Assembly: GCA_937858715.1 (NCBI GenBank)
Contig: CALLZY010000112.1
Span: 36,474-100,473 of the forward strand
Source: an uncultured Chitinophagaceae bacterium
Lineage (GTDB): Bacteria > Bacteroidota > Bacteroidia > Chitinophagales > Chitinophagaceae
Direction: 5' to 3'
Length of the DNA: 64,000 bases
Part shown: piece by piece, positions 1 through 64,000 of the stretch
Numbering within the stretch: the stretch's first letter is position 1
Layout: each line of letters starts with the position of its first letter
The notes under the pieces: generated by a model
Database searches by the model: none
What the model was told of the DNA's origin: nothing
What the model saw: the letters and a program-made list of their open reading frames with translations, nothing else
Program-made: the position numbers and the translations under genes

Positions 1-561
1 GTTAAACCGGTCTCTGTCGTAATGAGTACCTTCTTTTGCATCAATGGCAATGGAATACCGGACATCTCTATCTGTGACATAAAAATCGCCATATTCACCA
101 TAAAAATTATCGCCACCAAAACCCACTCCATTTATCTCCACCCTTAATACGCTCCGGTATTCACCTACTGTTTTAACCAGATGTTCAGTGACATGACAAA
201 CGTTTTGGTACAGTGCCAACTGATATCCATATCTGTTATAGGGGAAACTCCCAACTTCAATTTTACTACCTCCATTAAAACTTACCCGTGCTACACACCC
301 GGTTAGTTTAAAGTTGCTGCGACTTGTTTCTTCAATCTTTTCTACTGCAATGAGTTGTTTAGTCATAGCCGCTTTATCTTGGGCAGAGCCTTTCAAACTG
401 TGTACACCATACTTTGGGTTGGTATGGTCAGTATATTTTCCAGGAACTGCATCGGCGCTGCCATTGCAAGGAACGGGCAGTTCTTTTGTGGTGGCTGTTT
501 TTTGTGCAGAACAAAAGGCATAAAAGAACAAAAGGAACAGGCTGGCAAAAGAAAATTTCAT
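1..561 (-). CDS. Exported protein of unknown function, C-terminus beyond the window edge
   Basis: An open frame of 187 codons runs from an ATG at 559-561 on the minus strand to base 1 without a stop, so the 3' end is outside the window. It begins MKFSFASLFLLFFYAFCSAQK, a typical signal peptide with probable cleavage after CSA. The mature part has two cysteines in the first 80 residues (PVPCNGSAD, KLTGCVARV) and a later beta-rich stretch with many Gly, Tyr and Asp residues (GGDNFYGEYGDFYV). I recognise no family. It lies 20 bp downstream of a lipoprotein gene on the same strand, so the two are probably co-transcribed. Function unknown; export is the only supported statement. Confidence 0.7.
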   Translation of the reverse strand, partial: MKFSFASLFLLFFYAFCSAQKTATTKELPVPCNGSADAVPGKYTDHTNPKYGVHSLKGSAQDKAAMTKQLIAVEKIEETSRSNFKLTGCVARVSFNGGSKIEVGSFPYNRYGYQLALYQNVCHVTEHLVKTVGEYRSVLRVEINGVGFGGDNFYGEYGDFYVTDRDVRYSIAIDAKEGTHYDRDRFN

Positions 562-581
562 ATCGAATTTTTTTAAGGTAA

Positions 582-1397
582 TTATAGATTGTAGTAGTTG
601 TAAGTTGTAGTATCAGCAAGCATCAGCGTCTTGCCCGGCTGTGCGTACAGGTTCAATATTTTTTGGGTAATTAGGCCAATGCTATTTGTTTGATAACTGT
701 ATTCCATTGTTTGGCGAATAACATTATTATCAAGCTGATCAAAATAAGTTGCTTTTTTTAGCAGTTGTTTATCAGGTTTGCCAAAAAGCGAAACCGACAT
801 ACCTGTATTAAAGTAATCGGCTCGAAACGGCAGTGATGTGTATTCATATACCACCGAATCTTTAGCAGGGGCAATAGAAGGAGAGTAGGAAAGACGTTCG
901 TTGTAAGAATAATTAGCTATACCATTTTGATAATGATATTTTTTTATGTTTTTATAGCTTATGAAATCAGCAGTCTCCATATCTTTTGTACCATTTGCGT
1001 TGTAAACAGTCCAGCTTCTTTGTGTGGTGCCCGAAGTAGTGGCAATCCAATTACTATCAATATAACCCGCCGCATTTAAGCGGTAATAAGTTTTGTAGGG
1101 CGATGCGGCATTGTTAGTGGTTAGAACCTGTGTGTACAAATTACCTTCAAGGGTAATGGTATAATAATATTTGTAAGGCTGCGCCAAATTTGTGTATTGT
1201 ATAGTGCTGCCATTGTAAGTGTATATGGTAGTATCGGCCGAAAAGGTAGAGGAGTTGCCCGAAAAATTTCTTTTGCAATGAAAAGTTTCTTTCAACTTAT
1301 ACTTGCTATAGTCAATAGCAGGGGTTGGTGGTAGTTTTTCTTTTGAGCAGGCAAGCAATACAAGGTTTATTGAAATGAAATAAACTATTTTTTTCAT
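582..1397 (-). CDS. Lipoprotein of unknown function
   Basis: The start chosen is the ATG at 1395-1397, giving MKKIVYFISINLVLLACSKEK: a short positively charged n-region, a hydrophobic core and a lipobox LLAC, so it is predicted to be an outer-membrane or periplasmic lipoprotein. An upstream in-frame start at 1454 would bury the signal sequence. The 271-residue product is rich in Tyr, Thr, Ser and Asn, with recurring short strands (TTIYTYNGSTIQY, YKYYYTITLEGN, DSVVYEYTSL). This resembles the loose beta-strand repeats of DUF4595/RHS-like Bacteroidota surface lipoproteins, but no family can be named. It probably forms an operon with the exported protein at 1-561. Confidence 0.75.
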   Translation of the reverse strand: MKKIVYFISINLVLLACSKEKLPPTPAIDYSKYKLKETFHCKRNFSGNSSTFSADTTIYTYNGSTIQYTNLAQPYKYYYTITLEGNLYTQVLTTNNAASPYKTYYRLNAAGYIDSNWIATTSGTTQRSWTVYNANGTKDMETADFISYKNIKKYHYQNGIANYSYNERLSYSPSIAPAKDSVVYEYTSLPFRADYFNTGMSVSLFGKPDKQLLKKATYFDQLDNNVIRQTMEYSYQTNSIGLITQKILNLYAQPGKTLMLADTTTYNYYNL

Positions 1398-1557
1398 AAT
1401 AATAATTTTATGAGGTAAAAGTACTTTCCTGCCATGCTTTGAGCTATCATTCAAAAAGATGATTTTCCCGGCAGCTTAAAAATCATTAAAAAAGAGGAGT
1501 GGATGACTTTATTTGTTTTTCGTACTTTGTAGTGATGGAATACATCCTTTTAAAATT

Positions 1558-3501
1558 ATGAAAGCAATTTTTCTTACAGTATTTTTTATACTTAGCTGTA
1601 TCAATATCAATGCTCAAAGTGACAGGCTCATTGATAGTATGCTGCAAATATTAAGAACTGCGAAAGAAGACAGTAACCAGGTGTTTTTGCTGCTTAATCT
1701 TGGTGAGCAGTATGAACGGGTTGCCCCGGAAACATCGAAGCAATATTATCAGCAATCTTTACAATTAAGTAAAAAAATCGGCTACAAACAAGGCGAAATT
1801 AAATTTGCATCTTATTATACTGCTGTGCTTAATATGCAGGGAAAGTTCGACTCGTCGCTCATCTTAAATAAAAACGCATTGGCGCTGGCAAAGCAATTGA
1901 ATGATGAACTGAATATTGCAAAAACCACATTAAATACGGCCAATTCTTTCCATATGCTTGCAAAAGAAGATTCGGCGCTTTATTACTATATGCAGGTATT
2001 ACCCATGCTGGATAAAATAGGGAATAAACGTATGCTGGGCATAGCTTATAGTAATATTCAAAATATTTATACAGACCTGTCGCAATATGAAAAAGCTATT
2101 GCGTATGGGAAAAAGGGACTTGCCATTTTTACGGAAGAGGTAAACGATCCGTTGAATCAGTCTTATTGTTTAAGTAACCTTGGTATTGTTTACCACAGTC
2201 TAAAAAAAATGGATACTGCGGAAATATATTTTAAGCATGCATTGCAAATAAGCCAAAGCATTGGCGACCGGTACACCGAATCTGCAGTATTGCTTAACCT
2301 CGGTGATATACACTACAAGCAGGGCCGGCTTGAATCATCTAAAAAAAACTTTGAAAAATCTTACCAGCTTGCAAACGAAATGGATTTGATGGAAACAAAA
2401 GCTATCGCACTAAAAGGGATGGCTATGTATCATTTAGAAAAAAAGAATTATATAATGGCCCGGCATCTCGCAGATTCTGCCTTAACCATTAGTATAGCCA
2501 ATAATATCCGCAAGCAGTCATTAATGTTATATGGCTTATTGTCGGATATTTCATACGCCAACCAGGATTTAAAATTGGCGCATAAGTTTGAAGAAAAGGA
2601 AGATGCACTGAGAGACAGTGTTAATGCCGGCAACTTACAAGAAATTACGACTGAATTTGAAACAAAATATGAAACCCAGAAAAAAACAGAACAGATAAGA
2701 TTGCAGCAGGCGCAGATTAAACAAAAATCTACACTTAATTATTTTTTAATTGCAGGCACCATAGCGTTGCTTGCTATTTTATTACTTAGCTATCGCAATT
2801 ATAAACATCGCCAAAAACTACAACAGGCAAAAATTGATGAGTTTGAAACAGAAAAATTACTCACCGCCACCGAGGCTGTACTTAAAGGGGAAGAGCAGGA
2901 ACGAAGCCGCCTGGCCAAAGACCTGCACGATGGATTGGGAGGTATGCTTAGTGGCATTAAACATTCATTAAATACTATGAAAGAAAATTTAATAATGACG
3001 CCTGATAACGCCCAGGCTTTTGAACGCAGCGTTGATATGCTCGATTCGTCTATAAAAGAAATGCGTAGGGTGGCGCATAATATGATGCCCGAAATGCTAA
3101 TGAAATATGGGCTTGATACTGCATTGAAAGAATTTTGCAGAGAAATAACCCAAAGCGGCGTTACAAAGGCCAACTACCAATCAATACATTTACAAAATGC
3201 AGTTATTGAACAAACAACATCCGTAACTATTTACCGCATTGCACAAGAGTTGGTAAACAATGCCATAAAGCATGGTAAGGCCAAAGAAGTGTTGGTACAA
3301 TTACATTTTCATGAGCAGGAAAAATTACTGGCACTCACCGTAGAAGATGACGGATCAGGATTTGACATTAACTTGCTGAACGAAGCAAAGGGAATGGGCT
3401 GGAAAAATATTCAAAGCCGGGTAGATTTTTTAAAGGGAAAAACAGATACACAGTCTGCACCCGGCAAAGGCACGTCTGTAATGATTGAAATAAATATTTA
3501 A
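1558..3501 (+). CDS. TPR-containing sensor histidine kinase (HisKA_3/NarX-DesK type)
   Basis: The ATG at 1558 gives a clean signal sequence (MKAIFLTVFFILSCININAQ); an in-frame upstream start at 1513 would add 15 residues ahead of it. Domain order over 647 residues: signal peptide, about seven tetratricopeptide repeats (roughly 30-370; motifs such as YCLSNLGIVYHSLKKMDTAE), one transmembrane helix near 395-415, a short coiled linker, and a HisKA_3 dimerisation domain with the phospho-acceptor His457 in KDLHDGLGGML. A HATPase_c domain follows, with N box QELVNNAIKHG and G boxes DDGSGFD and KGMGWKNI. In this family periplasmic TPRs sense an unknown ligand or partner. The stop codon overlaps the start of the response regulator by one base, so the two form a cognate pair. 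Confidence 0.93.
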   Translation: MKAIFLTVFFILSCININAQSDRLIDSMLQILRTAKEDSNQVFLLLNLGEQYERVAPETSKQYYQQSLQLSKKIGYKQGEIKFASYYTAVLNMQGKFDSSLILNKNALALAKQLNDELNIAKTTLNTANSFHMLAKEDSALYYYMQVLPMLDKIGNKRMLGIAYSNIQNIYTDLSQYEKAIAYGKKGLAIFTEEVNDPLNQSYCLSNLGIVYHSLKKMDTAEIYFKHALQISQSIGDRYTESAVLLNLGDIHYKQGRLESSKKNFEKSYQLANEMDLMETKAIALKGMAMYHLEKKNYIMARHLADSALTISIANNIRKQSLMLYGLLSDISYANQDLKLAHKFEEKEDALRDSVNAGNLQEITTEFETKYETQKKTEQIRLQQAQIKQKSTLNYFLIAGTIALLAILLLSYRNYKHRQKLQQAKIDEFETEKLLTATEAVLKGEEQERSRLAKDLHDGLGGMLSGIKHSLNTMKENLIMTPDNAQAFERSVDMLDSSIKEMRRVAHNMMPEMLMKYGLDTALKEFCREITQSGVTKANYQSIHLQNAVIEQTTSVTIYRIAQELVNNAIKHGKAKEVLVQLHFHEQEKLLALTVEDDGSGFDINLLNEAKGMGWKNIQSRVDFLKGKTDTQSAPGKGTSVMIEINI

Positions 3502-4127
3502 TGGCAACTGGCATATTTATAGTAGATGATCACTACATGGTTATAGAAGGCATTCGTTCTTTATTGCAAAATGAAAAAACGATTGAATGGGTGGGGCATG
3601 CTACCAGTGCTGCATCCTGCCTGAGCTTTTTAAAAAAACAACAGCCAGATATTATTTTAATGGATGTAAATCTTCCTGACAAAAATGGAACGGATCTGTG
3701 TAAAGAGGTAAAAGAGTTATATCCTTCTGTATTGGTGTTGGGACTTAGTACTTTTAACCAACAGGCGGTTATACGCAATATGGTGGATAACGGCGCATCA
3801 GGTTATTTATTGAAAAATGCTTCAAAAGAGGAATTGCTGGATGCGATTGCCACAATATTAAAAGGAAAAAGCTATCTCAGCTTTGAAGCGGCTCTTTCTA
3901 TGAAGAAAACAGCACAGGATGCACCGCTTATAACCAGAAGAGAAAAGGAAGTGCTTTCGCTTATTGCCGAAGGACTGACCAATAACGAAATTGCCGAAAA
4001 GCTGTTTATCAGTATTCCCACTGTAAACACACACCGCAAAAGCCTGCTGGAAAAGTTTGATGCTAAGAATACAGCTTTACTTATAGGCAAAGCCATAAAA
4101 TATGGATATGTGCAACACGAAGGCTGA
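3501..4127 (+). CDS. LuxR/NarL-family response regulator
   Basis: 208 residues. The N-terminal receiver domain shows the acidic pair DD near residue 10, phospho-acceptor Asp55 in LMDVNLPD, the conserved Ser/Thr region LGLSTF and the Lys of LLKNAS. The C-terminal HTH_LUXR domain (about 140-200) has TRREKEVLSLIAEGLTNNEI and PTVNTHRKSLLEKF. The start codon overlaps the stop of the upstream kinase (TAATG), which implies translational coupling and cognate phosphotransfer. The target genes cannot be read from the sequence; no matching operator was recognised nearby. Confidence 0.95.
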   Translation: MATGIFIVDDHYMVIEGIRSLLQNEKTIEWVGHATSAASCLSFLKKQQPDIILMDVNLPDKNGTDLCKEVKELYPSVLVLGLSTFNQQAVIRNMVDNGASGYLLKNASKEELLDAIATILKGKSYLSFEAALSMKKTAQDAPLITRREKEVLSLIAEGLTNNEIAEKLFISIPTVNTHRKSLLEKFDAKNTALLIGKAIKYGYVQHEG

Positions 4128-4451
4128 AAAGCCCAATATTTTTAACACCTGCTGAATAAAATAGAGCTATCAGGGGCATAGAACCTAAAATAATTCTAAG
4201 AAAGAGGGACATACTAAAGATACTCAAAGAAGTAAATTTATTTTCACTTCTCTTAAGGGAAGCACACTCTGCACTAAACAACTCTTTCTTCTTTTCTTTG
4301 TGTACTTGCACTTGTTTTAGTCGGGTTTAATGTCCAGAAGTTGCCCAAATAAGTACAATCGCTGAAACGCTTTACTAATAAGTAATTATATTTGAACTTA
4401 ATAAGTAGTATAGGAAAGTAACTATTTCTGTGTACGGTAAACAAATAAACA
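4128..4451. other. Gene-free stretch between the response regulator and galM
   Basis: 324 bases with no convincing coding frame on either strand. The only open frame (minus strand, about 76 codons) lacks any family signature and has no plausible context. A promoter-like box near the right end is listed separately. I see no strong hairpin, tRNA or repeat in it. Confidence 0.6.
4387..4394 (+). promoter_or_regulatory. Possible -7 promoter box of galM
   Basis: TATATTTG fits the Bacteroidota -7 consensus TAnnTTTG and lies 57 bases upstream of the galM ATG. A matching TTTG at the -33 position is not seen, so support is moderate. Confidence 0.45.
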
Positions 4452-5498
4452 ATGGCAGCAAATATCTCTATCGGAGAAAAACAAATTGGAGTACTGAACG
4501 GTCAGCAGGTTAAAGAATTTACAATAACTAATAGTAAAGGCGCTTATGCCGGTATTAGTAATTATGGAGGCATCATCACCAGGATTGTTGTACCAGGTAA
4601 AAGCGGAGAAATGGGTGATGTGGTTACTGGCTTTGATAGCCTGGAAGGTTTTTTGCAAAGCGGCAATCCTTATTTTGGCGCCATAATTGGCAGGTATGCC
4701 AATCGTATGGCCAGGGGAAAATTTGTAATTGATGGAAAAGAATACCGCCTGGCCTGCAATGCAGGCGAAAACAGCCTGCATGGAGGAAATATTGGTTTTG
4801 ATAAAGTGGTGTGGGATGCAGAAATTTTGCAGGACAAAGGGGTGAAGCTTTCTTACATTAGCAAAGACGGTGAAGAGGGTTATCCGGGAAACCTGAAAGT
4901 GGAGATCATCTTTTCTTTTAATGAGGAAAATGAGTTGACGCTGGACTACATTGCTTCAACAGACAGGCCGACACCGGTTAACCTTACGAGCCATCCTTAT
5001 TTCAACCTGTCTGCCTGGAAGGATGAGGTAATTTATGATCATGAATTACAGATCAATGCAAACTGGTTTACGGCAACGGATGAAACTTTGGTGCCTACCG
5101 GTGAACTGGTGCCGGTTAATGGCTCTCCGTTAGACTTTACGAATGAGAAAACCATCGGGCAGGATATTAATGCGATGAATGGCGGCTATGATAACAACTA
5201 TGTGATTACTGATTATGATGGAAGTTTAAAACTGGCTGCAATTGTAACTGACCCAAAATCGGGAAGAAGGATGGAAGTTTTAACCACAGAGCCGGGTTTG
5301 CAGCTATATACAACCAATTCTATTGATGCAAACCTTCAGCATACCAAAGAGGGAATTAAATACCAGGCCCACGGTGCATTTTGCTTAGAGGCACAACATT
5401 TTCCTGACAGCCCTAACCATCCGCATTTTCCAACAACAATGCTGAGTCCCGGAGAAACTTACAGGCAGACAACTGTTTACAGGTTTTCTGTTTGCTGA
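4452..5498 (+). CDS. galM: Aldose 1-epimerase (galactose mutarotase)
   Basis: 348 residues, the usual length of the family, which interconverts alpha and beta anomers of aldohexoses. Signature segments are in order: GRYANRMARGKF and NSLHGGNIGFDK in the N-terminal half, the catalytic acid His181 in NLTSHPYFNL, and the catalytic base Glu313 in CLEAQHFPDSPNHP. There is no signal peptide, so it is cytoplasmic. It stands alone between a two-component system and a convergent dehydrogenase; no sugar operon is visible. The 3' end is only 11 bases from the end of the convergent gene and no terminator hairpin is evident. Confidence 0.95.
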   Translation: MAANISIGEKQIGVLNGQQVKEFTITNSKGAYAGISNYGGIITRIVVPGKSGEMGDVVTGFDSLEGFLQSGNPYFGAIIGRYANRMARGKFVIDGKEYRLACNAGENSLHGGNIGFDKVVWDAEILQDKGVKLSYISKDGEEGYPGNLKVEIIFSFNEENELTLDYIASTDRPTPVNLTSHPYFNLSAWKDEVIYDHELQINANWFTATDETLVPTGELVPVNGSPLDFTNEKTIGQDINAMNGGYDNNYVITDYDGSLKLAAIVTDPKSGRRMEVLTTEPGLQLYTTNSIDANLQHTKEGIKYQAHGAFCLEAQHFPDSPNHPHFPTTMLSPGETYRQTTVYRFSVC

Positions 5499-5509
5499 TT
5501 TTGCCGGTA

Positions 5510-8431
5510 TTATTTTATCAGTGCATCCCAGATTATTTCAATGGGGTGCATTGCTTTTTTACCTGTACCATCTTTAATCTGATGCCGGCAACTGGTTCCC
5601 GGAGCAGCTATAACTGCATCTTCTGAAGCATTTCTGACAGCAGGAAACAATACCATTTCTCCAATCTTCATAGATAAATCGTAATGCTCTTTTTCATAAC
5701 CAAAAGAACCAGCCATGCCACAACAACCTGACGGGATCGTTTCTACAGAATAGTTATCGGGAAATGAAAGCACCTGCACTGTTGCACCTGTGCCAATCAA
5801 TGATTTTTGCTGACAATGTCCGTGCAGTTTGATATGTTTTTTTTCTTTGGTGAAGATATCTTTTGAAACAGCGCCTTTGCTTATCTCACCAGCAATAAAT
5901 TCTTCAATAGTAAATGAACAGGCTGCAAGGTGTTTTGCTTTTTCCACCAGGCTGTCATCTGCCAGGTCAGGATATTCATCTCTGAAGGTGAGGATTGCAG
6001 AAGGTTCGATACCAACTATCGGAGTGTTTGCAGAAACAAGCGGAGCCAGCAGTTCAATATTCTTTTCTGCAATCGTTTTAGCTTTTCTGATCAGCCCCTT
6101 TGATAACCAGGTTCGGCCACTTTCAATATGCTGAGGAATAATAACACCGAATCCAAGCTTTTCTAAAACGTCAATAGACTTTATTCCGGTTGTTACGTCA
6201 TTATAATTGGTGAATTCATCGCAAAACAGGTAAACCGTTTTTGAATTAGGAGTTTCAGTGTTTTGTTTTTTGATTTTCGAATACCAGGAAAGTAAAGTTT
6301 GGCTTGCCATCTTTGGCATGCTCCTTTCCGGATGAAAGCCAACAATCCTGTTAGCCGTTTTCCTGAAAAAAGGAACGCCGTAAAACCAGTTAAACAGAGC
6401 CGGAAATTTTGAAACTAATTTCATCTGCTTTGTGAAATTGGCAATCAGTTTTGAACGGAATGAAACACCATTGGCATCATAATAGTGCTGTAGAAATTCT
6501 GCTTTCAGTTTGGCGACATCCACATTGCTTGGACATTCAGACTTGCAGCCTTTGCAACTGAGGCACAATTCCATTACCCCGTAAATCTCTTTGTGGTCAA
6601 AACGGTTTAACTTTTCAGAGTTTGTTAAAAACTCTCTCAGGATATTTGCCCTGGCCCTGGTAGTGTCTTTTTCGTTTCTGGTGGCCATAAACGATGGGCA
6701 CATTGTTCCCCCGGAAAGATGTGTCTTCCGGCAATCGCCGCTGCCGTTGCATTGTTCGGCGTGTTGCAGTATGTCTTGTTTATAGAACCTGAATATCGTT
6801 TTTAAAGGCGGTGTTTGCTGCCCGGGTTTATAGCGCAGCATGGTGTCCATAGGTGGTGTGTAAACTATTTTACCTGGATTGAAGATGTTTTGCGGGTCCC
6901 ATGTCCTTTTTATCTCTTTCAGCAGTTCGTAGTTTTTGGCGCCAATCATCTGCTTAATAAACTCTCCCCGTAATCTTCCATCGCCATGTTCACCACTAAG
7001 TGACCCGTTGTATTTTTTTACCAGTGTGGCAATTTCTTCTGCTATAATACGGAACAGTTTATGGCCTTCTGCTGTTTTTAAGTTAATTATTGGTCGCAGG
7101 TGCAACTCGCCGGAGCCTGCATGTGCGTAGTGTACGGAGTACAGGTTGTGTTTTTGCAGGATGACATTAAACTCACGGATAAATTCCGGCAGGTCGTTTA
7201 CATCCACAGCAGTGTCTTCAATTACAGCCACGGCTTTCTCATCGCCGGGCATATTGCCCAGTAGCCCTAAACCGGCTTTTCGCAGCGACCATATTTTCTT
7301 TGTATCATCACCAAACAATACAGGAAAGTGGTAGCCAAGCCCGGCAGCCTTCATCCCGGCTTCGATTTTGCTGCAGATTTTCTCAACTTCTTCTTTTGTT
7401 TCCCTGGCTATTTCAACTACGAGGATTGCACCCGGGTTACCCTGAACAAAAAAGCGGTTCTTTGCCTGTTCCTTATTCTCTTTTGTGCATTCTAATATGT
7501 ACTGGTCAATCAGTTCGCAGGCGCTTGGTTTGTGTTTCAGGGCTATCAGGTTTGCCCTTAGCGATTCGTCAATTGTATTGAAGTGAACACAAAGCAGCCC
7601 TACTTCTTTTGGCGGCAGCGGCACTACGTTCAGTTTAATTTCTGTAAGAAAAGCAAGGGTGCCTTCGGAACCGGCAATCAGTTTACAAAAATTAAAATCT
7701 TCACTACCGGCAGTAAATGGTGCAGTCTCCAGCAACTCGTCAACAGCAAACCCTGTGTTTCGCCTTTCAATGGTCCTTTTGGGGAATTCTTTTCTTATCT
7801 CAGCCTGTGTTTCATAGTTGCTGAGCATTTTTCTGACAGAACGGTATATCTCTGCCTCAAGTGTATTGCCCTCGCATTTGTTGTGGAACTCATCAATGTT
7901 CAGTGTTTTAAACTCTGCTTCCGTACCATCGCTCAATATTGCTTTTACGCTTAACAAGTGTTCTCGGACACTTCTGTAAACCACCGAGTTGGAACCGCAT
8001 GAATTATTACCAACCATCCCGCCAATCATGGCACGGTTGGCTGTTGAAGTTTCAGGCCCAAAGAAAAGTCCGTGTGGTTTCAGGAACATATTCAGTTCGT
8101 CACGGATAACGCCTGGCTGCACCCTTACCCAGTTTTCTTCTTTGTTCAGTTCGATGATTTGTGTAAAATGTTTTGAAACATCAACAACAATGCCCGGGCC
8201 AACAACCTGTCCTGCGAGTGAGGTACCCGCCGTTCTTGGTATGACGGATGTTCTTTCATTGCGGGCAAATGAAATCAGTTTTTTAATGTCGTTAAATGAT
8301 CTTGGAATAGAAACGGCGAGTGGCAGCTCACGGTAAGCTGAAGCATCGGTGGCGTATAGTGTCCGTATGGTGTCGTCGAAAAAAAGTTCACCTTCTAATT
8401 CCCGGGCTAATTGTTGAAGTTTTTCATTCAT
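5510..8431 (-). CDS. FAD-binding and Fe-S-binding oxidoreductase (D-lactate/glycolate dehydrogenase type)
   Basis: 973 residues, a single-chain fusion of a GlcD-like flavoprotein and a GlcF-like Fe-S protein. Residues about 20-200 form a PCMH FAD-binding domain (VIPRTAGTSLAGQVVGPGIV; TANRAMIGGMVGNNSCGS). About 230-530 is the FAD-oxidase C-terminal domain (HYAHAGSGELHLRP, SGEHGDGRLRGEF). Next come two 4Fe-4S cysteine clusters (CNGSGDCRK with GTMCPSF, then CLSCKGCKSECPSN), and last a CCG-type cysteine-rich region (HGHCQQKS, GCCGMAGSFGYE). The likely reaction is oxidation of a 2-hydroxy acid with electrons passed to the quinone pool or a cytochrome. The substrate is not fixed by sequence; D-lactate is most common in this family. 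A very good promoter precedes it. Confidence 0.88.
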   Translation of the reverse strand: MNEKLQQLARELEGELFFDDTIRTLYATDASAYRELPLAVSIPRSFNDIKKLISFARNERTSVIPRTAGTSLAGQVVGPGIVVDVSKHFTQIIELNKEENWVRVQPGVIRDELNMFLKPHGLFFGPETSTANRAMIGGMVGNNSCGSNSVVYRSVREHLLSVKAILSDGTEAEFKTLNIDEFHNKCEGNTLEAEIYRSVRKMLSNYETQAEIRKEFPKRTIERRNTGFAVDELLETAPFTAGSEDFNFCKLIAGSEGTLAFLTEIKLNVVPLPPKEVGLLCVHFNTIDESLRANLIALKHKPSACELIDQYILECTKENKEQAKNRFFVQGNPGAILVVEIARETKEEVEKICSKIEAGMKAAGLGYHFPVLFGDDTKKIWSLRKAGLGLLGNMPGDEKAVAVIEDTAVDVNDLPEFIREFNVILQKHNLYSVHYAHAGSGELHLRPIINLKTAEGHKLFRIIAEEIATLVKKYNGSLSGEHGDGRLRGEFIKQMIGAKNYELLKEIKRTWDPQNIFNPGKIVYTPPMDTMLRYKPGQQTPPLKTIFRFYKQDILQHAEQCNGSGDCRKTHLSGGTMCPSFMATRNEKDTTRARANILREFLTNSEKLNRFDHKEIYGVMELCLSCKGCKSECPSNVDVAKLKAEFLQHYYDANGVSFRSKLIANFTKQMKLVSKFPALFNWFYGVPFFRKTANRIVGFHPERSMPKMASQTLLSWYSKIKKQNTETPNSKTVYLFCDEFTNYNDVTTGIKSIDVLEKLGFGVIIPQHIESGRTWLSKGLIRKAKTIAEKNIELLAPLVSANTPIVGIEPSAILTFRDEYPDLADDSLVEKAKHLAACSFTIEEFIAGEISKGAVSKDIFTKEKKHIKLHGHCQQKSLIGTGATVQVLSFPDNYSVETIPSGCCGMAGSFGYEKEHYDLSMKIGEMVLFPAVRNASEDAVIAAPGTSCRHQIKDGTGKKAMHPIEIIWDALIK

Positions 8432-8456
8432 TGCTGTTACGGCTTTTGCACTGTCT

Positions 8457-8488
8457 CAAAAGTACTTTGTTTCTGCCGGGAAGGCAAA
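8457..8488 (-). promoter_or_regulatory. Bacteroidota-type promoter of the FAD/Fe-S dehydrogenase
   Basis: On the minus strand TTTG (8485-8488), exactly 20 bases, then TACTTTTG (8457-8464). This matches the TTTG / TAnnTTTG pattern of the primary sigma factor in this phylum. Transcription would start near 8450, leaving about 20 bases of leader. Confidence 0.7.
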
Positions 8489-8540
8489 GAATGTTTGCGG
8501 TAACAAGTGTTAGTTAAGGAGGATAGAAGTAAACCCTGCA

Positions 8541-9650
8541 TTATTCCTTCTTACTGATATATTCTTCTTTTCTCTTGAGCAGTAATCCAATATTTTTTAG
8601 CAGAAAAATAAAAAGTATCATTAGTGCAAACAAGATTATCAGTGTAACTTCTTGTTTCATGTTCTTAAGCCAGATGGCCACCAAAAGTATCACACCGTGC
8701 ATGGAGCAAATTATTTTTGTGGCAAAGGCATGACTGAAACCCTGGTTGGTAAGCAGGTGATGGATATGCGTCTTATCGGGGGTGAAAGGCGATTTACCTT
8801 TCCACATTCTTACACCAAACACCCGAAGTGTATCAAACACCGGGATCATTACAATACTTAACACAAACACAGGAGAGTAAGGAATAACCGGTTGCCCGGC
8901 TGAAAAATTAAACTGCATAAGCCGGATGCAGAGTACGGCCGTTACAAAACCCAGGACCAGTGAACCCGTATCTCCCATGAATATCCTGGCGGGGTTCAGG
9001 TTGAAATATAAGAAAGCCAGCAAGCCACCGGCAAGCGCAAATGCAATCAACGCAGTATTGGTATCGCCACTTATGTTTAAGAAGATTCCAAGGGTTATTA
9101 GGCTCATGAACCCCAGACCTGCTGCAAGTCCGTCGATACCATCAATAAGATTAAATGCGTTGGTTATACCTACAATGGCAAGTATTGTGACTGTATATTG
9201 GGCCGATAGGGGAAGTGTGGTGAGAGAAAGAAAACCTTCGAAGGAGGTTATCCTTACACCGGAAAGTGCAATAAGACATGCAAGTCCTGCCTGTACTACG
9301 AATTTGTATTTGGCTGAAATATCCTTCATGTCGTCAAAAATTCCCAGTACAAGTAAAGTGATGATAGAAAAGAAGAATGAAACCTGTACGGTATCGTTCA
9401 TAAAAGGGAACCAGAACAACAGGGCAGCCAGCATACCGGCAAATATGGCAATCCCCCCCATTGTTGGTATTGGCGTAGTGTGTTCTTTACGGGCATTAGG
9501 CTTGTCAAACAACCTGTATTTACGAATAATGCTGATTACAGGCGGGATTGAAATTAGTGTTACAATAAAGGCAGTTATAAAGCAAAGCAAAAGAACCCTC
9601 AAACTGCCTGCCGGCATATTTATTTGTACTAAAAAAAAGAAATCGTTCAT
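8541..9650 (-). CDS. Polyprenyl-phosphate HexNAc-1-phosphate transferase (WecA/MraY family)
   Basis: 369 residues from the ATG at 9648-9650 (MNDFFFLVQIN); a further in-frame start 17 codons upstream is less likely. It is a polytopic membrane protein with about ten hydrophobic helices. Diagnostic motifs are the Asp-rich DKPNARKEHTTPIPTMGGIA near residue 50, NAFNLIDGIDGLAAG, the catalytic FMGDTGSLVLGF, and the cytoplasmic loop motif KTHIHHLL characteristic of the WecA/TagO rather than MraY branch. It should transfer a sugar-1-phosphate from a UDP-sugar to undecaprenyl phosphate, starting synthesis of O-antigen, exopolysaccharide or a similar glycan. A divergent glycosyltransferase gene lies 156 bases away. 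Confidence 0.9.
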   Translation of the reverse strand: MNDFFFLVQINMPAGSLRVLLLCFITAFIVTLISIPPVISIIRKYRLFDKPNARKEHTTPIPTMGGIAIFAGMLAALLFWFPFMNDTVQVSFFFSIITLLVLGIFDDMKDISAKYKFVVQAGLACLIALSGVRITSFEGFLSLTTLPLSAQYTVTILAIVGITNAFNLIDGIDGLAAGLGFMSLITLGIFLNISGDTNTALIAFALAGGLLAFLYFNLNPARIFMGDTGSLVLGFVTAVLCIRLMQFNFSAGQPVIPYSPVFVLSIVMIPVFDTLRVFGVRMWKGKSPFTPDKTHIHHLLTNQGFSHAFATKIICSMHGVILLVAIWLKNMKQEVTLIILFALMILFIFLLKNIGLLLKRKEEYISKKE

Positions 9651-9806
9651 GGTTATCGTTTTCGGAAGGGACAAAAAAATACTACATACATCCCCCAGCA
9701 TCAGTAAAAATACTTATTTTTCCTGCTTTTGGGTAATAAGTAAGCGGCAACAACTCGATAATAAGGGGTTTCGCAGGTTTATTGTCGTAAATTTCCTTAC
9801 TGTTTA

Positions 9807-11006
9807 ATGATCGCTTTTGAATACATATTCTGGTTAAGCATAGCAGTCCTGTTCTATTGCTATATTGGTTATGGGCTGCTCATCTTTCTGTATAATAACA
9901 TCAGGGTACTGTTTCGAAACCAGAAAAAGGCTTCAATAACTGATTTACCTGCCGTGACAGTTATCATTTCTGCCTTTAATGAAGCAGTTATTATTGATCA
10001 AAAAATTGCCAATACTATGGCAATAGACTATCCGGCCGAAAAAATTAAAATCATAGTTGTTACAGACGGCTCAAACGATGGAACACCGGACAAGGTAAAA
10101 CAATATGCCGGAATAACACTTTTGCACAGGCCCGAACGACAAGGCAAGACAGCCGCTATCAACAGTGCAATGCGAATAGCTGAAACACCAGTTGTTGTAT
10201 TTACTGATGCTAATACAATGCTTAATCCGGAGTGCATCAGAAAGATTGTTGTCCACTACAACAGTGAAAAAACAGGGGCAGTAGCGGGAGAAAAGAAAAT
10301 TTTGAAAAACAACAGTCACTCTGCAGTAGGTGAAGCCGAGGGGATATACTGGCAATACGAATCGTTTATGAAACAAATGGATGCAGAGCTATATACTGTG
10401 GTAGGTGCGGCCGGAGAGCTGTTTTCCATCCGTGCAGAGTTGTACAGGGAAATGGATGAAACTATTATCCTTGATGATTTTGTTCTGTCAATGCAAATAT
10501 GCCTGCAGGGATATAAAATTGAATATGAGCCGGATGCTTTTGCCACCGAATCTCCTTCCGTTTCGCTGGCAGATGAAAAAAAACGAAAAATCAGGATTTC
10601 GGCCGGGGCGTATCAGTCGTTGGGTTATCTAACAGGCTGTCTCAATTTCTTTAAATACCCGTTGCTTGCTTTTCAGTTTTTTTCCCGCAGGTTTTTAAGG
10701 TGGACTGTTTGTCCTTTGATGCTTTTGTTGCTCTTTGTCGGAAACGTAACACTTGTGTTAATGGAAAGGGATGGTCTATATCTTTCTTTTTTGTTTGCGC
10801 AGGCAGTATTTTATGTATTTGCACTTGCAGGATGGTTATTTGCCAGGTCAGGGAAAAGAGCTGGCCTGTTTACTGTGCCATTCTATTTTGTATTTATGCA
10901 TTATTGCCTGGTAAAAGGCTTTTTTAAGTTTTTGAGTGGAAGCCAATCAGCAATTTGGGAGAAGTCTTCAAGAGAAACCTGCTCAAACCCTGTCAACATT
11001 TCTTAA
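9807..11006 (+). CDS. Membrane-anchored family 2 glycosyltransferase
   Basis: 399 residues. An N-terminal helix (about 5-25) is followed by a GT-A domain with VTVIISAFNEA, the nucleotide-binding VVTDGSNDGTPD, the DxD-type FTDANTMLNPE, GAAGELFSIRAELY, the base motif LDDFVLSMQI and a KKRKIRISAGAYQS segment. Three further hydrophobic helices close the C-terminus (about 290-385). The layout is that of processive or poly-N-acetylglucosamine synthase-like enzymes, but the product cannot be assigned. It is divergent from the WecA-like gene, which suggests a shared role in cell-surface glycan assembly. recG follows closely on the same strand. Confidence 0.88.
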   Translation: MIAFEYIFWLSIAVLFYCYIGYGLLIFLYNNIRVLFRNQKKASITDLPAVTVIISAFNEAVIIDQKIANTMAIDYPAEKIKIIVVTDGSNDGTPDKVKQYAGITLLHRPERQGKTAAINSAMRIAETPVVVFTDANTMLNPECIRKIVVHYNSEKTGAVAGEKKILKNNSHSAVGEAEGIYWQYESFMKQMDAELYTVVGAAGELFSIRAELYREMDETIILDDFVLSMQICLQGYKIEYEPDAFATESPSVSLADEKKRKIRISAGAYQSLGYLTGCLNFFKYPLLAFQFFSRRFLRWTVCPLMLLLLFVGNVTLVLMERDGLYLSFLFAQAVFYVFALAGWLFARSGKRAGLFTVPFYFVFMHYCLVKGFFKFLSGSQSAIWEKSSRETCSNPVNIS

Positions 11007-11099
11007 GGTTGACAAGAAGAATGAAAGCTTATTTTTGAAAAAAATTCTATTTCTTCTGTTACAAGCATATTATCAAGTCCGATTGAATACCTGAAAGGT

Positions 11100-13160
11100 G
11101 TGGGTCCACTGCGTGCCGATTTGTTGAAAAAAGAACTGAGCATCTTTACGTTTGGCGACCTGCTGGATCATTTTCCTTTCAGGCATATTGACAGAACAAA
11201 ACTCAATGCGATTGGCGACATAACACCTGCAACTGATTTTGCCCAGGTGGCTGGTGTCATTACAAGTCATGAGATTGTGGGTCAAAGACAGGGAAAAAGG
11301 TTGGTGGCACAACTGAAAGATAAAACAGGTGTTATTGAACTCACCTGGTTTCAGGGCCATAGCTGGGTACAAAAACAACTCGAAACAGGTCAATCTTACT
11401 TGGCTTTTGGCCGCATAACATTTTACAATGGAATTCCTCAGATAGTACATCCGGATTTTGAAGTACTGACTCCTGAAAAACCCCTTGAAAAAAACTTCCT
11501 TGAGCCGGTTTATTCAACTACAGAGAAATTAAAGTCTAAGGGGCTTGGGGCCCGCCAATTGGCCAAGCTAACCTTTCAGTTGCTTGGAATGATCCGGGAA
11601 AAGGATGTTGAAGAAAACTTGCCTGATGACATTTTAAATCAAACTGAATTAATGAGCCGGTTTAGAGCATACAACCAGGCACATTTTCCACAGAACATCG
11701 TTGAATATGAAAATGCCGTCAGAAGAATAAAATTTGAAGAACTTTTCATTGCCCAGGTACGAATGAATCTCTTACGCAGCAGCCGGCACCGTTTTTCGCA
11801 GGGAGTCCTGTTTGCAAAGGTGGGAGATATGTTTAATGAATTTTTTGCAAAGCACCTGCCATTTGAACTTACAAATGCCCAAAAAAGAGTAATCAAAGAA
11901 ATCAGGACCGATACTGCAAGGGGCAGACAAATGAACAGGTTGCTGCAAGGTGATGTGGGAAGTGGTAAAACGATTGTTGCAGTGTTAATCATGCTGCTTG
12001 CGGCAGATAACGGCTTTCAATCCTGTATGATGGCACCAACAGAAATACTGGCACAGCAACATTTTCAAACGATTTCATCATTACTTGAGCAGATGAATGT
12101 GCCGGTAAGGTTACTTACAGGGTCAACAAAAACCGCCGAAAGGAAGAAAATCCTCAGCGAATTACAGCAAGGCTCACTAAATATCCTGATAGGCACACAT
12201 GCTGTAATTGAGGATGTGGTGGAATTTAAAAATCTTGGCCTGGTGGTTATTGATGAACAGCACCGCTTTGGTGTGGCACAAAGGGCCAAAATGTGGAAGA
12301 AGGCAAGCATACCACCACATATACTGGTAATGACGGCAACGCCAATTCCCCGCACACTGGCAATGACAGCGTACGGTGACCTGGACTACAGCGTTATTGA
12401 TGAAATGCCTCCGGGCCGGCAACCTATAACCACAGTTCACCGATATGAAACCCACAGAAGCAAGGTGATGGATTTCATAAAATCTGAGATTCAGAAAGGC
12501 AGACAGGTTTATATCATCTTCCCTTTGATTGAAGAAAGTGCCAAGCTGGATTACGAAAACCTGATGAAAGGCTACGAAAATGTAAAAGCATATTTTCCTG
12601 AGCCAAAGTATTGGATTAGTATGGTGCATGGCAGGCAACCATCTGAGCAGAAGGGAATAAATATGAAAAGGTTTGTGCAGCATGACACACAGATTATGGT
12701 ATCAACAACCGTTATTGAGGTAGGGGTGAATGTGCCCAACGCATCGGTAATGGTCATTGAAAGTGCAGAAAAATTTGGACTGTCACAACTGCACCAGCTG
12801 CGGGGAAGAGTAGGCCGTGGTGCTGAAAAAAGTTATTGCATATTATTAACCGGGTCCAAATTGGGTAAAGATGCCAGGGAGCGCATCAGTATTATGACGA
12901 AAACTAATAACGGTTTTGAAATTGCCGAAAAAGACCTTGAGTTGCGGGGGCCGGGCGAAATTGAAGGAACGAGACAAAGCGGAGCGTTAAACTTCAAACT
13001 GGCGAGCATAGTCCAAGACAGGGATTTATTGGAGATAGCAAAAAATTTGGCGGCAGAAGTGGTGGAAAACGACCCTGATTTGATTTCGGCAGAGAATTTG
13101 CGGCTGAAAAACTTCTTACGCTATCAGAAGGGAGCAGTAATGTGGAGCAAGATTTCTTAG
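11100..13160 (+). CDS. recG: ATP-dependent DNA helicase RecG (5' end appears frameshifted)
   Basis: RecG remodels stalled forks and Holliday junctions. Visible here: the wedge/OB domain (VAGVITSHEIVG to IELTWFQG), Walker A LQGDVGSGKT, the DExH box VVIDEQHRFGV, motif III TATPIPRT, and GRVGRGAEKSYC in the second RecA fold. The coordinates start at the GTG 11100, the first usable in-frame start. However, the reading frame upstream still encodes conserved N-terminal residues (SILSSPIEYLKGVG), so the true protein begins further left. That frame meets a TGA at 11022-11024 with no ATG in between. An ATG at 11021 joins the frame if one T is removed from the run of five at 11032-11036. See the finding. 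Confidence 0.93.
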   Translation: MGPLRADLLKKELSIFTFGDLLDHFPFRHIDRTKLNAIGDITPATDFAQVAGVITSHEIVGQRQGKRLVAQLKDKTGVIELTWFQGHSWVQKQLETGQSYLAFGRITFYNGIPQIVHPDFEVLTPEKPLEKNFLEPVYSTTEKLKSKGLGARQLAKLTFQLLGMIREKDVEENLPDDILNQTELMSRFRAYNQAHFPQNIVEYENAVRRIKFEELFIAQVRMNLLRSSRHRFSQGVLFAKVGDMFNEFFAKHLPFELTNAQKRVIKEIRTDTARGRQMNRLLQGDVGSGKTIVAVLIMLLAADNGFQSCMMAPTEILAQQHFQTISSLLEQMNVPVRLLTGSTKTAERKKILSELQQGSLNILIGTHAVIEDVVEFKNLGLVVIDEQHRFGVAQRAKMWKKASIPPHILVMTATPIPRTLAMTAYGDLDYSVIDEMPPGRQPITTVHRYETHRSKVMDFIKSEIQKGRQVYIIFPLIEESAKLDYENLMKGYENVKAYFPEPKYWISMVHGRQPSEQKGINMKRFVQHDTQIMVSTTVIEVGVNVPNASVMVIESAEKFGLSQLHQLRGRVGRGAEKSYCILLTGSKLGKDARERISIMTKTNNGFEIAEKDLELRGPGEIEGTRQSGALNFKLASIVQDRDLLEIAKNLAAEVVENDPDLISAENLRLKNFLRYQKGAVMWSKIS

Positions 13161-13265
13161 TTCTGTTTGCGGAAAAAGGAAATTTACCAGGCGGGGACAA
13201 TTCTTAACAGATGTTTTCAAACTAATCAGGAGTAAATTGGTTAATTTAAAGTATCGGAGTTGCTT

Positions 13266-16200
13266 ATGAATAAGGTGTTATCTTTTTTGATGGCTATGTT
13301 TTGTACACTGTTTGCATTTGGGCAGGGAACGATTGAGTTTGTGGAGAATAAAGGACAGTGGGACAACAGGGTACTTTACAAAGGAGATGTAAGTAACGGT
13401 GCCGTTTTTGTCAGGAACACCGGTATTACGTTTGTTCAGCAAAACCCGGTTGATGTGGCCCGGTATATGAATTACAAACACCAGTATGGTGCCACCACAA
13501 CTAAAAAAGAAAATGAAGGCCCGGAGATAATACGTTCCCATAGCTGGCATGTTGATTTTGTTGGCAGTTCAGCAAATTGCAGGATAATCCCCTCCAAACT
13601 TCAGCAGTATCACAATAATTATTATGTCGGCGATGAGCCTTCTAAATGGGCAGCCAATTGCCGAGTGTACCAGGCAGTCACTCTTGAGAATATTTACCCA
13701 AATATTGATGCCAGGTATTACACTGATAATGGCACATTGAAATATGATTTAATTGTGCGACCGGGTGGTGATATATCCAAAATAGCACTGCGTTACGATG
13801 GCATCGAAGGGTTGAAGGTGAAGGACAAAGAACTGGTTCTGCCCACATCAATCGGTGAGTTCAAAGAAGGTAAGCCCTATACCTATCAGGCCGGTCTTAC
13901 TTCCCGCAACGAAGTGAATTGCAGGTACACGGTTAGCGATAATGTTGTACGCTTTGATATAAAGAAGTTTGATCCGGCCGCTACGTTGGTAATAGATCCG
14001 TCAATAGTGTTTTGTTCTTTCTCCGGCAGCTCTGCCGATAACTGGGGCTTTACAGCTACTTATGGCCCAGATGGCAGTATGTTTGGCGGCGGACAGGTAT
14101 ATGGAACTGGTTTCCCGACAACCCCTGGTGGTGCACAAACAACTTTTGGCGGAGGTACTTATGATATTGGTATTATTAAGCTAACGCCGAATGGTTCAGC
14201 AAGAGTGTATGCAACGTACCTTGGTGGTTCAACTGGTGGCGGTTTGGAGCAGCCCCATAGTCTTGTAGTGGATGATCAGGGAAATCTGTTTGGTGCAGGC
14301 AGAAGTAATTCTTCCAATTTTCCTGTTTTAAATAATGGTGCCCTTGCCGGTTCCGGGTATGATATTGTGGTGTTTAAATTGAACAGCACCGGTGGCTTGC
14401 TGGCTTCACGGAAAATAGGGGGAACTAATGATGACGGAGTAAATATTAATACCTCAAGAACACAAAGTTCTTTGCAACGTAACTATGGTGACGATGGCCG
14501 GAGTGAAGTGATTCTTGATGATGCTGGTAATGTTCTGGTCGCTTCATGTACACAGTCAGCTAACTTTCCGGGCACTACCGGTTTTTTTCAACCAGCCTTT
14601 GGGGGCGGGGCACAAGATGGATTATTACTGAAGCTGAACTCGTCGCTAAGTACAGTTTTATTTACAAGCTATCTTGGCGGTTCGGGAAACGACGCAGCGT
14701 ATGTTCTCTCAATAGGTCCGGGGGGAAATATTTATGTTGGCGGAGGAACGGAAAGCACAAATTTGCCAGGCCCGCAAACAGGAACCATTGGCACTGCTAA
14801 TCATGGAAATATTGATGGATTTGTAACAGTAATTAACAGTTCGGGTACAAACCGTCTTCGTTCAACGTATATAGGAACTTCTGGTATTGATCAGGTGTTT
14901 GGTATTCAGTTTGACGCAAACGGATTTCCATATGTTATGGGACAAACGACTGGTTCCTGGCCTGTTGTTAATAACCTTCCGGGAAGCCCTGCAATTTACA
15001 GTGATGCAGGCGGTAAACAGTTTATTGCTAAACTACAGCCCGATTTATCGGCTTATGTTTATTCAACAATGTTTGGTACTGGTTCATCAATTCCCAATAT
15101 TTCGCCGGTGGCTTTTCTGGTTGACAAATGTGAGAATGTTTACATTTCGGGTTGGGGCGGACCTGGATTTGGTACAGGTTTTTCAAGTGCCGGCACTATC
15201 GGCCTTCCCGTAACACCCGATGCTTTCAAGAGCACTACAGATGGTAAGGACTTTTACTTTTTTGTTTTAAAAAAGGATGCCGCTTCACAACTTTACGGTA
15301 GCTTCTTTGGGGAAAATAACTCTCAAAACGGAGGTAATGACCACGTTGATGGCGGAACAAGCCGGTTCGACAGGGAAGGGACTATTTACCAGGCGGTTTG
15401 TGCCAATTGTTTTATTAACAACCCGCACCCGGCTTTTCCTGTAACACCCGGAGCTGCCTATACGGTTAATAATGCCTATGCTTCTAATAACCGGGCGGGA
15501 TGTAACCTGGCAATGATAAAAATTGCGATGAACCTTGCCGGGGTTAATGCAGGAGTTCAGTCAGCCATTGATGGCCAAGTAAGAGATACTGTAGGGTGTG
15601 TGCCACAGACTGTGATATTTTCTGATACTATTGGCAGGGCCCAGAGCTACGAGTGGTATATTGATTATGTTCCGGGAAATACGCCTACACAGGTAACGGC
15701 TACACCAAATTTTACCTGGACTTTTAACACTGTTGGTATTCATCGGGTGATGCTTGTGGCTGTTGATCTTACAACCTGTAACCAGCGGGACAGTTCTTAC
15801 ATGAATATCAAAATCGGGATAACCCGGGCATTGCCGGTTTTTACTTATGCCAGACAAGCCCCATGCGATGAATTCAGGTATGTGTTTACAAATACAACAT
15901 TACAACCTCCGACACATCCTTTCAAGGATACAAGCTTTGTATGGGATTTTGGCGATGGATCCCCTTTGATTAAAACAGGGTATAACAATCCGCTTATTAC
16001 GCACCAGTTTACCGGCCCCGGTACATACAATGTAAAATTGCTGCTTAATGATACCACTTATTGTAACTCGCCAGATGATACGACGTTAAGGATTGATGTT
16101 GCATTGAATGTTGTGGCGGCATTAAGCGCACCTTCCATAGTCTGTATCAATCAGCCGGTTCAGTTTACCAGTAATTCAACAGGGGCTGAAACATATTTGT

Positions 16201-16874
16201 GGGATTTTGGTGATGGGTTCACCTCAACAGATGAAAATCCTGTTCATACATATACATCGGCCGGCCCGTTTGTGGTAACATTGACAGCATTTAATTCAGG
16301 CTCCTGTAACCGGCAGGATACAAAAACGCTTAACATCACTGTATATGATTCGCCGGTTGCGCTTGCTGGTTTCTCGCCAGATCCACCGGCGGTCAATACG
16401 GCAACTGTGTTTACCAACTCCTCATTAAATGCTGTTCAGTATAAATGGTTCTTTGGTGACGGAGATTCTTTGCTTACCAATACTTTACAATCAGTTACTC
16501 ATCAGTATAATGCTACCGGTACCTATCTGGCTCAACTGATTGCCTATAACCAGGCAGGTTGTACAGATACCTTCCCGATAACAGTAAGGGCTATCATAGA
16601 ACCTGTGGTTGGTGTACCCAGTGCATTTACACCTCAAAGCAAAGATGAAAACAGTGTGGTTTATGTAAGGGGGTTTGGTATTGCCAAGATGCTGTTTACC
16701 ATTTGGAACAGGTGGGGCCAAAAAGTTTTTGAAACTAATACGCAGTCGGTGGGATGGGATGGCAAACTGAAGGGAACACTGCAGCCGATGGATGTATATA
16801 CTTATACTTTGTCTGTTGAGTTTTCAGACGGGCAAAAGGTGACTAAAAAAGGTGATATAACTTTAATAAGGTAA
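13266..16874 (+). CDS. Large PKD/SBBP-repeat surface protein with gliding-type (T9SS type B) C-terminal domain
   Basis: 1202 residues from the ATG at 13266 (MNKVLSFLMAMFCTLFAFGQ, a clear signal peptide). An N-terminal DUF7948-like region (IEFVENKGQWDNRVLYKG) is followed by SBBP/beta-propeller-like repeats at about 250-750 (YLGGSTGGGLEQPHSLVVD; SYLGGSGNDAAYVLSI). Then come three or four PKD domains (FVWDFGDGSP, YLWDFGDGFT, YKWFFGDGDS). The C-terminal region of about 85 residues (VPSAFTPQSKDENSVVYVRG, IWNRWGQKVFET, GWDGKLKG) is the gliding-motility-associated CHU_C type that directs export through the type IX system. The PorP/SprF-like gene 8 bases downstream is the usual partner of such proteins. 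Role: probably adhesion or motility; the ligand is unknown. Confidence 0.9.
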   Translation: MNKVLSFLMAMFCTLFAFGQGTIEFVENKGQWDNRVLYKGDVSNGAVFVRNTGITFVQQNPVDVARYMNYKHQYGATTTKKENEGPEIIRSHSWHVDFVGSSANCRIIPSKLQQYHNNYYVGDEPSKWAANCRVYQAVTLENIYPNIDARYYTDNGTLKYDLIVRPGGDISKIALRYDGIEGLKVKDKELVLPTSIGEFKEGKPYTYQAGLTSRNEVNCRYTVSDNVVRFDIKKFDPAATLVIDPSIVFCSFSGSSADNWGFTATYGPDGSMFGGGQVYGTGFPTTPGGAQTTFGGGTYDIGIIKLTPNGSARVYATYLGGSTGGGLEQPHSLVVDDQGNLFGAGRSNSSNFPVLNNGALAGSGYDIVVFKLNSTGGLLASRKIGGTNDDGVNINTSRTQSSLQRNYGDDGRSEVILDDAGNVLVASCTQSANFPGTTGFFQPAFGGGAQDGLLLKLNSSLSTVLFTSYLGGSGNDAAYVLSIGPGGNIYVGGGTESTNLPGPQTGTIGTANHGNIDGFVTVINSSGTNRLRSTYIGTSGIDQVFGIQFDANGFPYVMGQTTGSWPVVNNLPGSPAIYSDAGGKQFIAKLQPDLSAYVYSTMFGTGSSIPNISPVAFLVDKCENVYISGWGGPGFGTGFSSAGTIGLPVTPDAFKSTTDGKDFYFFVLKKDAASQLYGSFFGENNSQNGGNDHVDGGTSRFDREGTIYQAVCANCFINNPHPAFPVTPGAAYTVNNAYASNNRAGCNLAMIKIAMNLAGVNAGVQSAIDGQVRDTVGCVPQTVIFSDTIGRAQSYEWYIDYVPGNTPTQVTATPNFTWTFNTVGIHRVMLVAVDLTTCNQRDSSYMNIKIGITRALPVFTYARQAPCDEFRYVFTNTTLQPPTHPFKDTSFVWDFGDGSPLIKTGYNNPLITHQFTGPGTYNVKLLLNDTTYCNSPDDTTLRIDVALNVVAALSAPSIVCINQPVQFTSNSTGAETYLWDFGDGFTSTDENPVHTYTSAGPFVVTLTAFNSGSCNRQDTKTLNITVYDSPVALAGFSPDPPAVNTATVFTNSSLNAVQYKWFFGDGDSLLTNTLQSVTHQYNATGTYLAQLIAYNQAGCTDTFPITVRAIIEPVVGVPSAFTPQSKDENSVVYVRGFGIAKMLFTIWNRWGQKVFETNTQSVGWDGKLKGTLQPMDVYTYTLSVEFSDGQKVTKKGDITLIR

Positions 16875-16882
16875 AGAAGAAA

Positions 16883-17935
16883 ATGAACTGTGTAAAAAAA
16901 ATACCACTGGCATTGTTGCTGTTAATGTTTGCAGGAACAGGGATGCCTGCCTTGTCGCAGGACTTGCATTTTTCTCAGTTCATGAATTCGCCTTTACTCA
17001 CCAATCCTGCCAACACAGGTTTTATGCCTGATGGCGACTATCGTCTTGCCGCTAATTACCGGAACCAATGGGGCTCTGTAACAGCTTTTCCGTATAAAAC
17101 CATGAGTGCATGGGCCGATGTGCAGACACTGCAAAATGAAGAATCAACCGGATGGTTGGGACTGGGAGGTGTAATATTGAGAGATGTTGCGGGTACAAGT
17201 GTTCTTACTTCGACCAAAGTTTATGGGTCAATTGCTTATCACCAGATGGTTGATTACAGCAGCTTAGTGAGCCTTGGTTTTAATGTCGGCTGGGCAAATA
17301 AGAATATTAATACTACAAATCTTACATTTCCCAGCCAGTGGAACGGAAAATTTTTCGATGCAGGACATTCGGCCACTGCACCTAAACTGGATGCGAATAA
17401 TATTAATTACCTGGATATGCAGGTGGGAATGAATTATGCATATTTTCCAAATGACAATGTCTATGTAAATGCCGGCTTTTCAGCAATGCATGTGAACCGG
17501 CCAAAAGAAACTTTTTTTGGCTCAGAAGCAGGTGTTGACAACCGGGTGCCGGTACGATATACCGGTTTTCTGAATGGCAGTCTTAAAATGAATGACAGGG
17601 TAATCCTCAATCCCAATGTATATGCTTCGGTGCAGGCAAAATCTTATGAAATTGTAGGTGGCTTGAATGCACACTACAACCTTTCAGGCGATGGAGATAA
17701 GATTTTGATAGCAGGGGCTTATTACAGGCATAAAGATGCTATAATACCGATGGTTGGCATTGGTCTGAAAGATTACACTTTTACATTTACTTATGATGTA
17801 ACTATTTCTGAACTGAACAACTTCAACGGCTCAAGAGGCGGTCTTGAACTTTCGTTAGTTAAAACAGGCATCTTCGAAAAATACCGTGGCGACAGGCGGC
17901 AAAGTATGTGCCCATCATTTAAAAGCGGCTACTGA
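16883..17935 (+). CDS. PorP/SprF family type IX secretion membrane protein
   Basis: 350 residues with a signal peptide (MNCVKKIPLALLLLMFAGTG...LSQ). The opening of the mature protein, DLHFSQFMNSPLLTNPANTG, is the hallmark of the PorP/SprF family. It continues with outer-membrane beta-strand patterns (YRLAANYRNQWGSV, VSLGFNVGWANKN). Family members assist secretion or surface retention of type B T9SS substrates, and each is usually encoded right after its substrate, as here (8-base gap to the PKD protein). It converges with the Mrr gene; 17 bases separate the stops and I see no terminator. Confidence 0.92.
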   Translation: MNCVKKIPLALLLLMFAGTGMPALSQDLHFSQFMNSPLLTNPANTGFMPDGDYRLAANYRNQWGSVTAFPYKTMSAWADVQTLQNEESTGWLGLGGVILRDVAGTSVLTSTKVYGSIAYHQMVDYSSLVSLGFNVGWANKNINTTNLTFPSQWNGKFFDAGHSATAPKLDANNINYLDMQVGMNYAYFPNDNVYVNAGFSAMHVNRPKETFFGSEAGVDNRVPVRYTGFLNGSLKMNDRVILNPNVYASVQAKSYEIVGGLNAHYNLSGDGDKILIAGAYYRHKDAIIPMVGIGLKDYTFTFTYDVTISELNNFNGSRGGLELSLVKTGIFEKYRGDRRQSMCPSFKSGY

Positions 17936-17952
17936 TTGGGAACCTCTTTTAT

Positions 17953-18864
17953 TTATTCTTCCTCAAAATAATCTGAGTCTATTTTCTTGATCTCGTAGGT
18001 GTTTTGAACAGAGACTCCAAGGTTGTAGTCAATCATTAACTCAGATAGTTTTTCACCATCTATCAGGACAATTTTTGTGTCCATTTGAGAAGCGTAGTTG
18101 ATGGCTTCTTTTGTAAAACCAGATGTAGTGATAAACACTCCTTTTTTTGCTCTTTGCCCGGCAAGTGCGCCAACAAATTTTTGTATTTCAGGTCTGCCGA
18201 CAACCCCTTCCCATCTTTTTGCCTGAATATAAATGGTGTCTAAACCGAGTTTATCTTCTTTGATGATTCCATCAATTCCTTCGTCACCGCTTTTGCCGAT
18301 TGCCTGACCTGCATCTGCTCTTGAGCCACCGTAACCCATTTTAACCAATAGCTGAACTACTACTTCTTCAAAACGGGACGGGAGAACTTTTTTCAATTTA
18401 TCTAAAATATCAATTAGCAACGAAGCCCTGATTTTTGCATATCCTGATTCAATTAAAAGCTCAGGGGTTAATAATGTATCAGTATCTTCTTGACTAAGCG
18501 ATCCAGTTGATTGACTATTCTTACCAGACCTGGTGTTTTTATAATCTTCAAATTTGTCAGTTAAATACTTGATGTTTAATGATTGCGGGTTCTCTAATAA
18601 TAAAGCTTTTCCTCTATCAGTAATTTGAAATTGCCCACGGCCTTTATTTTCAAGTAACCCAGCCATTTTTAGGTGAGCCTTTGCCCAATACAAATAGTTA
18701 TAAAATTTTTTTTGACTTTTGCCAGGAAGCCACTCATCTAAATCTTCTCTTGTAAGGTTTAGTTGCCGACCAATTATTTCAATAGTTTCTCTTACTGAAT
18801 GAATTTTATCATCGCCAGCATATTTTAAAATTGGTAGCATCAATTTCTGAAACTCAGGTATCAT
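17953..18864 (-). CDS. mrr: Mrr-type restriction endonuclease (type IV)
   Basis: 303 residues. An N-terminal winged-helix Mrr_N domain (about 5-100: LPILKYAGDDKIHSVRETIE, WAKAHLKMAGLLENKGRGQF) is joined by a Ser-rich linker to an Mrr_cat PD-(D/E)xK nuclease domain (about 155-285). The catalytic core reads FEEVVVQLLVKMGYGG, then SGDEGIDGIIKEDKLG and IYIQAKRW, that is D...(Q/E)xK. FITTSGFTKEA is also typical. Mrr enzymes cut DNA carrying foreign methylation. No methyltransferase or other defence gene is adjacent, which fits a stand-alone methyl-dependent enzyme. Convergent with the PorP gene. Confidence 0.92.
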   Translation of the reverse strand: MIPEFQKLMLPILKYAGDDKIHSVRETIEIIGRQLNLTREDLDEWLPGKSQKKFYNYLYWAKAHLKMAGLLENKGRGQFQITDRGKALLLENPQSLNIKYLTDKFEDYKNTRSGKNSQSTGSLSQEDTDTLLTPELLIESGYAKIRASLLIDILDKLKKVLPSRFEEVVVQLLVKMGYGGSRADAGQAIGKSGDEGIDGIIKEDKLGLDTIYIQAKRWEGVVGRPEIQKFVGALAGQRAKKGVFITTSGFTKEAINYASQMDTKIVLIDGEKLSELMIDYNLGVSVQNTYEIKKIDSDYFEEE

Positions 18865-18911
18865 AATATCTGTTTAAATCCGCTTAATCAGAGTTATCCG
18901 TGTTCCATTCC

Positions 18912-20756
18912 TCACTTCAAATCCAGCTTAATCTGCAGCTCGTCAAACTGCTTCGCAGCAATTGCAGCCGGTGCATCCAGCATTACATCACGGCCACTGT
19001 TGTTTTTCGGGAAAGCAATAAAATCACGGATGCTTTCGCTGCCGCCCAGGATGGCACAAAGCCTGTCGAAGCCAAAAGCAATACCACCATGTGGCGGAGC
19101 ACCATACTCAAATGCTCCTAATAAGAAGCCAAACTTATGCTGCTGTTCTTCGGCATCCATTCCAAGGGCTGCAAACATTTTTTCCTGCAATTCTCTCTGG
19201 AATATACGAATAGAGCCACCGCCAATTTCATTTCCGTTCAATACCATATCATAAGCATTGGCTTTGATGTTGGCATATGGATGTTCCAGGTATTTATCAG
19301 GATTATCAACTTTAGGATTGTTGCTGATCATTGTTTCAATATGATCGGGTTTCGGACTGGTAAACGGATGATGTCTTGCCACCCAACGACCGGCACCGCC
19401 ACCATCCTGGTCCTCCAGTGCAAACTCAAACAAAGGAAAATCAAGTACCCACAACAACTTAAACTCATCTTCTTTTCTCATGCCTAAGCGTTTTCCCATT
19501 TCCAGGCGCAGTTCGCTGATGGCTTTACGGGTTCTTTCTTCTGATCCTGCAAGTATCAGCACCAAATCACCAGCTTTGGCATTAGCCGCATCAGCGATAG
19601 CTTTCAGCCTTTCTTCACTGTAGAATTTATCAACACTGCTTTTATAGGTTCCGTCTGCATTTACCTTAATAAACACAAGGCCCTTCATGCCAATCTGCGG
19701 ACGTTTTACCCACTCTGTTATTTCGTCTGTTTGCTTACGGCTGTATTCGCTGCATCCCGGAACGGCAATAGCAACAACGGTTTCAGCTTCATCAAACACT
19801 TTAAAGTCTGCTCCGTTAATCAAACCGGCATTGTCTTGCTTGTTTACATAAACAGTAGAAGGCTTCTTGAGGTTCAGCACCTTCATGTCGAAACGGATAT
19901 CGGGTTTATCGTTGCCGTAATTCCACATTGCATCTTCCCAACTCATCCGTTGTACGGCTTCCCTGTAATCAATCCCCTTTACGTCTTTAAAGATGGATTT
20001 AATAAGCCCCTCAAACATATTGAGAATGTCTTCCTGCTCTACAAAAGCCATCTCGCAATCTATCTGTGTAAACTCAGGCTGACGATCGGCTCTCAGGTCT
20101 TCATCCCGGAAGCATTTTACAATCTGGTAGTAACGGTCGTAGCCGCTTACCATCAGCAGTTGCTTAAAGGTTTGGGGCGATTGTGGCAGTGCATAAAACT
20201 GTCCCGGGTTCATCCGGCTGGGCACCACAAAATCTCTTGCTCCTTCAGGAGTGGATTTAATCAGAAAAGGAGTTTCAATATCTAAGAAACCCTGGTTGTG
20301 TAAATAGTTTCGGGCAGCACGGCCAACAGCATACCGCAGCTCAAGGTTTTTCTTAACAGCATTACGGCGCAGGTCGAGATAGCGGTATTTCATCCGCAGA
20401 TCGTCGCCACCATCAGTATCGTCCTGTATGGTAAATGGCGGCACGGCTGATTTATTGAGAATAGAGAATGACGACACAATTATTTCAATCTCTCCGGTTG
20501 GGATATTCGGGTTCTTATTACTTCTTTCATTTACTGCTCCTGTTGCCTGCAGCACAAACTCACGGCCCAGCGGATTTTCTTCTAGTTGCTTGTTCAATTC
20601 TTCGCCAAAAAGCAATTGGGTAATGCCGTAGCGGTCACGGATGTCAACAAAAGTGATGGCCCCGAATTTTCTTACGGTTTGCACCCAGCCCGACAATATA
20701 ACGGTGGTGCCTTTATTCACTAACCTTAATTCGCCACAAGTATGAGTTCTGTACAT
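18912..20756 (-). CDS. aspS: Aspartyl-tRNA synthetase
   Basis: 614 residues from the ATG at 20754-20756 ([12 protein letters not shown]), the normal bacterial start; a longer in-frame start at 20822 adds a non-conserved 22-residue tail. An N-terminal OB anticodon-binding domain ([14 protein letters not shown]) is followed by the class II catalytic core with motif 2 [20 protein letters not shown] and motif 3 [15 protein letters not shown]. The GAD domain inserted between them is typical of the long bacterial form. It charges tRNA-Asp; the bacterial type can be discriminating or non-discriminating, and this cannot be told by eye. A TATCTTTG promoter box lies upstream. Confidence 0.97.
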
Positions 20757-20864
20757 ATCAGTTGAAAAATTGAAATGGTGAAAAGTTGAAATGGGATAAC
20801 GGCCGGGTTTTCTTGTTAACAAATTAACTGGTTAACCAGTGAACCCGTATTTCCCAACAGGCCG

Positions 20865-20872
20865 CAAAGATA
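20865..20872 (-). promoter_or_regulatory. Likely -7 promoter box of aspS
   Basis: TATCTTTG on the minus strand fits TAnnTTTG and leaves a leader of about 100 bases before the chosen aspS start. No clear TTTG is seen 20 bases further up. Confidence 0.45.
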
Positions 20873-20960
20873 AGTTAGCAGCACCTTTTTTCGGCCCCCT
20901 CTGCCGGGGATATGTAATTTTACAGTTTGAGGCATCTCACAGGTACAAATTCAACTGTTT

Positions 20961-23900
20961 ATGAAGAAGGCACTGATTTTTTTGCTCGTCCTGACCGGTC
21001 TTGGCTTTTCTGCATTTTCTCAGCAACCGCTGCAACAAATAAGAAAAAAAAGTTACCAGGCTTTTCTTTACAGAATCCCGGCTGATACGGCGGAGAAATA
21101 CCTGCAGAAAGGAATTAAAGAAATCGACTATTACCTGTTACAAACCCCGGCAATGATTTTTCATGCCGATTCGGTTCAATATGATGATATACCTGTTGGA
21201 AACTACCTGCTGATTTCAGTGCTGGACTCGATGATTGAAGTAAAATATTATTGCAGCACTGCCGTAACACCTTTTATAATCAATAACCAGGTAAAACCAC
21301 AACTGCTGCTGAGGAATGAACTGGGAGATATACAGAATAATGCTGTGGTGCACATTAACGGCAAAGCGGCAAAATATAATGCGGGTACTTCAACTCATCT
21401 TATCAACAATAAAAAACCGGATGAGGCTTTTGTGCGGATTGAACTGCCAGGTGATACTTCGTTTACGGAACTGGCCATTGAACGGGAAAACTACCGCACT
21501 GCCCGGCAGCAACGCTGGATGCGGCTGAAATCAACAAAGGCCGGCCGGATTATTGCCTGGGCACCTGATAAGATAAAATACTTCGTAAAAAACAAACCTA
21601 AGTACTGGTTCAGGAAAAAGTATAAAAACAAATACCGGGCAGAGGGAAAAGGCTATGTGATTTTCAGTAAGCCCAAATATTTCCCGTCTGATACAGTCAG
21701 GTTCAAAGCATACCTGCTCGACAAAAAGGGAAGACAGTATAAACAAGAAGTCGAAGCCTGGCTTAGTTACTATAGCAAAGGAGTTTCGACCAACCGTAAA
21801 CTGGTCAACCTGAAACCCATTTCCCCGGGAGCATTTGTGTATGAGTTTGCCACCGGCGATACATTACCAAACGACACCAGGTTTACACTGCAGTTTAAAA
21901 ACAAAAAAGAAAAAGTATTACTGAACGGAGATTTTGAGATTGAAGACTACCTGCTTGATGAAGTGGCAAGCTATAATGTCAGCAGCCCCGCCGATAAGTA
22001 TTATCCGGGTGACACTTTGCAGTTTTCTGCTTCGGCAAAAGATGCCAACGGGCTTGCCCTGATGGACGGCAGGGTGAAATTAGTTTTGCTGGCGCAGAAG
22101 ATTGATGACTTTTATAAGGAACGGGTTTTTGTGGCCGACACATTGTGGCAACAGGAAAAACCGCTGGCTGTTGAAGGCGATACAAAATTTTTGATTCCAA
22201 CAAACAATTTCCCCGTGGCGGATGTGGCGTTGAAGGCAGTTGCCATCTTCCGTAACAGCAATAACGAAGTGCAGGAGAAAAGCACTGATGTAAATTACTA
22301 TAACAGCAAAACAAAAATTGATATCAGCATTGAAAAAGGGCTGGTAAAAGCGGTGCTGTACAAAAACGGTGTGTCAGTTTCAGCCAAAGGGTTTATGGAA
22401 ACAGACTTCACCACTAACCCGGTGCCGGTTAGGTTTCCTTACAGCGGAAAGATTGACCCGCAAACAGAAGAGTATGAGTTTTATACTGATGATAATGAAG
22501 AAATACAAGAGTGGGAAAGTTTTGATGTGCCCCGCAACTATAGTGTTCCCTTTAGCCGTGTGCAGCACCTCGATACGGTCGCATTTGTGCTGAACAACCC
22601 AAACAGGATTCCGGTTTATTACAGTTTCTTCGACAAAGACAGGGAAATTATCTCAGCCAGTTCGACTGAAGAGAATATAATCTGGAAAGGCAAAATGCCA
22701 AAGAATAAAGTGTATTACCTGCGCTGGCAGTATTACTGGGCGGGAGAGCAGAAGTATCATAATGAAAACATTGCCCTGCTGTCTAAACTTGCTTCAGCAG
22801 AAATTGGCGGAGCCGGCACTGTCTATCCCGGGCAGACAGATACCATCACTGTAAAAGTGAAAGATTACAAGCAGCGGGAACTGAAAAACGTAAACCTTAC
22901 GGCAGTGAGTTATAATTCGCAGTTTGCTGCGGACATCCGGGTGCCCGAGCCTCCTTATATCCAGAAGTTCAGGGGCAAGCAGCCCATACTGCATGACTTG
23001 TACGAAACCGATGATGTATCAGCGAGCCGGAAATTTGCTTTGGGTATGCACCAGGGCTGGCGCAAACCGTTTAACCTGGATACGATGCCTTATTACCAGT
23101 TCCTGTTTCCAAAGGAGCATTACCACATGGTGAAGACGAGAATACAAAACCTGCTGCCGCAGGTATCTGTTTATGCTGTACAAAAGGGAGTGCCGCAGGA
23201 AGTGTACTTGTTGTACATCAACAGGCAGTTGGTTTATTATAATGGTGTAACTGATAAGTCGGTGTACGCAGTTACCCGGTTCCCGGGATACACACATATC
23301 ATCATCCGGCTGAAAGACAGGATGATTGTGGCCGACAGTATCTACCTGCAGCCATATTATAAGCATGATATTGTATTTGATATTGATAAGCTGGCGAATA
23401 ACTATTGGGTTACCGATACTGCACAATACTGGACATGGCAGGAAAAAGACATTCTTAACAAACAAATACTCCGGGTTGAAAACAACTACCGCAACAATAA
23501 CGGTTATGTATGGCAGGATGATAAGGCATATTATCTTGGCAATGCCGGAGAGCATGTTGCTGGTCCGTTTATTAATAACGACAGCATACAGTTTTATAAG
23601 CCGGGTGATTTTGATTTTAAGTTCAGTTTTGAGCCCGGCTACCGCTACAGGGTTTCACCCAAAGTGGTAAGGCTGGAGAAGATTCCGCTTATTTCATTCG
23701 ACAGTAAAGTACCGCTTTCCCCGAAAGGCGGGGCATGGTGGCCCCTGGGCGATACCATCAAAGACTTACCGGTTATCAGTTATGAAAAAAAGAAGGCTGC
23801 ATTGCCGTTCTTAGAGCAGTACGGCAATAATTATGGAGGCAATGCCTTTACCAGCCGGATAAAACTGCAGGTACCTTATGACAGTACGTTTGTATTTACG

Positions 23901-26801
23901 GTGTTGCAGAATAACGAAAAAGAAAGCGATTACCGGGTGATTTGGGGAAGGACAGATATGCTGTATTACATCAGAAAGGGAAATTACACAGTGGTGATGG
24001 TAACCAATAATTTCCATTATGTGGAAGCGGCTGATATACGGGTTGACAGCATTGGAACCTACTGTGTGAAGTTTGTGCAGAAAGATACAGACGGAGCAAG
24101 GCCGGTGTACACAAATACAAATTCAGTTGTTGCACAGATAATACAATTACAGGCAGAAATAAGAAAGTATAATGAGGAGATTGCTTTGGAAAGGAAGAAA
24201 GAACAGGAAATAAAAAATGAAATGTATAAAAACCCATTGGCGAACCTGCCTTCGGGTACGGGAGTGGTTACTGGCATTATTAAAGATAAAAGTGGCCAGT
24301 CGCCGATACCTGGAGTGAGTATATCGTTGAAAGGGTATAAGTCTGGAACAACTGCACTGAGTGATGGAACTTATATGTTGCGTGGAATACCTGCCGGACA
24401 GTATGTACTGGTATTCGCTTCTGTTGGCTACAATACAACGGAAACTAAATGTAGCATTTATGAAGGCCAACAGACAGTTGTGAATGCAGAATTAGTAGCC
24501 AGCAGTTCTGCTATGCAGGAAGTGGTGGTGATAGGTTATGGAACGGCTAAGAAATCGAGTTTTACCGGAGCAGCTACGATGATAAGGTCTGAGGAACTTA
24601 CTCAGGCTTTTATGGGAATAGTTGCAGGAGTAACTATTGATGGAAATGGGAATATGGGTGCTGCGACTGATATCCGCATACGGGGAGCCAACTCTGTTTC
24701 AGCAAGCGCATCACCTTTAATTATTGTTGATGGTGTGCCGGTAGATAAAATGCCCGATGATTTGAAGCCGGAAGATATAGCCAATATGTCTGTCTTAAAA
24801 GATGCCGCCGCAACAGCCATCTATGGTGCAAGGGCTGCCAATGGTGCCATCATTATCTCCACTAAAGGCTTTAGCCCGAAAATGATGCGGGAAGAATTCA
24901 GGGATTATGCTTTCTGGAAACCCAATCTGATAACTGATGAAAATGGCGAAGCAAAATTCACCGTTACGTATCCTGATAATATTACAAGCTGGCAGACCTG
25001 GGTGGTGGGCATGGATAAGCAGCACCGCATTACCAAGGCATCCAAATTAGTGAAATCATTCAAGCCCATGCTGGCGCAATTGGCCGCTCCGCAGTTTTTA
25101 ATAGAAGGAGATATAGCCAAAGCCGTGGGTAAGAAAATAAATTATACAAGTGCTCCCATCAATGTAAAGGCCGATTTTTCAGTTAACGGTAAAGAGATAG
25201 CCACTGTTTCAGAAACAATAAAAGCAAACGATGCCGCCACCGGCGAACTGGAAATAACAGCCACTCCGGGAGCAGATACATTGACTGCCCGTTTCACTAT
25301 GAAAGCCGATAATGGCTTTGCTGATGGAGAACAAAGAAAAATACCGGTACTCAGAAAAGGAACTATGGAAACTATTGGCCAGTTTAATATACTGGAAGGT
25401 GATACAACAGTTACAGTTACTGTTCATGAGAATGCCGGTGCTGTGAAGTTGTTTGCACAGAACAACACTTTTGATGTGCTGCTGGATGAAATTGACCACC
25501 TGAAAAAATATCCTTATTACTGCATGGAGCAAACCGCTTCCAAGCTCACCGGTCTGCTGATGGAGAAAAAAATCAGGCTGGCGCTGAAACAGGAATTTAA
25601 GGAAGAAAAAGAAATCAGTAAACTGCTTGCCAAAATACAGAAGGGGCAACTCTTCGATGGCGGTTGGGGCTGGTGGGAAGGTAGTCGCTTCAATATCAAT
25701 ATCACCAATTACATTACAAGGGCATTGCTGCAACTGCGGGGCGATGCTTTGCTGGAAACCAACATCCGCAATGCACTGCTGTTCCTCAACAACCAGTTGC
25801 CAAAGATGAACAAGTATGAGTTGCTCGAAACGCTATATACATTGAATGAAGCAGGACATGATATGGATTACAATTCGTTCCTGAAGCGTTTAACCTTCGA
25901 TTCATTATCACAACATCAGCAATGGCAGATGCTTTCCATACTTCACAAACAAAAACTGGGTTATGAAAATGAGCTGCAGAAACTGATGAAACAAAAAACT
26001 TCTACCATGTTCGGCGGCCTGCATTGGGGAGAAAGATGTTACTGGTGGGACAGGAATGAAATGGCCACTACAGTACTTGCTTATAAGACGCTGGGCAAAA
26101 TAGACGGCCACGAGAATGAACAAAGGCAGATTACACAGTATTTCTTAGAGCAACGCAAAGAAGGGCATTGGCGCAACACGGTGGAGTCGGCCACCATTCT
26201 GTCAGCCATGCTGCCGGATATTATGAAGCGGAATCAAAACTTTACAGAGCAAGCACAACTTACGATTAGCGGCGACACCAGTATTGTGGTGAATAAATTT
26301 CCCTTTGCAGCCAAACTGAAATCAGGTGCAACAAATATCACAGCCAGCAAACAAGGCGGAGGCCTGGTTTATTTCACAGCATCGCAGCAGGTGTTTAATC
26401 CGGCACCACTGGCGGTTGATTCTAACTTCAGGATCAGGACTTCTTTTGAAGATAAAAACGGAACAACCATTTCAAAACTGAAAGCCGGAGAAAAAGCAAA
26501 ACTGCAGGTGGTGGTGGAAGTATTGAAAGATGCGGATTATGTGCAGATTGAAGTGCCCATCCCGGCGGGTTGTACTTATGGCAATAAGCACAGCGGTTCC
26601 TGGTATGAGCACAGGGAATACTTCCGGGACAAGGTGCTGATTTTTGTTGAACATCTGAGAAAAGGAAAATACACTTACAGCATTGAACTGGAGCCGAGGT
26701 ATTCAGGAAGCTATACCATCAATCCTGCAAAGGCAGAACTGATGTACTTTCCGGTGTTCTATGGAAGAAATGAGTGTGAGAAAGTAGTGATTGAGAAATA
26801 A
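20961..26801 (+). CDS. Alpha-2-macroglobulin-like protein with embedded CarboxypepD_reg and TonB-plug module
   Basis: 1946 residues with a signal peptide (MKKALIFLLVLTGLGFSAFSQ). An MG2-like segment lies near 220-330 (GYVIFSKPKYFPSDTVRFKA). A coiled stretch at about 1065-1095 (QLQAEIRKYNEEIALERKKE) leads into a carboxypeptidase-regulatory-like domain (about 1100-1190; GIIKDKSGQSPIPGVSISLK). A SusC/RagA-type plug follows (about 1190-1305; EVVVIGYGTAKKSSFTGAAT, IRGANSVSASASPLIIVDG, ATAIYGARAANGAIIISTKG). The A2M domain then resumes (WKPNLITDENGEAKFTVTYP) with a thioester motif CMEQ at Cys1521-Gln1524, and an alpha-alpha barrel region. There is no TonB beta-barrel. A2M proteins trap proteases covalently; the role of the plug module is unknown. 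A paralogue lies at 30729-36890. Confidence 0.88.
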   Translation: MKKALIFLLVLTGLGFSAFSQQPLQQIRKKSYQAFLYRIPADTAEKYLQKGIKEIDYYLLQTPAMIFHADSVQYDDIPVGNYLLISVLDSMIEVKYYCSTAVTPFIINNQVKPQLLLRNELGDIQNNAVVHINGKAAKYNAGTSTHLINNKKPDEAFVRIELPGDTSFTELAIERENYRTARQQRWMRLKSTKAGRIIAWAPDKIKYFVKNKPKYWFRKKYKNKYRAEGKGYVIFSKPKYFPSDTVRFKAYLLDKKGRQYKQEVEAWLSYYSKGVSTNRKLVNLKPISPGAFVYEFATGDTLPNDTRFTLQFKNKKEKVLLNGDFEIEDYLLDEVASYNVSSPADKYYPGDTLQFSASAKDANGLALMDGRVKLVLLAQKIDDFYKERVFVADTLWQQEKPLAVEGDTKFLIPTNNFPVADVALKAVAIFRNSNNEVQEKSTDVNYYNSKTKIDISIEKGLVKAVLYKNGVSVSAKGFMETDFTTNPVPVRFPYSGKIDPQTEEYEFYTDDNEEIQEWESFDVPRNYSVPFSRVQHLDTVAFVLNNPNRIPVYYSFFDKDREIISASSTEENIIWKGKMPKNKVYYLRWQYYWAGEQKYHNENIALLSKLASAEIGGAGTVYPGQTDTITVKVKDYKQRELKNVNLTAVSYNSQFAADIRVPEPPYIQKFRGKQPILHDLYETDDVSASRKFALGMHQGWRKPFNLDTMPYYQFLFPKEHYHMVKTRIQNLLPQVSVYAVQKGVPQEVYLLYINRQLVYYNGVTDKSVYAVTRFPGYTHIIIRLKDRMIVADSIYLQPYYKHDIVFDIDKLANNYWVTDTAQYWTWQEKDILNKQILRVENNYRNNNGYVWQDDKAYYLGNAGEHVAGPFINNDSIQFYKPGDFDFKFSFEPGYRYRVSPKVVRLEKIPLISFDSKVPLSPKGGAWWPLGDTIKDLPVISYEKKKAALPFLEQYGNNYGGNAFTSRIKLQVPYDSTFVFTVLQNNEKESDYRVIWGRTDMLYYIRKGNYTVVMVTNNFHYVEAADIRVDSIGTYCVKFVQKDTDGARPVYTNTNSVVAQIIQLQAEIRKYNEEIALERKKEQEIKNEMYKNPLANLPSGTGVVTGIIKDKSGQSPIPGVSISLKGYKSGTTALSDGTYMLRGIPAGQYVLVFASVGYNTTETKCSIYEGQQTVVNAELVASSSAMQEVVVIGYGTAKKSSFTGAATMIRSEELTQAFMGIVAGVTIDGNGNMGAATDIRIRGANSVSASASPLIIVDGVPVDKMPDDLKPEDIANMSVLKDAAATAIYGARAANGAIIISTKGFSPKMMREEFRDYAFWKPNLITDENGEAKFTVTYPDNITSWQTWVVGMDKQHRITKASKLVKSFKPMLAQLAAPQFLIEGDIAKAVGKKINYTSAPINVKADFSVNGKEIATVSETIKANDAATGELEITATPGADTLTARFTMKADNGFADGEQRKIPVLRKGTMETIGQFNILEGDTTVTVTVHENAGAVKLFAQNNTFDVLLDEIDHLKKYPYYCMEQTASKLTGLLMEKKIRLALKQEFKEEKEISKLLAKIQKGQLFDGGWGWWEGSRFNINITNYITRALLQLRGDALLETNIRNALLFLNNQLPKMNKYELLETLYTLNEAGHDMDYNSFLKRLTFDSLSQHQQWQMLSILHKQKLGYENELQKLMKQKTSTMFGGLHWGERCYWWDRNEMATTVLAYKTLGKIDGHENEQRQITQYFLEQRKEGHWRNTVESATILSAMLPDIMKRNQNFTEQAQLTISGDTSIVVNKFPFAAKLKSGATNITASKQGGGLVYFTASQQVFNPAPLAVDSNFRIRTSFEDKNGTTISKLKAGEKAKLQVVVEVLKDADYVQIEVPIPAGCTYGNKHSGSWYEHREYFRDKVLIFVEHLRKGKYTYSIELEPRYSGSYTINPAKAELMYFPVFYGRNECEKVVIEK

Positions 26802-26820
26802 AGGAGAAGGAGTTTTTTTT

Positions 26821-26918
26821 GTTACACAGAGAATACAAGGAGAATCCACAGAGTTAGACAGAGAGTTTTGCTTTTCCTCAGTGGTTCTCCGTGTGTACTC
26901 AGATTAACTCTGTGTAAG
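26821..26918. repeat. Imperfect palindromic repeat downstream of the first A2M gene (family copy 1)
   Basis: The outer arms TTACACAGAG and CTCTGTGTAA, with inner GGAGAATCCACAGAG against CTCAGTGGTTCTCC, form a long imperfect hairpin. It starts 20 bases after the A2M stop codon. A related element lies at 30609-30704, after the second A2M gene. It may act as terminator or 3' mRNA stabiliser. Confidence 0.65.
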
Positions 26919-26969
26919 AATTTCTTAATACACTCTACAGAAGCCCTTTGGGCAGAGATTACACGGCAT

Positions 26970-27018
26970 TAAGGTTATACTTTGTGCTTCTTAGCCTCTT
27001 CGTGACTTTGTGGCAAAA
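26970..27018. repeat. Degenerate CAAAG-type intergenic repeat
   Basis: Read on the minus strand it is a run of TTGCCACAAAGTCACGAAGA, then GGCTAAGAAGCACAAAG: spaced CAAAG/CGAAG/CTAAG units. Similar phrases occur at 51040-51057 and 62093-62110. No gene is in it. Confidence 0.4.
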
Positions 27019-27098
27019 AAACAACCAGGGAAAAGTATGCATGGCATAAGCAGGAGATTATTTCTAATATATCCTTTATTTTGCATTGAAAGTTCACC

Positions 27099-28073
27099 AT
27101 GCCGCCACCAGATACAGTTTATGTTTTAGGAGCAGATTCACAACAGGAAGCAGGAAGCCGACTTTTCGATTCTGTTTACCGGGAATACAAGAGCTATTAT
27201 CATCCTGAAGATGAACAAAAGCAACAACCGGATTTATCCTGGCTGTTTGTTTTTGTAGTTGTTGTGGGTCTTTCTATTATTGCGGGACTGATAGGTTCAG
27301 TCATTAAAGACAAGCTGGGCCTGTTTCGCCGCAGCAATGTTCCTGTTGGCAATAAGGATTTGGTAAATATGGAAATGCACTATGACAAATGGCTTCAGGA
27401 TCACAATCCCTATTATGCCTCACTTTCGCATGACTTAAGAAAGCGTTTTCTGACAAGGGTGATTCAATTTATTCACTCTAAAGAATTCCATTTTCATTCT
27501 CTCGAACCCGATGAAAAAGTTACTGTCCTGATAAGTGGGGCTGCTGTACAACTCACCTTCGGGCTGAAGAATTTCCTTATGGACTATTATCCGGTTATCA
27601 ATGTGATTAAGAAGGAATATGTGCTGAAGATGGATAACGAAACCTATTACGGGCATGTAAGCCATAACGGAATATATATATCTTGGAAGCATTTCCAGGA
27701 AGGGTATGAGGATTATTCAGACTCTGTGAATGTGGGATTACATGAGATGGCACATGCCCTTTCATTTGATGCTTATCTTGGATACGAGGATATACATGAC
27801 CGGAATTTCAAAATTCGTTTGCAGGAGTTTACTGAGGATGGAGTGCCTGTATTCAGGGCATTGAAGAAGATAACCAGTCATGTGCTGGATGAATATGCTA
27901 CTACCAACTTTGATGAGTTCTGGGCAGTTTCAGTTGAGACATTTTTTGAAAACCCGGAATTATTCAAACACAACCTTCCCGATTTATACCAGGAGATATG
28001 TGATGCGCTGAACCAGGATCCTATGTTGCCGGGTAAAATTATTGACCCTGAAATAGCGGGTATCTGGGTATAA
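27099..28073 (+). CDS. Zinc metallopeptidase of the MtfA (M90) family
   Basis: 324 residues. One transmembrane helix at about 48-70 (WLFVFVVVVGLSIIAGLIG) is followed by a cytosolic or periplasmic M90 domain. The domain shows LMDYYPVINVIKKEYV, the zinc site HEMAH at His215-His219 (VGLHEMAHALSFDAY), and the downstream Glu-containing helix TNFDEFWAVSVETFFENPE expected to supply the third ligand. E. coli MtfA cleaves peptides and controls the Mlc repressor; the target here is unknown. The N-terminal membrane anchor is an addition to the E. coli layout. The ATG at 27099 is the first in the frame. No co-transcribed neighbour on this strand. Confidence 0.88.
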   Translation: MPPPDTVYVLGADSQQEAGSRLFDSVYREYKSYYHPEDEQKQQPDLSWLFVFVVVVGLSIIAGLIGSVIKDKLGLFRRSNVPVGNKDLVNMEMHYDKWLQDHNPYYASLSHDLRKRFLTRVIQFIHSKEFHFHSLEPDEKVTVLISGAAVQLTFGLKNFLMDYYPVINVIKKEYVLKMDNETYYGHVSHNGIYISWKHFQEGYEDYSDSVNVGLHEMAHALSFDAYLGYEDIHDRNFKIRLQEFTEDGVPVFRALKKITSHVLDEYATTNFDEFWAVSVETFFENPELFKHNLPDLYQEICDALNQDPMLPGKIIDPEIAGIWV

Positions 28074-28082
28074 CCAATGTCT

Positions 28083-28499
28083 TTACATCGTCGTTGTCTT
28101 ATGCTCTTTTATCTCTTTGGGTCTTTGAATAATGTAGTAATAAAGAAGAATGAGGGCTCCTGTTAAAAAGGGGATAAGTGCCAGGTGTTTGCCGGTAACT
28201 GTTCCTGTTATTATCTCTTCATCGAAATGGAAGAACTCGCTTATCATCCAGTAGCCGTTGGCGCAAATCCAGAAAGCAATGGCAAGGTTATGGGCCAGTT
28301 CTGATTTTATTTCCCGGGTACGCCAGGCAATAACGATGGCAATAGTTAAGGTGGGAATAAACATAGCCAGCCCCAGTTCTCTCCATATCATACACCAGCT
28401 GATGTCTTTCAGTAGCCAGAAAACTATATGCATATTTTCCATCCGGCGGTATTTGGCCGGTATGATATACTGGTTATCGGTTACAATAGTCGGCCCCAT
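28083..28499 (-). CDS. Small integral membrane protein of unknown function
   Basis: 138 residues with three hydrophobic helices (about 38-58 ELGLAMFIPTLTIAIVIAW; 68-88 HNLAIAFWICANGYWMISEF; 106-126 ALIPFLTGALILLYYYIIQ), and a basic/acidic tail PKEIKEHKTTT. Trp and His are frequent near helix 1 (FWLLKDISWCMIWREL). I recognise no family. The gene is convergent with mtfA (9 bases) and downstream, on the same strand, of the GIY-YIG/oxidoreductase fusion. A longer N-terminus with no helix (first about 20 residues) leaves the start uncertain; MENMHIVFW at residue 20 is an alternative. Confidence 0.6.
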   Translation of the reverse strand: MGPTIVTDNQYIIPAKYRRMENMHIVFWLLKDISWCMIWRELGLAMFIPTLTIAIVIAWRTREIKSELAHNLAIAFWICANGYWMISEFFHFDEEIITGTVTGKHLALIPFLTGALILLYYYIIQRPKEIKEHKTTTM

Positions 28500-28566
28500 C
28501 TTTTTTTCTGGAAAATAAGAAAAATATAAGAAAGCTAAACTTCATGAAGTCAAATTGATGCCCATT

Positions 28567-28611
28567 GTGCGGGACGATGAAAGAATTGCGACGCAAGGGA
28601 CGATGTCCCAC
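28567..28611. repeat. Short hairpin with internal direct repeat
   Basis: GGGACGATG occurs twice (28571-28579 and 28597-28605). GTGCGGGAC at the left end can pair with GTCCCAC at the right. It lies in the 159-base gap after the oxidoreductase fusion gene on the minus strand and could be its transcript end, although no T-run follows. Confidence 0.4.
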
Positions 28612-28658
28612 GACTTAGTCGGGGCAAGCATGAAAATCTGTTGCTGGTATCAAAATGA

Positions 28659-30029
28659 TTAGTGGCTCAATATTTTGGCAAAACGTTTTACATCGGCTTC
28701 GGGAATGAGGGGTTTGTTGTAAACCAGGTGTTCAGCCAATTGTTTGGCAAAGAAAGGTGACAGCGAACAGCCTTTTGTGCCCATGCCATTGAGAATTCCA
28801 AGGGATGGATGCTGGGGATGCAGTCCGACAAATGGCCGTCGTTCTAAAGTGGCTGGCCTGTTGCTGGCTATATGGCCGGTGATGGTATAAGGAAGCTTCA
28901 GCCATTGCTTTAGTATTTGCTCTGCTTTTTCTCTGAATGCGGCAGTTGGTTCAATATCATCAAAATCCCATTGATAGGCAGAGCCCATCCACCATTGGCC
29001 GGGAGTGGCCAGCGGCACCAGCATCATACCTTTTTTATAAATATGATCGGCAGGCAGTTGTGGAATATCAAGCAAAAGAGCTTCGCCTTTGTTTCCTGCG
29101 AAAGGCAGATTTTTGAAGTAAGGATTGCTGCTGCAGGCAATGCCATCGCAGAAGATTATTTTTTCAGCGGTTATGCCATTGTACTCAATTTTTTCTGCTG
29201 ACACATTCAGCAATGACAAATCAAAGTTTTCTTCCAGCAAAAAGTTTTTACTTTTTAAGTATGCTCTCCACGCAGGAATAATGGTTTCAAGATGGGCTGT
29301 ATAAACCGGAACAATTTCACCATAACCAAATTCATAATTGAAGTAATTGTTGAATCCGGAGTTACTTTCATTCATTGATACATAAGGAGCATTCTCGTCA
29401 ACCCTGTGCTGAAAACTCAGCCGCATTTGCGGGCTGGGGAAGAAATCAACAACATTTTTTTGAGAGATGCCTTTGATGCCCAGTTCTTTTCCAAGTTGGG
29501 TATAGACATTCCAGGTATTGGGAAGCAGCTCATCAATCATCCAGGTTTCAACATGCCGCCGGCCTGTAACCGGGTTGATGATACCGGCTGCAAGCCTTGA
29601 CGGGGCCTTTGGATTGTTATTATCAATAATAAGAAATGATTTATTTTCTTTTTCGAGATAATAAGAAAGCCATGTACCTGAGATGCCCTGACCGATGATC
29701 AGATAGTCAACGTTACCCTGAGCCTGACGAAGGGTATTTGCGGAGTCTTCCTTTTTTCTATTTGACAGCATCTTTAGTTGGTTAATGTCGTTTTCAATTA
29801 AAGCTGCTTTCTTTTTCCTAGACCAGCCTTTAATTTGTTTTTCAAGATTGAGGGCTTCTGTCGAATTTTCAATCCATTTTTGCCAAACTAATCGGACGGG
29901 TCTTCTTTTATATGTAAAGCAGTTTGTAAAATATCCTGTTTCGTGTTGCCAAATTCTTTTATCTATATCATTTGTAATGCCAGTATAATAGCTGTCATCA
30001 GCACATCGTAAAATATAAACTACATACAT
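28659..30029 (-). CDS. GIY-YIG domain fused in frame to an FAD-dependent (DAO) oxidoreductase
   Basis: 456 residues in one open frame. Residues 1-85 are a UPF0213-type GIY-YIG domain (MYVVYILRCADDSYYTGITN, DIDKRIWQHETG, EKQIKGWSRKKKAALI). Residues 99-105 (TLRQAQG) are encoded by a perfect inverted-repeat copy at 29716-29734. Residues 106-456 are a complete DAO-fold oxidoreductase: DYLIIGQGISGTWLSYYL (FAD GxGxxG), SRLAAGIINPVTGRR, and NGMGTKGCSLSPFFAKQL at the C-terminal FAD contact. The oxidoreductase part has no ATG, GTG or TTG of its own near its expected start. It is therefore either made as a fusion or has lost its start. The family suggests oxidation of an amine or amino acid; the substrate is unknown. 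Confidence 0.85.
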   Translation of the reverse strand: MYVVYILRCADDSYYTGITNDIDKRIWQHETGYFTNCFTYKRRPVRLVWQKWIENSTEALNLEKQIKGWSRKKKAALIENDINQLKMLSNRKKEDSANTLRQAQGNVDYLIIGQGISGTWLSYYLEKENKSFLIIDNNNPKAPSRLAAGIINPVTGRRHVETWMIDELLPNTWNVYTQLGKELGIKGISQKNVVDFFPSPQMRLSFQHRVDENAPYVSMNESNSGFNNYFNYEFGYGEIVPVYTAHLETIIPAWRAYLKSKNFLLEENFDLSLLNVSAEKIEYNGITAEKIIFCDGIACSSNPYFKNLPFAGNKGEALLLDIPQLPADHIYKKGMMLVPLATPGQWWMGSAYQWDFDDIEPTAAFREKAEQILKQWLKLPYTITGHIASNRPATLERRPFVGLHPQHPSLGILNGMGTKGCSLSPFFAKQLAEHLVYNKPLIPEADVKRFAKILSH

Positions 30030-30067
30030 GAATTATTCTTTTTAACCACCCTTCGTCAGGCTCAGGG
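29716..30067. mobile_element. 352-bp inverted-repeat-bounded unit carrying a GIY-YIG ORF
   Basis: CCCTGAGCCTGACGAAGGG at 29716-29734 is the exact reverse complement of CCCTTCGTCAGGCTCAGGG at 30049-30067. Between them lies only the GIY-YIG coding region (start 30029). Both neighbouring genes read into the repeats: the oxidoreductase at its 5' side and the histidine phosphatase at its 3' end. A 3-base TTA flanks both sides, too short to prove a target duplication. No transposase is inside; the GIY-YIG nuclease would be the candidate mobility enzyme. Confidence 0.6.
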
Positions 30068-30581
30068 TTATACGAGTGTATGCCGAGTTCCCCATAAGCT
30101 TTACAGTATGAAAATCTTCAACGGGCCAATTATTGATTAAAGACAGCAACACTTTTATTACATAGCCGTGGCTCACCATTACAATAGTTTCATCAGTATG
30201 TTTCTGTTTGATAAAAGAAAGAAAACTGCTCATTCTTTCCGCCATTGATTGCACAGATTCCACACCTTCATGCAAATCTGACTCTTTATATCCTTCCGGG
30301 TAATGCTGACCCTGGAGCATACCAAGGTGCCGTTCCATCAGCCTGTCATCAGTAATTAATATGGCTTCAGGATTGTGGCGGTGGACAGCCTCTGCTGTTT
30401 GCAGCGCCCTGCCCAACGGACTGGAATAAATAGTTTTAAAACTGAATTGCTGCAATTCTTTTCCCAAGGCATCATTTTCGGCTTTGCCTTTTTCAGTAAG
30501 GGTGCCGTCAGTTTGCCCCTGGGCTATTTTAAGGCCGTTCTCAACAGTTTCTCCGTGGCGGACTATTATCAGCGTAAGCAT
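30042..30581 (-). CDS. Histidine phosphatase family protein (phosphoglycerate mutase-like)
   Basis: 179 residues. The catalytic phospho-histidine is His9 in LIIVRHGETVENG. Further family motifs are IYSSPLGRALQTAEAV, the acid region MERHLGMLQGQ and the second catalytic His in VMVSHGYVIKVLL. It is cytosolic, with no signal peptide. The last residues, LSLTKGG followed by the stop, are encoded by the inverted repeat at 30049-30067, so the natural C-terminus seems to have been replaced by the inserted unit. The core fold ends before this, so activity should survive. Substrate (sugar phosphate, alpha-ribazole phosphate or other) cannot be assigned. It lies downstream of the large A2M gene on the same strand. 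Confidence 0.9.
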   Translation of the reverse strand: MLTLIIVRHGETVENGLKIAQGQTDGTLTEKGKAENDALGKELQQFSFKTIYSSPLGRALQTAEAVHRHNPEAILITDDRLMERHLGMLQGQHYPEGYKESDLHEGVESVQSMAERMSSFLSFIKQKHTDETIVMVSHGYVIKVLLSLINNWPVEDFHTVKLMGNSAYTRITLSLTKGG

Positions 30582-30608
30582 AAAATTGTAAAACGCAAAT
30601 GTATAAAA

Positions 30609-30704
30609 GTTACACAGAGGATAACAGAGAAAACACGGAGTTGCACAGAGATTTTTGTTACCTCAGAGGTTCTCTGAGTCATCTCTGTGCAACTCCGTGT
30701 AACT
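30609..30704. repeat. Cruciform-forming palindromic repeat downstream of the second A2M gene (family copy 2)
   Basis: ACACGGAGTTGCACAGAGAT (30633-30652) pairs perfectly with 30681-30700. Inside its loop a second perfect hairpin, CTCAGAG-GTT-CTCTGAG (30662-30678), is nested. The outer AGTTACACAGAG resembles copy 1 at 26821. It lies 25 bases beyond the stop of the 2053-residue A2M gene. Confidence 0.75.
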
Positions 30705-30728
30705 TTCCTTTTACGGCTGTAAAAAAAC

Positions 30729-33700
30729 TTATTCAACCGTTATTCTCACTCCTTCACTGTGTGAGGTGAACTCAGGGGCATACATACACTGGATAGTGGT
30801 GATGCCATTACTGAAATTTCCTTTATGGGTTACAAACAGCGGATATTCGAATACATAGGTTCCTTTCCGCAGGTTGCTGAAGAAGAAATTGGTGCTGGCA
30901 TCTTTGGTGCTTTCGTAATAGCCTAAGCTGCCCTGCCATTTATACTGGCTCAGCACATTCACTGGTTCCAGTGCCGATGCCCGCATATCTTTCATGTGTA
31001 CATATTCCATATCACGGTCAACCCGCAGTTCAACCCGTACCTTAATCTTATCGCCAACTTTCAGCACATCGCCATCATTAACCGGAGTAATTACCGGACC
31101 ACGGTCGCTGTTCTTTTCTACAAAGAGTTTTTTTGACAACTTCAATGGTGTGGAGGCTGATGTGATCTTATCCAGGTCTTCAAAATATTGCCAGTACACA
31201 CCGCCCCAGGAGGCCCCCGCCAAACCTCCCCCGCCGGGGGAGGCTTCCGGAGTCTCTACTTTTACAGAGATTTTGCCCATTTGCGGATTTACTTTATTGC
31301 CTTCAATGGTTTTTTTGAAATAACCGGTGCCGGCTTCTGTTTTATTATCGGCAGAACTGATAACCATGTTATCAAGATTGATGGTTACAACCGGTTCTGT
31401 GGCCAGCCAGTTTGTTCCCCGCAACAATAAAGCGTAGCAGGCTTCGGCGGTTGCCTTTGTTGTTTTCCAGTTATTGGTTTGTTTATTTTTCAGCAGCCAT
31501 GTACGCAGGTCATCCACAGCTTTGGTATCTTTTCCTGCTTCCTGGAAGGCTTCAATCATCAGTGAGTGAGTCTCAATCGGCATCTCATACCAGAACCATC
31601 CATAACGCTGGTCTTTCCAGTACATACCCAGCTCTTCGTTGCTGATGGAAGTTTCTTTCAGCGATTTCAAAATGGCTGCCGGTGTTTTTGCATCACCGGT
31701 TCTGTATAAGGCCAATGCTGCCATGCCCTGCATATACTTGCTTTGCCCCACCCAGGTTTGCTGCATACGGCTGCGGAAATAGTCATAGGCCTTTTTATTA
31801 CCTGCTATTTCAAATTCGGGGAAGAAGCTTCGCATATACAGATACTGGATGATGGTGTAGTCCGGTGTGTAGCTTTTCAGGTTTACCTTATACTTGATGA
31901 GGTTGTTGTAGTCTTCTGTAATCTTCCTGTCAAGATAAGGAATAGCGGTGTTTACAATACTTGCAATATTCATACTCTGGCCATCTGCCACTGCTTTCAG
32001 TTTTTTAAGATGGCCGATACCGGTTACAATGTATTGTGTGATGTAGCGGTCATCGGGCCCGCCGGTAAACCATACAAAACCACCATTAGGGCTTTGCATT
32101 TGTTTCAGTTTGTCGTAAGCACTGTTCAGTTGCTCACTCATCCTTACCAGGTCAAACAGCAGGGCAATATTTTTCTTTTGCTGTGCTTCGTTTTCTGCCT
32201 GCAATACCCACGGAGTTTCTTCCAGTAATACAGCTTTCAGTTCCTGGTTCTTTTGCAGGTTGCTCATCAGCGCAGCGGTGTCTTTTATCTTCCACTGTTC
32301 AAATACCTGTTTTATTTTGGGTGTTGAGCTGGCAATATATGTGGCCAGTGAATTGGCATAGTACCTGTTCCATGTTTGTTCGGCACATTCGTAAGGATAT
32401 TCCATCAGATAGGGCAGTGCCTGCACGGCATACCAGGCAGGATTGCTGGTGTATTCAACGGTAAGTGCATGGTGCTGCAATGTGGATGATGAACCGGAAT
32501 TCAGCAGTTTCTCGAATGTAAAATCTTTAGTGCCGGTGCCACGCATTGGCAAAGGCATGGTTTCGGTTACCAGCATCCTGTTGGTAAGCACTGGCAAAGC
32601 ATTTTCTTCGCCATCAGAGAAGGTGCCGGCTTTGGCAACAATCCTCCACACCAATGCTTTGTTGAAACGGTAAGGCACTTCAATAGGGAACATCACAGCT
32701 TCGCTTTGACCGGCAGCTACAGTGAAGAACTGGCTTGGGATCGAGTTTTTAAACCAGCCATCCACCGGCTGATTGGTGGCTGCATCAAAAAGCTGCAGTT
32801 CGGCAGTACCGGTTATTTCTTTATCAGAAAGGTTCACCACTTTGGTGCTTAATTCCATACGGTCGCCTTCACGCAGGAAACGGGGCGCATTGGGCTGCAC
32901 CATCAGGTCTTTTTGTGTAACGATTTCTTTGGTGCTGGTGGCAAAGGCTGCATCCTTAGTATGCGCCAGCGCCATAAACTTCCACTTTGTTAATGCTTCG
33001 GGCATGGTGAAGGAGAATTCGATATCACCATTTTCATCTGTACGTAGTTCGGGGAAGAAGAAAGCCGTTTCATTAAAGTTCTTCCTGATTTTAACTTCGC
33101 TGCCTTGCTGGCCGGCTTTTTGGTCTGCGGTTTTTTCAAGTTCGTCTATTGTGCCTTTGCCATCTTTTATTTTCGGAACAGTGAACTTTGATACTGCTAT
33201 GTTTGCATTATATCCTACGCCTGCTGAATCAGCAACAGCCTTTTCTTCCATTCTTCCTCCACCATCGGCCATCGGGGCCGGTGCGGCCAATGAATAACTA
33301 AACTTCATATTTCTCATGTCACCAAAATATCTGCCACCTCCTTCTTCATAAATCAGGTTATCATAGCGCTTATCAACTCCCTTCCATTCTTTTTCCTGGA
33401 TGTATTTCTGGTTCGATTGCCAGTCGGCAAAACAGAGAGAGCCATTCCAGCTAATGCGGTTATAGAAATAGGGCCACACAGAAGGAGCATACCAGCCATG
33501 TGATGCAAACTGGTCGAGAGAGGCATCGTACATACTGCCCAGCATTTCGGCAGCCACTTTTTCTTTTTGCAGACCAGAGATTTTTACTTTCCATTTTTCT
33601 TCGCTGCCAGGCAGTGTTTTCTCTCTGAAAGTGGCGTATTCAATTTTCAGCGCCTTATTGCTCCAGGGCACCAGTATGGTTTGGTTATGCTGGTAAAAAC

Positions 33701-36700
33701 GGTTGTGCTTTACAAACACCCATCCCACACCATAGCCGCCACGGTCGGACTCGCCGGCAGGGAAGGAGAAGGTTTTTTTCTCGCCGGACAGTTTCTGGAA
33801 ACTATAGTTACCCATAAGCTGGTTCCAGGCATTTCCTTTTTTATCAACCTGCTGTATTAAAAAGAGATTGTCGGCAGCAGTACCCAGTTCAACAGTGGCA
33901 GTATCGTTTGGCTGCACGGTTGTATTAGTGGCACCGGTCCACAAATACTGCGGGTTGCTGAGCTGGATGCTCTTCTCATCGTACAGTTCAATATATTTTA
34001 CATCCTTAACTTCTTCTTCATTCTTATCTTTCGTTGAGATTTCAACCACATAAAAACCGGAAGTCCATTTTCCGTTCACTGCTTTCCATTCACCGTTTTC
34101 CTTTGTAGAATCGCTTTTGTTAAATGCTTCTGCTCCTTTCTCCCAGCTCTTGTAGTCAGTTTCGTTATCGTATTCATCATAGGGGAAGTTCCTGATGTAT
34201 TCGTCCTTAGCCATTACAAACTGATCGGGACGTTCCCAATAGCGGCTGCGGATTAGCCTGTTTTCAGCTTTTAGTTTATTGAACACCACATTAACAATGG
34301 CAGGTTCATGTTCGCCATTCATGTTTTGAGTGCGGACGAAAATCTGCTTCAGACTGTCGGCTGGTAACCGTTCGGGGATATCAACAGAAAGCATTAGCGA
34401 CTTGTAACTGACAGAAACCATCTGTTCACCGCTTCTTGTTTCGCCGTTAATGTCTGTTACATCAGCATACACGGTGTAATCAAAAACCGGTTCAAATTTC
34501 TTTTCAATCTTCAGATCGGGGATGGCAGTAAATTCCACTTTAAATTTGCCGTCTTTATCAGTTTTTATTTCACCGTTGGTGATTTCCATTTCCTCAACCG
34601 GCGGCTGCCACCAGCGCCAGAACAACCAGGGATAGATAAAGCGGGGTTGTCTTACCACACGGTATTTTACAGTAGCGCCATCAATATTATTGCCTGCATA
34701 GGCTTTGGCAACACCTGTTACGGTTATCTTGTCATTTACTTTGTAAGTGCCTTTTATCGGTTCGTATTCCACATAAAATTTTGGCCGCTTGTATTCTTCC
34801 ACACGGAAGGCAGCATTGCCATTATCTTTTTGTGTATAAATGCTGAACTGCCCGTTCATGCCTGATTGTGGCAACTGGAATTTTCCATTGAAAGAACCAA
34901 ACTCGTTGGTGGTGACATGAATGGTATCAACATCCTTGTAGTTAGCATCTCTTAACACCACTGTTGTTGTATGGTCGGCTTTTACGGCAGAGCCTTTTTC
35001 TTTCATATTTCCTGTAAGAACAATGCCTTTGAAATAAACTGTTTGCCCGGGGCGGTAAATGCTCCTGTCGGTAAACAGGTAAACTCTGGTATAAGGCTTT
35101 TCATCTGGCAAATATGGGTCACGGTAGTAATAGTCGTAAGTAAAGTCATCCATGAAGAGCCTGTCGTCATCATGTTTTATGTCAAACTGAAAAGAATTAT
35201 TTCCATAGCCGCTGTTGTCTGTTTTTCCCCTGTCGAGTGCAAAATATCCGTTGGCGTCAGTTGTATAGAGCTTGCCTTTTTCTTTGATGTATTTATATTG
35301 CTTGTAGTCGTATTTCTGCACCCACACCTGCACAGCTGCTTTTGCTAACGGGTTGCCATTATTCCTGTTCAGTACAAAGTAATCGTTGTTATTGTTTACA
35401 TAGCTGATGTTGGACACATGAAAATAACGGGTGCCAAGTAATGTTTTTTTGCCGCTGAAACTTTTGTCATCAGATGCAAGCAGGTAATAATTGCCGGAGG
35501 GCAATGCGTCTATTTTGATTTCTGCACTGTGATGTTGAAGGTCGTTGGTTGAGGGCAGTGTTTGTGACCAGCTTTTTAGTGCTTTGGCGGCGGTAAGGAT
35601 ATCCCAGTATTTGCTGTTATTGTCGTTTTCTAATTGTTTTTTCAGTGCCTCATCTGCTTTAATTATCCGCAGGTAAATTGTGTTTACATTTCTGAACTGT
35701 ACCAGCGAACGGAAAGGCTGGTTAATTACATTCACTTTCTCTAACGTGAAGGAAAATGATTTTGTATTGATTGTATTCAGCAGGTTGTAGCAGTTTACCC
35801 TTCCTTCAGAAGAGTCTTTTTGATGCAACACTGTTTCGCAGATGACTTTAGCTTTTATCCTGTCATACCTGTGTGTGGTATCGCCGTGTGGCTTGTAGCT
35901 GTCGGCTTTTGAATTGTACCAGGCAGCCATTAAGTACCATGCTTGTACAGCCGCGGGGTAATTGCTGTAGTATTGATCGGCAACATGATTGATGGCTTTG
36001 AAATACAGCCTGTCTTTATCGGGATGGGTACTTTTTTCTTTCACAAACTCAATGCGCTGTATGTCGGCATCAATCAGGGCGTCGGGTTTTGCATCATTCA
36101 GGTGAAAGGCGATAAGTTCCTGGTAAATGAGCAGTGCCTTGTGCTGAAGAGATAATGAGTCTTTGGTGGTGAATTTTCTTTTTATGAAATCAGCGTCAGG
36201 GTCGAAGGCGCTGGCCTGGTCAATTTCAAAAGCGTAAGCCGGTTTGGTAATGTCTCTTTCATCGTTTTCAAAATAGCCAAGTGCTTTGTGGGCCAGCAAA
36301 TCATAAAGAGTGGGGCGCAGGTGGCGCATATTCCCTTTAATAATGATGGCATCGTAGGGTTGCAGTTTTGTTTCCTGTAACAGTTTTTTATCTGCCAGGG
36401 AGAGCAGGTACAGTTCACTTATTTTCTTATGAAAATCATCTATGCCCCAGGTGGCGATATCATCTTTTTTAAATGCTGCTGTTTTGGTGCGGTCATAAAG
36501 CTGCCAGCGGTTTTCCTGGAAATAGTTCCAGTACATACCTGCAAGAATGCTGTTGAGTATAGAATATACAGGCCCCTTGCTGGTTCTGATTTCTTTTTCC
36601 ACTTCAGCAATGGACAGCACTTCATTATCTTCCCTGTTTTCGGATTGCAGGCTGGCAATAGAAACAAGCGACTTGATAATTTGTGCATCCTGTTTTTCTT

Positions 36701-36890
36701 TTTTAGCCAGTGTATAGATTTTTTTCACTTCTTCAAGTGCTGACTTGGGAAGACCTTTCTGAACAAAGCCTTCCACTTTTTTCCATTCTTTTTCGTAATT
36801 CTTTATCGGGGTTTGACTGCTGGCACTCATGTTAAATAAACTTGCGAATAATAAGGTTACGGTTAACCGTTGAAGAACTTGCCATTTCAT
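30729..36890 (-). CDS. Alpha-2-macroglobulin family protein, 2053 residues
   Basis: A signal peptide (MKWQVLQRLTVTLLFASLFN...SSQ) starts a huge exported protein. The N-terminal 400 residues are helical with no recognised domain. An MG2 domain lies near 595-690 (YLFTDRSIYRPGQTVYFKGI). Further macroglobulin-like beta domains follow, then the A2M domain (FFPELRTDENGDIEFSFTMP, EALTKWKFMALAHT). The thioester motif CAEQ is at Cys1502-Gln1505 (YPYECAEQTWNRYY), followed by an alpha-alpha barrel and a C-terminal receptor-like beta domain. Known bacterial A2Ms are periplasmic or membrane-tethered protease traps, often paired with PbpC; no PbpC gene is in this window. No lipobox is present. Confidence 0.92.
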   Translation of the reverse strand: MKWQVLQRLTVTLLFASLFNMSASSQTPIKNYEKEWKKVEGFVQKGLPKSALEEVKKIYTLAKKEKQDAQIIKSLVSIASLQSENREDNEVLSIAEVEKEIRTSKGPVYSILNSILAGMYWNYFQENRWQLYDRTKTAAFKKDDIATWGIDDFHKKISELYLLSLADKKLLQETKLQPYDAIIIKGNMRHLRPTLYDLLAHKALGYFENDERDITKPAYAFEIDQASAFDPDADFIKRKFTTKDSLSLQHKALLIYQELIAFHLNDAKPDALIDADIQRIEFVKEKSTHPDKDRLYFKAINHVADQYYSNYPAAVQAWYLMAAWYNSKADSYKPHGDTTHRYDRIKAKVICETVLHQKDSSEGRVNCYNLLNTINTKSFSFTLEKVNVINQPFRSLVQFRNVNTIYLRIIKADEALKKQLENDNNSKYWDILTAAKALKSWSQTLPSTNDLQHHSAEIKIDALPSGNYYLLASDDKSFSGKKTLLGTRYFHVSNISYVNNNNDYFVLNRNNGNPLAKAAVQVWVQKYDYKQYKYIKEKGKLYTTDANGYFALDRGKTDNSGYGNNSFQFDIKHDDDRLFMDDFTYDYYYRDPYLPDEKPYTRVYLFTDRSIYRPGQTVYFKGIVLTGNMKEKGSAVKADHTTTVVLRDANYKDVDTIHVTTNEFGSFNGKFQLPQSGMNGQFSIYTQKDNGNAAFRVEEYKRPKFYVEYEPIKGTYKVNDKITVTGVAKAYAGNNIDGATVKYRVVRQPRFIYPWLFWRWWQPPVEEMEITNGEIKTDKDGKFKVEFTAIPDLKIEKKFEPVFDYTVYADVTDINGETRSGEQMVSVSYKSLMLSVDIPERLPADSLKQIFVRTQNMNGEHEPAIVNVVFNKLKAENRLIRSRYWERPDQFVMAKDEYIRNFPYDEYDNETDYKSWEKGAEAFNKSDSTKENGEWKAVNGKWTSGFYVVEISTKDKNEEEVKDVKYIELYDEKSIQLSNPQYLWTGATNTTVQPNDTATVELGTAADNLFLIQQVDKKGNAWNQLMGNYSFQKLSGEKKTFSFPAGESDRGGYGVGWVFVKHNRFYQHNQTILVPWSNKALKIEYATFREKTLPGSEEKWKVKISGLQKEKVAAEMLGSMYDASLDQFASHGWYAPSVWPYFYNRISWNGSLCFADWQSNQKYIQEKEWKGVDKRYDNLIYEEGGGRYFGDMRNMKFSYSLAAPAPMADGGGRMEEKAVADSAGVGYNANIAVSKFTVPKIKDGKGTIDELEKTADQKAGQQGSEVKIRKNFNETAFFFPELRTDENGDIEFSFTMPEALTKWKFMALAHTKDAAFATSTKEIVTQKDLMVQPNAPRFLREGDRMELSTKVVNLSDKEITGTAELQLFDAATNQPVDGWFKNSIPSQFFTVAAGQSEAVMFPIEVPYRFNKALVWRIVAKAGTFSDGEENALPVLTNRMLVTETMPLPMRGTGTKDFTFEKLLNSGSSSTLQHHALTVEYTSNPAWYAVQALPYLMEYPYECAEQTWNRYYANSLATYIASSTPKIKQVFEQWKIKDTAALMSNLQKNQELKAVLLEETPWVLQAENEAQQKKNIALLFDLVRMSEQLNSAYDKLKQMQSPNGGFVWFTGGPDDRYITQYIVTGIGHLKKLKAVADGQSMNIASIVNTAIPYLDRKITEDYNNLIKYKVNLKSYTPDYTIIQYLYMRSFFPEFEIAGNKKAYDYFRSRMQQTWVGQSKYMQGMAALALYRTGDAKTPAAILKSLKETSISNEELGMYWKDQRYGWFWYEMPIETHSLMIEAFQEAGKDTKAVDDLRTWLLKNKQTNNWKTTKATAEACYALLLRGTNWLATEPVVTINLDNMVISSADNKTEAGTGYFKKTIEGNKVNPQMGKISVKVETPEASPGGGGLAGASWGGVYWQYFEDLDKITSASTPLKLSKKLFVEKNSDRGPVITPVNDGDVLKVGDKIKVRVELRVDRDMEYVHMKDMRASALEPVNVLSQYKWQGSLGYYESTKDASTNFFFSNLRKGTYVFEYPLFVTHKGNFSNGITTIQCMYAPEFTSHSEGVRITVE

Positions 36891-37176
36891 AAAACTGAAA
36901 TTTTTTACAAGGTAAATAAAGTTTTCCGTGAATAAGATGCCATACGTCAGGCGATTTCATAAGTTTTCTATTAATAAAACCTGCATAAAAGTTTCCCCTG
37001 AAAGCTTTACTGGCATTATGTTCCCGCAGAAACCGGCAACAAACTGAAAGCTTGAGATGCTTCCTTTAACATTTTGTTGATGCCATTTTTCATGAGATGG
37101 CACGGCTTTGGAAAAGGTAATGTTGAAACAATATTTTTTAACCATCCCGTATCAGGCGGGATTAAAAAAGAAGATT

Positions 37177-37911
37177 ATGAAAAAAATATTTACACTCTTA
37201 GTAGTTACGATGATGTCGCTTTCACTGTTTGCTTACAATGGCAACAGCCGCCTGAGTATTTCTGCAGTGAACAACAAAATGAATCTTAAGGTAGAAGTGG
37301 ATGGCCGCAAAATTCCGATGCGTGACAACAGCATTACCCTTCGGGATATTGGGGATGGTTATCACAATGTGAAAATCTTCCGTGAAGTGATAAAGAACAA
37401 CAACGCCTGGGGCAATGGCCGTGCAAAGCAGGAAGTACTGTACAACAGCCGTGTTTTCCTGAGAAGGGGTTATCACCTTGATATTACTGTGAACAGGTTC
37501 GGTAAAGTTTTTACTGATGAGGAAATGATTGACAGGTTCGATGATGAGTACTATGACGATGAAGAGGATTATTACGAAGATAATAATCATGGAAACGGTG
37601 GCTGGAACAATGGTAATTACCGGGAAATGAACAACCGGGATTTTGAGCAGGCCAAAGAAACCCTGAAGAAAGACTGGTTTGAAAGCAGCCGGGTAAGCAC
37701 TGCAAAAACCATTATTGATGCAAACTACTTTACAACAACACAGGTAAGGGAACTGATGCAGCTCTTTTCTTTCGATGACAAGAAACTGGAAATTGCAAAG
37801 TATGCTTACCGCAAAACTGTTGACAGGAATAATTATTACATCCTTAGTGAGCAACTCACTTTTAGCAGCAGCAAAGACGAACTGGCCCGTTTTATCCGTG
37901 AATCAAGATAA
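37177..37911 (+). CDS. DUF4476 domain-containing exported protein
   Basis: The ATG at 37177 (MKKIFTLLVVTMMSLSLFAY) gives a good signal peptide; a longer frame from 37108 would hide it. Of 244 residues, about 25-110 are a beta domain (RLSISAVNNKMNLKVEVDGR, ITLRDIGDGYHNVKI). An acidic, Tyr/Asp/Glu-rich linker follows (DDEYYDDEEDYYEDNNHG). The C-terminal DUF4476 domain, all helical, covers about 150-244 (NRDFEQAKETLKKDW, TTTQVRELMQLFSFDDKKLE). The family is common in Bacteroidota and its function is unknown. It converges with sucD across a perfect-stem terminator. Confidence 0.85.
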   Translation: MKKIFTLLVVTMMSLSLFAYNGNSRLSISAVNNKMNLKVEVDGRKIPMRDNSITLRDIGDGYHNVKIFREVIKNNNAWGNGRAKQEVLYNSRVFLRRGYHLDITVNRFGKVFTDEEMIDRFDDEYYDDEEDYYEDNNHGNGGWNNGNYREMNNRDFEQAKETLKKDWFESSRVSTAKTIIDANYFTTTQVRELMQLFSFDDKKLEIAKYAYRKTVDRNNYYILSEQLTFSSSKDELARFIRESR

Positions 37912-37941
37912 CCCCCAACCCCTAAAGGGGAGTGAAGCACC

Positions 37942-37990
37942 CTATAAAGCAAACAACCCTCCAAAATTTGGAGGGTTGTTTGCTTTATAG
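37942..37990. terminator. Bidirectional terminator with a perfect 24-bp stem
   Basis: Arms 37942-37965 and 37967-37990 are exact reverse complements around a single central base; the hairpin core is CAACCCTCCAAAATTTGGAG. Flanking A/T-rich arms make it work in both directions between the convergent DUF4476 gene and sucD. It is preceded at 37918-37932 by AACCCCTAAAGGGGAGT, a short palindromic motif. Confidence 0.85.
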
Positions 37991-38036
37991 GAAATGTTTT
38001 GATAGATATCTAAAAGCCCTGTTATCGGTTTTGGGG

Positions 38037-38909
38037 TTAACCTAAAATCTTCTTCATTGTTGCGCCAATATCAGCGGGGCTGCTTACCACATGGATGCCA
38101 CATTCGGTCATGATTTTCATTTTGGCTTCCGCTGTATCTTCTGCACCGCCTACAATGGCTCCAGCATGTCCCATACGGCGACCGGGAGGAGCTGTTTGCC
38201 CGGCAATAAACCCTACAACAGGTTTTTTATTACCAGTCTCTTTAATCCAGCGGGCAGCTTCGGCTTCCATACCGCCGCCGATTTCACCAATCATGACAAT
38301 AGCATCAGTCTCAGGGTCGTTCATAAAGAACTCAACAGCCTCTTTGGTAGTTGTACCAATGATAGGGTCGCCACCGATACCTACAGCAGTAGAAATGCCC
38401 AAACCTGCTTTAGCTACCTGGTCGGCTGCTTCGTAAGTAAGTGTGCCTGATTTGGAAACAATGCCAATTCTGCCCGGAATGAAAACAAAGCCCGGCATAA
38501 TGCCCACTTTACATTCTCCGGCAGTAATAACACCGGGACAGTTAGGGCCAACCAGCCTTGTATTTTTTCCCTGCAGGTAGTTTTTCACTTTCACCATATC
38601 CTGAACGGGAATACCTTCAGTAATACAGACAACTAATTTTATACCGGCTTCTGCGGCTTCCATTATGGCGTCGGCAGCAAATGCAGGTGGAACGAAAATG
38701 ATGCTGACATCGGCTCCGGTTGCCTTTACACCATCAGAAACTGTATTGAAAACAGGCCTGTCGAGATGGGTGCTGCCGCCTTTTCCCGGAGTTATGCCGC
38801 CAACTACGCTGGTTCCGTACTCAATCATCTGAGTGGCATGAAAAGTGCCTTCTGTTCCGGTAAAACCCTGTACAAGGATTTTCGAGTTTTTGTTAATGAG
38901 AATACTCAT
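38037..38909 (-). CDS. sucD: Succinyl-CoA ligase, alpha subunit
   Basis: 290 residues, the standard length. The CoA-binding N-terminal half shows [39 protein letters not shown] and [12 protein letters not shown]. The phospho-histidine of the active site is in [12 protein letters not shown]. The enzyme joins the citric-acid cycle step succinyl-CoA to succinate with nucleotide triphosphate formation. The beta subunit gene (sucC) is not adjacent, which is common in this phylum. A TACTTTTG box lies about 23 bases upstream of the ATG. Confidence 0.97.
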
Positions 38910-38931
38910 AAATGAATGCTTAAAAGTGGTG

Positions 38932-38939
38932 CAAAAGTA
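38932..38939 (-). promoter_or_regulatory. Likely -7 promoter box of sucD
   Basis: TACTTTTG on the minus strand, 23 bases before the sucD start. The -33 region offers only a 3 of 4 match (TGTG) at spacing 21. Confidence 0.5.
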
Positions 38940-38954
38940 ATGAATTAACTATTG

Positions 38955-39347
38955 CTATTGCACATATCTGAGGAAAAGGATTTCACTCCTGTTATAGCTT
39001 ATCAATGCCCGTCCTGATATCATTTGCAGCCGGTTAGATTTAGGGATCAGGCTGTCAGTAACAGGAACAGGAATTGAATATCCTTCTCTGAATAAAACCG
39101 CATTAGCTCCGGTCAATTTCCCTTTTTTAATTACTGATTTCAGCACAGCCTCTTTTTCATTATTCCAGAAGTCATCAGATACATAAATACGGCCAATGAT
39201 AATGAACTTCCTGCTGATTGCAGATTCGTCAACAAATACATCAACAATGTCTGTGGGAGGATAAGAAGCCCCGATGTAATCTATCCGCCTGGTATAACAG
39301 GAAAGGAGTAATAAAGTAACGATAAGCGGGGGGAGTATTTTTTTCAT
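38955..39347 (-). CDS. Small lipoprotein of unknown function
   Basis: 130 residues from the ATG at 39345-39347: MKKILPPLIVTLLLLSCYTRR, with lipobox LLSC. A longer in-frame start at 39392 would place 15 residues before the signal and is unlikely. The mature part carries IDYIGASYPPTDIVDVFVDE, FIIIGRIYVSDDFWNN, a Lys/Glu helix AVLKSVIKKGKLTGANAVLF and a C-terminal strand. The pattern (family-wide IGR/VY strand, helix, GANA) is like small YbjQ/DUF4156-type periplasmic proteins, but I would not name a family. It lies between sucD and the mla genes on the same strand. Confidence 0.7.
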   Translation of the reverse strand: MKKILPPLIVTLLLLSCYTRRIDYIGASYPPTDIVDVFVDESAISRKFIIIGRIYVSDDFWNNEKEAVLKSVIKKGKLTGANAVLFREGYSIPVPVTDSLIPKSNRLQMISGRALISYNRSEILFLRYVQ

Positions 39348-39430
39348 ATATCCGGTTTTGGTATAAAAGAATGTTGCACATAATTGTCTCACAAATTGTG
39401 CCTCAACGATGGATATAAAAAAAACCTTTG

Positions 39431-40249
39431 TTAAAGATGCTGGTCTTTCTTTGGAAAGATATTCCTGTGGTGCGGAATCTGCCCGGTTTCTTCGAGCATA
39501 CGCATATCCTTGGCATCCTGCAGAAATTCGGAAGCAAAGATGAAATCGTTCAGCCGCTGGTTTTTACTGAAGATTATTTCTTTGTTATTGCCTTCCCATT
39601 CCTTTTGCCCCTGGTACATATACAGGATGTAATCACCGATTTCCATCACACTGTTCATGTCGTGGGTATTGATGACGGTGGTCATTTTGTACTCAAGTGT
39701 TATTTCTTTAATCAACCTGTCAATAACCAGCGAAGTTTGAGGGTCGAGACCGGAGTTGGGTTCATCACAGAAAAGGTATTTGGGGTTAAGAACAATGGCC
39801 CTTGCCAGTGCCACTCTTTTCTTCATACCGCCGCTGAGTTCTGATGGATATTTTTTATTTGCATCGACAATATTGACCCTTGTCAGCACTTCATTTACCC
39901 GGTCAAGTTTTTTCCTGAAGCTGTCAGTGGTGAACATACTAAGCGGAAACATTACGTTCTCTTCCACAGTAAGGCTATCGAATAGAGCCGCCCCCTGAAA
40001 GAGCATGCCGATTTCTTTCCGGATGGCTGTTTTATGCTCACCTTTCATGGCTGTAAAATCCTGACCGTTGTACAGCACATGGCCTTCATCGGGTTCAAAA
40101 AGCCCAACCATACATTTCTGCAGCACAGTTTTGCCACTGCCACTGCTCCCAATTATAAGGTTGCACTGGCCGGCTTTCATAACGCAGCTAACATCTTGAA
40201 TTACCGCTTTGCCGCCAAAACTTTTCTTTATGTTCTTTACTTCAATCAT
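39431..40249 (-). CDS. mlaF: Phospholipid-transport ABC ATPase (MlaF-like)
   Basis: 272 residues. Walker A is residues 34-41 (GSSGSGKT). The signature is SELSGGMKKRVALARAIVL, Walker B YLFCDEPNSGLDPQTS, and the switch histidine follows in VINTHDMNSVMEI. The SGGMKKR signature with PNSGLDP is typical of MlaF/Ttg2A ATPases. These energise retrograde lipid transport between outer and inner membrane. The start is one base after the stop of the permease gene, so the two are coupled. No MlaD (MCE) gene is in this stretch; it may lie elsewhere, or directly upstream genes may have been rearranged. Confidence 0.9.
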   Translation of the reverse strand: MIEVKNIKKSFGGKAVIQDVSCVMKAGQCNLIIGSSGSGKTVLQKCMVGLFEPDEGHVLYNGQDFTAMKGEHKTAIRKEIGMLFQGAALFDSLTVEENVMFPLSMFTTDSFRKKLDRVNEVLTRVNIVDANKKYPSELSGGMKKRVALARAIVLNPKYLFCDEPNSGLDPQTSLVIDRLIKEITLEYKMTTVINTHDMNSVMEIGDYILYMYQGQKEWEGNNKEIIFSKNQRLNDFIFASEFLQDAKDMRMLEETGQIPHHRNIFPKKDQHL

Positions 40250-40250
40250 G

Positions 40251-40988
40251 TTACAGCAACAATGCAGATAATAAATAGTCAGCGAATAATATCATTATAC
40301 AACTTACAACCACTGCTTTTGTACTTGCTTTACCAATTTCCAATGCACCGCCTTTTACGTAGTAACCAAAAAATGCCGGGATACTTGATATAATGAAAGC
40401 AAAGACATAAGCTTTGATCAATGCGAAAATCACATTAAAAGGCACAAAAAACTCTAACAGACCTTTGTCGTAAACGGGGCCTGTAAGAATCCCTGCGGCA
40501 GTGCCGGCAAGCCTGCCTCCCCAGATTCCTAACACCATTGCGATTACCACAAGGAGAGGTATCATCAATAATGCGGCTGTAATCTTGGGAAGTATTAAAT
40601 ATGTTTTTGAGTTTACTCCCATTATTTCCAGGGCATCTATCTGCTCGCTAACCCGCATATTGCCCAGTTCGCTGGCAATGCGGCTGCCAGCCACTCCAGC
40701 TAAAACGATACAGACAAGTGTAGGGGCAAATTCAAGAATTACAGTGTCCCTGACAATCTGCGCAATCGTAGATGCCGGGATAAGCGGACTGACCAATTGA
40801 TAGGCCGTTTGGATTGTTGATACAGCACCAATGAAAACAGAGATTATGGCTACGATACCTAATGAACCAACTCCAATCTCTGAACATTGGTGCATCAGTT
40901 CTTTCCAATACATCTTCTGGTTCTCCGGTTTGGAAAACATCCCTTTCAGCATCAGCAGAAAACGTCCTATGTCAGAAAAAATGGTCAT
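40251..40988 (-). CDS. mlaE: MlaE-family phospholipid ABC permease
   Basis: 245 residues with about five transmembrane helices and the MlaE (DUF140) signatures: IGVGSLGIVAIISVFIGAVS, VCIVLAGVAGSRIASELGNM, VSEQIDALEIMGVNSKTYLI and AFIISSIPAFFGYYVKGGAL. It forms the inner-membrane channel of the Mla lipid transporter together with MlaF. The stop is one base before the mlaF ATG. A TAGCTTTG promoter box lies 20 bases upstream of its start, separating the operon from the malic enzyme gene. Confidence 0.93.
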   Translation of the reverse strand: MTIFSDIGRFLLMLKGMFSKPENQKMYWKELMHQCSEIGVGSLGIVAIISVFIGAVSTIQTAYQLVSPLIPASTIAQIVRDTVILEFAPTLVCIVLAGVAGSRIASELGNMRVSEQIDALEIMGVNSKTYLILPKITAALLMIPLLVVIAMVLGIWGGRLAGTAAGILTGPVYDKGLLEFFVPFNVIFALIKAYVFAFIISSIPAFFGYYVKGGALEIGKASTKAVVVSCIMILFADYLLSALLL

Positions 40989-41007
40989 TTTTTACCGGTT
41001 ACAAATA

Positions 41008-41015
41008 CAAAGCTA
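41008..41015 (-). promoter_or_regulatory. Likely -7 promoter box of mlaE-mlaF
   Basis: TAGCTTTG on the minus strand fits TAnnTTTG; the transcript would start about 15 bases before the mlaE ATG. The -33 element is not evident. Confidence 0.45.
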
Positions 41016-41059
41016 CTTATATGGCCAATATTATCATTGCGAATATCCTTTCCATTTTG

Positions 41060-43405
41060 TTACAGTTCTTTATTCTCAGCAGGTTTAAACCGTTTCCACC
41101 AGCCAGATTTCTTCACAATCTCATCAGTAGGCAATTTACTTTTAATCTGGGCATCCACAACAGCAATCAAAGCCATGTTGATAATACTGCGGACAGAGCT
41201 GCCTAATTGTAAAATGTGCACTGGTTTTTTCAATCCAAGCAAAATTGGGCCTACTGCATCCGCGGTGTCTAATTCTTTCATCAGGTTATAGGCAATATTA
41301 CCAGCGGCGAGATTAGGAAATATCAGGGTGTTCACATCTTTGTCCACCAGTTCGCTGAAAGGATAATTTTCTTTAATCAGCTCCTTATTAAACGCCACGC
41401 TGGCCTGCATTTCACCGTCAACGATCAAACTCGGCATTTTTGTTTTTACAATTGACCTTGCTTCGGCCACAAGCCTTGCTTCCGGAGAGTCACTGCTGCC
41501 AAAATTGGAATAACTAAGCATGGCTATCCGGGGTGTAATGTTGAAGTTTCTAACTTCTTTTGCGGCGAGTAATGTGATTTCAGCGAGGTCTTCAGCAGTT
41601 GGGTTAAAGTTTACTGTTGTGTCAGCAAGGAACAGCGGGCCTTTCTTTGTCAGCATCATATACATGCCGGCAATTTTTTTGATACCATCTTCTGTGCCGA
41701 TGATTTGAATAGCCGGGCGGATAGTATCGGGATAGTTTTTGGTAAGCCCTGAAATCATAGCATCCGCTTCTCCGCATTCCACCATCATGCTGCCAAAGTA
41801 GTTCCTGTCACGCATAATCTTTCTTGCCTCGTATGAGTTGAATCCACGGCGGCCTCTTTTTTGCAAAAAGATATCTGCGTATTCGTTTCTTTTGTCCTCC
41901 TGTTCATCATTTCTTGGGTCAATCACAGGCAGACCTTCAATCTCAATTCCGTTTTCAATAGCAATCCTGTTAATACGCTTTTCATCACCAAGCAAAATGG
42001 GGTAACCAACTCCTTCGTCAAATACAATCTGTGCTGCTTTAAGGATCTTTACATTGTCAGCTTCCGCAAATACAATGCGTTTTGGATTTCTTCTTGCTTT
42101 ATTGCCAATAATCCGCATTACCTGGTTGTCTAAACCAAGGCGTTTATTCAGGTTGTCGGCATATTCATCCCAGTTGGTAATAGGCGATAGTGCATCACCG
42201 GCATCCATTGCTGCTTTGGCTACTGCCGGGGCAACAGTGGCGAGCAATCTTGGGTCAACGGGTTTGGGAATAATGTAGTTGGGGCCAAACATGATGTTCT
42301 TTTCGTCGTAGGCCATATTTACAATATCAGGAACTGTTGTTTTTGCGAGATCAGCCAGTGCTCTTACGGCTGCCAGTTTCATTTCCTCAGTTATCTTCTT
42401 TGCCCTGACATCTAATGCCCCACGGAAGATGTATGGGAAGCCCAGCACATTGTTTACCTGGTTGGGATAATCACTGCGGCCTGTTGCCATGATGATATCC
42501 TTACGGGCACCGGTTGCTTCTTCGTAAGTAATCTCCGGATCTGGATTTGCCATGGCAAATACAATCGGGTTTTTTGCCATGCTCTTAATCATATTTGCGT
42601 TCAGTACGCCGCCTTTGCTGAGTCCGATAAATACATCAGCATTTTTCATTTCTTCTTCCAGTGAATTGTTTTTCCCGCTGCTGGCAAACTCTCTTTTCTG
42701 ATCATCGAGGTCAGTGCGGCTTTCGTGTATCAGCCCTTTGCTGTCAAATACACGGAAGTTTTCCTTTTTTGCACCCAGGGCTATATAAAGCTTAATACAG
42801 GAAATAGCAGCAGCACCTGCGCCGCTTACAATTATTCTTACTTTATCAAGTTTCTTTTTCTGTATCTCACAGGCATTAAGCAGGGCTGCTGCACTGATGA
42901 TAGCAGTTCCATGCTGATCATCATGCATTACAGGGATGTTCATTTCGGCTTTCAGCCTTTTTTCAATATAAAAACATTCGGGTGCTTTTATGTCTTCAAG
43001 ATTGATGCCGCCAAAAGTTGGCTCCAGCGATTTTACAATCTCAACGAACTTCACCGGATCTTTCTCGTTGATTTCAATATCAAACACATCAATGTCGGCA
43101 AATATTTTAAAAAGAACTCCTTTGCCTTCCATTACCGGTTTGCCTGCCTCTGGTCCAATATCACCAAGTCCCAGCACCGCAGTACCATTACTGATTACAG
43201 CTACCAGGTTTCCTTTAGCAGTGTATTTATATACATCGTCTTTGTTGGCAGCAATTTCAAGACAGGGCCATGCCACTCCGGGTGAATAAGCAAGCGAAAG
43301 GTCTCTTTGTGTTTTTGCTTCTTTGGTAGGAATTACCTCTATCTTTCCGGGCTTGCCGTTAGCATGATATTCAAGTGCCTGTTGTTTGCGTAGGTCGTTT
43401 TGCAT
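41060..43405 (-). CDS. maeB: NADP-dependent malic enzyme fused to a phosphotransacetylase-like domain
   Basis: 781 residues, the length of MaeB. The malic enzyme part (about 1-425) shows the catalytic region [15 protein letters not shown], the metal and substrate site [20 protein letters not shown], the nucleotide-binding [16 protein letters not shown] and [11 protein letters not shown]. The C-terminal part (about 430-765) is a PTA-like domain ([40 protein letters not shown]), usually catalytically silent and regulatory (acetyl-CoA sensing). The enzyme decarboxylates malate to pyruvate with NADP. A TAACTTTG promoter and a palindrome precede it. Confidence 0.95.
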
Positions 43406-43456
43406 GAGATAATAAAAATTTAAGCCGTGTAATTATTATCACAGCAGTTTGATTTC

Positions 43457-43476
43457 TGCAGTATTAAAATACTGCA
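43457..43476. promoter_or_regulatory. Palindrome upstream of maeB (possible operator)
   Basis: TGCAGTATT-AA-AATACTGCA, two perfect 9-base arms two bases apart. It begins 8 bases downstream of the maeB -7 box, so it would overlap or directly follow the transcription start. It may be a repressor site or a 5' mRNA stem. Confidence 0.55.
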
Positions 43477-43484
43477 TGTTTCGC

Positions 43485-43492
43485 CAAAGTTA
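43485..43492 (-). promoter_or_regulatory. Likely -7 promoter box of maeB
   Basis: TAACTTTG on the minus strand, about 80 bases before the maeB start. No TTTG at the -33 position is seen. Confidence 0.45.
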
Positions 43493-43519
43493 GGTAAATA
43501 AAACTGGTTCTTCTGGGAG

Positions 43520-43828
43520 CTAATTTGCTTTTTTAAGTCTTGATATTTTTTCTAGTGCAGAGGATAATAAATCATATAGAATGTCTATGTCTTCTTTTTT
43601 TGCTGATAGTTTTACAGTTTCTATTTCACTATTTAACCGATAATATTGAAAAAAATCATGCTCTAATGCCTCACAAATTTTAATGAGAATTCCTGTATCA
43701 ATGGTTTCCCTTTTTGTAATGCTTTGAATATTTTGTCTTGTTGTGTTGATTTTCTTAGCGAGGGCAGAATGACTCACACCTTTGTTTTTCAAAACAATTC
43801 TTATTGTTTTCCCGATGTGTATAGCCAT
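43520..43828 (-). CDS. XRE-family HTH transcriptional regulator
   Basis: 102 residues. The N-terminal HTH_3/Cro-C1 fold covers about 5-65 (LKNKGVSHSALAKKINTTRQ, then NIQSITKRETIDTGILIKIC). A helical C-terminal tail (AKKEDIDILYDLLSSALEKI) probably dimerises. It is divergent from the fulvocin-like gene with 139 bases between them. Those bases hold repeats TTGTTTACAT and a palindrome TTTACATTGTAAA over the promoter of that gene, which makes this protein the obvious candidate repressor of the cassette. It is AT-rich, like the cassette and unlike maeB. No separate promoter is recognised for it. Confidence 0.87.
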   Translation of the reverse strand: MAIHIGKTIRIVLKNKGVSHSALAKKINTTRQNIQSITKRETIDTGILIKICEALEHDFFQYYRLNSEIETVKLSAKKEDIDILYDLLSSALEKISRLKKAN

Positions 43829-43880
43829 ATGGTAAAATTCTTATCCTGTTGAGAGAATCCAGATATTATGAGTATTATAA

Positions 43881-43910
43881 TTGTTTACATTGTAAAAAAT
43901 TTGTTTACAT
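43881..43910. promoter_or_regulatory. Tandem operator-like repeats before the fulvocin-like gene
   Basis: TTGTTTACAT occurs at 43881-43890 and again at 43901-43910, a 20-base period (two helical turns). The first copy overlaps a palindrome TTTACATTGTAAA (43884-43896). The second copy covers the TTTG -33 element, so a bound repressor would block the promoter. Confidence 0.65.
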
Positions 43911-43931
43911 AGATATTAAAACCTATATTTG
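43900..43931 (+). promoter_or_regulatory. Bacteroidota-type promoter of the fulvocin-like cassette
   Basis: TTTG (43900-43903), 20 bases, TATATTTG (43924-43931): a full match to the phylum consensus. Transcription would start near 43936, about 30 bases before the ATG at 43968. Confidence 0.75.
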
Positions 43932-43967
43932 GTAATCACAATATTGTGTTCATCAAAATTCTTAATT

Positions 43968-44582
43968 ATGAAAAAGGCCTTGTTCTTTATTTCCTTATCC
44001 GCTGCTATTCTTAGTTGTTCAAAAAACAATAAGGAATTATCAGATTTAACTCAAGAAGTAGTTGCACAGAAATCTATTGCGTCAATGAAGCAATCATATG
44101 GGTTTTTAAGTGCAGCGGAGAAGTCAAGTCTGTGGCAGACAAAACTAAATGCTGTTCTAGATAATGACAATCAAAAATTAACATATAGGCAGCGAGAAAT
44201 TGTAGCTGAAATAAAAGGGATGCTTGAAAAATATTCAATGGAAGATTTGATTGCGAATAGCCAAATTGGCGAGAATTTCTTAAATCAACATCTCAGCGAG
44301 TATGCACAACATTTTACTACTAAACAGTTGTATTTGCTTATTGAGAACCCTTATTATGTAAAAAACTTTTCTATCTTTAATGCAGATGCATATTTGGCTG
44401 TTTTAAAGTCAGGAGATGAGTATCAGTTAGGAGTGGCTGCACCATCTGTATCTGATTGTTCATGCTATTATAATATTAGTTGCGGACTGATTGGCGGATA
44501 TTGTGATTGGAAGGCAGGGTGTATACAAGTTGCTGAGTGTGGTTTATTTGGAACATCTAATTGTAAGGGTAAGTGTGATTAA
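43968..44582 (+). CDS. Fulvocin C-like bacteriocin precursor lipoprotein
   Basis: 204 residues from the ATG at 43968 (MKKALFFISLSAAILSCSKN), with lipobox ILSC. Residues about 25-160 are a helical, charged leader or propeptide (QREIVAEIKGMLEKYSMEDL). Residues 164-203 hold eight cysteines in the pattern C-S-C ... C ... C ... C ... C ... C ... C, beginning DCSCYYNISCGLIGGYC and ending SNCKGKCD. Fulvocin C of Myxococcus is a 45-residue peptide with eight cysteines in four disulfides, and Bacteroidota carry 'fulvocin C-related' precursors of this size. Assignment rests on the cysteine pattern and architecture. It is followed by a membrane thioredoxin-like gene and a DUF1573 lipoprotein. Bacteriocin activity is inferred. 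Confidence 0.68.
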   Translation: MKKALFFISLSAAILSCSKNNKELSDLTQEVVAQKSIASMKQSYGFLSAAEKSSLWQTKLNAVLDNDNQKLTYRQREIVAEIKGMLEKYSMEDLIANSQIGENFLNQHLSEYAQHFTTKQLYLLIENPYYVKNFSIFNADAYLAVLKSGDEYQLGVAAPSVSDCSCYYNISCGLIGGYCDWKAGCIQVAECGLFGTSNCKGKCD

Positions 44583-44634
44583 ATATATAGTTTAGGTTGT
44601 CTACCTAAGTTGATTTTCAAAAAATTTCGTAATT

Positions 44635-44673
44635 AATTGGACATGCTGTAATATAGCTGTATGTCCAATTTTT
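44635..44673 (+). terminator. Terminator-like hairpin after the fulvocin-like gene
   Basis: AATTGGACAT (44635-44644) pairs with ATGTCCAATT (44661-44670), a 10-bp stem, and the right arm runs into TTTTT (44669-44673). It lies between the peptide gene and its downstream partners and may give partial read-through. Confidence 0.65.
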
Positions 44674-44710
44674 GTTTGACTTGTATTGCATTTTCAGAAA
44701 GAGTATACAA

Positions 44711-45628
44711 ATGAAGAAAAAACAAGAAAGCGTTCTGTTTAGACTGGGTTGGGCAATAATTATTTTTTTGATTTCTTCGATTATTACCGCAGTAACTGCG
44801 AACCTAACTTTTTTGATACATTCGTTTGGTGTTCTACCAAGAACTGCGCTATATTTTTTAAAATCGTTACTATTTTTTACTGCGGTTTTATTGGCGCAGA
44901 AAAAAAACACATCTGGGTATTTATATTGGATGTTCGTTGCTTCAAGTTTTATCATAGATATGACCGTTTTTATTAATGGCTTGAAGCTCATTCCTTTACG
45001 ATTTCCATTTGCTACACTTTTTTCTTTGTTTGGTATTTTTATTGCACATCTGTATGTAAATAAAAGAAAGTGGCTTTTATTGGCGTGTATATCTTTTCTG
45101 TCTTTTACTTTTCTTTCCCACTATTTTTTTGTTCCCGCAATCATCCGTTATATGGAAAAAAAGGAAGGGAAAGGTATAAAGTATTTATCACCGATGCAAA
45201 CCGGTAAGTTATTTACCGTTGACAGCACTTCTATTTATCTTGGTGACACCTTGAAAGGTAAGTGTATTTTAATCGAATACTATTTTGTTGGATGCCCTCC
45301 TTGTGAAAGAAAAATGAGGTACTTAAAAAAAATAAAAAATGATATTAATACAAATGAATTTGAGATAATATTGATTTGCTCGGGAGAAATCACCCCTTTC
45401 AATATTTTTAAGGAAGATGCTTTAAAACACAAAGAGTTCACATTTTCTTTTTTTTATGACAGGTTCAATATTAAAGAATCTTTTATGCCAGGGAAAGAAT
45501 ATCCTCATGAAATTATTGTTGATAAAAAAGGGAAAGTTCATTCATATAAAATAGGGTTTAATAATGAAACAGCTAATTTCTATTTATCAGAAAATTATCA
45601 AACGATTCGGTCAATTTTGGATAATTAA
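44711..45628 (+). CDS. Membrane protein with C-terminal thioredoxin-like domain (CPPC)
   Basis: 305 residues from the ATG at 44711 (MKKKQESVLFRLGWAIIIFL). Five hydrophobic helices cover about 12-140 (TALYFLKSLLFFTAVLLAQ, WLLLACISFLSFTFLSHYFF). A TlpA/AhpC-like thioredoxin domain follows at about 150-305 with the redox motif Cys195-Pro-Pro-Cys198 (IEYYFVGCPPCERKMRYLKK) and the cis-Pro segment KEYPHEIIVDKKGKV. The membrane part is not a recognisable DsbD or VKOR. The domain should face the periplasm. Next to a cysteine-rich peptide it is a likely disulfide-forming or isomerising enzyme for that peptide; immunity is another possibility. It is AT-rich and overlaps the DUF1573 gene by 65 bases. 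Confidence 0.78.
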   Translation: MKKKQESVLFRLGWAIIIFLISSIITAVTANLTFLIHSFGVLPRTALYFLKSLLFFTAVLLAQKKNTSGYLYWMFVASSFIIDMTVFINGLKLIPLRFPFATLFSLFGIFIAHLYVNKRKWLLLACISFLSFTFLSHYFFVPAIIRYMEKKEGKGIKYLSPMQTGKLFTVDSTSIYLGDTLKGKCILIEYYFVGCPPCERKMRYLKKIKNDINTNEFEIILICSGEITPFNIFKEDALKHKEFTFSFFYDRFNIKESFMPGKEYPHEIIVDKKGKVHSYKIGFNNETANFYLSENYQTIRSILDN

Positions 45629-46001
45629 TTTAATAATACCTCTATTTCTTTTTTCTTGTGAAAATCGAAAAAAGAATCATTCTGAATTAGGCTTTAAGAA
45701 ATGCTCAAAGGGTGTTGATACTGTCATTGGCGGGGAGAGTATAAAAAGCGAATACCTTCTTTACAATCTGAGTGATAGAGTCCTTGTAATTAATGACTTT
45801 AGAATAAGCTGCGAATGTTCGCATTCTAATCTATCAAAAAAACAAGAAATAATGGCTAGAGATTCTTTTCGGCTTACAGTAACTATTGATACAGATACCT
45901 CAGAAATCGGCAAAGGAAAAATCCTTTATCTGTCTTTACTGTGTAACACAAAAAAAGAAATTAATACACTTTCATTTCCAATATATATAAAAGGAAAGTA
46001 A
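45564..46001 (+). CDS. DUF1573 domain-containing lipoprotein
   Basis: 145 residues. The only plausible ATG (45564) lies inside the upstream gene, giving a 65-base overlap. The N-terminus MKQLISIYQKIIKRFGQFWI continues to a hydrophobic stretch ending LFLFSC, a lipobox after an unusually long basic region. The mature part is one immunoglobulin-like DUF1573 domain (ESIKSEYLLYNLSDRVLVIN, ISCECSHSNL with CxC, ILYLSLLCNT). DUF1573 proteins often accompany secreted cysteine peptides and TlpA-like genes in Bacteroidota, role unknown. Convergent with the amidohydrolase gene 92 bases on. Confidence 0.75.
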   Translation: MKQLISIYQKIIKRFGQFWIINLIIPLFLFSCENRKKNHSELGFKKCSKGVDTVIGGESIKSEYLLYNLSDRVLVINDFRISCECSHSNLSKKQEIMARDSFRLTVTIDTDTSEIGKGKILYLSLLCNTKKEINTLSFPIYIKGK

Positions 46002-46093
46002 AGTACTATTTAAAAAATCGAAAGTCCTGATTTACTTGGATATTGCGTTTTTTGTTATCATGCGTATTATATCGGGCAAGTCAAAATTCTATT

Positions 46094-47290
46094 CTAAATT
46101 TTCAAGATATTAAATATTGCCAAATTGCTTCCGAACCATGCCATTATTCCCATTCCTGTTTCAATTGCGTCTTCGTCAACATTGAAAGTGGGGGTGTGAA
46201 CACCGGATGTAATCCCTTTACTTTTGTTCATAGTGCCCAACCTGAAAAAGCAAGCTGGAATTTCCTGAGCATAATAGCCAAAATCTTCTGCTCCCATCCG
46301 TAATTCTGTTTCGCTTACATATTCTGTACCCAGGTAAGTTTCTGCAGCTTTCATGGCAGCATCATTCACTTTTTCGTTGTTATATACACAAGGATAGCCA
46401 ACATCAATATGCAGATCAACTTCACCTCCCATTGAGTGAACAATGTTTTCAGATATGTTTCTGATTAACTCATGCGCCTCAAACCGCCATTGCTCATCCA
46501 TTGCCCGGAAAGTTCCCATAAGCTTTACTTCGCCGGGGATAACATTTGTTGTATTTCCTCCGTTAAATGATGTAATCGACAACACAGACGGGTTAAAAGG
46601 ATTATTGTTACGGCTGACGACTTGTTGTAATGCAATAACTAATTGTGAACTGATTAGTATCGGATCGACTGCAAGATGTGGCGAAGCTGCATGGCCTCCT
46701 TTTCCTTTTATGGTAAAATATAATTCATCAGCACTGGCCATTACCTTTCCGCTGCGGAAACTGAGTTTACCAGTATCCATCATGGTGTGTACATGAAGGG
46801 CTAGTATGGCCTGTGGTGCAGGATTTTCCAGCACTCCATCCTTTATCATTAATGAAGCGCCGCCAGGATTCTTTTCTTCACCGGGCTGAAAAATCAGCTT
46901 TACAGTGCCTTCCCATTCGTCTTTTAATTCGCTCAGAATTTTTGCGGCACCAAGCAAACAGGTAGTATGCACATCATGTCCGCAGGCATGCATTACACCA
47001 TCTACTTTTGATTTATAGGGAACATCATTTTCTTCTTTGATTGGCAAGGCATCCATATCTGCCCGCAGGGCAATAATCCTGTTGTCAGGGTTTTTACCCT
47101 TAATCAACCCCACTACACCAGTTGTAGCTTTTATTTCAAAAGGAATTCCAAACTCAGTTAGTTTTTGCTGAACAAATTTCGAGGTTTCGAATTCCTGGTA
47201 GCTCAACTCCGGATTGGCATGTATATGCCGCCTGATTTCAATAAACTCAGGGGTATATTTTTTTGCCAGTTCTTTTATTTTCAATTGCAT
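46094..47290 (-). CDS. M20-family amidohydrolase (N-acyl amino acid / IAA-amidohydrolase type)
   Basis: 398 residues from the ATG at 47288-47290 (MQLKIKELAKKYTPEFIEIR). Metal-binding and catalytic features of the M20D family are in order: RRHIHANPELSYQE, LRADMDALPIKEE, MHACGHDVHTTCLLGAAKIL, FQPGEEKNPGGASLMI, and late RMGAEDFGYYAQEIPACFFR. A lid domain lies at about 185-300 (FTIKGKGGHAASPHLAVDPI). No signal peptide, so it is cytoplasmic. It should hydrolyse N-acyl or N-acetyl amino acids; the exact substrate cannot be read. A TATTTTTG box lies only 5 bases before the ATG, so the transcript may be leaderless, and a longer start at 47329 is excluded. Confidence 0.93.
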   Translation of the reverse strand: MQLKIKELAKKYTPEFIEIRRHIHANPELSYQEFETSKFVQQKLTEFGIPFEIKATTGVVGLIKGKNPDNRIIALRADMDALPIKEENDVPYKSKVDGVMHACGHDVHTTCLLGAAKILSELKDEWEGTVKLIFQPGEEKNPGGASLMIKDGVLENPAPQAILALHVHTMMDTGKLSFRSGKVMASADELYFTIKGKGGHAASPHLAVDPILISSQLVIALQQVVSRNNNPFNPSVLSITSFNGGNTTNVIPGEVKLMGTFRAMDEQWRFEAHELIRNISENIVHSMGGEVDLHIDVGYPCVYNNEKVNDAAMKAAETYLGTEYVSETELRMGAEDFGYYAQEIPACFFRLGTMNKSKGITSGVHTPTFNVDEDAIETGMGIMAWFGSNLAIFNILKI

Positions 47291-47294
47291 TACA

Positions 47295-47302
47295 CAAAAA
47301 TA
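47295..47302 (-). promoter_or_regulatory. -7 promoter box immediately before the amidohydrolase start
   Basis: TATTTTTG on the minus strand with TTTG at 47321-47324 (spacing 18). The ATG follows after 4 bases. Confidence 0.45.
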
Positions 47303-47327
47303 AACAATCTGCGCCGGAGGCAAATGC

Positions 47328-47357
47328 AAAAATCCCCTGGTAAGCCGGGGGATTTTT
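47328..47357 (-). terminator. Rho-independent terminator of the SPOR-protein operon
   Basis: AAAAATCCCC (47328-47337) pairs with GGGGATTTTT (47348-47357). Read on the minus strand the hairpin ends in TTTTT, 24 bases past the stop of the SPOR gene. Confidence 0.75.
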
Positions 47358-47381
47358 ATGCAAAATCGGATAATATGATGA

Positions 47382-47852
47382 TTAATCTTCGGTCTCGTTT
47401 TCTTTGCCGGGTTTTACTTCAATGACATCCTTCATAATAAAAACCCCTTTTGGAAAAAATGGATTGAGTTTTCGTTGATATGTTTCTGCATCCTTTCTGT
47501 CTTTAAAATTTCCTGCTTTTACTTTATAATATGGCGACTGGTGCCACAAGTATGCTTTTAACTCCGGAAAGGTGCTATATACTTTTGTTTTTGCAGCAAT
47601 TGCTTCTTCACGGCTGTTAGTACTGATAATAAGCAGACGAAAGCCCTTGTCAGTTCTTCTGCTTTCTCTTGTGGTGGCTTCATTAATCTCGGCTTGTTTT
47701 TTAACCAGCAGGTCAAGTCTTGCATCTTTGTGTACGATAACTGAACCACTGTCAACGTTATTTCCGGTTGTGTCTGTAGCAAGTTTTTGTAAATTCTGGC
47801 CGAATAAGGTTGCCGAAGTCAATAATAAGAATATGGAGAAAAGTATTTTCAT
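47382..47852 (-). CDS. SPOR-domain exported protein
   Basis: 156 residues with a signal peptide (MKILFSIFLLLTSATLFGQ). A polar linker follows, then a SPOR domain at about 68-145 (GFRLLIISTNSREEAIAAKT, SPYYKVKAGNFKDRKDAETY). SPOR domains bind glycan strands lacking stem peptides and target proteins to division sites or peptidoglycan. There is no catalytic partner domain. It ends the deoC-aldehyde dehydrogenase gene line on the minus strand, just before a good terminator; a functional link to these catabolic genes is not obvious. Confidence 0.88.
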   Translation of the reverse strand: MKILFSIFLLLTSATLFGQNLQKLATDTTGNNVDSGSVIVHKDARLDLLVKKQAEINEATTRESRRTDKGFRLLIISTNSREEAIAAKTKVYSTFPELKAYLWHQSPYYKVKAGNFKDRKDAETYQRKLNPFFPKGVFIMKDVIEVKPGKENETED

Positions 47853-47883
47853 GTGCTGCTTATTGCAAATTTCTTACCAAAAA

Positions 47884-48786
47884 TCAGTATCCGCCACCAG
47901 CACCTGCAATGTTTTCTACCGGGTGCCAGGTTGTTTTAATTTCCTGTGTGTCAAGAATAAAATAAGGCGATTGCCCTTCTTCTGTCTCCCACTTTATTTT
48001 ATCGTAGAAGAAAATTCTTTTTACGTTCGTTGCCGCTTTTTCCTGCATCATTTTCTTTACATCAGAATTGTTTTCGCAGTAAATGGTTGCATTCACATCC
48101 ATATGGTCAACGAACCAGCTTGCCAGTTCGGATGGTTTACCTGTTAATATATTCACAACGCCACCGGGCAAATCGGACGAGTTGAGTACTTCGGCAAAGG
48201 TGACTGAGCAAAGCGGTTTCTTTTCAGAAGCCAAAACTACACAAGTATTTCCTCCTGCAATAACCGGAGCAATCACAGATACTAATCCTAATAACGAGTC
48301 GCTTTGGGGAGTGATGATAGCGACCACTCCTGTAGGCTCAGGAACAGAGAAGTTAAAATGTGATGAAGCCACCGGGTTAACAGCGCTGAACAATTGCTGA
48401 TATTTATCGCACCAACCGGCATAGTAAATTAACCGGTCAATAGCCAGGTTCACTTCTTTTTCCGCTTTTACTTTGGAGGCATCCTGTAACATCAGTTCTT
48501 CTACAAACTGGGCCTTTCTGCCTTCAAGCATTTCTGCCATACGATAAAGAATCTGGCTGCGGTTAAAAGCAGCTCGGCCACTCCAGCCGCCAAAGGCACT
48601 GCGGGCTGCCACAACGGCGTCACGAAAATCTTTGCGGGAGCAAAGGCATACATTGGCCAGTTTTTTACCGGCAGCATTCACCGGAATGTAATAGCGGCCA
48701 GACTCTGTTCTTGGGAATTGGCCGCCTACATATATTTTGTATGTTTTGAGTACTTCGATACGTTGTTTTGTTGTAATAGTTACCAT
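47884..48786 (-). CDS. Short aldehyde-dehydrogenase-like protein without catalytic domain
   Basis: 300 residues that match the first two thirds of an aldehyde dehydrogenase: YKIYVGGQFPRTESGRYYIP, KDFRDAVVAARSAFGGWSGR, LIYYAGWCDKYQQLF, PEPTGVVAIITPQSDSLLGL, and DLPGGVVNILTGKPSEL. The paralogue at 49314-50852 reads IAFTGSTEVG where this protein reads ATIYCENNSDV. The catalytic ELGG motif and the C-terminal Cys domain are absent. It ends naturally (PVENIAGAGGGY), so it looks like a stable short family member rather than a broken gene. Such paired long/short aldehyde dehydrogenase genes next to deoC are known in several phyla. It may serve as a structural or regulatory subunit. Confidence 0.82.
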   Translation of the reverse strand: MVTITTKQRIEVLKTYKIYVGGQFPRTESGRYYIPVNAAGKKLANVCLCSRKDFRDAVVAARSAFGGWSGRAAFNRSQILYRMAEMLEGRKAQFVEELMLQDASKVKAEKEVNLAIDRLIYYAGWCDKYQQLFSAVNPVASSHFNFSVPEPTGVVAIITPQSDSLLGLVSVIAPVIAGGNTCVVLASEKKPLCSVTFAEVLNSSDLPGGVVNILTGKPSELASWFVDHMDVNATIYCENNSDVKKMMQEKAATNVKRIFFYDKIKWETEEGQSPYFILDTQEIKTTWHPVENIAGAGGGY

Positions 48787-48795
48787 AGTTAATTC

Positions 48796-48822
48796 GTTTA
48801 AGAGTTTAAGGGTTTAATGGTT
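48796..48822 (+). repeat. Left imperfect inverted repeat of the four-helix-bundle unit
   Basis: A TTTAAG/GGTTTAA-rich 27-base segment that matches, at 20 of 27 positions, the reverse complement of 49293-49319. It begins 9 bases before the start of the short aldehyde-dehydrogenase gene (minus strand). Confidence 0.55.
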
Positions 48823-49210
48823 ATTTCTTCCTGACCCCTTTAACTTCTGTTTTTTGCAGATACTCAATTAATTTTTGAATCATCGCACTTACCCTTACTG
48901 CCATAATATACAATTCGTCAAACTGTTCCTGACTCAGGTAGTTCCGGTCCACGGCTCTGTAGAGTTGTGACCTGAACTCTCCGCAAGAGCCTTTTGAATA
49001 ACCAAGAAACTGAATAAACTCAGCCCTTGTTCCTCTTTCAAACCCTTCAGCAATATTATCCATTATTGAACCAGAAGAAGATTCAATCTGGTTTATTAAC
49101 TTATAACTGCTTTTAAATTGTCCATTATCGATAAAGGTTCCAATCTTGCTGCACAATTCCCTTGAAACTTTCCAGGCATCTATTTCTTCAAAACGTTTTA
49201 TTGTTGCCAT
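48821..49210 (-). CDS. Four-helix-bundle protein (23S rRNA intervening-sequence/S23 family)
   Basis: 129 residues, wholly helical, with the family pattern FEEIDAWKVSRELCSKI, QIESSSGSIMDNIAEGFERG, EFIQFLGYSKGSCGEFRSQL and a last helix MAVRVSAMIQKLIEYL. The family was first seen in intervening sequences of spirochaete 23S rRNA, but free-standing copies are scattered through Bacteroidota. Here it sits between two aldehyde dehydrogenase genes that are normally adjacent, and between imperfect inverted repeats. No rRNA is near. The biochemical role is unknown; proteins of this family form pentamers. Confidence 0.9.
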   Translation of the reverse strand: MATIKRFEEIDAWKVSRELCSKIGTFIDNGQFKSSYKLINQIESSSGSIMDNIAEGFERGTRAEFIQFLGYSKGSCGEFRSQLYRAVDRNYLSQEQFDELYIMAVRVSAMIQKLIEYLQKTEVKGVRKK

Positions 49211-49292
49211 GAATATTCATATTAAGGTGTAGTTGACATAAAATTACTTTAGAGATAATCACTTTATCAGAAAACTATTAGTTTCGGATACC

Positions 49293-49319
49293 AACCCTTA
49301 AACCTTAAACCATTTAACC
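49293..49319 (-). repeat. Right imperfect inverted repeat of the four-helix-bundle unit
   Basis: ACCCTTAAACCTTAAACC-type segment, partner of 48796-48822. It overlaps the stop codon (49314-49316) of the upstream aldehyde dehydrogenase gene, so the last codons of that gene read into the repeat. Confidence 0.55.
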
Positions 49320-50852
49320 TTTCAACGTCAGATACGGCAACAATCCATGCAACCCGCCTTCTCTTCCAAATCCACTTTCTTTATAACCACCGAAAGGAGA
49401 AGTGGGGTCAAACTTGTTGAACGTATTGGCCCAAACAACACCAGCTCTCATTCGTTTGGTCATGTTGAAAATCTTGGAACCCTTATCAGTCCAGACACCG
49501 GCGCTTAAACCATAAGGAGTATTATTTGCTTTCTCAATTACTTCATCATCTGTTCTGAATGTCAATATTGCCAGCACCGGCCCAAAAATTTCTTCCTGTG
49601 CTATGCGGTTGCTTTGTGCTACGTTGGTAAAGAGTGTAGGTTTGCAGAAGAAACCTTTCTTAGGCACAGCGCAACTGCTTTGATATATCTCAGCGCCTTC
49701 TTTTTTACCAATTTCAATGTATTCCAGAATTGTTTCTAATTGCTGTTTTGAATTGATGGCTCCGATATCTGTGTTTTTATCCAGCGGGTCACCAACAATC
49801 AGCGACTCTAATCTGTCTTTCAGTTTCCTGATAACAGTTTTGGCAATAGATTCCTGTACATACAACCTTGACCCGGCGCAGCACACATGGCCCTGGTTAA
49901 AGAAGATTCCGTTAATAACGCCTTCCACTGCCTGGTCAATCGGGGCATCTTCAAAAATAATATTGGCCGCCTTTCCTCCCAGTTCCAGTGTTAATTTTTT
50001 ATCAGTTCCTGCAATGGCCCTTTGTATCATCTTACCCACTTCAGTTGAACCAGTGAAAGCAATCTTGTTCACATCAGGGTGTCTTACAATTGCATCGCCG
50101 GTTGAGCCCACTCCGGAAAGAATATTCACCACTCCGGGTGGTAAATCGGCTTCTTCAATTATTTCGGCAAGTTTCAGTGCTGTTAAGGGTGTTGTTTTTG
50201 AAGGCTTAAACACAACAGTGTTGCCTGTTGCCAGTGCCGGAGCAATTTTCCAGGCAGCCATCAACAGCGGAAAATTCCATGGAGCAATCTGTCCCACCAC
50301 TCCCAGCGGGGCAGTTTTCCTGTTGGGGAAAGCATACTCCAGTTTATCGGCCCAGCCAGCATAATAAAAGAAATGATTGGCAGCCGTAGGCACATCAAAA
50401 TCACGGCTTTCTCGGATAGGTTTGCCGCCATCCAGCGTTTCAATTATAGAAAGTTCCCTTGCTTTTTCCTGCACCATACGGGCAATGCGGAAGATGTATT
50501 TAGCCCTTTCTTTTGCTGGCATTTTCTTCCACACTTTTTCGTAGGCATTTCTGGCAGCAGTTACAGCTTTATTTACATCTGCTTCATTGGCCACTGCCAC
50601 TTCACTCAGTTTTTCTTCCGTTGCCGGGTTTATGGTATCAATGTAAGTCTTGCTCAGCGGCTTTTGCCATTTACCATCAATAAACAAATCGTATTGTTTG
50701 TTGATGGTGGCTGCACTTTTACTTTCTGGTGCAGGAGCATAAGTCCAGGAAGTATCAAACTTCAGTTTCAGTGTATTGTTTTTTGCTACAGGCTTCGCCG
50801 TTTTTTTAGCAACTTTTCCTGCACGGCTGGCAGGGTTTGTTTTAACAGCCAT
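49314..50852 (-). CDS. Aldehyde dehydrogenase (NAD(P)-dependent)
   Basis: 512 residues with a Lys/Ala-rich N-terminal extension of about 40 residues (KVAKKTAKPVAKNN). Family motifs are complete: YDLFIDGKWQKPLSK, the Asn-containing GQIAPWNFPLLMAAWKIAPA, VVFKPSKTTPLTA, the cofactor loop FTGSTEVGKMIQ, the catalytic Glu in LTLELGGKAANI, the catalytic Cys324 in FFNQGHVCCAGSR, and EEIFGPVLAI. A His replaces the usual Gln or Glu before the catalytic region (GHVC rather than GQxC). With deoC just upstream, a role in oxidising acetaldehyde from deoxyribose breakdown is likely. Confidence 0.93.
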   Translation of the reverse strand: MAVKTNPASRAGKVAKKTAKPVAKNNTLKLKFDTSWTYAPAPESKSAATINKQYDLFIDGKWQKPLSKTYIDTINPATEEKLSEVAVANEADVNKAVTAARNAYEKVWKKMPAKERAKYIFRIARMVQEKARELSIIETLDGGKPIRESRDFDVPTAANHFFYYAGWADKLEYAFPNRKTAPLGVVGQIAPWNFPLLMAAWKIAPALATGNTVVFKPSKTTPLTALKLAEIIEEADLPPGVVNILSGVGSTGDAIVRHPDVNKIAFTGSTEVGKMIQRAIAGTDKKLTLELGGKAANIIFEDAPIDQAVEGVINGIFFNQGHVCCAGSRLYVQESIAKTVIRKLKDRLESLIVGDPLDKNTDIGAINSKQQLETILEYIEIGKKEGAEIYQSSCAVPKKGFFCKPTLFTNVAQSNRIAQEEIFGPVLAILTFRTDDEVIEKANNTPYGLSAGVWTDKGSKIFNMTKRMRAGVVWANTFNKFDPTSPFGGYKESGFGREGGLHGLLPYLTLKG

Positions 50853-50984
50853 AATTTATTTTTATTTTACCGGCGACATTACCACGGATGAACTTCCGTT
50901 GCAATCGCAGATTTGTTAATTTATTTTCTTCCAGTGGAAGAGGATAAATTAATCACTCTTCATCGTTTTGTTTGCTTATCAGCT

Positions 50985-51057
50985 TTTCATTTCTCGCAGC
51001 GAAATTGCAGGGCAGCGGCGCTGCATTCGTTGCTCCGCTGCGGCCTTTGCGTGAAAT
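50985..51057. repeat. GC-rich degenerate repeat between deoC and the aldehyde dehydrogenase
   Basis: Contains CTCGCAGCGAAATTGCAGGG and GCTGCGGCCTTTGCGTGAAA. On the minus strand it opens with TTTCACGCAAAGGCCGCAGC, like the CAAAG-type repeats at 26970-27018 and 62093-62110. Noncoding; it fills most of the gap in the operon. Confidence 0.4.
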
Positions 51058-51978
51058 CTAATCCACCGAAAAATAATTTGCACTCTGATACATTCCAGTT
51101 TCCATTTTCACTAATTGCATCAGCACATCATTAGCAAGGCTGCTGGCACCAAAGCGGAACCATTGGTTTGTCAGCCAGTCTTCTCCCAGCACTTCTTTCA
51201 CCATTACTAAATAATGTAAAGCCAGTTTTGATTTGGATATGCCACCTGCCGGTTTCATACCAATCATTTTTCCGGTTTTATAGTAAAAATCCCGGATGGC
51301 TTCCAGCATTACTAATGTAACAGGCATGGTAGCGGCTGGCTGAATTTTTCCTGTTGATGTCTTGATAAAATCAGCACCGGCATACATGGCAATATCGCTG
51401 GCCCTTCTCACTTTATCAAAAGTGCCCAACTCACCGGTTTCCAGGATTACTTTCAGTCTTGCAGGGCCGCAGGCTTCTTTTACAGCTGCTATTTCATCGA
51501 AAACAAAGTTGTATTCTCCTGCATGAAACTTTCCGCGGCTGATGACCATATCAATTTCATCGGCCCCGTTTGCAACAGCATATTTGGTGTCACGGAGTTT
51601 TACATCTCTTGGTGCCTGCCCGCTGGGGAATGCCGTAGCTACAGCGGCCACTTTTATTCCAGAACCTTCCAGTGCTTTTTTTGCCACTTTCACCATAGAT
51701 GGATACACACAGACAGCAGCCACAGTGGGCAAGCCCGGTAGCGCATCATGGGGGTGCATGGCCTTGTAGCAAAGCTGTTTTACTTTTCCGTCAGTATCTT
51801 TCCCTTCCAGGGTGGTCAGGTCGATCATGTTCAATGTAAGCAGCAGCCCGTTCTTTTTTGTTTCGTTCTTAATACTGCGTTTGGTAAAACGGGAAGCCCT
51901 TTCTTCCACACCCACCTGATCAATATGTGGTGACAGGCCGAAATCCGAAATTTGCATTATTGATTTGGCAATTGCCAT
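51058..51978 (-). CDS. deoC: Deoxyribose-phosphate aldolase
   Basis: 306 residues from the ATG at 51976-51978 (MAIAKSIMQISDFG). A longer start at 52002 is ruled out because the promoter box at 52000-52007 overlaps it. It is a class I aldolase TIM barrel with VAAVATAFPSGQAPRDVKLR, ANGADEIDMVISRGKF, the catalytic region LKVILETGELGTFDKV, the Schiff-base lysine in GADFIKTSTGKIQPAATMPV and GMKPAGGISKSK. It splits deoxyribose-5-phosphate to glyceraldehyde-3-phosphate and acetaldehyde. It is the first gene of a line with two aldehyde dehydrogenase-like genes, a coherent deoxyribose catabolic set. Confidence 0.95.
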   Translation of the reverse strand: MAIAKSIMQISDFGLSPHIDQVGVEERASRFTKRSIKNETKKNGLLLTLNMIDLTTLEGKDTDGKVKQLCYKAMHPHDALPGLPTVAAVCVYPSMVKVAKKALEGSGIKVAAVATAFPSGQAPRDVKLRDTKYAVANGADEIDMVISRGKFHAGEYNFVFDEIAAVKEACGPARLKVILETGELGTFDKVRRASDIAMYAGADFIKTSTGKIQPAATMPVTLVMLEAIRDFYYKTGKMIGMKPAGGISKSKLALHYLVMVKEVLGEDWLTNQWFRFGASSLANDVLMQLVKMETGMYQSANYFSVD

Positions 51979-51999
51979 ATTGGTTGAAAAATTTAGTTT

Positions 52000-52007
52000 C
52001 AAAGATA
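52000..52007 (-). promoter_or_regulatory. Likely -7 promoter box of deoC
   Basis: TATCTTTG on the minus strand. The transcript would begin near 51995, leaving about 17 bases before the ATG at 51978 and excluding the ATG at 52002. Confidence 0.5.
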
Positions 52008-52039
52008 ATTAAACTAAGTTGTAATGCTTGGTATCGCAT

Positions 52040-52879
52040 TTAGTGATAATCGTCATCATCACTATCAAGGCTTTTGCCGCAATGCGGGCATGATTTTTTT
52101 CTCCTGTTTTTATTTCGCCGCCTGAACTCTTCCAAAAAACCGGCATAAAAGATACCCGATGGGATAGCAAACAAGGCAAAACCTGTAAGCATTATAACGC
52201 CGGACATTATTTTGCCAAGTGTTGTCATCGGATACATATCGCCATAGCCTGTAGTAGTTAGTGTAACCACTGCCCACCACATAGTGGCGGGGATGCTGGT
52301 GAATTTATCCTTATTAACAGGGTGCAGGTGCTCTGCAAAATACATGATACATGAAGCAATAATGATAAGGAAGAAAATCATTACAAAACTCAGCGTTAAC
52401 TCACTTGCCCTTCTTTTTAAAACCCTGCTTATGAGTTGAGTGGAATTTTTCATGTAGGCAGTTAGCCTGAACAGACGGAGAAAGCGTAACAGCCTGAGCA
52501 TCCTTAATACCCGCAGGTCAAGTCCGATAAAGGCATGTAAGTAGGAGGGAAGTATAGCTGCAAGGTCAATTAAGGCCGGTAAAGTGAACATATAACGCAG
52601 CCTTCCCCAGAACCAATGCTTGTATTTGTAGGAGTGGGTTGCACTCCATAACCGCAACAAATACTCAATAGTGAAAATGATAACAGAAATAAGGTCAAAA
52701 TTTCTGAAAAAAGTTTCGTAATGTTTATGTATTGGCTGTACAGTTTCCAGCATTACAGCAATTACATTCAGTACGATAAGGACGATAATAAATACGTTTA
52801 CAATCCGGTCCCATTTAGGGATCCCTACAGTTTCCGGGTCAAGTAAACCATAAACCTTTCTTTTTACCTCATTGTACAT
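52040..52879 (-). CDS. Voltage-gated-type potassium/cation channel
   Basis: 279 residues from MYNEVKRKVYGLL (an alternative ATG lies two codons earlier). Six helices: S1 near 28-48 (VNVFIIVLIVLNVIAVMLE), a typical S4 with Arg every third residue (LRVLRMLRLLRFLRLFRL), a pore loop with the potassium filter TLTTTGYGDMYP, and S6 VMLTGFALFAIPSGIFYAG. The C-terminus carries a single CPHCGK half-zinc ribbon and an acidic DSDDDDYH tail. The S4 and filter support a voltage-sensitive K+ channel of the Kv/KvAP type. It lies between deoC and secA on the same strand, with the secA terminator just upstream. Confidence 0.92.
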   Translation of the reverse strand: MYNEVKRKVYGLLDPETVGIPKWDRIVNVFIIVLIVLNVIAVMLETVQPIHKHYETFFRNFDLISVIIFTIEYLLRLWSATHSYKYKHWFWGRLRYMFTLPALIDLAAILPSYLHAFIGLDLRVLRMLRLLRFLRLFRLTAYMKNSTQLISRVLKRRASELTLSFVMIFFLIIIASCIMYFAEHLHPVNKDKFTSIPATMWWAVVTLTTTGYGDMYPMTTLGKIMSGVIMLTGFALFAIPSGIFYAGFLEEFRRRNKNRRKKSCPHCGKSLDSDDDDYH

Positions 52880-52910
52880 GTGCAATCGTTTTGGCAGGAC
52901 TAAAGATATT

Positions 52911-52947
52911 AATAAAAATCCCTTCGTTTTTCGAAGGGATTTTTATT
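52911..52947 (-). terminator. Strong terminator of secA
   Basis: A perfect 16-bp stem (52911-52926 with 52932-52947) and a TTTTT loop; the core is ATCCCTTCG-CGAAGGGAT and both flanks are A/T-rich. It is 17 bases past the secA stop on the minus strand. Confidence 0.88.
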
Positions 52948-52963
52948 AGGGACTATTATCTGT

Positions 52964-56284
<3,321 letters not shown>

Positions 56285-56340
56285 GTCTAAACAGTTATTG
56301 AATAATGTGTTATACTTTTAATGCAGATTTTCTTTATGGC

Positions 56341-56391
56341 CAAAAACCATGCTACTTAACCTTACAGGCCAAATTGGCAGGATGGTTTTTG
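56341..56391 (-). promoter_or_regulatory. Stem-forming inverted repeats in the secA leader
   Basis: CAAAAACCAT (56341-56350) and its exact complement ATGGTTTTTG (56382-56391) enclose a smaller palindrome GCCAAATTGGC (56368-56378). The structure lies in the 174-base gap between secA and the MORN-like gene. Confidence 0.5.
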
Positions 56392-56398
56392 AAGTGGT

Positions 56399-56406
56399 CA
56401 AAGGTA
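56399..56406 (-). promoter_or_regulatory. Likely -7 promoter box of secA
   Basis: TACCTTTG on the minus strand; the transcript would begin near 56394 with a leader of about 110 bases that includes the inverted repeats at 56341-56391. Confidence 0.45.
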
Positions 56407-56458
56407 GGCATTTTGAAGTGTGGTTTTTGGCAGAAACTCAATATTTAAATGCCATAAT

Positions 56459-58147
56459 ATGCTAAACTTTTTTAAAAGTGCCGGATTGTTTGTTTTCCTT
56501 ATTGCGCCATTTCTGGCGTCCTCTCAGATACGCATTGGCAGGGTAGATAGTGTAAAAGATGCTGCAGGTGTCGTTTGTACCTACATCGGTGAAATTAAGA
56601 ATAACAAACCTAATGGCCGGGGAATGCTGATGTATCCTGAAAACAAAGATGCAATCAGGCTAACAGGGTATTTTGTTAACGGCCTGGCCAATGGCCCAGG
56701 GCTGTTGTTGTTCAGCGAATCTGTTACCAGTTGCCGGTTTCTAAATGGCAAGCCTGATGGCAAGGTGACATTTAAGAACAACTCTGCATTTGGCACTGAA
56801 ACATTTGTGAAAGCGAAAAGTAATGGGAAGGTAATTTCCGTTAAGAACGATAATACCATTTCTTTTTATAGTACCAGGGAGGGAATAATTAATGGCCCGG
56901 ATTTATATGTGAGCGACAGCGGCGAAACTATTTATCACAAGCGGTATGTGAACGGAGTGCAAACAGGTTCATATATCCAGTACCAGGTAGAAGATAATAA
57001 ACTGTTTGAGGGCTATTGGAAAAATGGTAAATGGATAAAACAGAATATTACTTTCAAAAGCCTGCTTAAGGATTTGCGGTTTAAAGGGTTTAAGAATGAC
57101 AAAGCACAGGGAATGGGCATTTTTAATAAGAACAATATGTTTATTGATACTGGTTTTTTAATAGGCGCTGACGGCAGGGAAAGGTATTTTGGTTTGTTTA
57201 AGGACGGCCAGTTTACATCCGGTGTACTTATAAACGGAAACCTTGTTTTTGTCGGTAACCTGAAAGCAGGAAAAGCAGACGGCTTTTGCTCGATAATGCA
57301 ACGAAGCGTTTCATTTTATAATGGCAATTTTAAAGACGATGTATTGAACGACTCTTTGTGTACTTTTTTGAACCTTGAGAACGGTACTACTTACATTGGT
57401 AATGCCGTTAATGGTGTTTTTGAAGGAAAAGGAATGTCTTCTACTGCATCGAATGTTCTTTTTATTGGCTCTTACAGGCAAAACAACCTGGATGGAGAGT
57501 GTGTAAAGGTGTTCCCGTCGGGGTATAATATCACTGCCAACTGGTCCAAAGATTCGCTGGTTGAAGTAATAAGTGCGGCAGATGCAAACGGAAACAGTAT
57601 TAATTTTTCTCCGCAAAATATTGAAGAGGGAATTTTAACTCTTGCCAGTCATGCAGATCAGCTCAAAGTATTTAACTTATATCTGCGTTCTGTAAAGGAA
57701 TACCAATATTACCGGCCTGAAGATGTGATTGAGAATTATATCAATGAAAGCTATTTTAAGCTGCCTGGCTCAGAGTACAATGAGGTTATTACCCGTTTGG
57801 AAAAAAATCCTCAGTTGGGTTTTAGCCCTGAGCAGAAGGAATATTTTATTTCTACTATGAAATCAGGTGCCGACAGTGCAACAGCCCTTCGCTATTATGA
57901 AGAGTTAACCGGCAAACTAAAGCAGATGCAATTTGTGATAAAACCCGGTAGCAATCCTGTACTGCTGGCAGAGAAAAAAATGCCTTACACTTCCGGGGTC
58001 GCCTGCACATTATTTGAATTTCCCGGAGGTGCAGGGTTAAGCAGAAATGTCACAGTGCAGGCATCTGTATTAAACACAAGCATGGGGAAGAACAGTTATT
58101 CGGTTGTTTTATTAATTCGCACAGGAGATGTGCAATTTTTTAAATAG
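56459..58147 (+). CDS. Exported MORN-repeat-like protein
   Basis: 562 residues from the ATG at 56459 (MLNFFKSAGLFVFLIAPFLA SSQ, signal peptide). Loosely repeated MORN-type units run through the first 370 residues: YIGEIKNNKPNGRGMLMYP, YFVNGLANGPGLLLF, FEGYWKNGKW, FVGNLKAGKADGFCSIM, YNGNFKDDVLNDSLCTF, YIGNAVNGVFEGKGMSS, FIGSYRQNNLDGECVKVF. The C-terminal 190 residues are helical (LGFSPEQKEYFISTMKSG) with no known domain. MORN repeats bind lipids or proteins, but the role of exported bacterial forms is unclear. A lipoprotein gene follows 3 bases later, so the two are likely a functional pair. Confidence 0.78.
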   Translation: MLNFFKSAGLFVFLIAPFLASSQIRIGRVDSVKDAAGVVCTYIGEIKNNKPNGRGMLMYPENKDAIRLTGYFVNGLANGPGLLLFSESVTSCRFLNGKPDGKVTFKNNSAFGTETFVKAKSNGKVISVKNDNTISFYSTREGIINGPDLYVSDSGETIYHKRYVNGVQTGSYIQYQVEDNKLFEGYWKNGKWIKQNITFKSLLKDLRFKGFKNDKAQGMGIFNKNNMFIDTGFLIGADGRERYFGLFKDGQFTSGVLINGNLVFVGNLKAGKADGFCSIMQRSVSFYNGNFKDDVLNDSLCTFLNLENGTTYIGNAVNGVFEGKGMSSTASNVLFIGSYRQNNLDGECVKVFPSGYNITANWSKDSLVEVISAADANGNSINFSPQNIEEGILTLASHADQLKVFNLYLRSVKEYQYYRPEDVIENYINESYFKLPGSEYNEVITRLEKNPQLGFSPEQKEYFISTMKSGADSATALRYYEELTGKLKQMQFVIKPGSNPVLLAEKKMPYTSGVACTLFEFPGGAGLSRNVTVQASVLNTSMGKNSYSVVLLIRTGDVQFFK

Positions 58148-58150
58148 CTT

Positions 58151-58876
58151 TTGGCGGCAATAAATAATATTAAAAAAGGAAACTTGATATTAAACAGTAA
58201 CCTGTTCATCGTTTTGGTGGCTATATTGTTTTTTACCTGTTTATCATGCAGGAACAAGGATAAAGAAACTGCGGGTTCGGTTTATCCTGCATACATTATT
58301 TCTGCTGCCGAAGGGACCGACAACCTGGTAATTACGGCACAACTAAAATCAGATACTGAGTTTGGCGAAGCCAATTCCCTTAACCCTCCATCCGGCTTTA
58401 CTCTTGACGATGAACCGCTGGTGGCAGACACTGCCAGGTTCGGGGGAGTGTATTATGAAATATTTAAGCCGGTTGATGGTTTTTCAGGCCGCCACAAGCT
58501 TGCTTACACTGATAAAAACAGTAAAGTAAGCGCAGCAGAATTCCTTTTTGAGCCATTTACCCTGGAAACAACGATTCCGGAAACAGTATCCCGAGGTGAT
58601 ATTAAACTCCAACTGGCAGGTATTTCTGACAGAGAAATAATAAGAGTAGTGATGGTTGACACCAGTTTTGGCAGCGAGGGTATCAATTATGCCGACACAG
58701 TGAAAAACGGAAAACTTCTGATAACAAACTGGCAACTTAGTAATCTTGAAGATGGCCCGGTTAAACTGGAATTGACCCGTGAATATGAAAGATACATGTT
58801 CAACAATGGGAGTGTTGCAGGCAAAATCAGTTTCTACTACACATTGCAACGGGAATTTATCCTCAAAACTGACTGA
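58151..58876 (+). CDS. Lipoprotein of unknown function, partner of the MORN-like protein
   Basis: 241 residues. The frame has no early ATG; the start used is TTG at 58151, three bases after the preceding stop, giving MAAINNIKKGNLILNSNLFI, then a hydrophobic run and lipobox CLSC. The mature protein is beta-rich, probably two immunoglobulin-like domains (IISAAEGTDNLVITAQLKSD, GDIKLQLAGISDREIIRVVM, and the final KISFYYTLQREF). No family is recognised. Close coupling to the MORN-like gene suggests both act in the same envelope process. Confidence 0.7.
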   Translation: MAAINNIKKGNLILNSNLFIVLVAILFFTCLSCRNKDKETAGSVYPAYIISAAEGTDNLVITAQLKSDTEFGEANSLNPPSGFTLDDEPLVADTARFGGVYYEIFKPVDGFSGRHKLAYTDKNSKVSAAEFLFEPFTLETTIPETVSRGDIKLQLAGISDREIIRVVMVDTSFGSEGINYADTVKNGKLLITNWQLSNLEDGPVKLELTREYERYMFNNGSVAGKISFYYTLQREFILKTD

Positions 58877-58963
58877 TAATCAAGATTTTTCTCTTACGTC
58901 TTTTTATCAGGTAACTGTATTGGTCTATTTCAAATTCGGTATGGAATTTCAGCATCAAGGGCT

Positions 58964-58971
58964 TACTTTTG
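58964..58971 (+). promoter_or_regulatory. Likely -7 promoter box of atpG
   Basis: TACTTTTG, 41 bases before the atpG ATG. A clear -33 TTTG is missing. A GC-rich hairpin repeat follows directly. Confidence 0.5.
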
Positions 58972-58973
58972 CG

Positions 58974-58996
58974 CCTGCCTGCCGGTAGGCAGGGCC
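58974..58996. repeat. GC-rich palindromic repeat in the atpG leader
   Basis: CCTGCC-GGTA-GGCAGG (58978-58993) inside CCTGCCTGCCGGTAGGCAGG. Such CCTGCC/GGCAGG palindromes are, from memory, common dispersed intergenic motifs in Bacteroidota. It starts at the expected transcription start and ends 15 bases before the ATG. Confidence 0.6.
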
Positions 58997-59011
58997 AAAT
59001 TGTTTTAATAT

Positions 59012-59893
59012 ATGGCAGGTCAATTAAAAGAGGTTAGAAACCGTATTAAGTCAGTACAAAGTACACAGCAGATTACAAAAGCCATGAAAATGGTGAGTGC
59101 GGCAAAGTTGCGCAGGGCACAGGATGCTATCCTGCAAATGAGGCCTTATGCTCAAAAGCTTCAGGAAATGCTGAGCAATATTGTGAGCAACAGCGATGGA
59201 GGCGATGGTCTGGCACTGGCTGCTGAGCGTCCTGCGGAGAAAGTGTTACTGATTGTTATTACCAGCGACCGTGGACTGGCCGGTGCTTATAACTCCAACC
59301 TTATTAAACTTGCAAAAGCTACGATAGCTGAAAAATATCCTGAGCAGCACACAAAAGGGAATATTACCATCTGGAGCATCGGTAAAAAGGGGTTTGAACA
59401 CTTTGTAAAGAATAATTACAAAGCCAGCGATACGTACAAAGATATTTTCCATCACCTTACGTTTGAAAATGTGCAGACGGCTTCAAAAGCGGCAATGACA
59501 GCTTTTGGAAACAAAGAATTTGATGTGGTGGAAATTGTGTATAGCCAGTTTAAAAATGCCGCCACACAGCGGTTTGTTGTAGAGAGATTTCTGCCTGTTC
59601 CAAAAGTTGAAAAGAAGGCCGGTGCTGTAAAAGCTGATTTTATTTACGATCCTTCAAAAGATGAACTGATAGCTGAACTGATGCCCAAAATCCTGAATAC
59701 CCAGCTGTTCAAAGCGGTGCTGGATGCTAATGCATCAGAGCATGGTGCCCGGATGACAGCTATGGACAAAGCCAGCGAAAATGCAAATGAAATGCTGCGG
59801 ACTCTGAAGATTTCTTATAACAGGGCCAGACAGGCTGCCATTACCACCGAGTTGACTGAGATTGTAAGCGGTGCAGCAGCATTGCAGGGATAG
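59012..59893 (+). CDS. atpG: F-type ATP synthase gamma subunit
   Basis: 293 residues. Both ends of the rotor helix pair are present: MAGQLKEVRNRIKSVQSTQQ, ITKAMKMVSAAKLRRAQ at the N-terminus and NRARQAAITTELTEIVSGAA at the C-terminus. VLLIVITSDRGLAGAYNSNL lies in the globular part. It turns inside the alpha3-beta3 ring. It is the only ATP synthase gene in the window, so atpG is separated from the rest of the operon on the right side at least. That is usual for parts of this phylum, where the atp genes are split. Confidence 0.96.
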   Translation: MAGQLKEVRNRIKSVQSTQQITKAMKMVSAAKLRRAQDAILQMRPYAQKLQEMLSNIVSNSDGGDGLALAAERPAEKVLLIVITSDRGLAGAYNSNLIKLAKATIAEKYPEQHTKGNITIWSIGKKGFEHFVKNNYKASDTYKDIFHHLTFENVQTASKAAMTAFGNKEFDVVEIVYSQFKNAATQRFVVERFLPVPKVEKKAGAVKADFIYDPSKDELIAELMPKILNTQLFKAVLDANASEHGARMTAMDKASENANEMLRTLKISYNRARQAAITTELTEIVSGAAALQG

Positions 59894-59994
59894 TTTCCCT
59901 CCTGAACAATAAAAAGAATGGGTTCAGAAATTGAACCAAAGGCGTATTTTCGCAATCCTTTAAAAATTAAATTCCCCTTATTAGGGAACAGGGC

Positions 59995-60708
59995 ATGGAA
60001 ATAACTAACCTGATACCACATATTGAAGCACTGATTTTTGCAAGTGACAAGCCTTTGAGCACACTTGATTTAACCGACATGGTAAATAATGCTCTGGGTT
60101 TCCTGGAAGACAGGGTTTCTCTTGATCAGGTTGAAGCTGCGTTAGAAGGTATTACTGAGAAATACAGCGCCGACTTTTATCCGTTTGAAGTAAAACAAAG
60201 CGGCGGCGGATGGCAATTTCTCACCCGGCCTGAATATCACAAAACCATTGCCCAGTTAAACGGTGATAAGTTTCTTAAGCGTTTGTCTGCTGCCGCATTG
60301 GAAACACTGGCGATAATTGCCTATAAGCAGCCGGTTACAAAAGGCGAGATTGAATCTATCCGTGGGGTAAGTTCAGATTATGCTGTACAGAAGCTGCTTG
60401 AAAAGGAACTGATAATTATTACCGGGAGAAATGAAAAATTGCCCGGCCATCCGCTGGTGTATGCCACATCCAAAAACTTCATGGATTATTTCGGTATCAA
60501 TACTGCAGATGATTTACCTAAAATAAAGGAAGTATTGGCTGAACAATTAGTGGAACCGACCATTGTAAAAGATGCAATGGCAGAAGAAGATAGCGAAAGT
60601 GAGGTGCCGGCAACTGAAGCCCTGGGGGAAGAGACCGTAAACCTTTCGGTAGCAGATAATGGCGAACTGGTGGAGAACAAAGACAAGGAAGAAGGAGAGG
60701 GAAGCTAA
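59995..60708 (+). CDS. scpB: Segregation and condensation protein B
   Basis: 237 residues, start MEITNLIPHIEALIFASDKP. Two winged-helix domains typical of ScpB (about 5-165): KQSGGGWQFLTRPEYHKTIA, LSAAALETLAIIAYKQPVTK, GEIESIRGVSSDYAVQKLLE, and LPGHPLVYATSKNFMDYFGI. The last 60 residues are an acidic tail (EEDSESEVPATEALGEETVN). With SMC and ScpA it organises and segregates the chromosome; neither partner gene is adjacent. Cytoplasmic. Confidence 0.95.
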   Translation: MEITNLIPHIEALIFASDKPLSTLDLTDMVNNALGFLEDRVSLDQVEAALEGITEKYSADFYPFEVKQSGGGWQFLTRPEYHKTIAQLNGDKFLKRLSAAALETLAIIAYKQPVTKGEIESIRGVSSDYAVQKLLEKELIIITGRNEKLPGHPLVYATSKNFMDYFGINTADDLPKIKEVLAEQLVEPTIVKDAMAEEDSESEVPATEALGEETVNLSVADNGELVENKDKEEGEGS

Positions 60709-60729
60709 ATAATAATAAGATTTTTTATG

Positions 60730-60758
60730 ATGCCATCCTCAACCGGATGGCATTGTTG
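60730..60758 (+). terminator. Terminator hairpin after scpB
   Basis: ATGCCATCC (60730-60738) pairs with GGATGGCAT (60745-60753), loop TCAACC, followed by a short TGTTGT tract. The T-run is weak. Confidence 0.55.
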
Positions 60759-60778
60759 TATTAAGTACTTTCGCAGTT

Positions 60779-61993
60779 ATGACAGAGAGATTATCAAATG
60801 AGTTTTTGCTGCAGGTGGCCAAAGAGTTTGGAACACCTTTATATGTTTATCATGCAGAAAAAATTAAAGAACAATACGGGAAACTGACTTCCGCATTCTC
60901 CATTCTTAATACTAAGTTTTTCTATGCCTCAAAAGCACTTACCAATATCAACATTCTCAGGTATATTAAGAACATTGGTTGTAATGTTGATTGCAGTTCG
61001 CTTAACGAAGTAAAACTGGCATTACATGCCGGATTTGAACCTTCAGGTATTCTGTACACCTCTAATGGCATTTCATTTGCAGAAATTGAAGAAGTAGCGG
61101 CGGCAGGAGTGCACATCAATATTGACAGCCTTTCTAATCTCGAAAAATTTGGAAAGAAATTTGGCAATAGCTATCCGGTTGGTGTAAGGATAAGACCGAA
61201 CATCATGGCGGGTGGCAATTTGAAAATATCTACAGGTCATACTGCAAGCAAATTTGGCATTCCGGTTCAGCAGATTGCTGAAATTGAAAAAATAATGCAG
61301 GATACAAATGTCCGCATCCATGCACTGCATATTCATACTGGCAGCGACATCAAAGATGCAGATGTATTTGTAAAAGGTATCGAAGTCTTATTTGATCTGA
61401 TTACGCATTTTCCTGACTTAAAAATAATTGACCTTGGAGGTGGGTTTAAGGTTCCTTATAAGCCGGATGAGGGTGAAGTTAATATGCCTTTGCTCGCAGA
61501 AAAGATTAAAGAGACCTTTGACAGTCATCCGCAAACACAAAACAAAGATTTGCAGTTGTGGTTTGAGCCGGGAAAGTTTATTGTTAGTGAAAGCGGTTAC
61601 CTGCTCACTACTGTTACAGTACTAAAAGATACCGGCGAAATAACCTTTGCAGCCGTTGACAGCGGTCTCAATCACTTAATCAGGCCGATGATGTATGATG
61701 CCTATCATCATATCGTTAACATCTCTAACCCTGCCGGGGACGAAAAGAAATACTGGGTGACCGGCAATATTTGCGAAACTGACAACTTTGCTACAGACAG
61801 GATTTTGAATGAAATACGGGAAGGAGATGTGCTTGCAATTCTGAATGGCGGGGCTTACGGTTTTGAAATGTCTTCTAATTATAATTCAAGATATAAGCCT
61901 GCAGAAGTACTGGTTATCGAAAGTAAAGCCCATCTTATCCGGGAAAGGGATGAATTTGACGATCTGCTTCGCAAACAGCCGGAAGTTGTATAA
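60779..61993 (+). CDS. lysA: Diaminopimelate decarboxylase
   Basis: 404 residues. The PLP-binding lysine is Lys52 in KFFYASKALTNINILRYIK. VDCSSLNEVKLALHAGF, the glycine loop LGGGFKVPYKPDEGEVN, the phosphate and substrate site EPGKFIVSESGYLLTTV, and CETDNFATDR (the Cys of the dimer active site) with NGGAYGFEMSSNYNSR complete the type III fold enzyme. It makes lysine from meso-diaminopimelate. A stand-alone gene between scpB and a protease gene; TACTTTCG at 60766-60773 is a near-consensus -7 box 5 bases before the ATG. Confidence 0.96.
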   Translation: MTERLSNEFLLQVAKEFGTPLYVYHAEKIKEQYGKLTSAFSILNTKFFYASKALTNINILRYIKNIGCNVDCSSLNEVKLALHAGFEPSGILYTSNGISFAEIEEVAAAGVHINIDSLSNLEKFGKKFGNSYPVGVRIRPNIMAGGNLKISTGHTASKFGIPVQQIAEIEKIMQDTNVRIHALHIHTGSDIKDADVFVKGIEVLFDLITHFPDLKIIDLGGGFKVPYKPDEGEVNMPLLAEKIKETFDSHPQTQNKDLQLWFEPGKFIVSESGYLLTTVTVLKDTGEITFAAVDSGLNHLIRPMMYDAYHHIVNISNPAGDEKKYWVTGNICETDNFATDRILNEIREGDVLAILNGGAYGFEMSSNYNSRYKPAEVLVIESKAHLIRERDEFDDLLRKQPEVV

Positions 61994-62092
61994 ATTTGAT
62001 ATACCCAAAGCATAGCGGGAAACAACAAAAATGCTGAGGACAAATTTACCAGTGCAGTTGTTTCTCCTTTATATAATATCAAATTTTCTAAC

Positions 62093-62110
62093 TGTCGCAA
62101 AGACGCAAAA
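62093..62110 (+). repeat. CAAAG-type repeat before the papain-like gene
   Basis: GTCGCAAAGACGCAAAAAG, a short form of the CAAAG repeats seen at 26970-27018 and 50985-51057. Confidence 0.35.
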
Positions 62111-62119
62111 AGTTATGCT

Positions 62120-63709
62120 ATGCCAATAAGAATGACTGACGACCCTGTTGACCAGAACGAAAAGGACTATGATGATGGTGGCGGTGGTGGAAACCAGCCC
62201 AATTTTCCCGGAGGTGGCGGCGGAGGTTTGTTCTCTCTGCTTCCTATGTTATTAGGGTTGTTTAAAGGAAAAGGAATTTTCCTCTTGCTTATCCTTGCTG
62301 CTGGCGCCTATTTTCTGCTGGGTCGTGGCAGCGGCGGTTGCAATGTTGCCGAAGTAGTAAAGAAGTTTTCTGAAAGTGGCTATAATTTCAGTCCTTCTGA
62401 ATTTAATAAAGCATCCGTTTATGAAGGACTGGAAGATGATAACAACAAAAATCCGTTGCCCGAGGCTGTATCACTGTTGAGATTTGCACCTGACAGGCTC
62501 AATCAGGGACAACAAGGCAGTTGCGTGGCGTGGAGTTGTGCCTATGCTTCACAAACAATATTAACGGCGGCAGCCACCGGCGAGGATCCCAATGCAATCC
62601 GTTTCAGTCCTTCGTACTTATACAATCAGATAAGACTGGAAGGTTGCCAGGGGTCATATATACAGCGGGCAATGGAATCAATGAGCAAGAACGGCGGACT
62701 TCCCCTGAGTCAGTATCCCTACAGAGATGATGATTGTGAAAGTGAGCCATCATCTTCTGATATACAATCCGGAAGGCAAAATGTGATACACGGCTTTACA
62801 AGAATTACTAATGGCGATAATATAAATGAAATTAGTGTTCGTGGTGTTAAAGAGCATCTTGCAAAAAATGCACCGGTAGCTATCGGCATGATGGTGGGCC
62901 AGAGTTTTATGCAGGACATGATGGGGCAGGAATTATGGACTCCGCAGGGGATGGATGCCAGCCAGATGGGAATGGGTGGCCATGCTATGAGTGTCATTGG
63001 ATATGACGACAGAAAATTTGGTGGTGCTTTTCAGATTATGAACAGTTGGGGACCTGAATGGGGCAAGAATGGTGTGGCCTGGGTACGCTACGGCGATTTT
63101 AAGAATTATGTCCGGGAAGCTTATGGAATAGACCCTTTGCCCAAAAGAAGTAATGTCGCCAATATTCCGCTGGAGTGCAGCATCGGATTAGTTAATAATG
63201 AAAGCAAACAAAATATTCCACTTAGGGTTGCGGGAGGTAATGTCTTTCAAACAAGGGTACCCATTTCAGTAGGTACAAGATTTAAAATGTCAATTGAAAA
63301 TGCTACGGAGTGTTACATCTATGTTTTCGGACTTGACACCAACAATACAACGTATGTTCTCTTCCCTTATCTGAAACCGGGAGAAACCATTTCCAAACAT
63401 TCTCCGTATTGTGGCATCACAGGTTATCGCCTGTTTCCAAAAGCACAATCAATGGAAGCCGATAATATTGGCAACAAAGATTATATAGCTATTGTAGTTA
63501 GCAAAGAGGAAATGGATTACAACGCAATTAATAATGCGATTACCAGGAGCACCCGTTCCGACTTTGCTTCTAGGGTGAACGAGGCGTTGCAGGGTGATCT
63601 GATTCCATCTGCACGGTATAGCAATACAAACGATGGGGGGATATATTTTAGAGTGGATGCAAACAGCAATAAAGCGGTGGCTTGCATTGTTGCAATAGAC
63701 AAGCGGTAA
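62120..63709 (+). CDS. Membrane-anchored papain-like (C1) cysteine protease
   Basis: 529 residues. An acidic, glycine-rich N-terminal stretch (DDGGGGGNQPNFPGGGGGGL) precedes one transmembrane helix (about 53-67, GIFLLLILAAGAYFLLG). The C1A protease domain covers about 110-345: the oxyanion Gln and catalytic Cys135 in NQGQQGSCVAWSCAYA, catalytic His288 in GGHAMSVIGYDD, and catalytic Asn308 in IMNSWGPEWGKNG. There is no propeptide. The C-terminal domain (about 355-500; LVNNESKQNIPLRVAGGNVF, CYIYVFGLDTNNTTYVLFPY) resembles a DUF4384 surface domain. The protease faces outward if the helix is a simple anchor. Substrate unknown. Confidence 0.9.
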   Translation: MPIRMTDDPVDQNEKDYDDGGGGGNQPNFPGGGGGGLFSLLPMLLGLFKGKGIFLLLILAAGAYFLLGRGSGGCNVAEVVKKFSESGYNFSPSEFNKASVYEGLEDDNNKNPLPEAVSLLRFAPDRLNQGQQGSCVAWSCAYASQTILTAAATGEDPNAIRFSPSYLYNQIRLEGCQGSYIQRAMESMSKNGGLPLSQYPYRDDDCESEPSSSDIQSGRQNVIHGFTRITNGDNINEISVRGVKEHLAKNAPVAIGMMVGQSFMQDMMGQELWTPQGMDASQMGMGGHAMSVIGYDDRKFGGAFQIMNSWGPEWGKNGVAWVRYGDFKNYVREAYGIDPLPKRSNVANIPLECSIGLVNNESKQNIPLRVAGGNVFQTRVPISVGTRFKMSIENATECYIYVFGLDTNNTTYVLFPYLKPGETISKHSPYCGITGYRLFPKAQSMEADNIGNKDYIAIVVSKEEMDYNAINNAITRSTRSDFASRVNEALQGDLIPSARYSNTNDGGIYFRVDANSNKAVACIVAIDKR

Positions 63710-63710
63710 T

Positions 63711-64000
63711 ATGCGTACAGAAACTAAAGCTTTTATACAAAAAATGAAACATCCTGCTACTTTCAGGATGTTTCTGCTTACTAAATTACCATCAGCTTTT
63801 TTTTCAGGAGTAAGAATCAGGGATTTGGATGATGAGAAATGTACAGCAACAGTTCCCTTTAAATGGTTCTCTCAAAACCCGTTCCGGTCAACTTATTTTG
63901 CCTGCCTGAGTATGGCTGCCGAAATGAGCACTGGTGCTTTGGCTTTGGCACATTTGTATAAATCTGATCCGCCGGTAAGCATGCTGGTTGTAAAGGTTGA
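63711..64000 (+). CDS. DUF4442 family protein (hotdog thioesterase-like), 3' end beyond the window
   Basis: The ATG at 63711 opens a frame that runs to the window edge: MRTETKAFIQKMKHPATFRM, LTKLPSAFFSGVRIRDLDDE, FKWFSQNPFRSTYFACLSMA, AEMSTGALALAHLY. NPFRSTYFACLSMAAEMSTG is the characteristic core of DUF4442, a PaaI/YiiD-like hotdog family thought to act on acyl-CoA or acyl-ACP thioesters. Only 96 codons are visible. It starts 1 base after the stop of the protease gene, so the two are probably co-transcribed. Confidence 0.82.
   Translation, partial: MRTETKAFIQKMKHPATFRMFLLTKLPSAFFSGVRIRDLDDEKCTATVPFKWFSQNPFRSTYFACLSMAAEMSTGALALAHLYKSDPPVSMLVVKV

Follow-up and report, generated by a model that had tools for sequence, protein, structure and literature searches.

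Fulvocin C, from Myxococcus fulvus, was published in 1981, and to our knowledge the peptide has so far stood alone, with no genetic context. In the maturation of methylamine dehydrogenase by MauE/MauD, a membrane protein and a thioredoxin serve a disulfide-rich substrate. Pediocin PA-1 has PedC, a dedicated thiol-disulfide oxidoreductase and accessory thioredoxin-like protein that raises potency (PMC4919988), the single precursor of halocin C8 (ProC8) combines an N-terminal domain with a C-terminal peptide that is freed after Tat export (PMC11509114), and the BSAP toxins of Bacteroidales are lipoproteins that act against bacteria and bear a signal for export to the surface (PMC12853789).

The locus described here lies in a 64,000-nt stretch of DNA, the whole of which we call the window. 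Its four genes, encoding an XRE regulator, a precursor, a membrane thioredoxin and a DUF1573 lipoprotein, were confirmed at the positions assigned by the first-pass annotation, and that annotation was also right that the cassette in the window includes neither a protease nor an ABC exporter. The features are as follows.

43520..43828, minus strand: XRE-type (Cro/C1 helix-turn-helix) regulator, 102 aa, divergent from the precursor (Pfam PF13443 HTH_26, 31.7 bits, cut-off 22)
43872..43910, plus strand: direct repeat, two 19-nt copies, 79% identical, spacing 20; candidate operator, a putative function
43900..43931, plus strand: presumed Bacteroidota-type promoter-like site TTTG-N20-TATATTTG, a pattern match
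43968..44582, plus strand: precursor, a fulvocin C-related lipoprotein with an ATG start, 204 aa (NCBIfam NF033852, 66.4 bits, cut-off 35)
44007..44018, plus strand: lipobox ILSC, residues 14-17 (Cys17), read in the sequence
44043..44411, plus strand: helical carrier domain, residues 26-148 (AlphaFold, high confidence)
44415..44453, plus strand: flexible linker, residues 150-162 (pLDDT <50 at 153-157)
44454..44579, plus strand: eight-cysteine tip, residues 163-204 (cysteine columns; fulvocin C profile match)
44711..45628, plus strand: fusion of a membrane protein with a thioredoxin domain, 305 aa (PF08534 Redoxin, 40.4 bits, cut-off 26.6; AlphaFold model)
44711..45163, plus strand: membrane domain of the fusion, residues 1-151 (helices in the model; no conserved Cys)
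45188..45625, plus strand: ResA/TlpA-like thioredoxin domain, residues 160-305 (Foldseek best E 8.2e-9)
45293-45304, plus strand: CPPC motif, residues 195-198, read in the thioredoxin domain
45564..46001, plus strand: DUF1573 lipoprotein of 145 aa, third gene of the cassette and optional (PF07610, 28.7 bits, cut-off 26.1)

The locus resembles each of the described systems in part. Like the pediocin PA-1 locus, it pairs a bacteriocin, here a presumed one, with a thioredoxin-like accessory, but pediocin PA-1 has a short leader and leaves the cell through an ABC exporter, and the window fusion has no match to the PedC/BrcD model TIGR01295 (cut-off 120 bits; the fusion of locus L034 reaches 17.8 bits). 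As in halocin C8, one precursor joins a C-terminal peptide to a domain at its N-terminus; halocin C8, however, is archaeal, and immunity has been proven for its N-terminal part, whereas that role is a guess here. No halocin family is among the matches listed for these proteins, and no sequence link to halocin C8 was found. BSAPs differ in carrying a MACPF domain, for which the Pfam scan of the precursor gave no match. A membrane oxidase of the MauE/VKOR/DsbB type was rejected because no match to Pfam PF07291 MauE was found among the fusions scanned, the window membrane domain included, and conserved Cys are absent from the membrane part. The thioredoxin pairing and the carrier are not described in the literature searched.

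The fulvocin C-like identity proposed for the precursor held up, as the protein passes the membership cut-off of NF033852 ("bacteriocin fulvocin C-related") with a match spanning positions 3-149 of 150. The AlphaFold model consists of a folded carrier, a disordered linker and a separate tip, with the eight cysteines lying between residues 164 and 203. Because seven of the eight Cys columns are invariant in 39 aligned sequences and the eighth is at least 90% conserved, the pattern is above chance. The last 41 residues, which contain these cysteines, align with mature fulvocin C; the sequence used for it covers profile positions 108-148 (E 1.1e-6) and scores only 29.5 bits, below the family cut-off of 35, because it comprises the tip alone. 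On this alignment, the tip is the equivalent of mature fulvocin C. The fulvocin C sequence used is 44% identical to the tip of locus L037, although its last Cys is placed differently and the bacteriocin itself is known in free form. We did not find the fulvocin C gene of Myxococcus; the one scan of genome contigs gave three Bacteroidota loci only. A known fold for the carrier was rejected, since it matched no PDB structure at E <= 0.001 and its sequence profile gave a best E of only 0.078 against the PDB.

Anchoring as a lipoprotein, also proposed earlier, agrees with the lipobox in the window precursor and in 32 of 39 homologues but is not universal: L092, L094 and L095 lack a lipobox, and Streptomyces members have in its place a Tat-like stretch that scores below library cut-offs. 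No conserved cleavage motif was seen before the first Cys. Among the homologous loci, the precursor copies of L060 and L096 are interrupted, each lying in two pieces, L063 has no open precursor, and L083 has a short piece near masked bases.

The pairing of precursor and thioredoxin is conserved across genomes. Among the 47 precursors with sufficient downstream DNA, 34 are directly followed by a thioredoxin-family gene, compared with 8 of 578 control genes; these partners usually include a multi-helix membrane part. The first-pass annotation had placed a redox partner in the neighborhood and held that its reading would fall if the genes did not co-occur elsewhere; the pairing recurs. The partner is absent behind 13 of the 47 precursors, and some family members stand alone. 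On Streptomyces plasmids the precursor carries a CxxC domain of its own at the N-terminus, ahead of the Tat-like signal, which further backs a dedicated redox link for the precursor; the same N-terminal unit of CxxC and Tat-like signal bears other Cys-rich tails in Rubrobacter and Thermomicrobium. Divergence of the thioredoxin domain tracks that of the carrier (r 0.45, 27 loci) more than that of the tip (r 0.16). As judged from these neighborhoods, the constant core is two genes, the precursor and the thioredoxin fusion; of the four-gene layout first described, this pair is constant, while the DUF1573 and XRE genes are not.

The fusion belongs to the ResA/TlpA-type thioredoxin superfamily by its CxxC, cis-Pro and fold, and C195, C198 and the cis-proline P265 are invariant in 31 of 31 fusions, with no conserved Cys column before the CxxC. 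The five membrane helices claimed earlier appear in the AlphaFold model as five long helices, plus one short helix before the thioredoxin domain, but crude hydropathy counts three hydrophobic segments. Stand-alone membrane partners are only possible relatives of the fusion's membrane domain, with E 0.0027 at L053 (cut by a contig end) and E 0.06 at L049, and the stand-alone protein of L056 is absent among the matches listed for that domain.

The DUF1573 lipoprotein is present in the window but optional, occurring at 10 of 47 loci, and its CxC pair (SCEC) is not special because similar stretches are found in other DUF1573 proteins examined. Since most loci lack the gene, we rejected it as a core component and find it a poor candidate for the immunity protein it had been suggested to be.

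With a GC content of 30.9% versus 42.0%, the cassette forms an AT-rich insertion, and the genes flanking it are at most 175 bp apart in 20 of 29 genus relatives; by composition and gene order, it is a small, foreign-looking and probably acquired insertion. The family is scattered across bacteria, and some members are carried on plasmids. The trio of precursor, thioredoxin fusion and DUF1573 is also found on a Bacteroides finegoldii plasmid, and plasmid searches gave no match with the window precursor as query but matches with other members. A defence system was rejected because PADLOC matched none of the other three cassette proteins and gave three weak matches for the XRE protein. Phage cargo was likewise rejected, as the Bacteroides plasmid precursor had no phage match at E <= 0.01; when the tip alignment was run against viral contigs, 0 of 56 pattern matches were confirmed. 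No Rfam element was found in 43400-46100.

Our best explanation, to which we give about an even chance, is an acquired cassette for a disulfide bacteriocin that is borne on a carrier and matured by its cognate membrane thioredoxin, with release, activity and immunity predicted. The precursor would leave the cytoplasm through Sec and then sit in the membrane as a lipoprotein, perhaps at the cell surface. The periplasm-facing ResA/TlpA-type domain of its partner, probably docking on the carrier, would oxidize or isomerize the four disulfides of the tip; a host protease could cut the linker and free the tip, which may harm related bacteria at the membrane. The first candidate for self-protection is the variable membrane domain of the fusion, and the second is the carrier, as in halocin C8.

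We count in favor of a disulfide bacteriocin the family match, the 34 of 47 pairings, the Streptomyces fusion and the invariant CxxC and cis-Pro, together with the B. finegoldii trio, the co-divergence of carrier and thioredoxin, the tip differences described below, the AT-rich insertion and the scattered distribution. The separation of folded carrier, disordered linker and tip points the same way, mature fulvocin C corresponding to the tip alone. Against it we count the fact that no Bacteroidota member is known to be active, the 13 precursors without a partner, the cassette's lack of a protease or exporter, the lack of a conserved cleavage motif, a family-wide tip variability no greater than the carrier's, and fulvocin C itself, with its sub-threshold score and unlocated gene. 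ResA/TlpA domains are mostly reducing enzymes, and the membrane part offers no conserved Cys pair to re-oxidize them, which also counts against this reading.

It is unlikely, in our estimate, that the tip is never released and the precursor acts on contact as a lipoprotein toxin displayed on the surface, the helical domain forming its stalk. Of the 32 lipobox-bearing homologues, 25 have K/R at +3 and 27 have an acidic residue somewhere from +3 to +7, near the surface signal C-X-K-(D/E)2 (PMC5080379), and BSAPs are surface lipoproteins (PMC12853789); the missing protease would also be accounted for. However, the strict signal fits only L037, L092, L094 and L095 lack a lipobox, and fulvocin C was reportedly isolated as the tip alone. 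Likeness to this purified bacteriocin also argues against an envelope protein rich in disulfides, with a role in binding, adhesion or structure, that happens to need its own redox enzyme and owes its bacteriocin name to resemblance, as do plasmid carriage, insertion, scattered distribution and tip exchange in two tandem pairs. We think this second alternative improbable to a similar degree, although we know of no activity for any Bacteroidota member, the immunity gene is only a candidate, some members stand alone, and tips are no more variable than carriers family-wide.

Least probable, and in our view quite unlikely, is that the thioredoxin fusion serves mainly immunity rather than maturation, by reducing or trapping the tip in the producer or by blocking the target with its membrane domain. 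The mostly reducing character of its fold would suit such a role, as would the two tandem fusions of L044, which share the part from the CxxC onward (89.6% nucleotide identity) but not the part before it (56.3%), a pattern that would follow from membrane parts fitted each to its own tip. The Streptomyces CxxC domain within the precursor chain fits maturation better, and it is the carrier, rather than the tip, whose divergence the thioredoxin domain follows more closely.

If the bacteriocin reading is true, fulvocin C gains a gene setting in which a carrier stands with its cognate thiol-disulfide enzyme, a fusion links the two, and tips show signs of exchange. What has been a family in name, through resemblance, would acquire a testable pathway of export, folding and release, and the redox partner could lead to other disulfide-rich bacteriocins. 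In two pairs of tandem precursors the carrier is retained while the tip diverges, with nucleotide identities of 99.8% (carrier) versus 50.3% (tip) in one pair and 92.1% versus 66.0% in the other. This constant carrier with an exchanged tip, as in polymorphic toxins, is seen in both pairs compared, but faster tip evolution was not seen over 741 homologue pairs. More tentatively, and rather less likely than not, the family may constitute a cross-phylum weapon with a fixed carrier and exchangeable disulfide-knotted tips, each with a cognate maturing CxxC domain, the membrane domain acting as tip-specific immunity. The CxxC domain would then, on an equally speculative footing, be the neighboring membrane protein in Bacteroidota and the precursor N-terminus before the Tat-like signal in Streptomyces. 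Such a weapon would represent a disulfide counterpart of polymorphic toxins.

Upstream of the precursor, the 19-nt direct repeat (43872-43910) adjoins the promoter-like site (43900-43931), and the XRE protein may control expression of the cassette. Promoter control, as claimed in the first-pass annotation, is only suggested by these elements: repeat and site are present, but TTTG-N20-TATATTTG, the Bacteroidota-type promoter pattern, occurs 7 times in the window versus 4.4 expected, a count that 18 of 100 shuffles also reach. The regulator itself, present in the window as first described, is an infrequent member of the layout, with a divergent XRE gene at 3 of 49 loci by profile and in 5 of 29 mapped relatives.

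The precursor of the four-gene cassette belongs to a family that already has a name, scoring 66.4 bits against the public model NF033852, "bacteriocin fulvocin C-related" (cut-off 35). The cassette and its flanks are as follows.

Start codon at 43405, minus strand: malic enzyme gene, cassette flank
43520-43828, minus strand: XRE regulator
43968-44582, plus strand: precursor (NF033852)
44711-45628, plus strand: thioredoxin fusion, a membrane protein with a C-terminal thioredoxin domain
45564-46001, plus strand: DUF1573 lipoprotein
Stop at 46094, minus strand: amidohydrolase gene, cassette flank

The 2688 bp between the flanking genes have 30.9% GC versus a window mean of 42.0%, and the 2.5 kb from 43501 are the lowest in GC among stretches sampled over the 64 kb. 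With the amidohydrolase as query, 41 genus genomes yielded 30 loci (its own and those of 29 relatives); the gap between the flanks is 60-175 bp in 20 of the 29 relatives and 298-1422 bp in seven, and at two loci the second flanking gene was not seen. At the spot equivalent to 43405-46094, some relatives carry other small genes, by eye methyltransferase-like, PAS-like and ATPase-like. The low GC, the closeness of the flanks in most relatives and the other small genes there mark the cassette as inserted DNA, at a site that is itself mildly variable. The genome (4.42 Mb, 282 contigs) has a single copy of the precursor gene. Within the direct repeat between the XRE gene and the precursor, the 10-mer TTGTTTACAT stands at 43881 and 43901; the window has five copies of it on the plus strand and none on the minus strand.

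The AlphaFold model of the precursor (mean pLDDT 84 with 39 rows; four other models reach 73.5-76.5) has a confident helical domain at residues 26-148, a weak linker (pLDDT below 50 at 153-157) and a cysteine-rich tip; Foldseek found nothing in the PDB at E <= 0.001. In an alignment of 39 sequences, seven of the eight cysteine columns show no variation, and conservation in the eighth is 90% or more. Mature fulvocin C, in the sequence used here, matches NF033852 at profile positions 108-148 of 150 (E 1.1e-6), at 29.5 bits, below the cut-off because only the tip is present, and is 44% identical to the tip of the survey locus L037, with the last cysteine placed differently. If that sequence is right, the family's one characterised product would be the tip without its carrier.

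A lipobox is present in 32 of the 39 aligned precursors. Counting among precursors only, 25 of these 32 carry K or R at +3 and 27 have an acidic residue between +3 and +7, and L037 alone matches the strict surface signal C-X-K-(D/E)2 (PMC5080379). Three precursors (L092, L094, L095) have a signal-peptide-like start and no lipobox, and four (L048, L049, L059, L088) have no recognisable start.

Precursor matches occur in 3/42 genomes at genus level, 19/394 at family, 19/396 at order, 9/395 at class and 4/395 at phylum, in samples that overlap and include the genome itself. Because the survey loci were picked by precursor family or tip, their neighbour genes are independent evidence. L098, whose contig is apparently that of L034, and L063, where the precursor is not open, were left out, and L060 and L096 count once each. 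The set then comprises 49 precursors at 48 loci, and for 47 of these precursors the downstream DNA extends for 900 bp or more. The first-pass annotation had proposed a search for co-occurrence of precursor, CPPC protein and DUF1573. The thioredoxin pairing held up: a same-strand thioredoxin-family protein of at least 200 aa lies directly downstream of 34 of the 47 precursors, versus 8 of 578 other genes of the same loci (at least 600 bp downstream) under the same test. DUF1573 did not prove to be a constant neighbour, being downstream of ten of the 47; all ten DUF1573 matches of the survey profile adjoin a precursor. By eye, L083 has a DUF1573-like protein as well, and on a Bacteroides finegoldii plasmid the genes for DUF1573, precursor and a TlpA-type protein follow one another.

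The thirteen precursors without a thioredoxin partner are L039, L043, L049, L051, L054, L056, L059, L082, L083, L090, L094, L096 and the upstream tandem copy of L095. At L056:8676-9104 and L049:7613-7936 the gene right behind the precursor encodes a small membrane protein that lacks a thioredoxin domain; the kinship of these proteins with the fusion membrane domain is unproven. At L096:6889-8920 a precursor in two overlapping pieces precedes genes whose products resemble the ATPase of an ABC transporter and a permease with six helices. A reverse search of 328 genomes with a profile of the membrane domain only gave at least six matches: three adjoin precursors, one, at the end of its contig, is a thioredoxin fusion next to a DUF1573 lipoprotein, and the other two are weak matches to proteins without CxxC. 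As at most 12 candidates per genome were scored and many divergent members were missed, this search supports specificity, not coverage.

All 31 fusion rows keep the CxxC and the cis-Pro, with the two residues between the cysteines variable. By a crude count, 25 of the 34 partners have four or five hydrophobic segments before the thioredoxin domain and the others two to eight. The membrane part has no conserved cysteine column in the 31 rows, two or more cysteines in 19 of them, and, in the fusions scanned, no Pfam family above cut-off. The window fusion (pLDDT 90) matches a putative thioredoxin, ResA, TlpA and StoA in Foldseek (best E 8.2e-9), and its thioredoxin falls outside the PedC model. 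At L044:8499-10260 two tandem fusions follow one precursor, with 89.6% nucleotide identity from the CxxC on and 56.3% before it, a sharp switch at the active site. Across 27 loci the thioredoxin domain co-diverges with the carrier (r 0.45, permutation p 0.0002) and to a lesser degree with the tip (r 0.16, p 0.016), whose shortness adds noise that lowers r.

Five of seven Streptomyces plasmid loci examined (L141-L144, L148) have one open frame with an N-terminal CxxC ... W(V/A)PT domain, a Tat-like stretch, the carrier and the cysteine-rich tip; L147 aligns across the N-terminal region also, and L149 lacks it. The N-terminal domain reads like a thioredoxin by sequence; since it has no Pfam match and the Tat matches are under cut-off, "thioredoxin-like" and "Tat-like" are our own readings. 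The Streptomyces unit recurs in Rubrobacter radiotolerans (residues 2-125, 43%, E 3e-21) and Thermomicrobium roseum (residues 2-107, 43%, E 3e-7; CxxC present, WEPV for WVPT), each with a different cysteine-rich tail.

These Rubrobacter and Thermomicrobium proteins, with their CxxC and Tat-like N-terminus, are plasmid-encoded, at L145:2989-4152 and L146:3013-4032.

Near both, the annotation gives a gene for an S8 serine peptidase. Tips differ within two tandem pairs: in the plasmid-borne pair of Streptomyces sp. NBC_00012, nucleotide identity is 99.8% across 271 codons and 50.3% in the 53 final codons, the tip, and in the Bacteroidota pair at L095 it is 92.1% for the carrier and 66.0% for the tip. 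Such pairs would suggest tip exchange, but over 741 pairs family-wide the variability of the tip does not exceed that of the carrier (identity with cysteines left out, 0.20 for the tip and 0.17 for the carrier), which speaks against it.

We propose that the precursor would be exported by Sec and then anchored, that the thioredoxin would dock on the carrier and oxidise or isomerise the tip disulfides, and that a host protease would cut the linker, releasing a tip that may act against bacteria. The membrane domain or the carrier could confer self-protection, and the XRE protein may control expression. Two working systems come closest to this: pediocin with PedC (PMC4919988) and halocin C8, whose precursor is exported by Tat and gives rise to an immunity part and the halocin (PMC11509114). 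PMC8708641 cites fulvocin C work of 1977 and 1981, and "fulvocin C" is in the keyword list of PMC12333140. Our literature search, which most subscription papers lay outside, found no account of the precursor/thioredoxin gene arrangement, so its absence in print is unproven.

Elsewhere in the same genome, contig C6 (L109) encodes at 3499-3747 a peptide of 82 aa that has several cysteines and a GG-type leader and scores 20.2 bits against TIGR04149 (under the cut-off, 25), with a TlpA-type protein nearby, and at 7156-8760 a 534-aa protein that by eye resembles a VKOR and thioredoxin fusion. This region is possibly a second, different disulfide-peptide locus.
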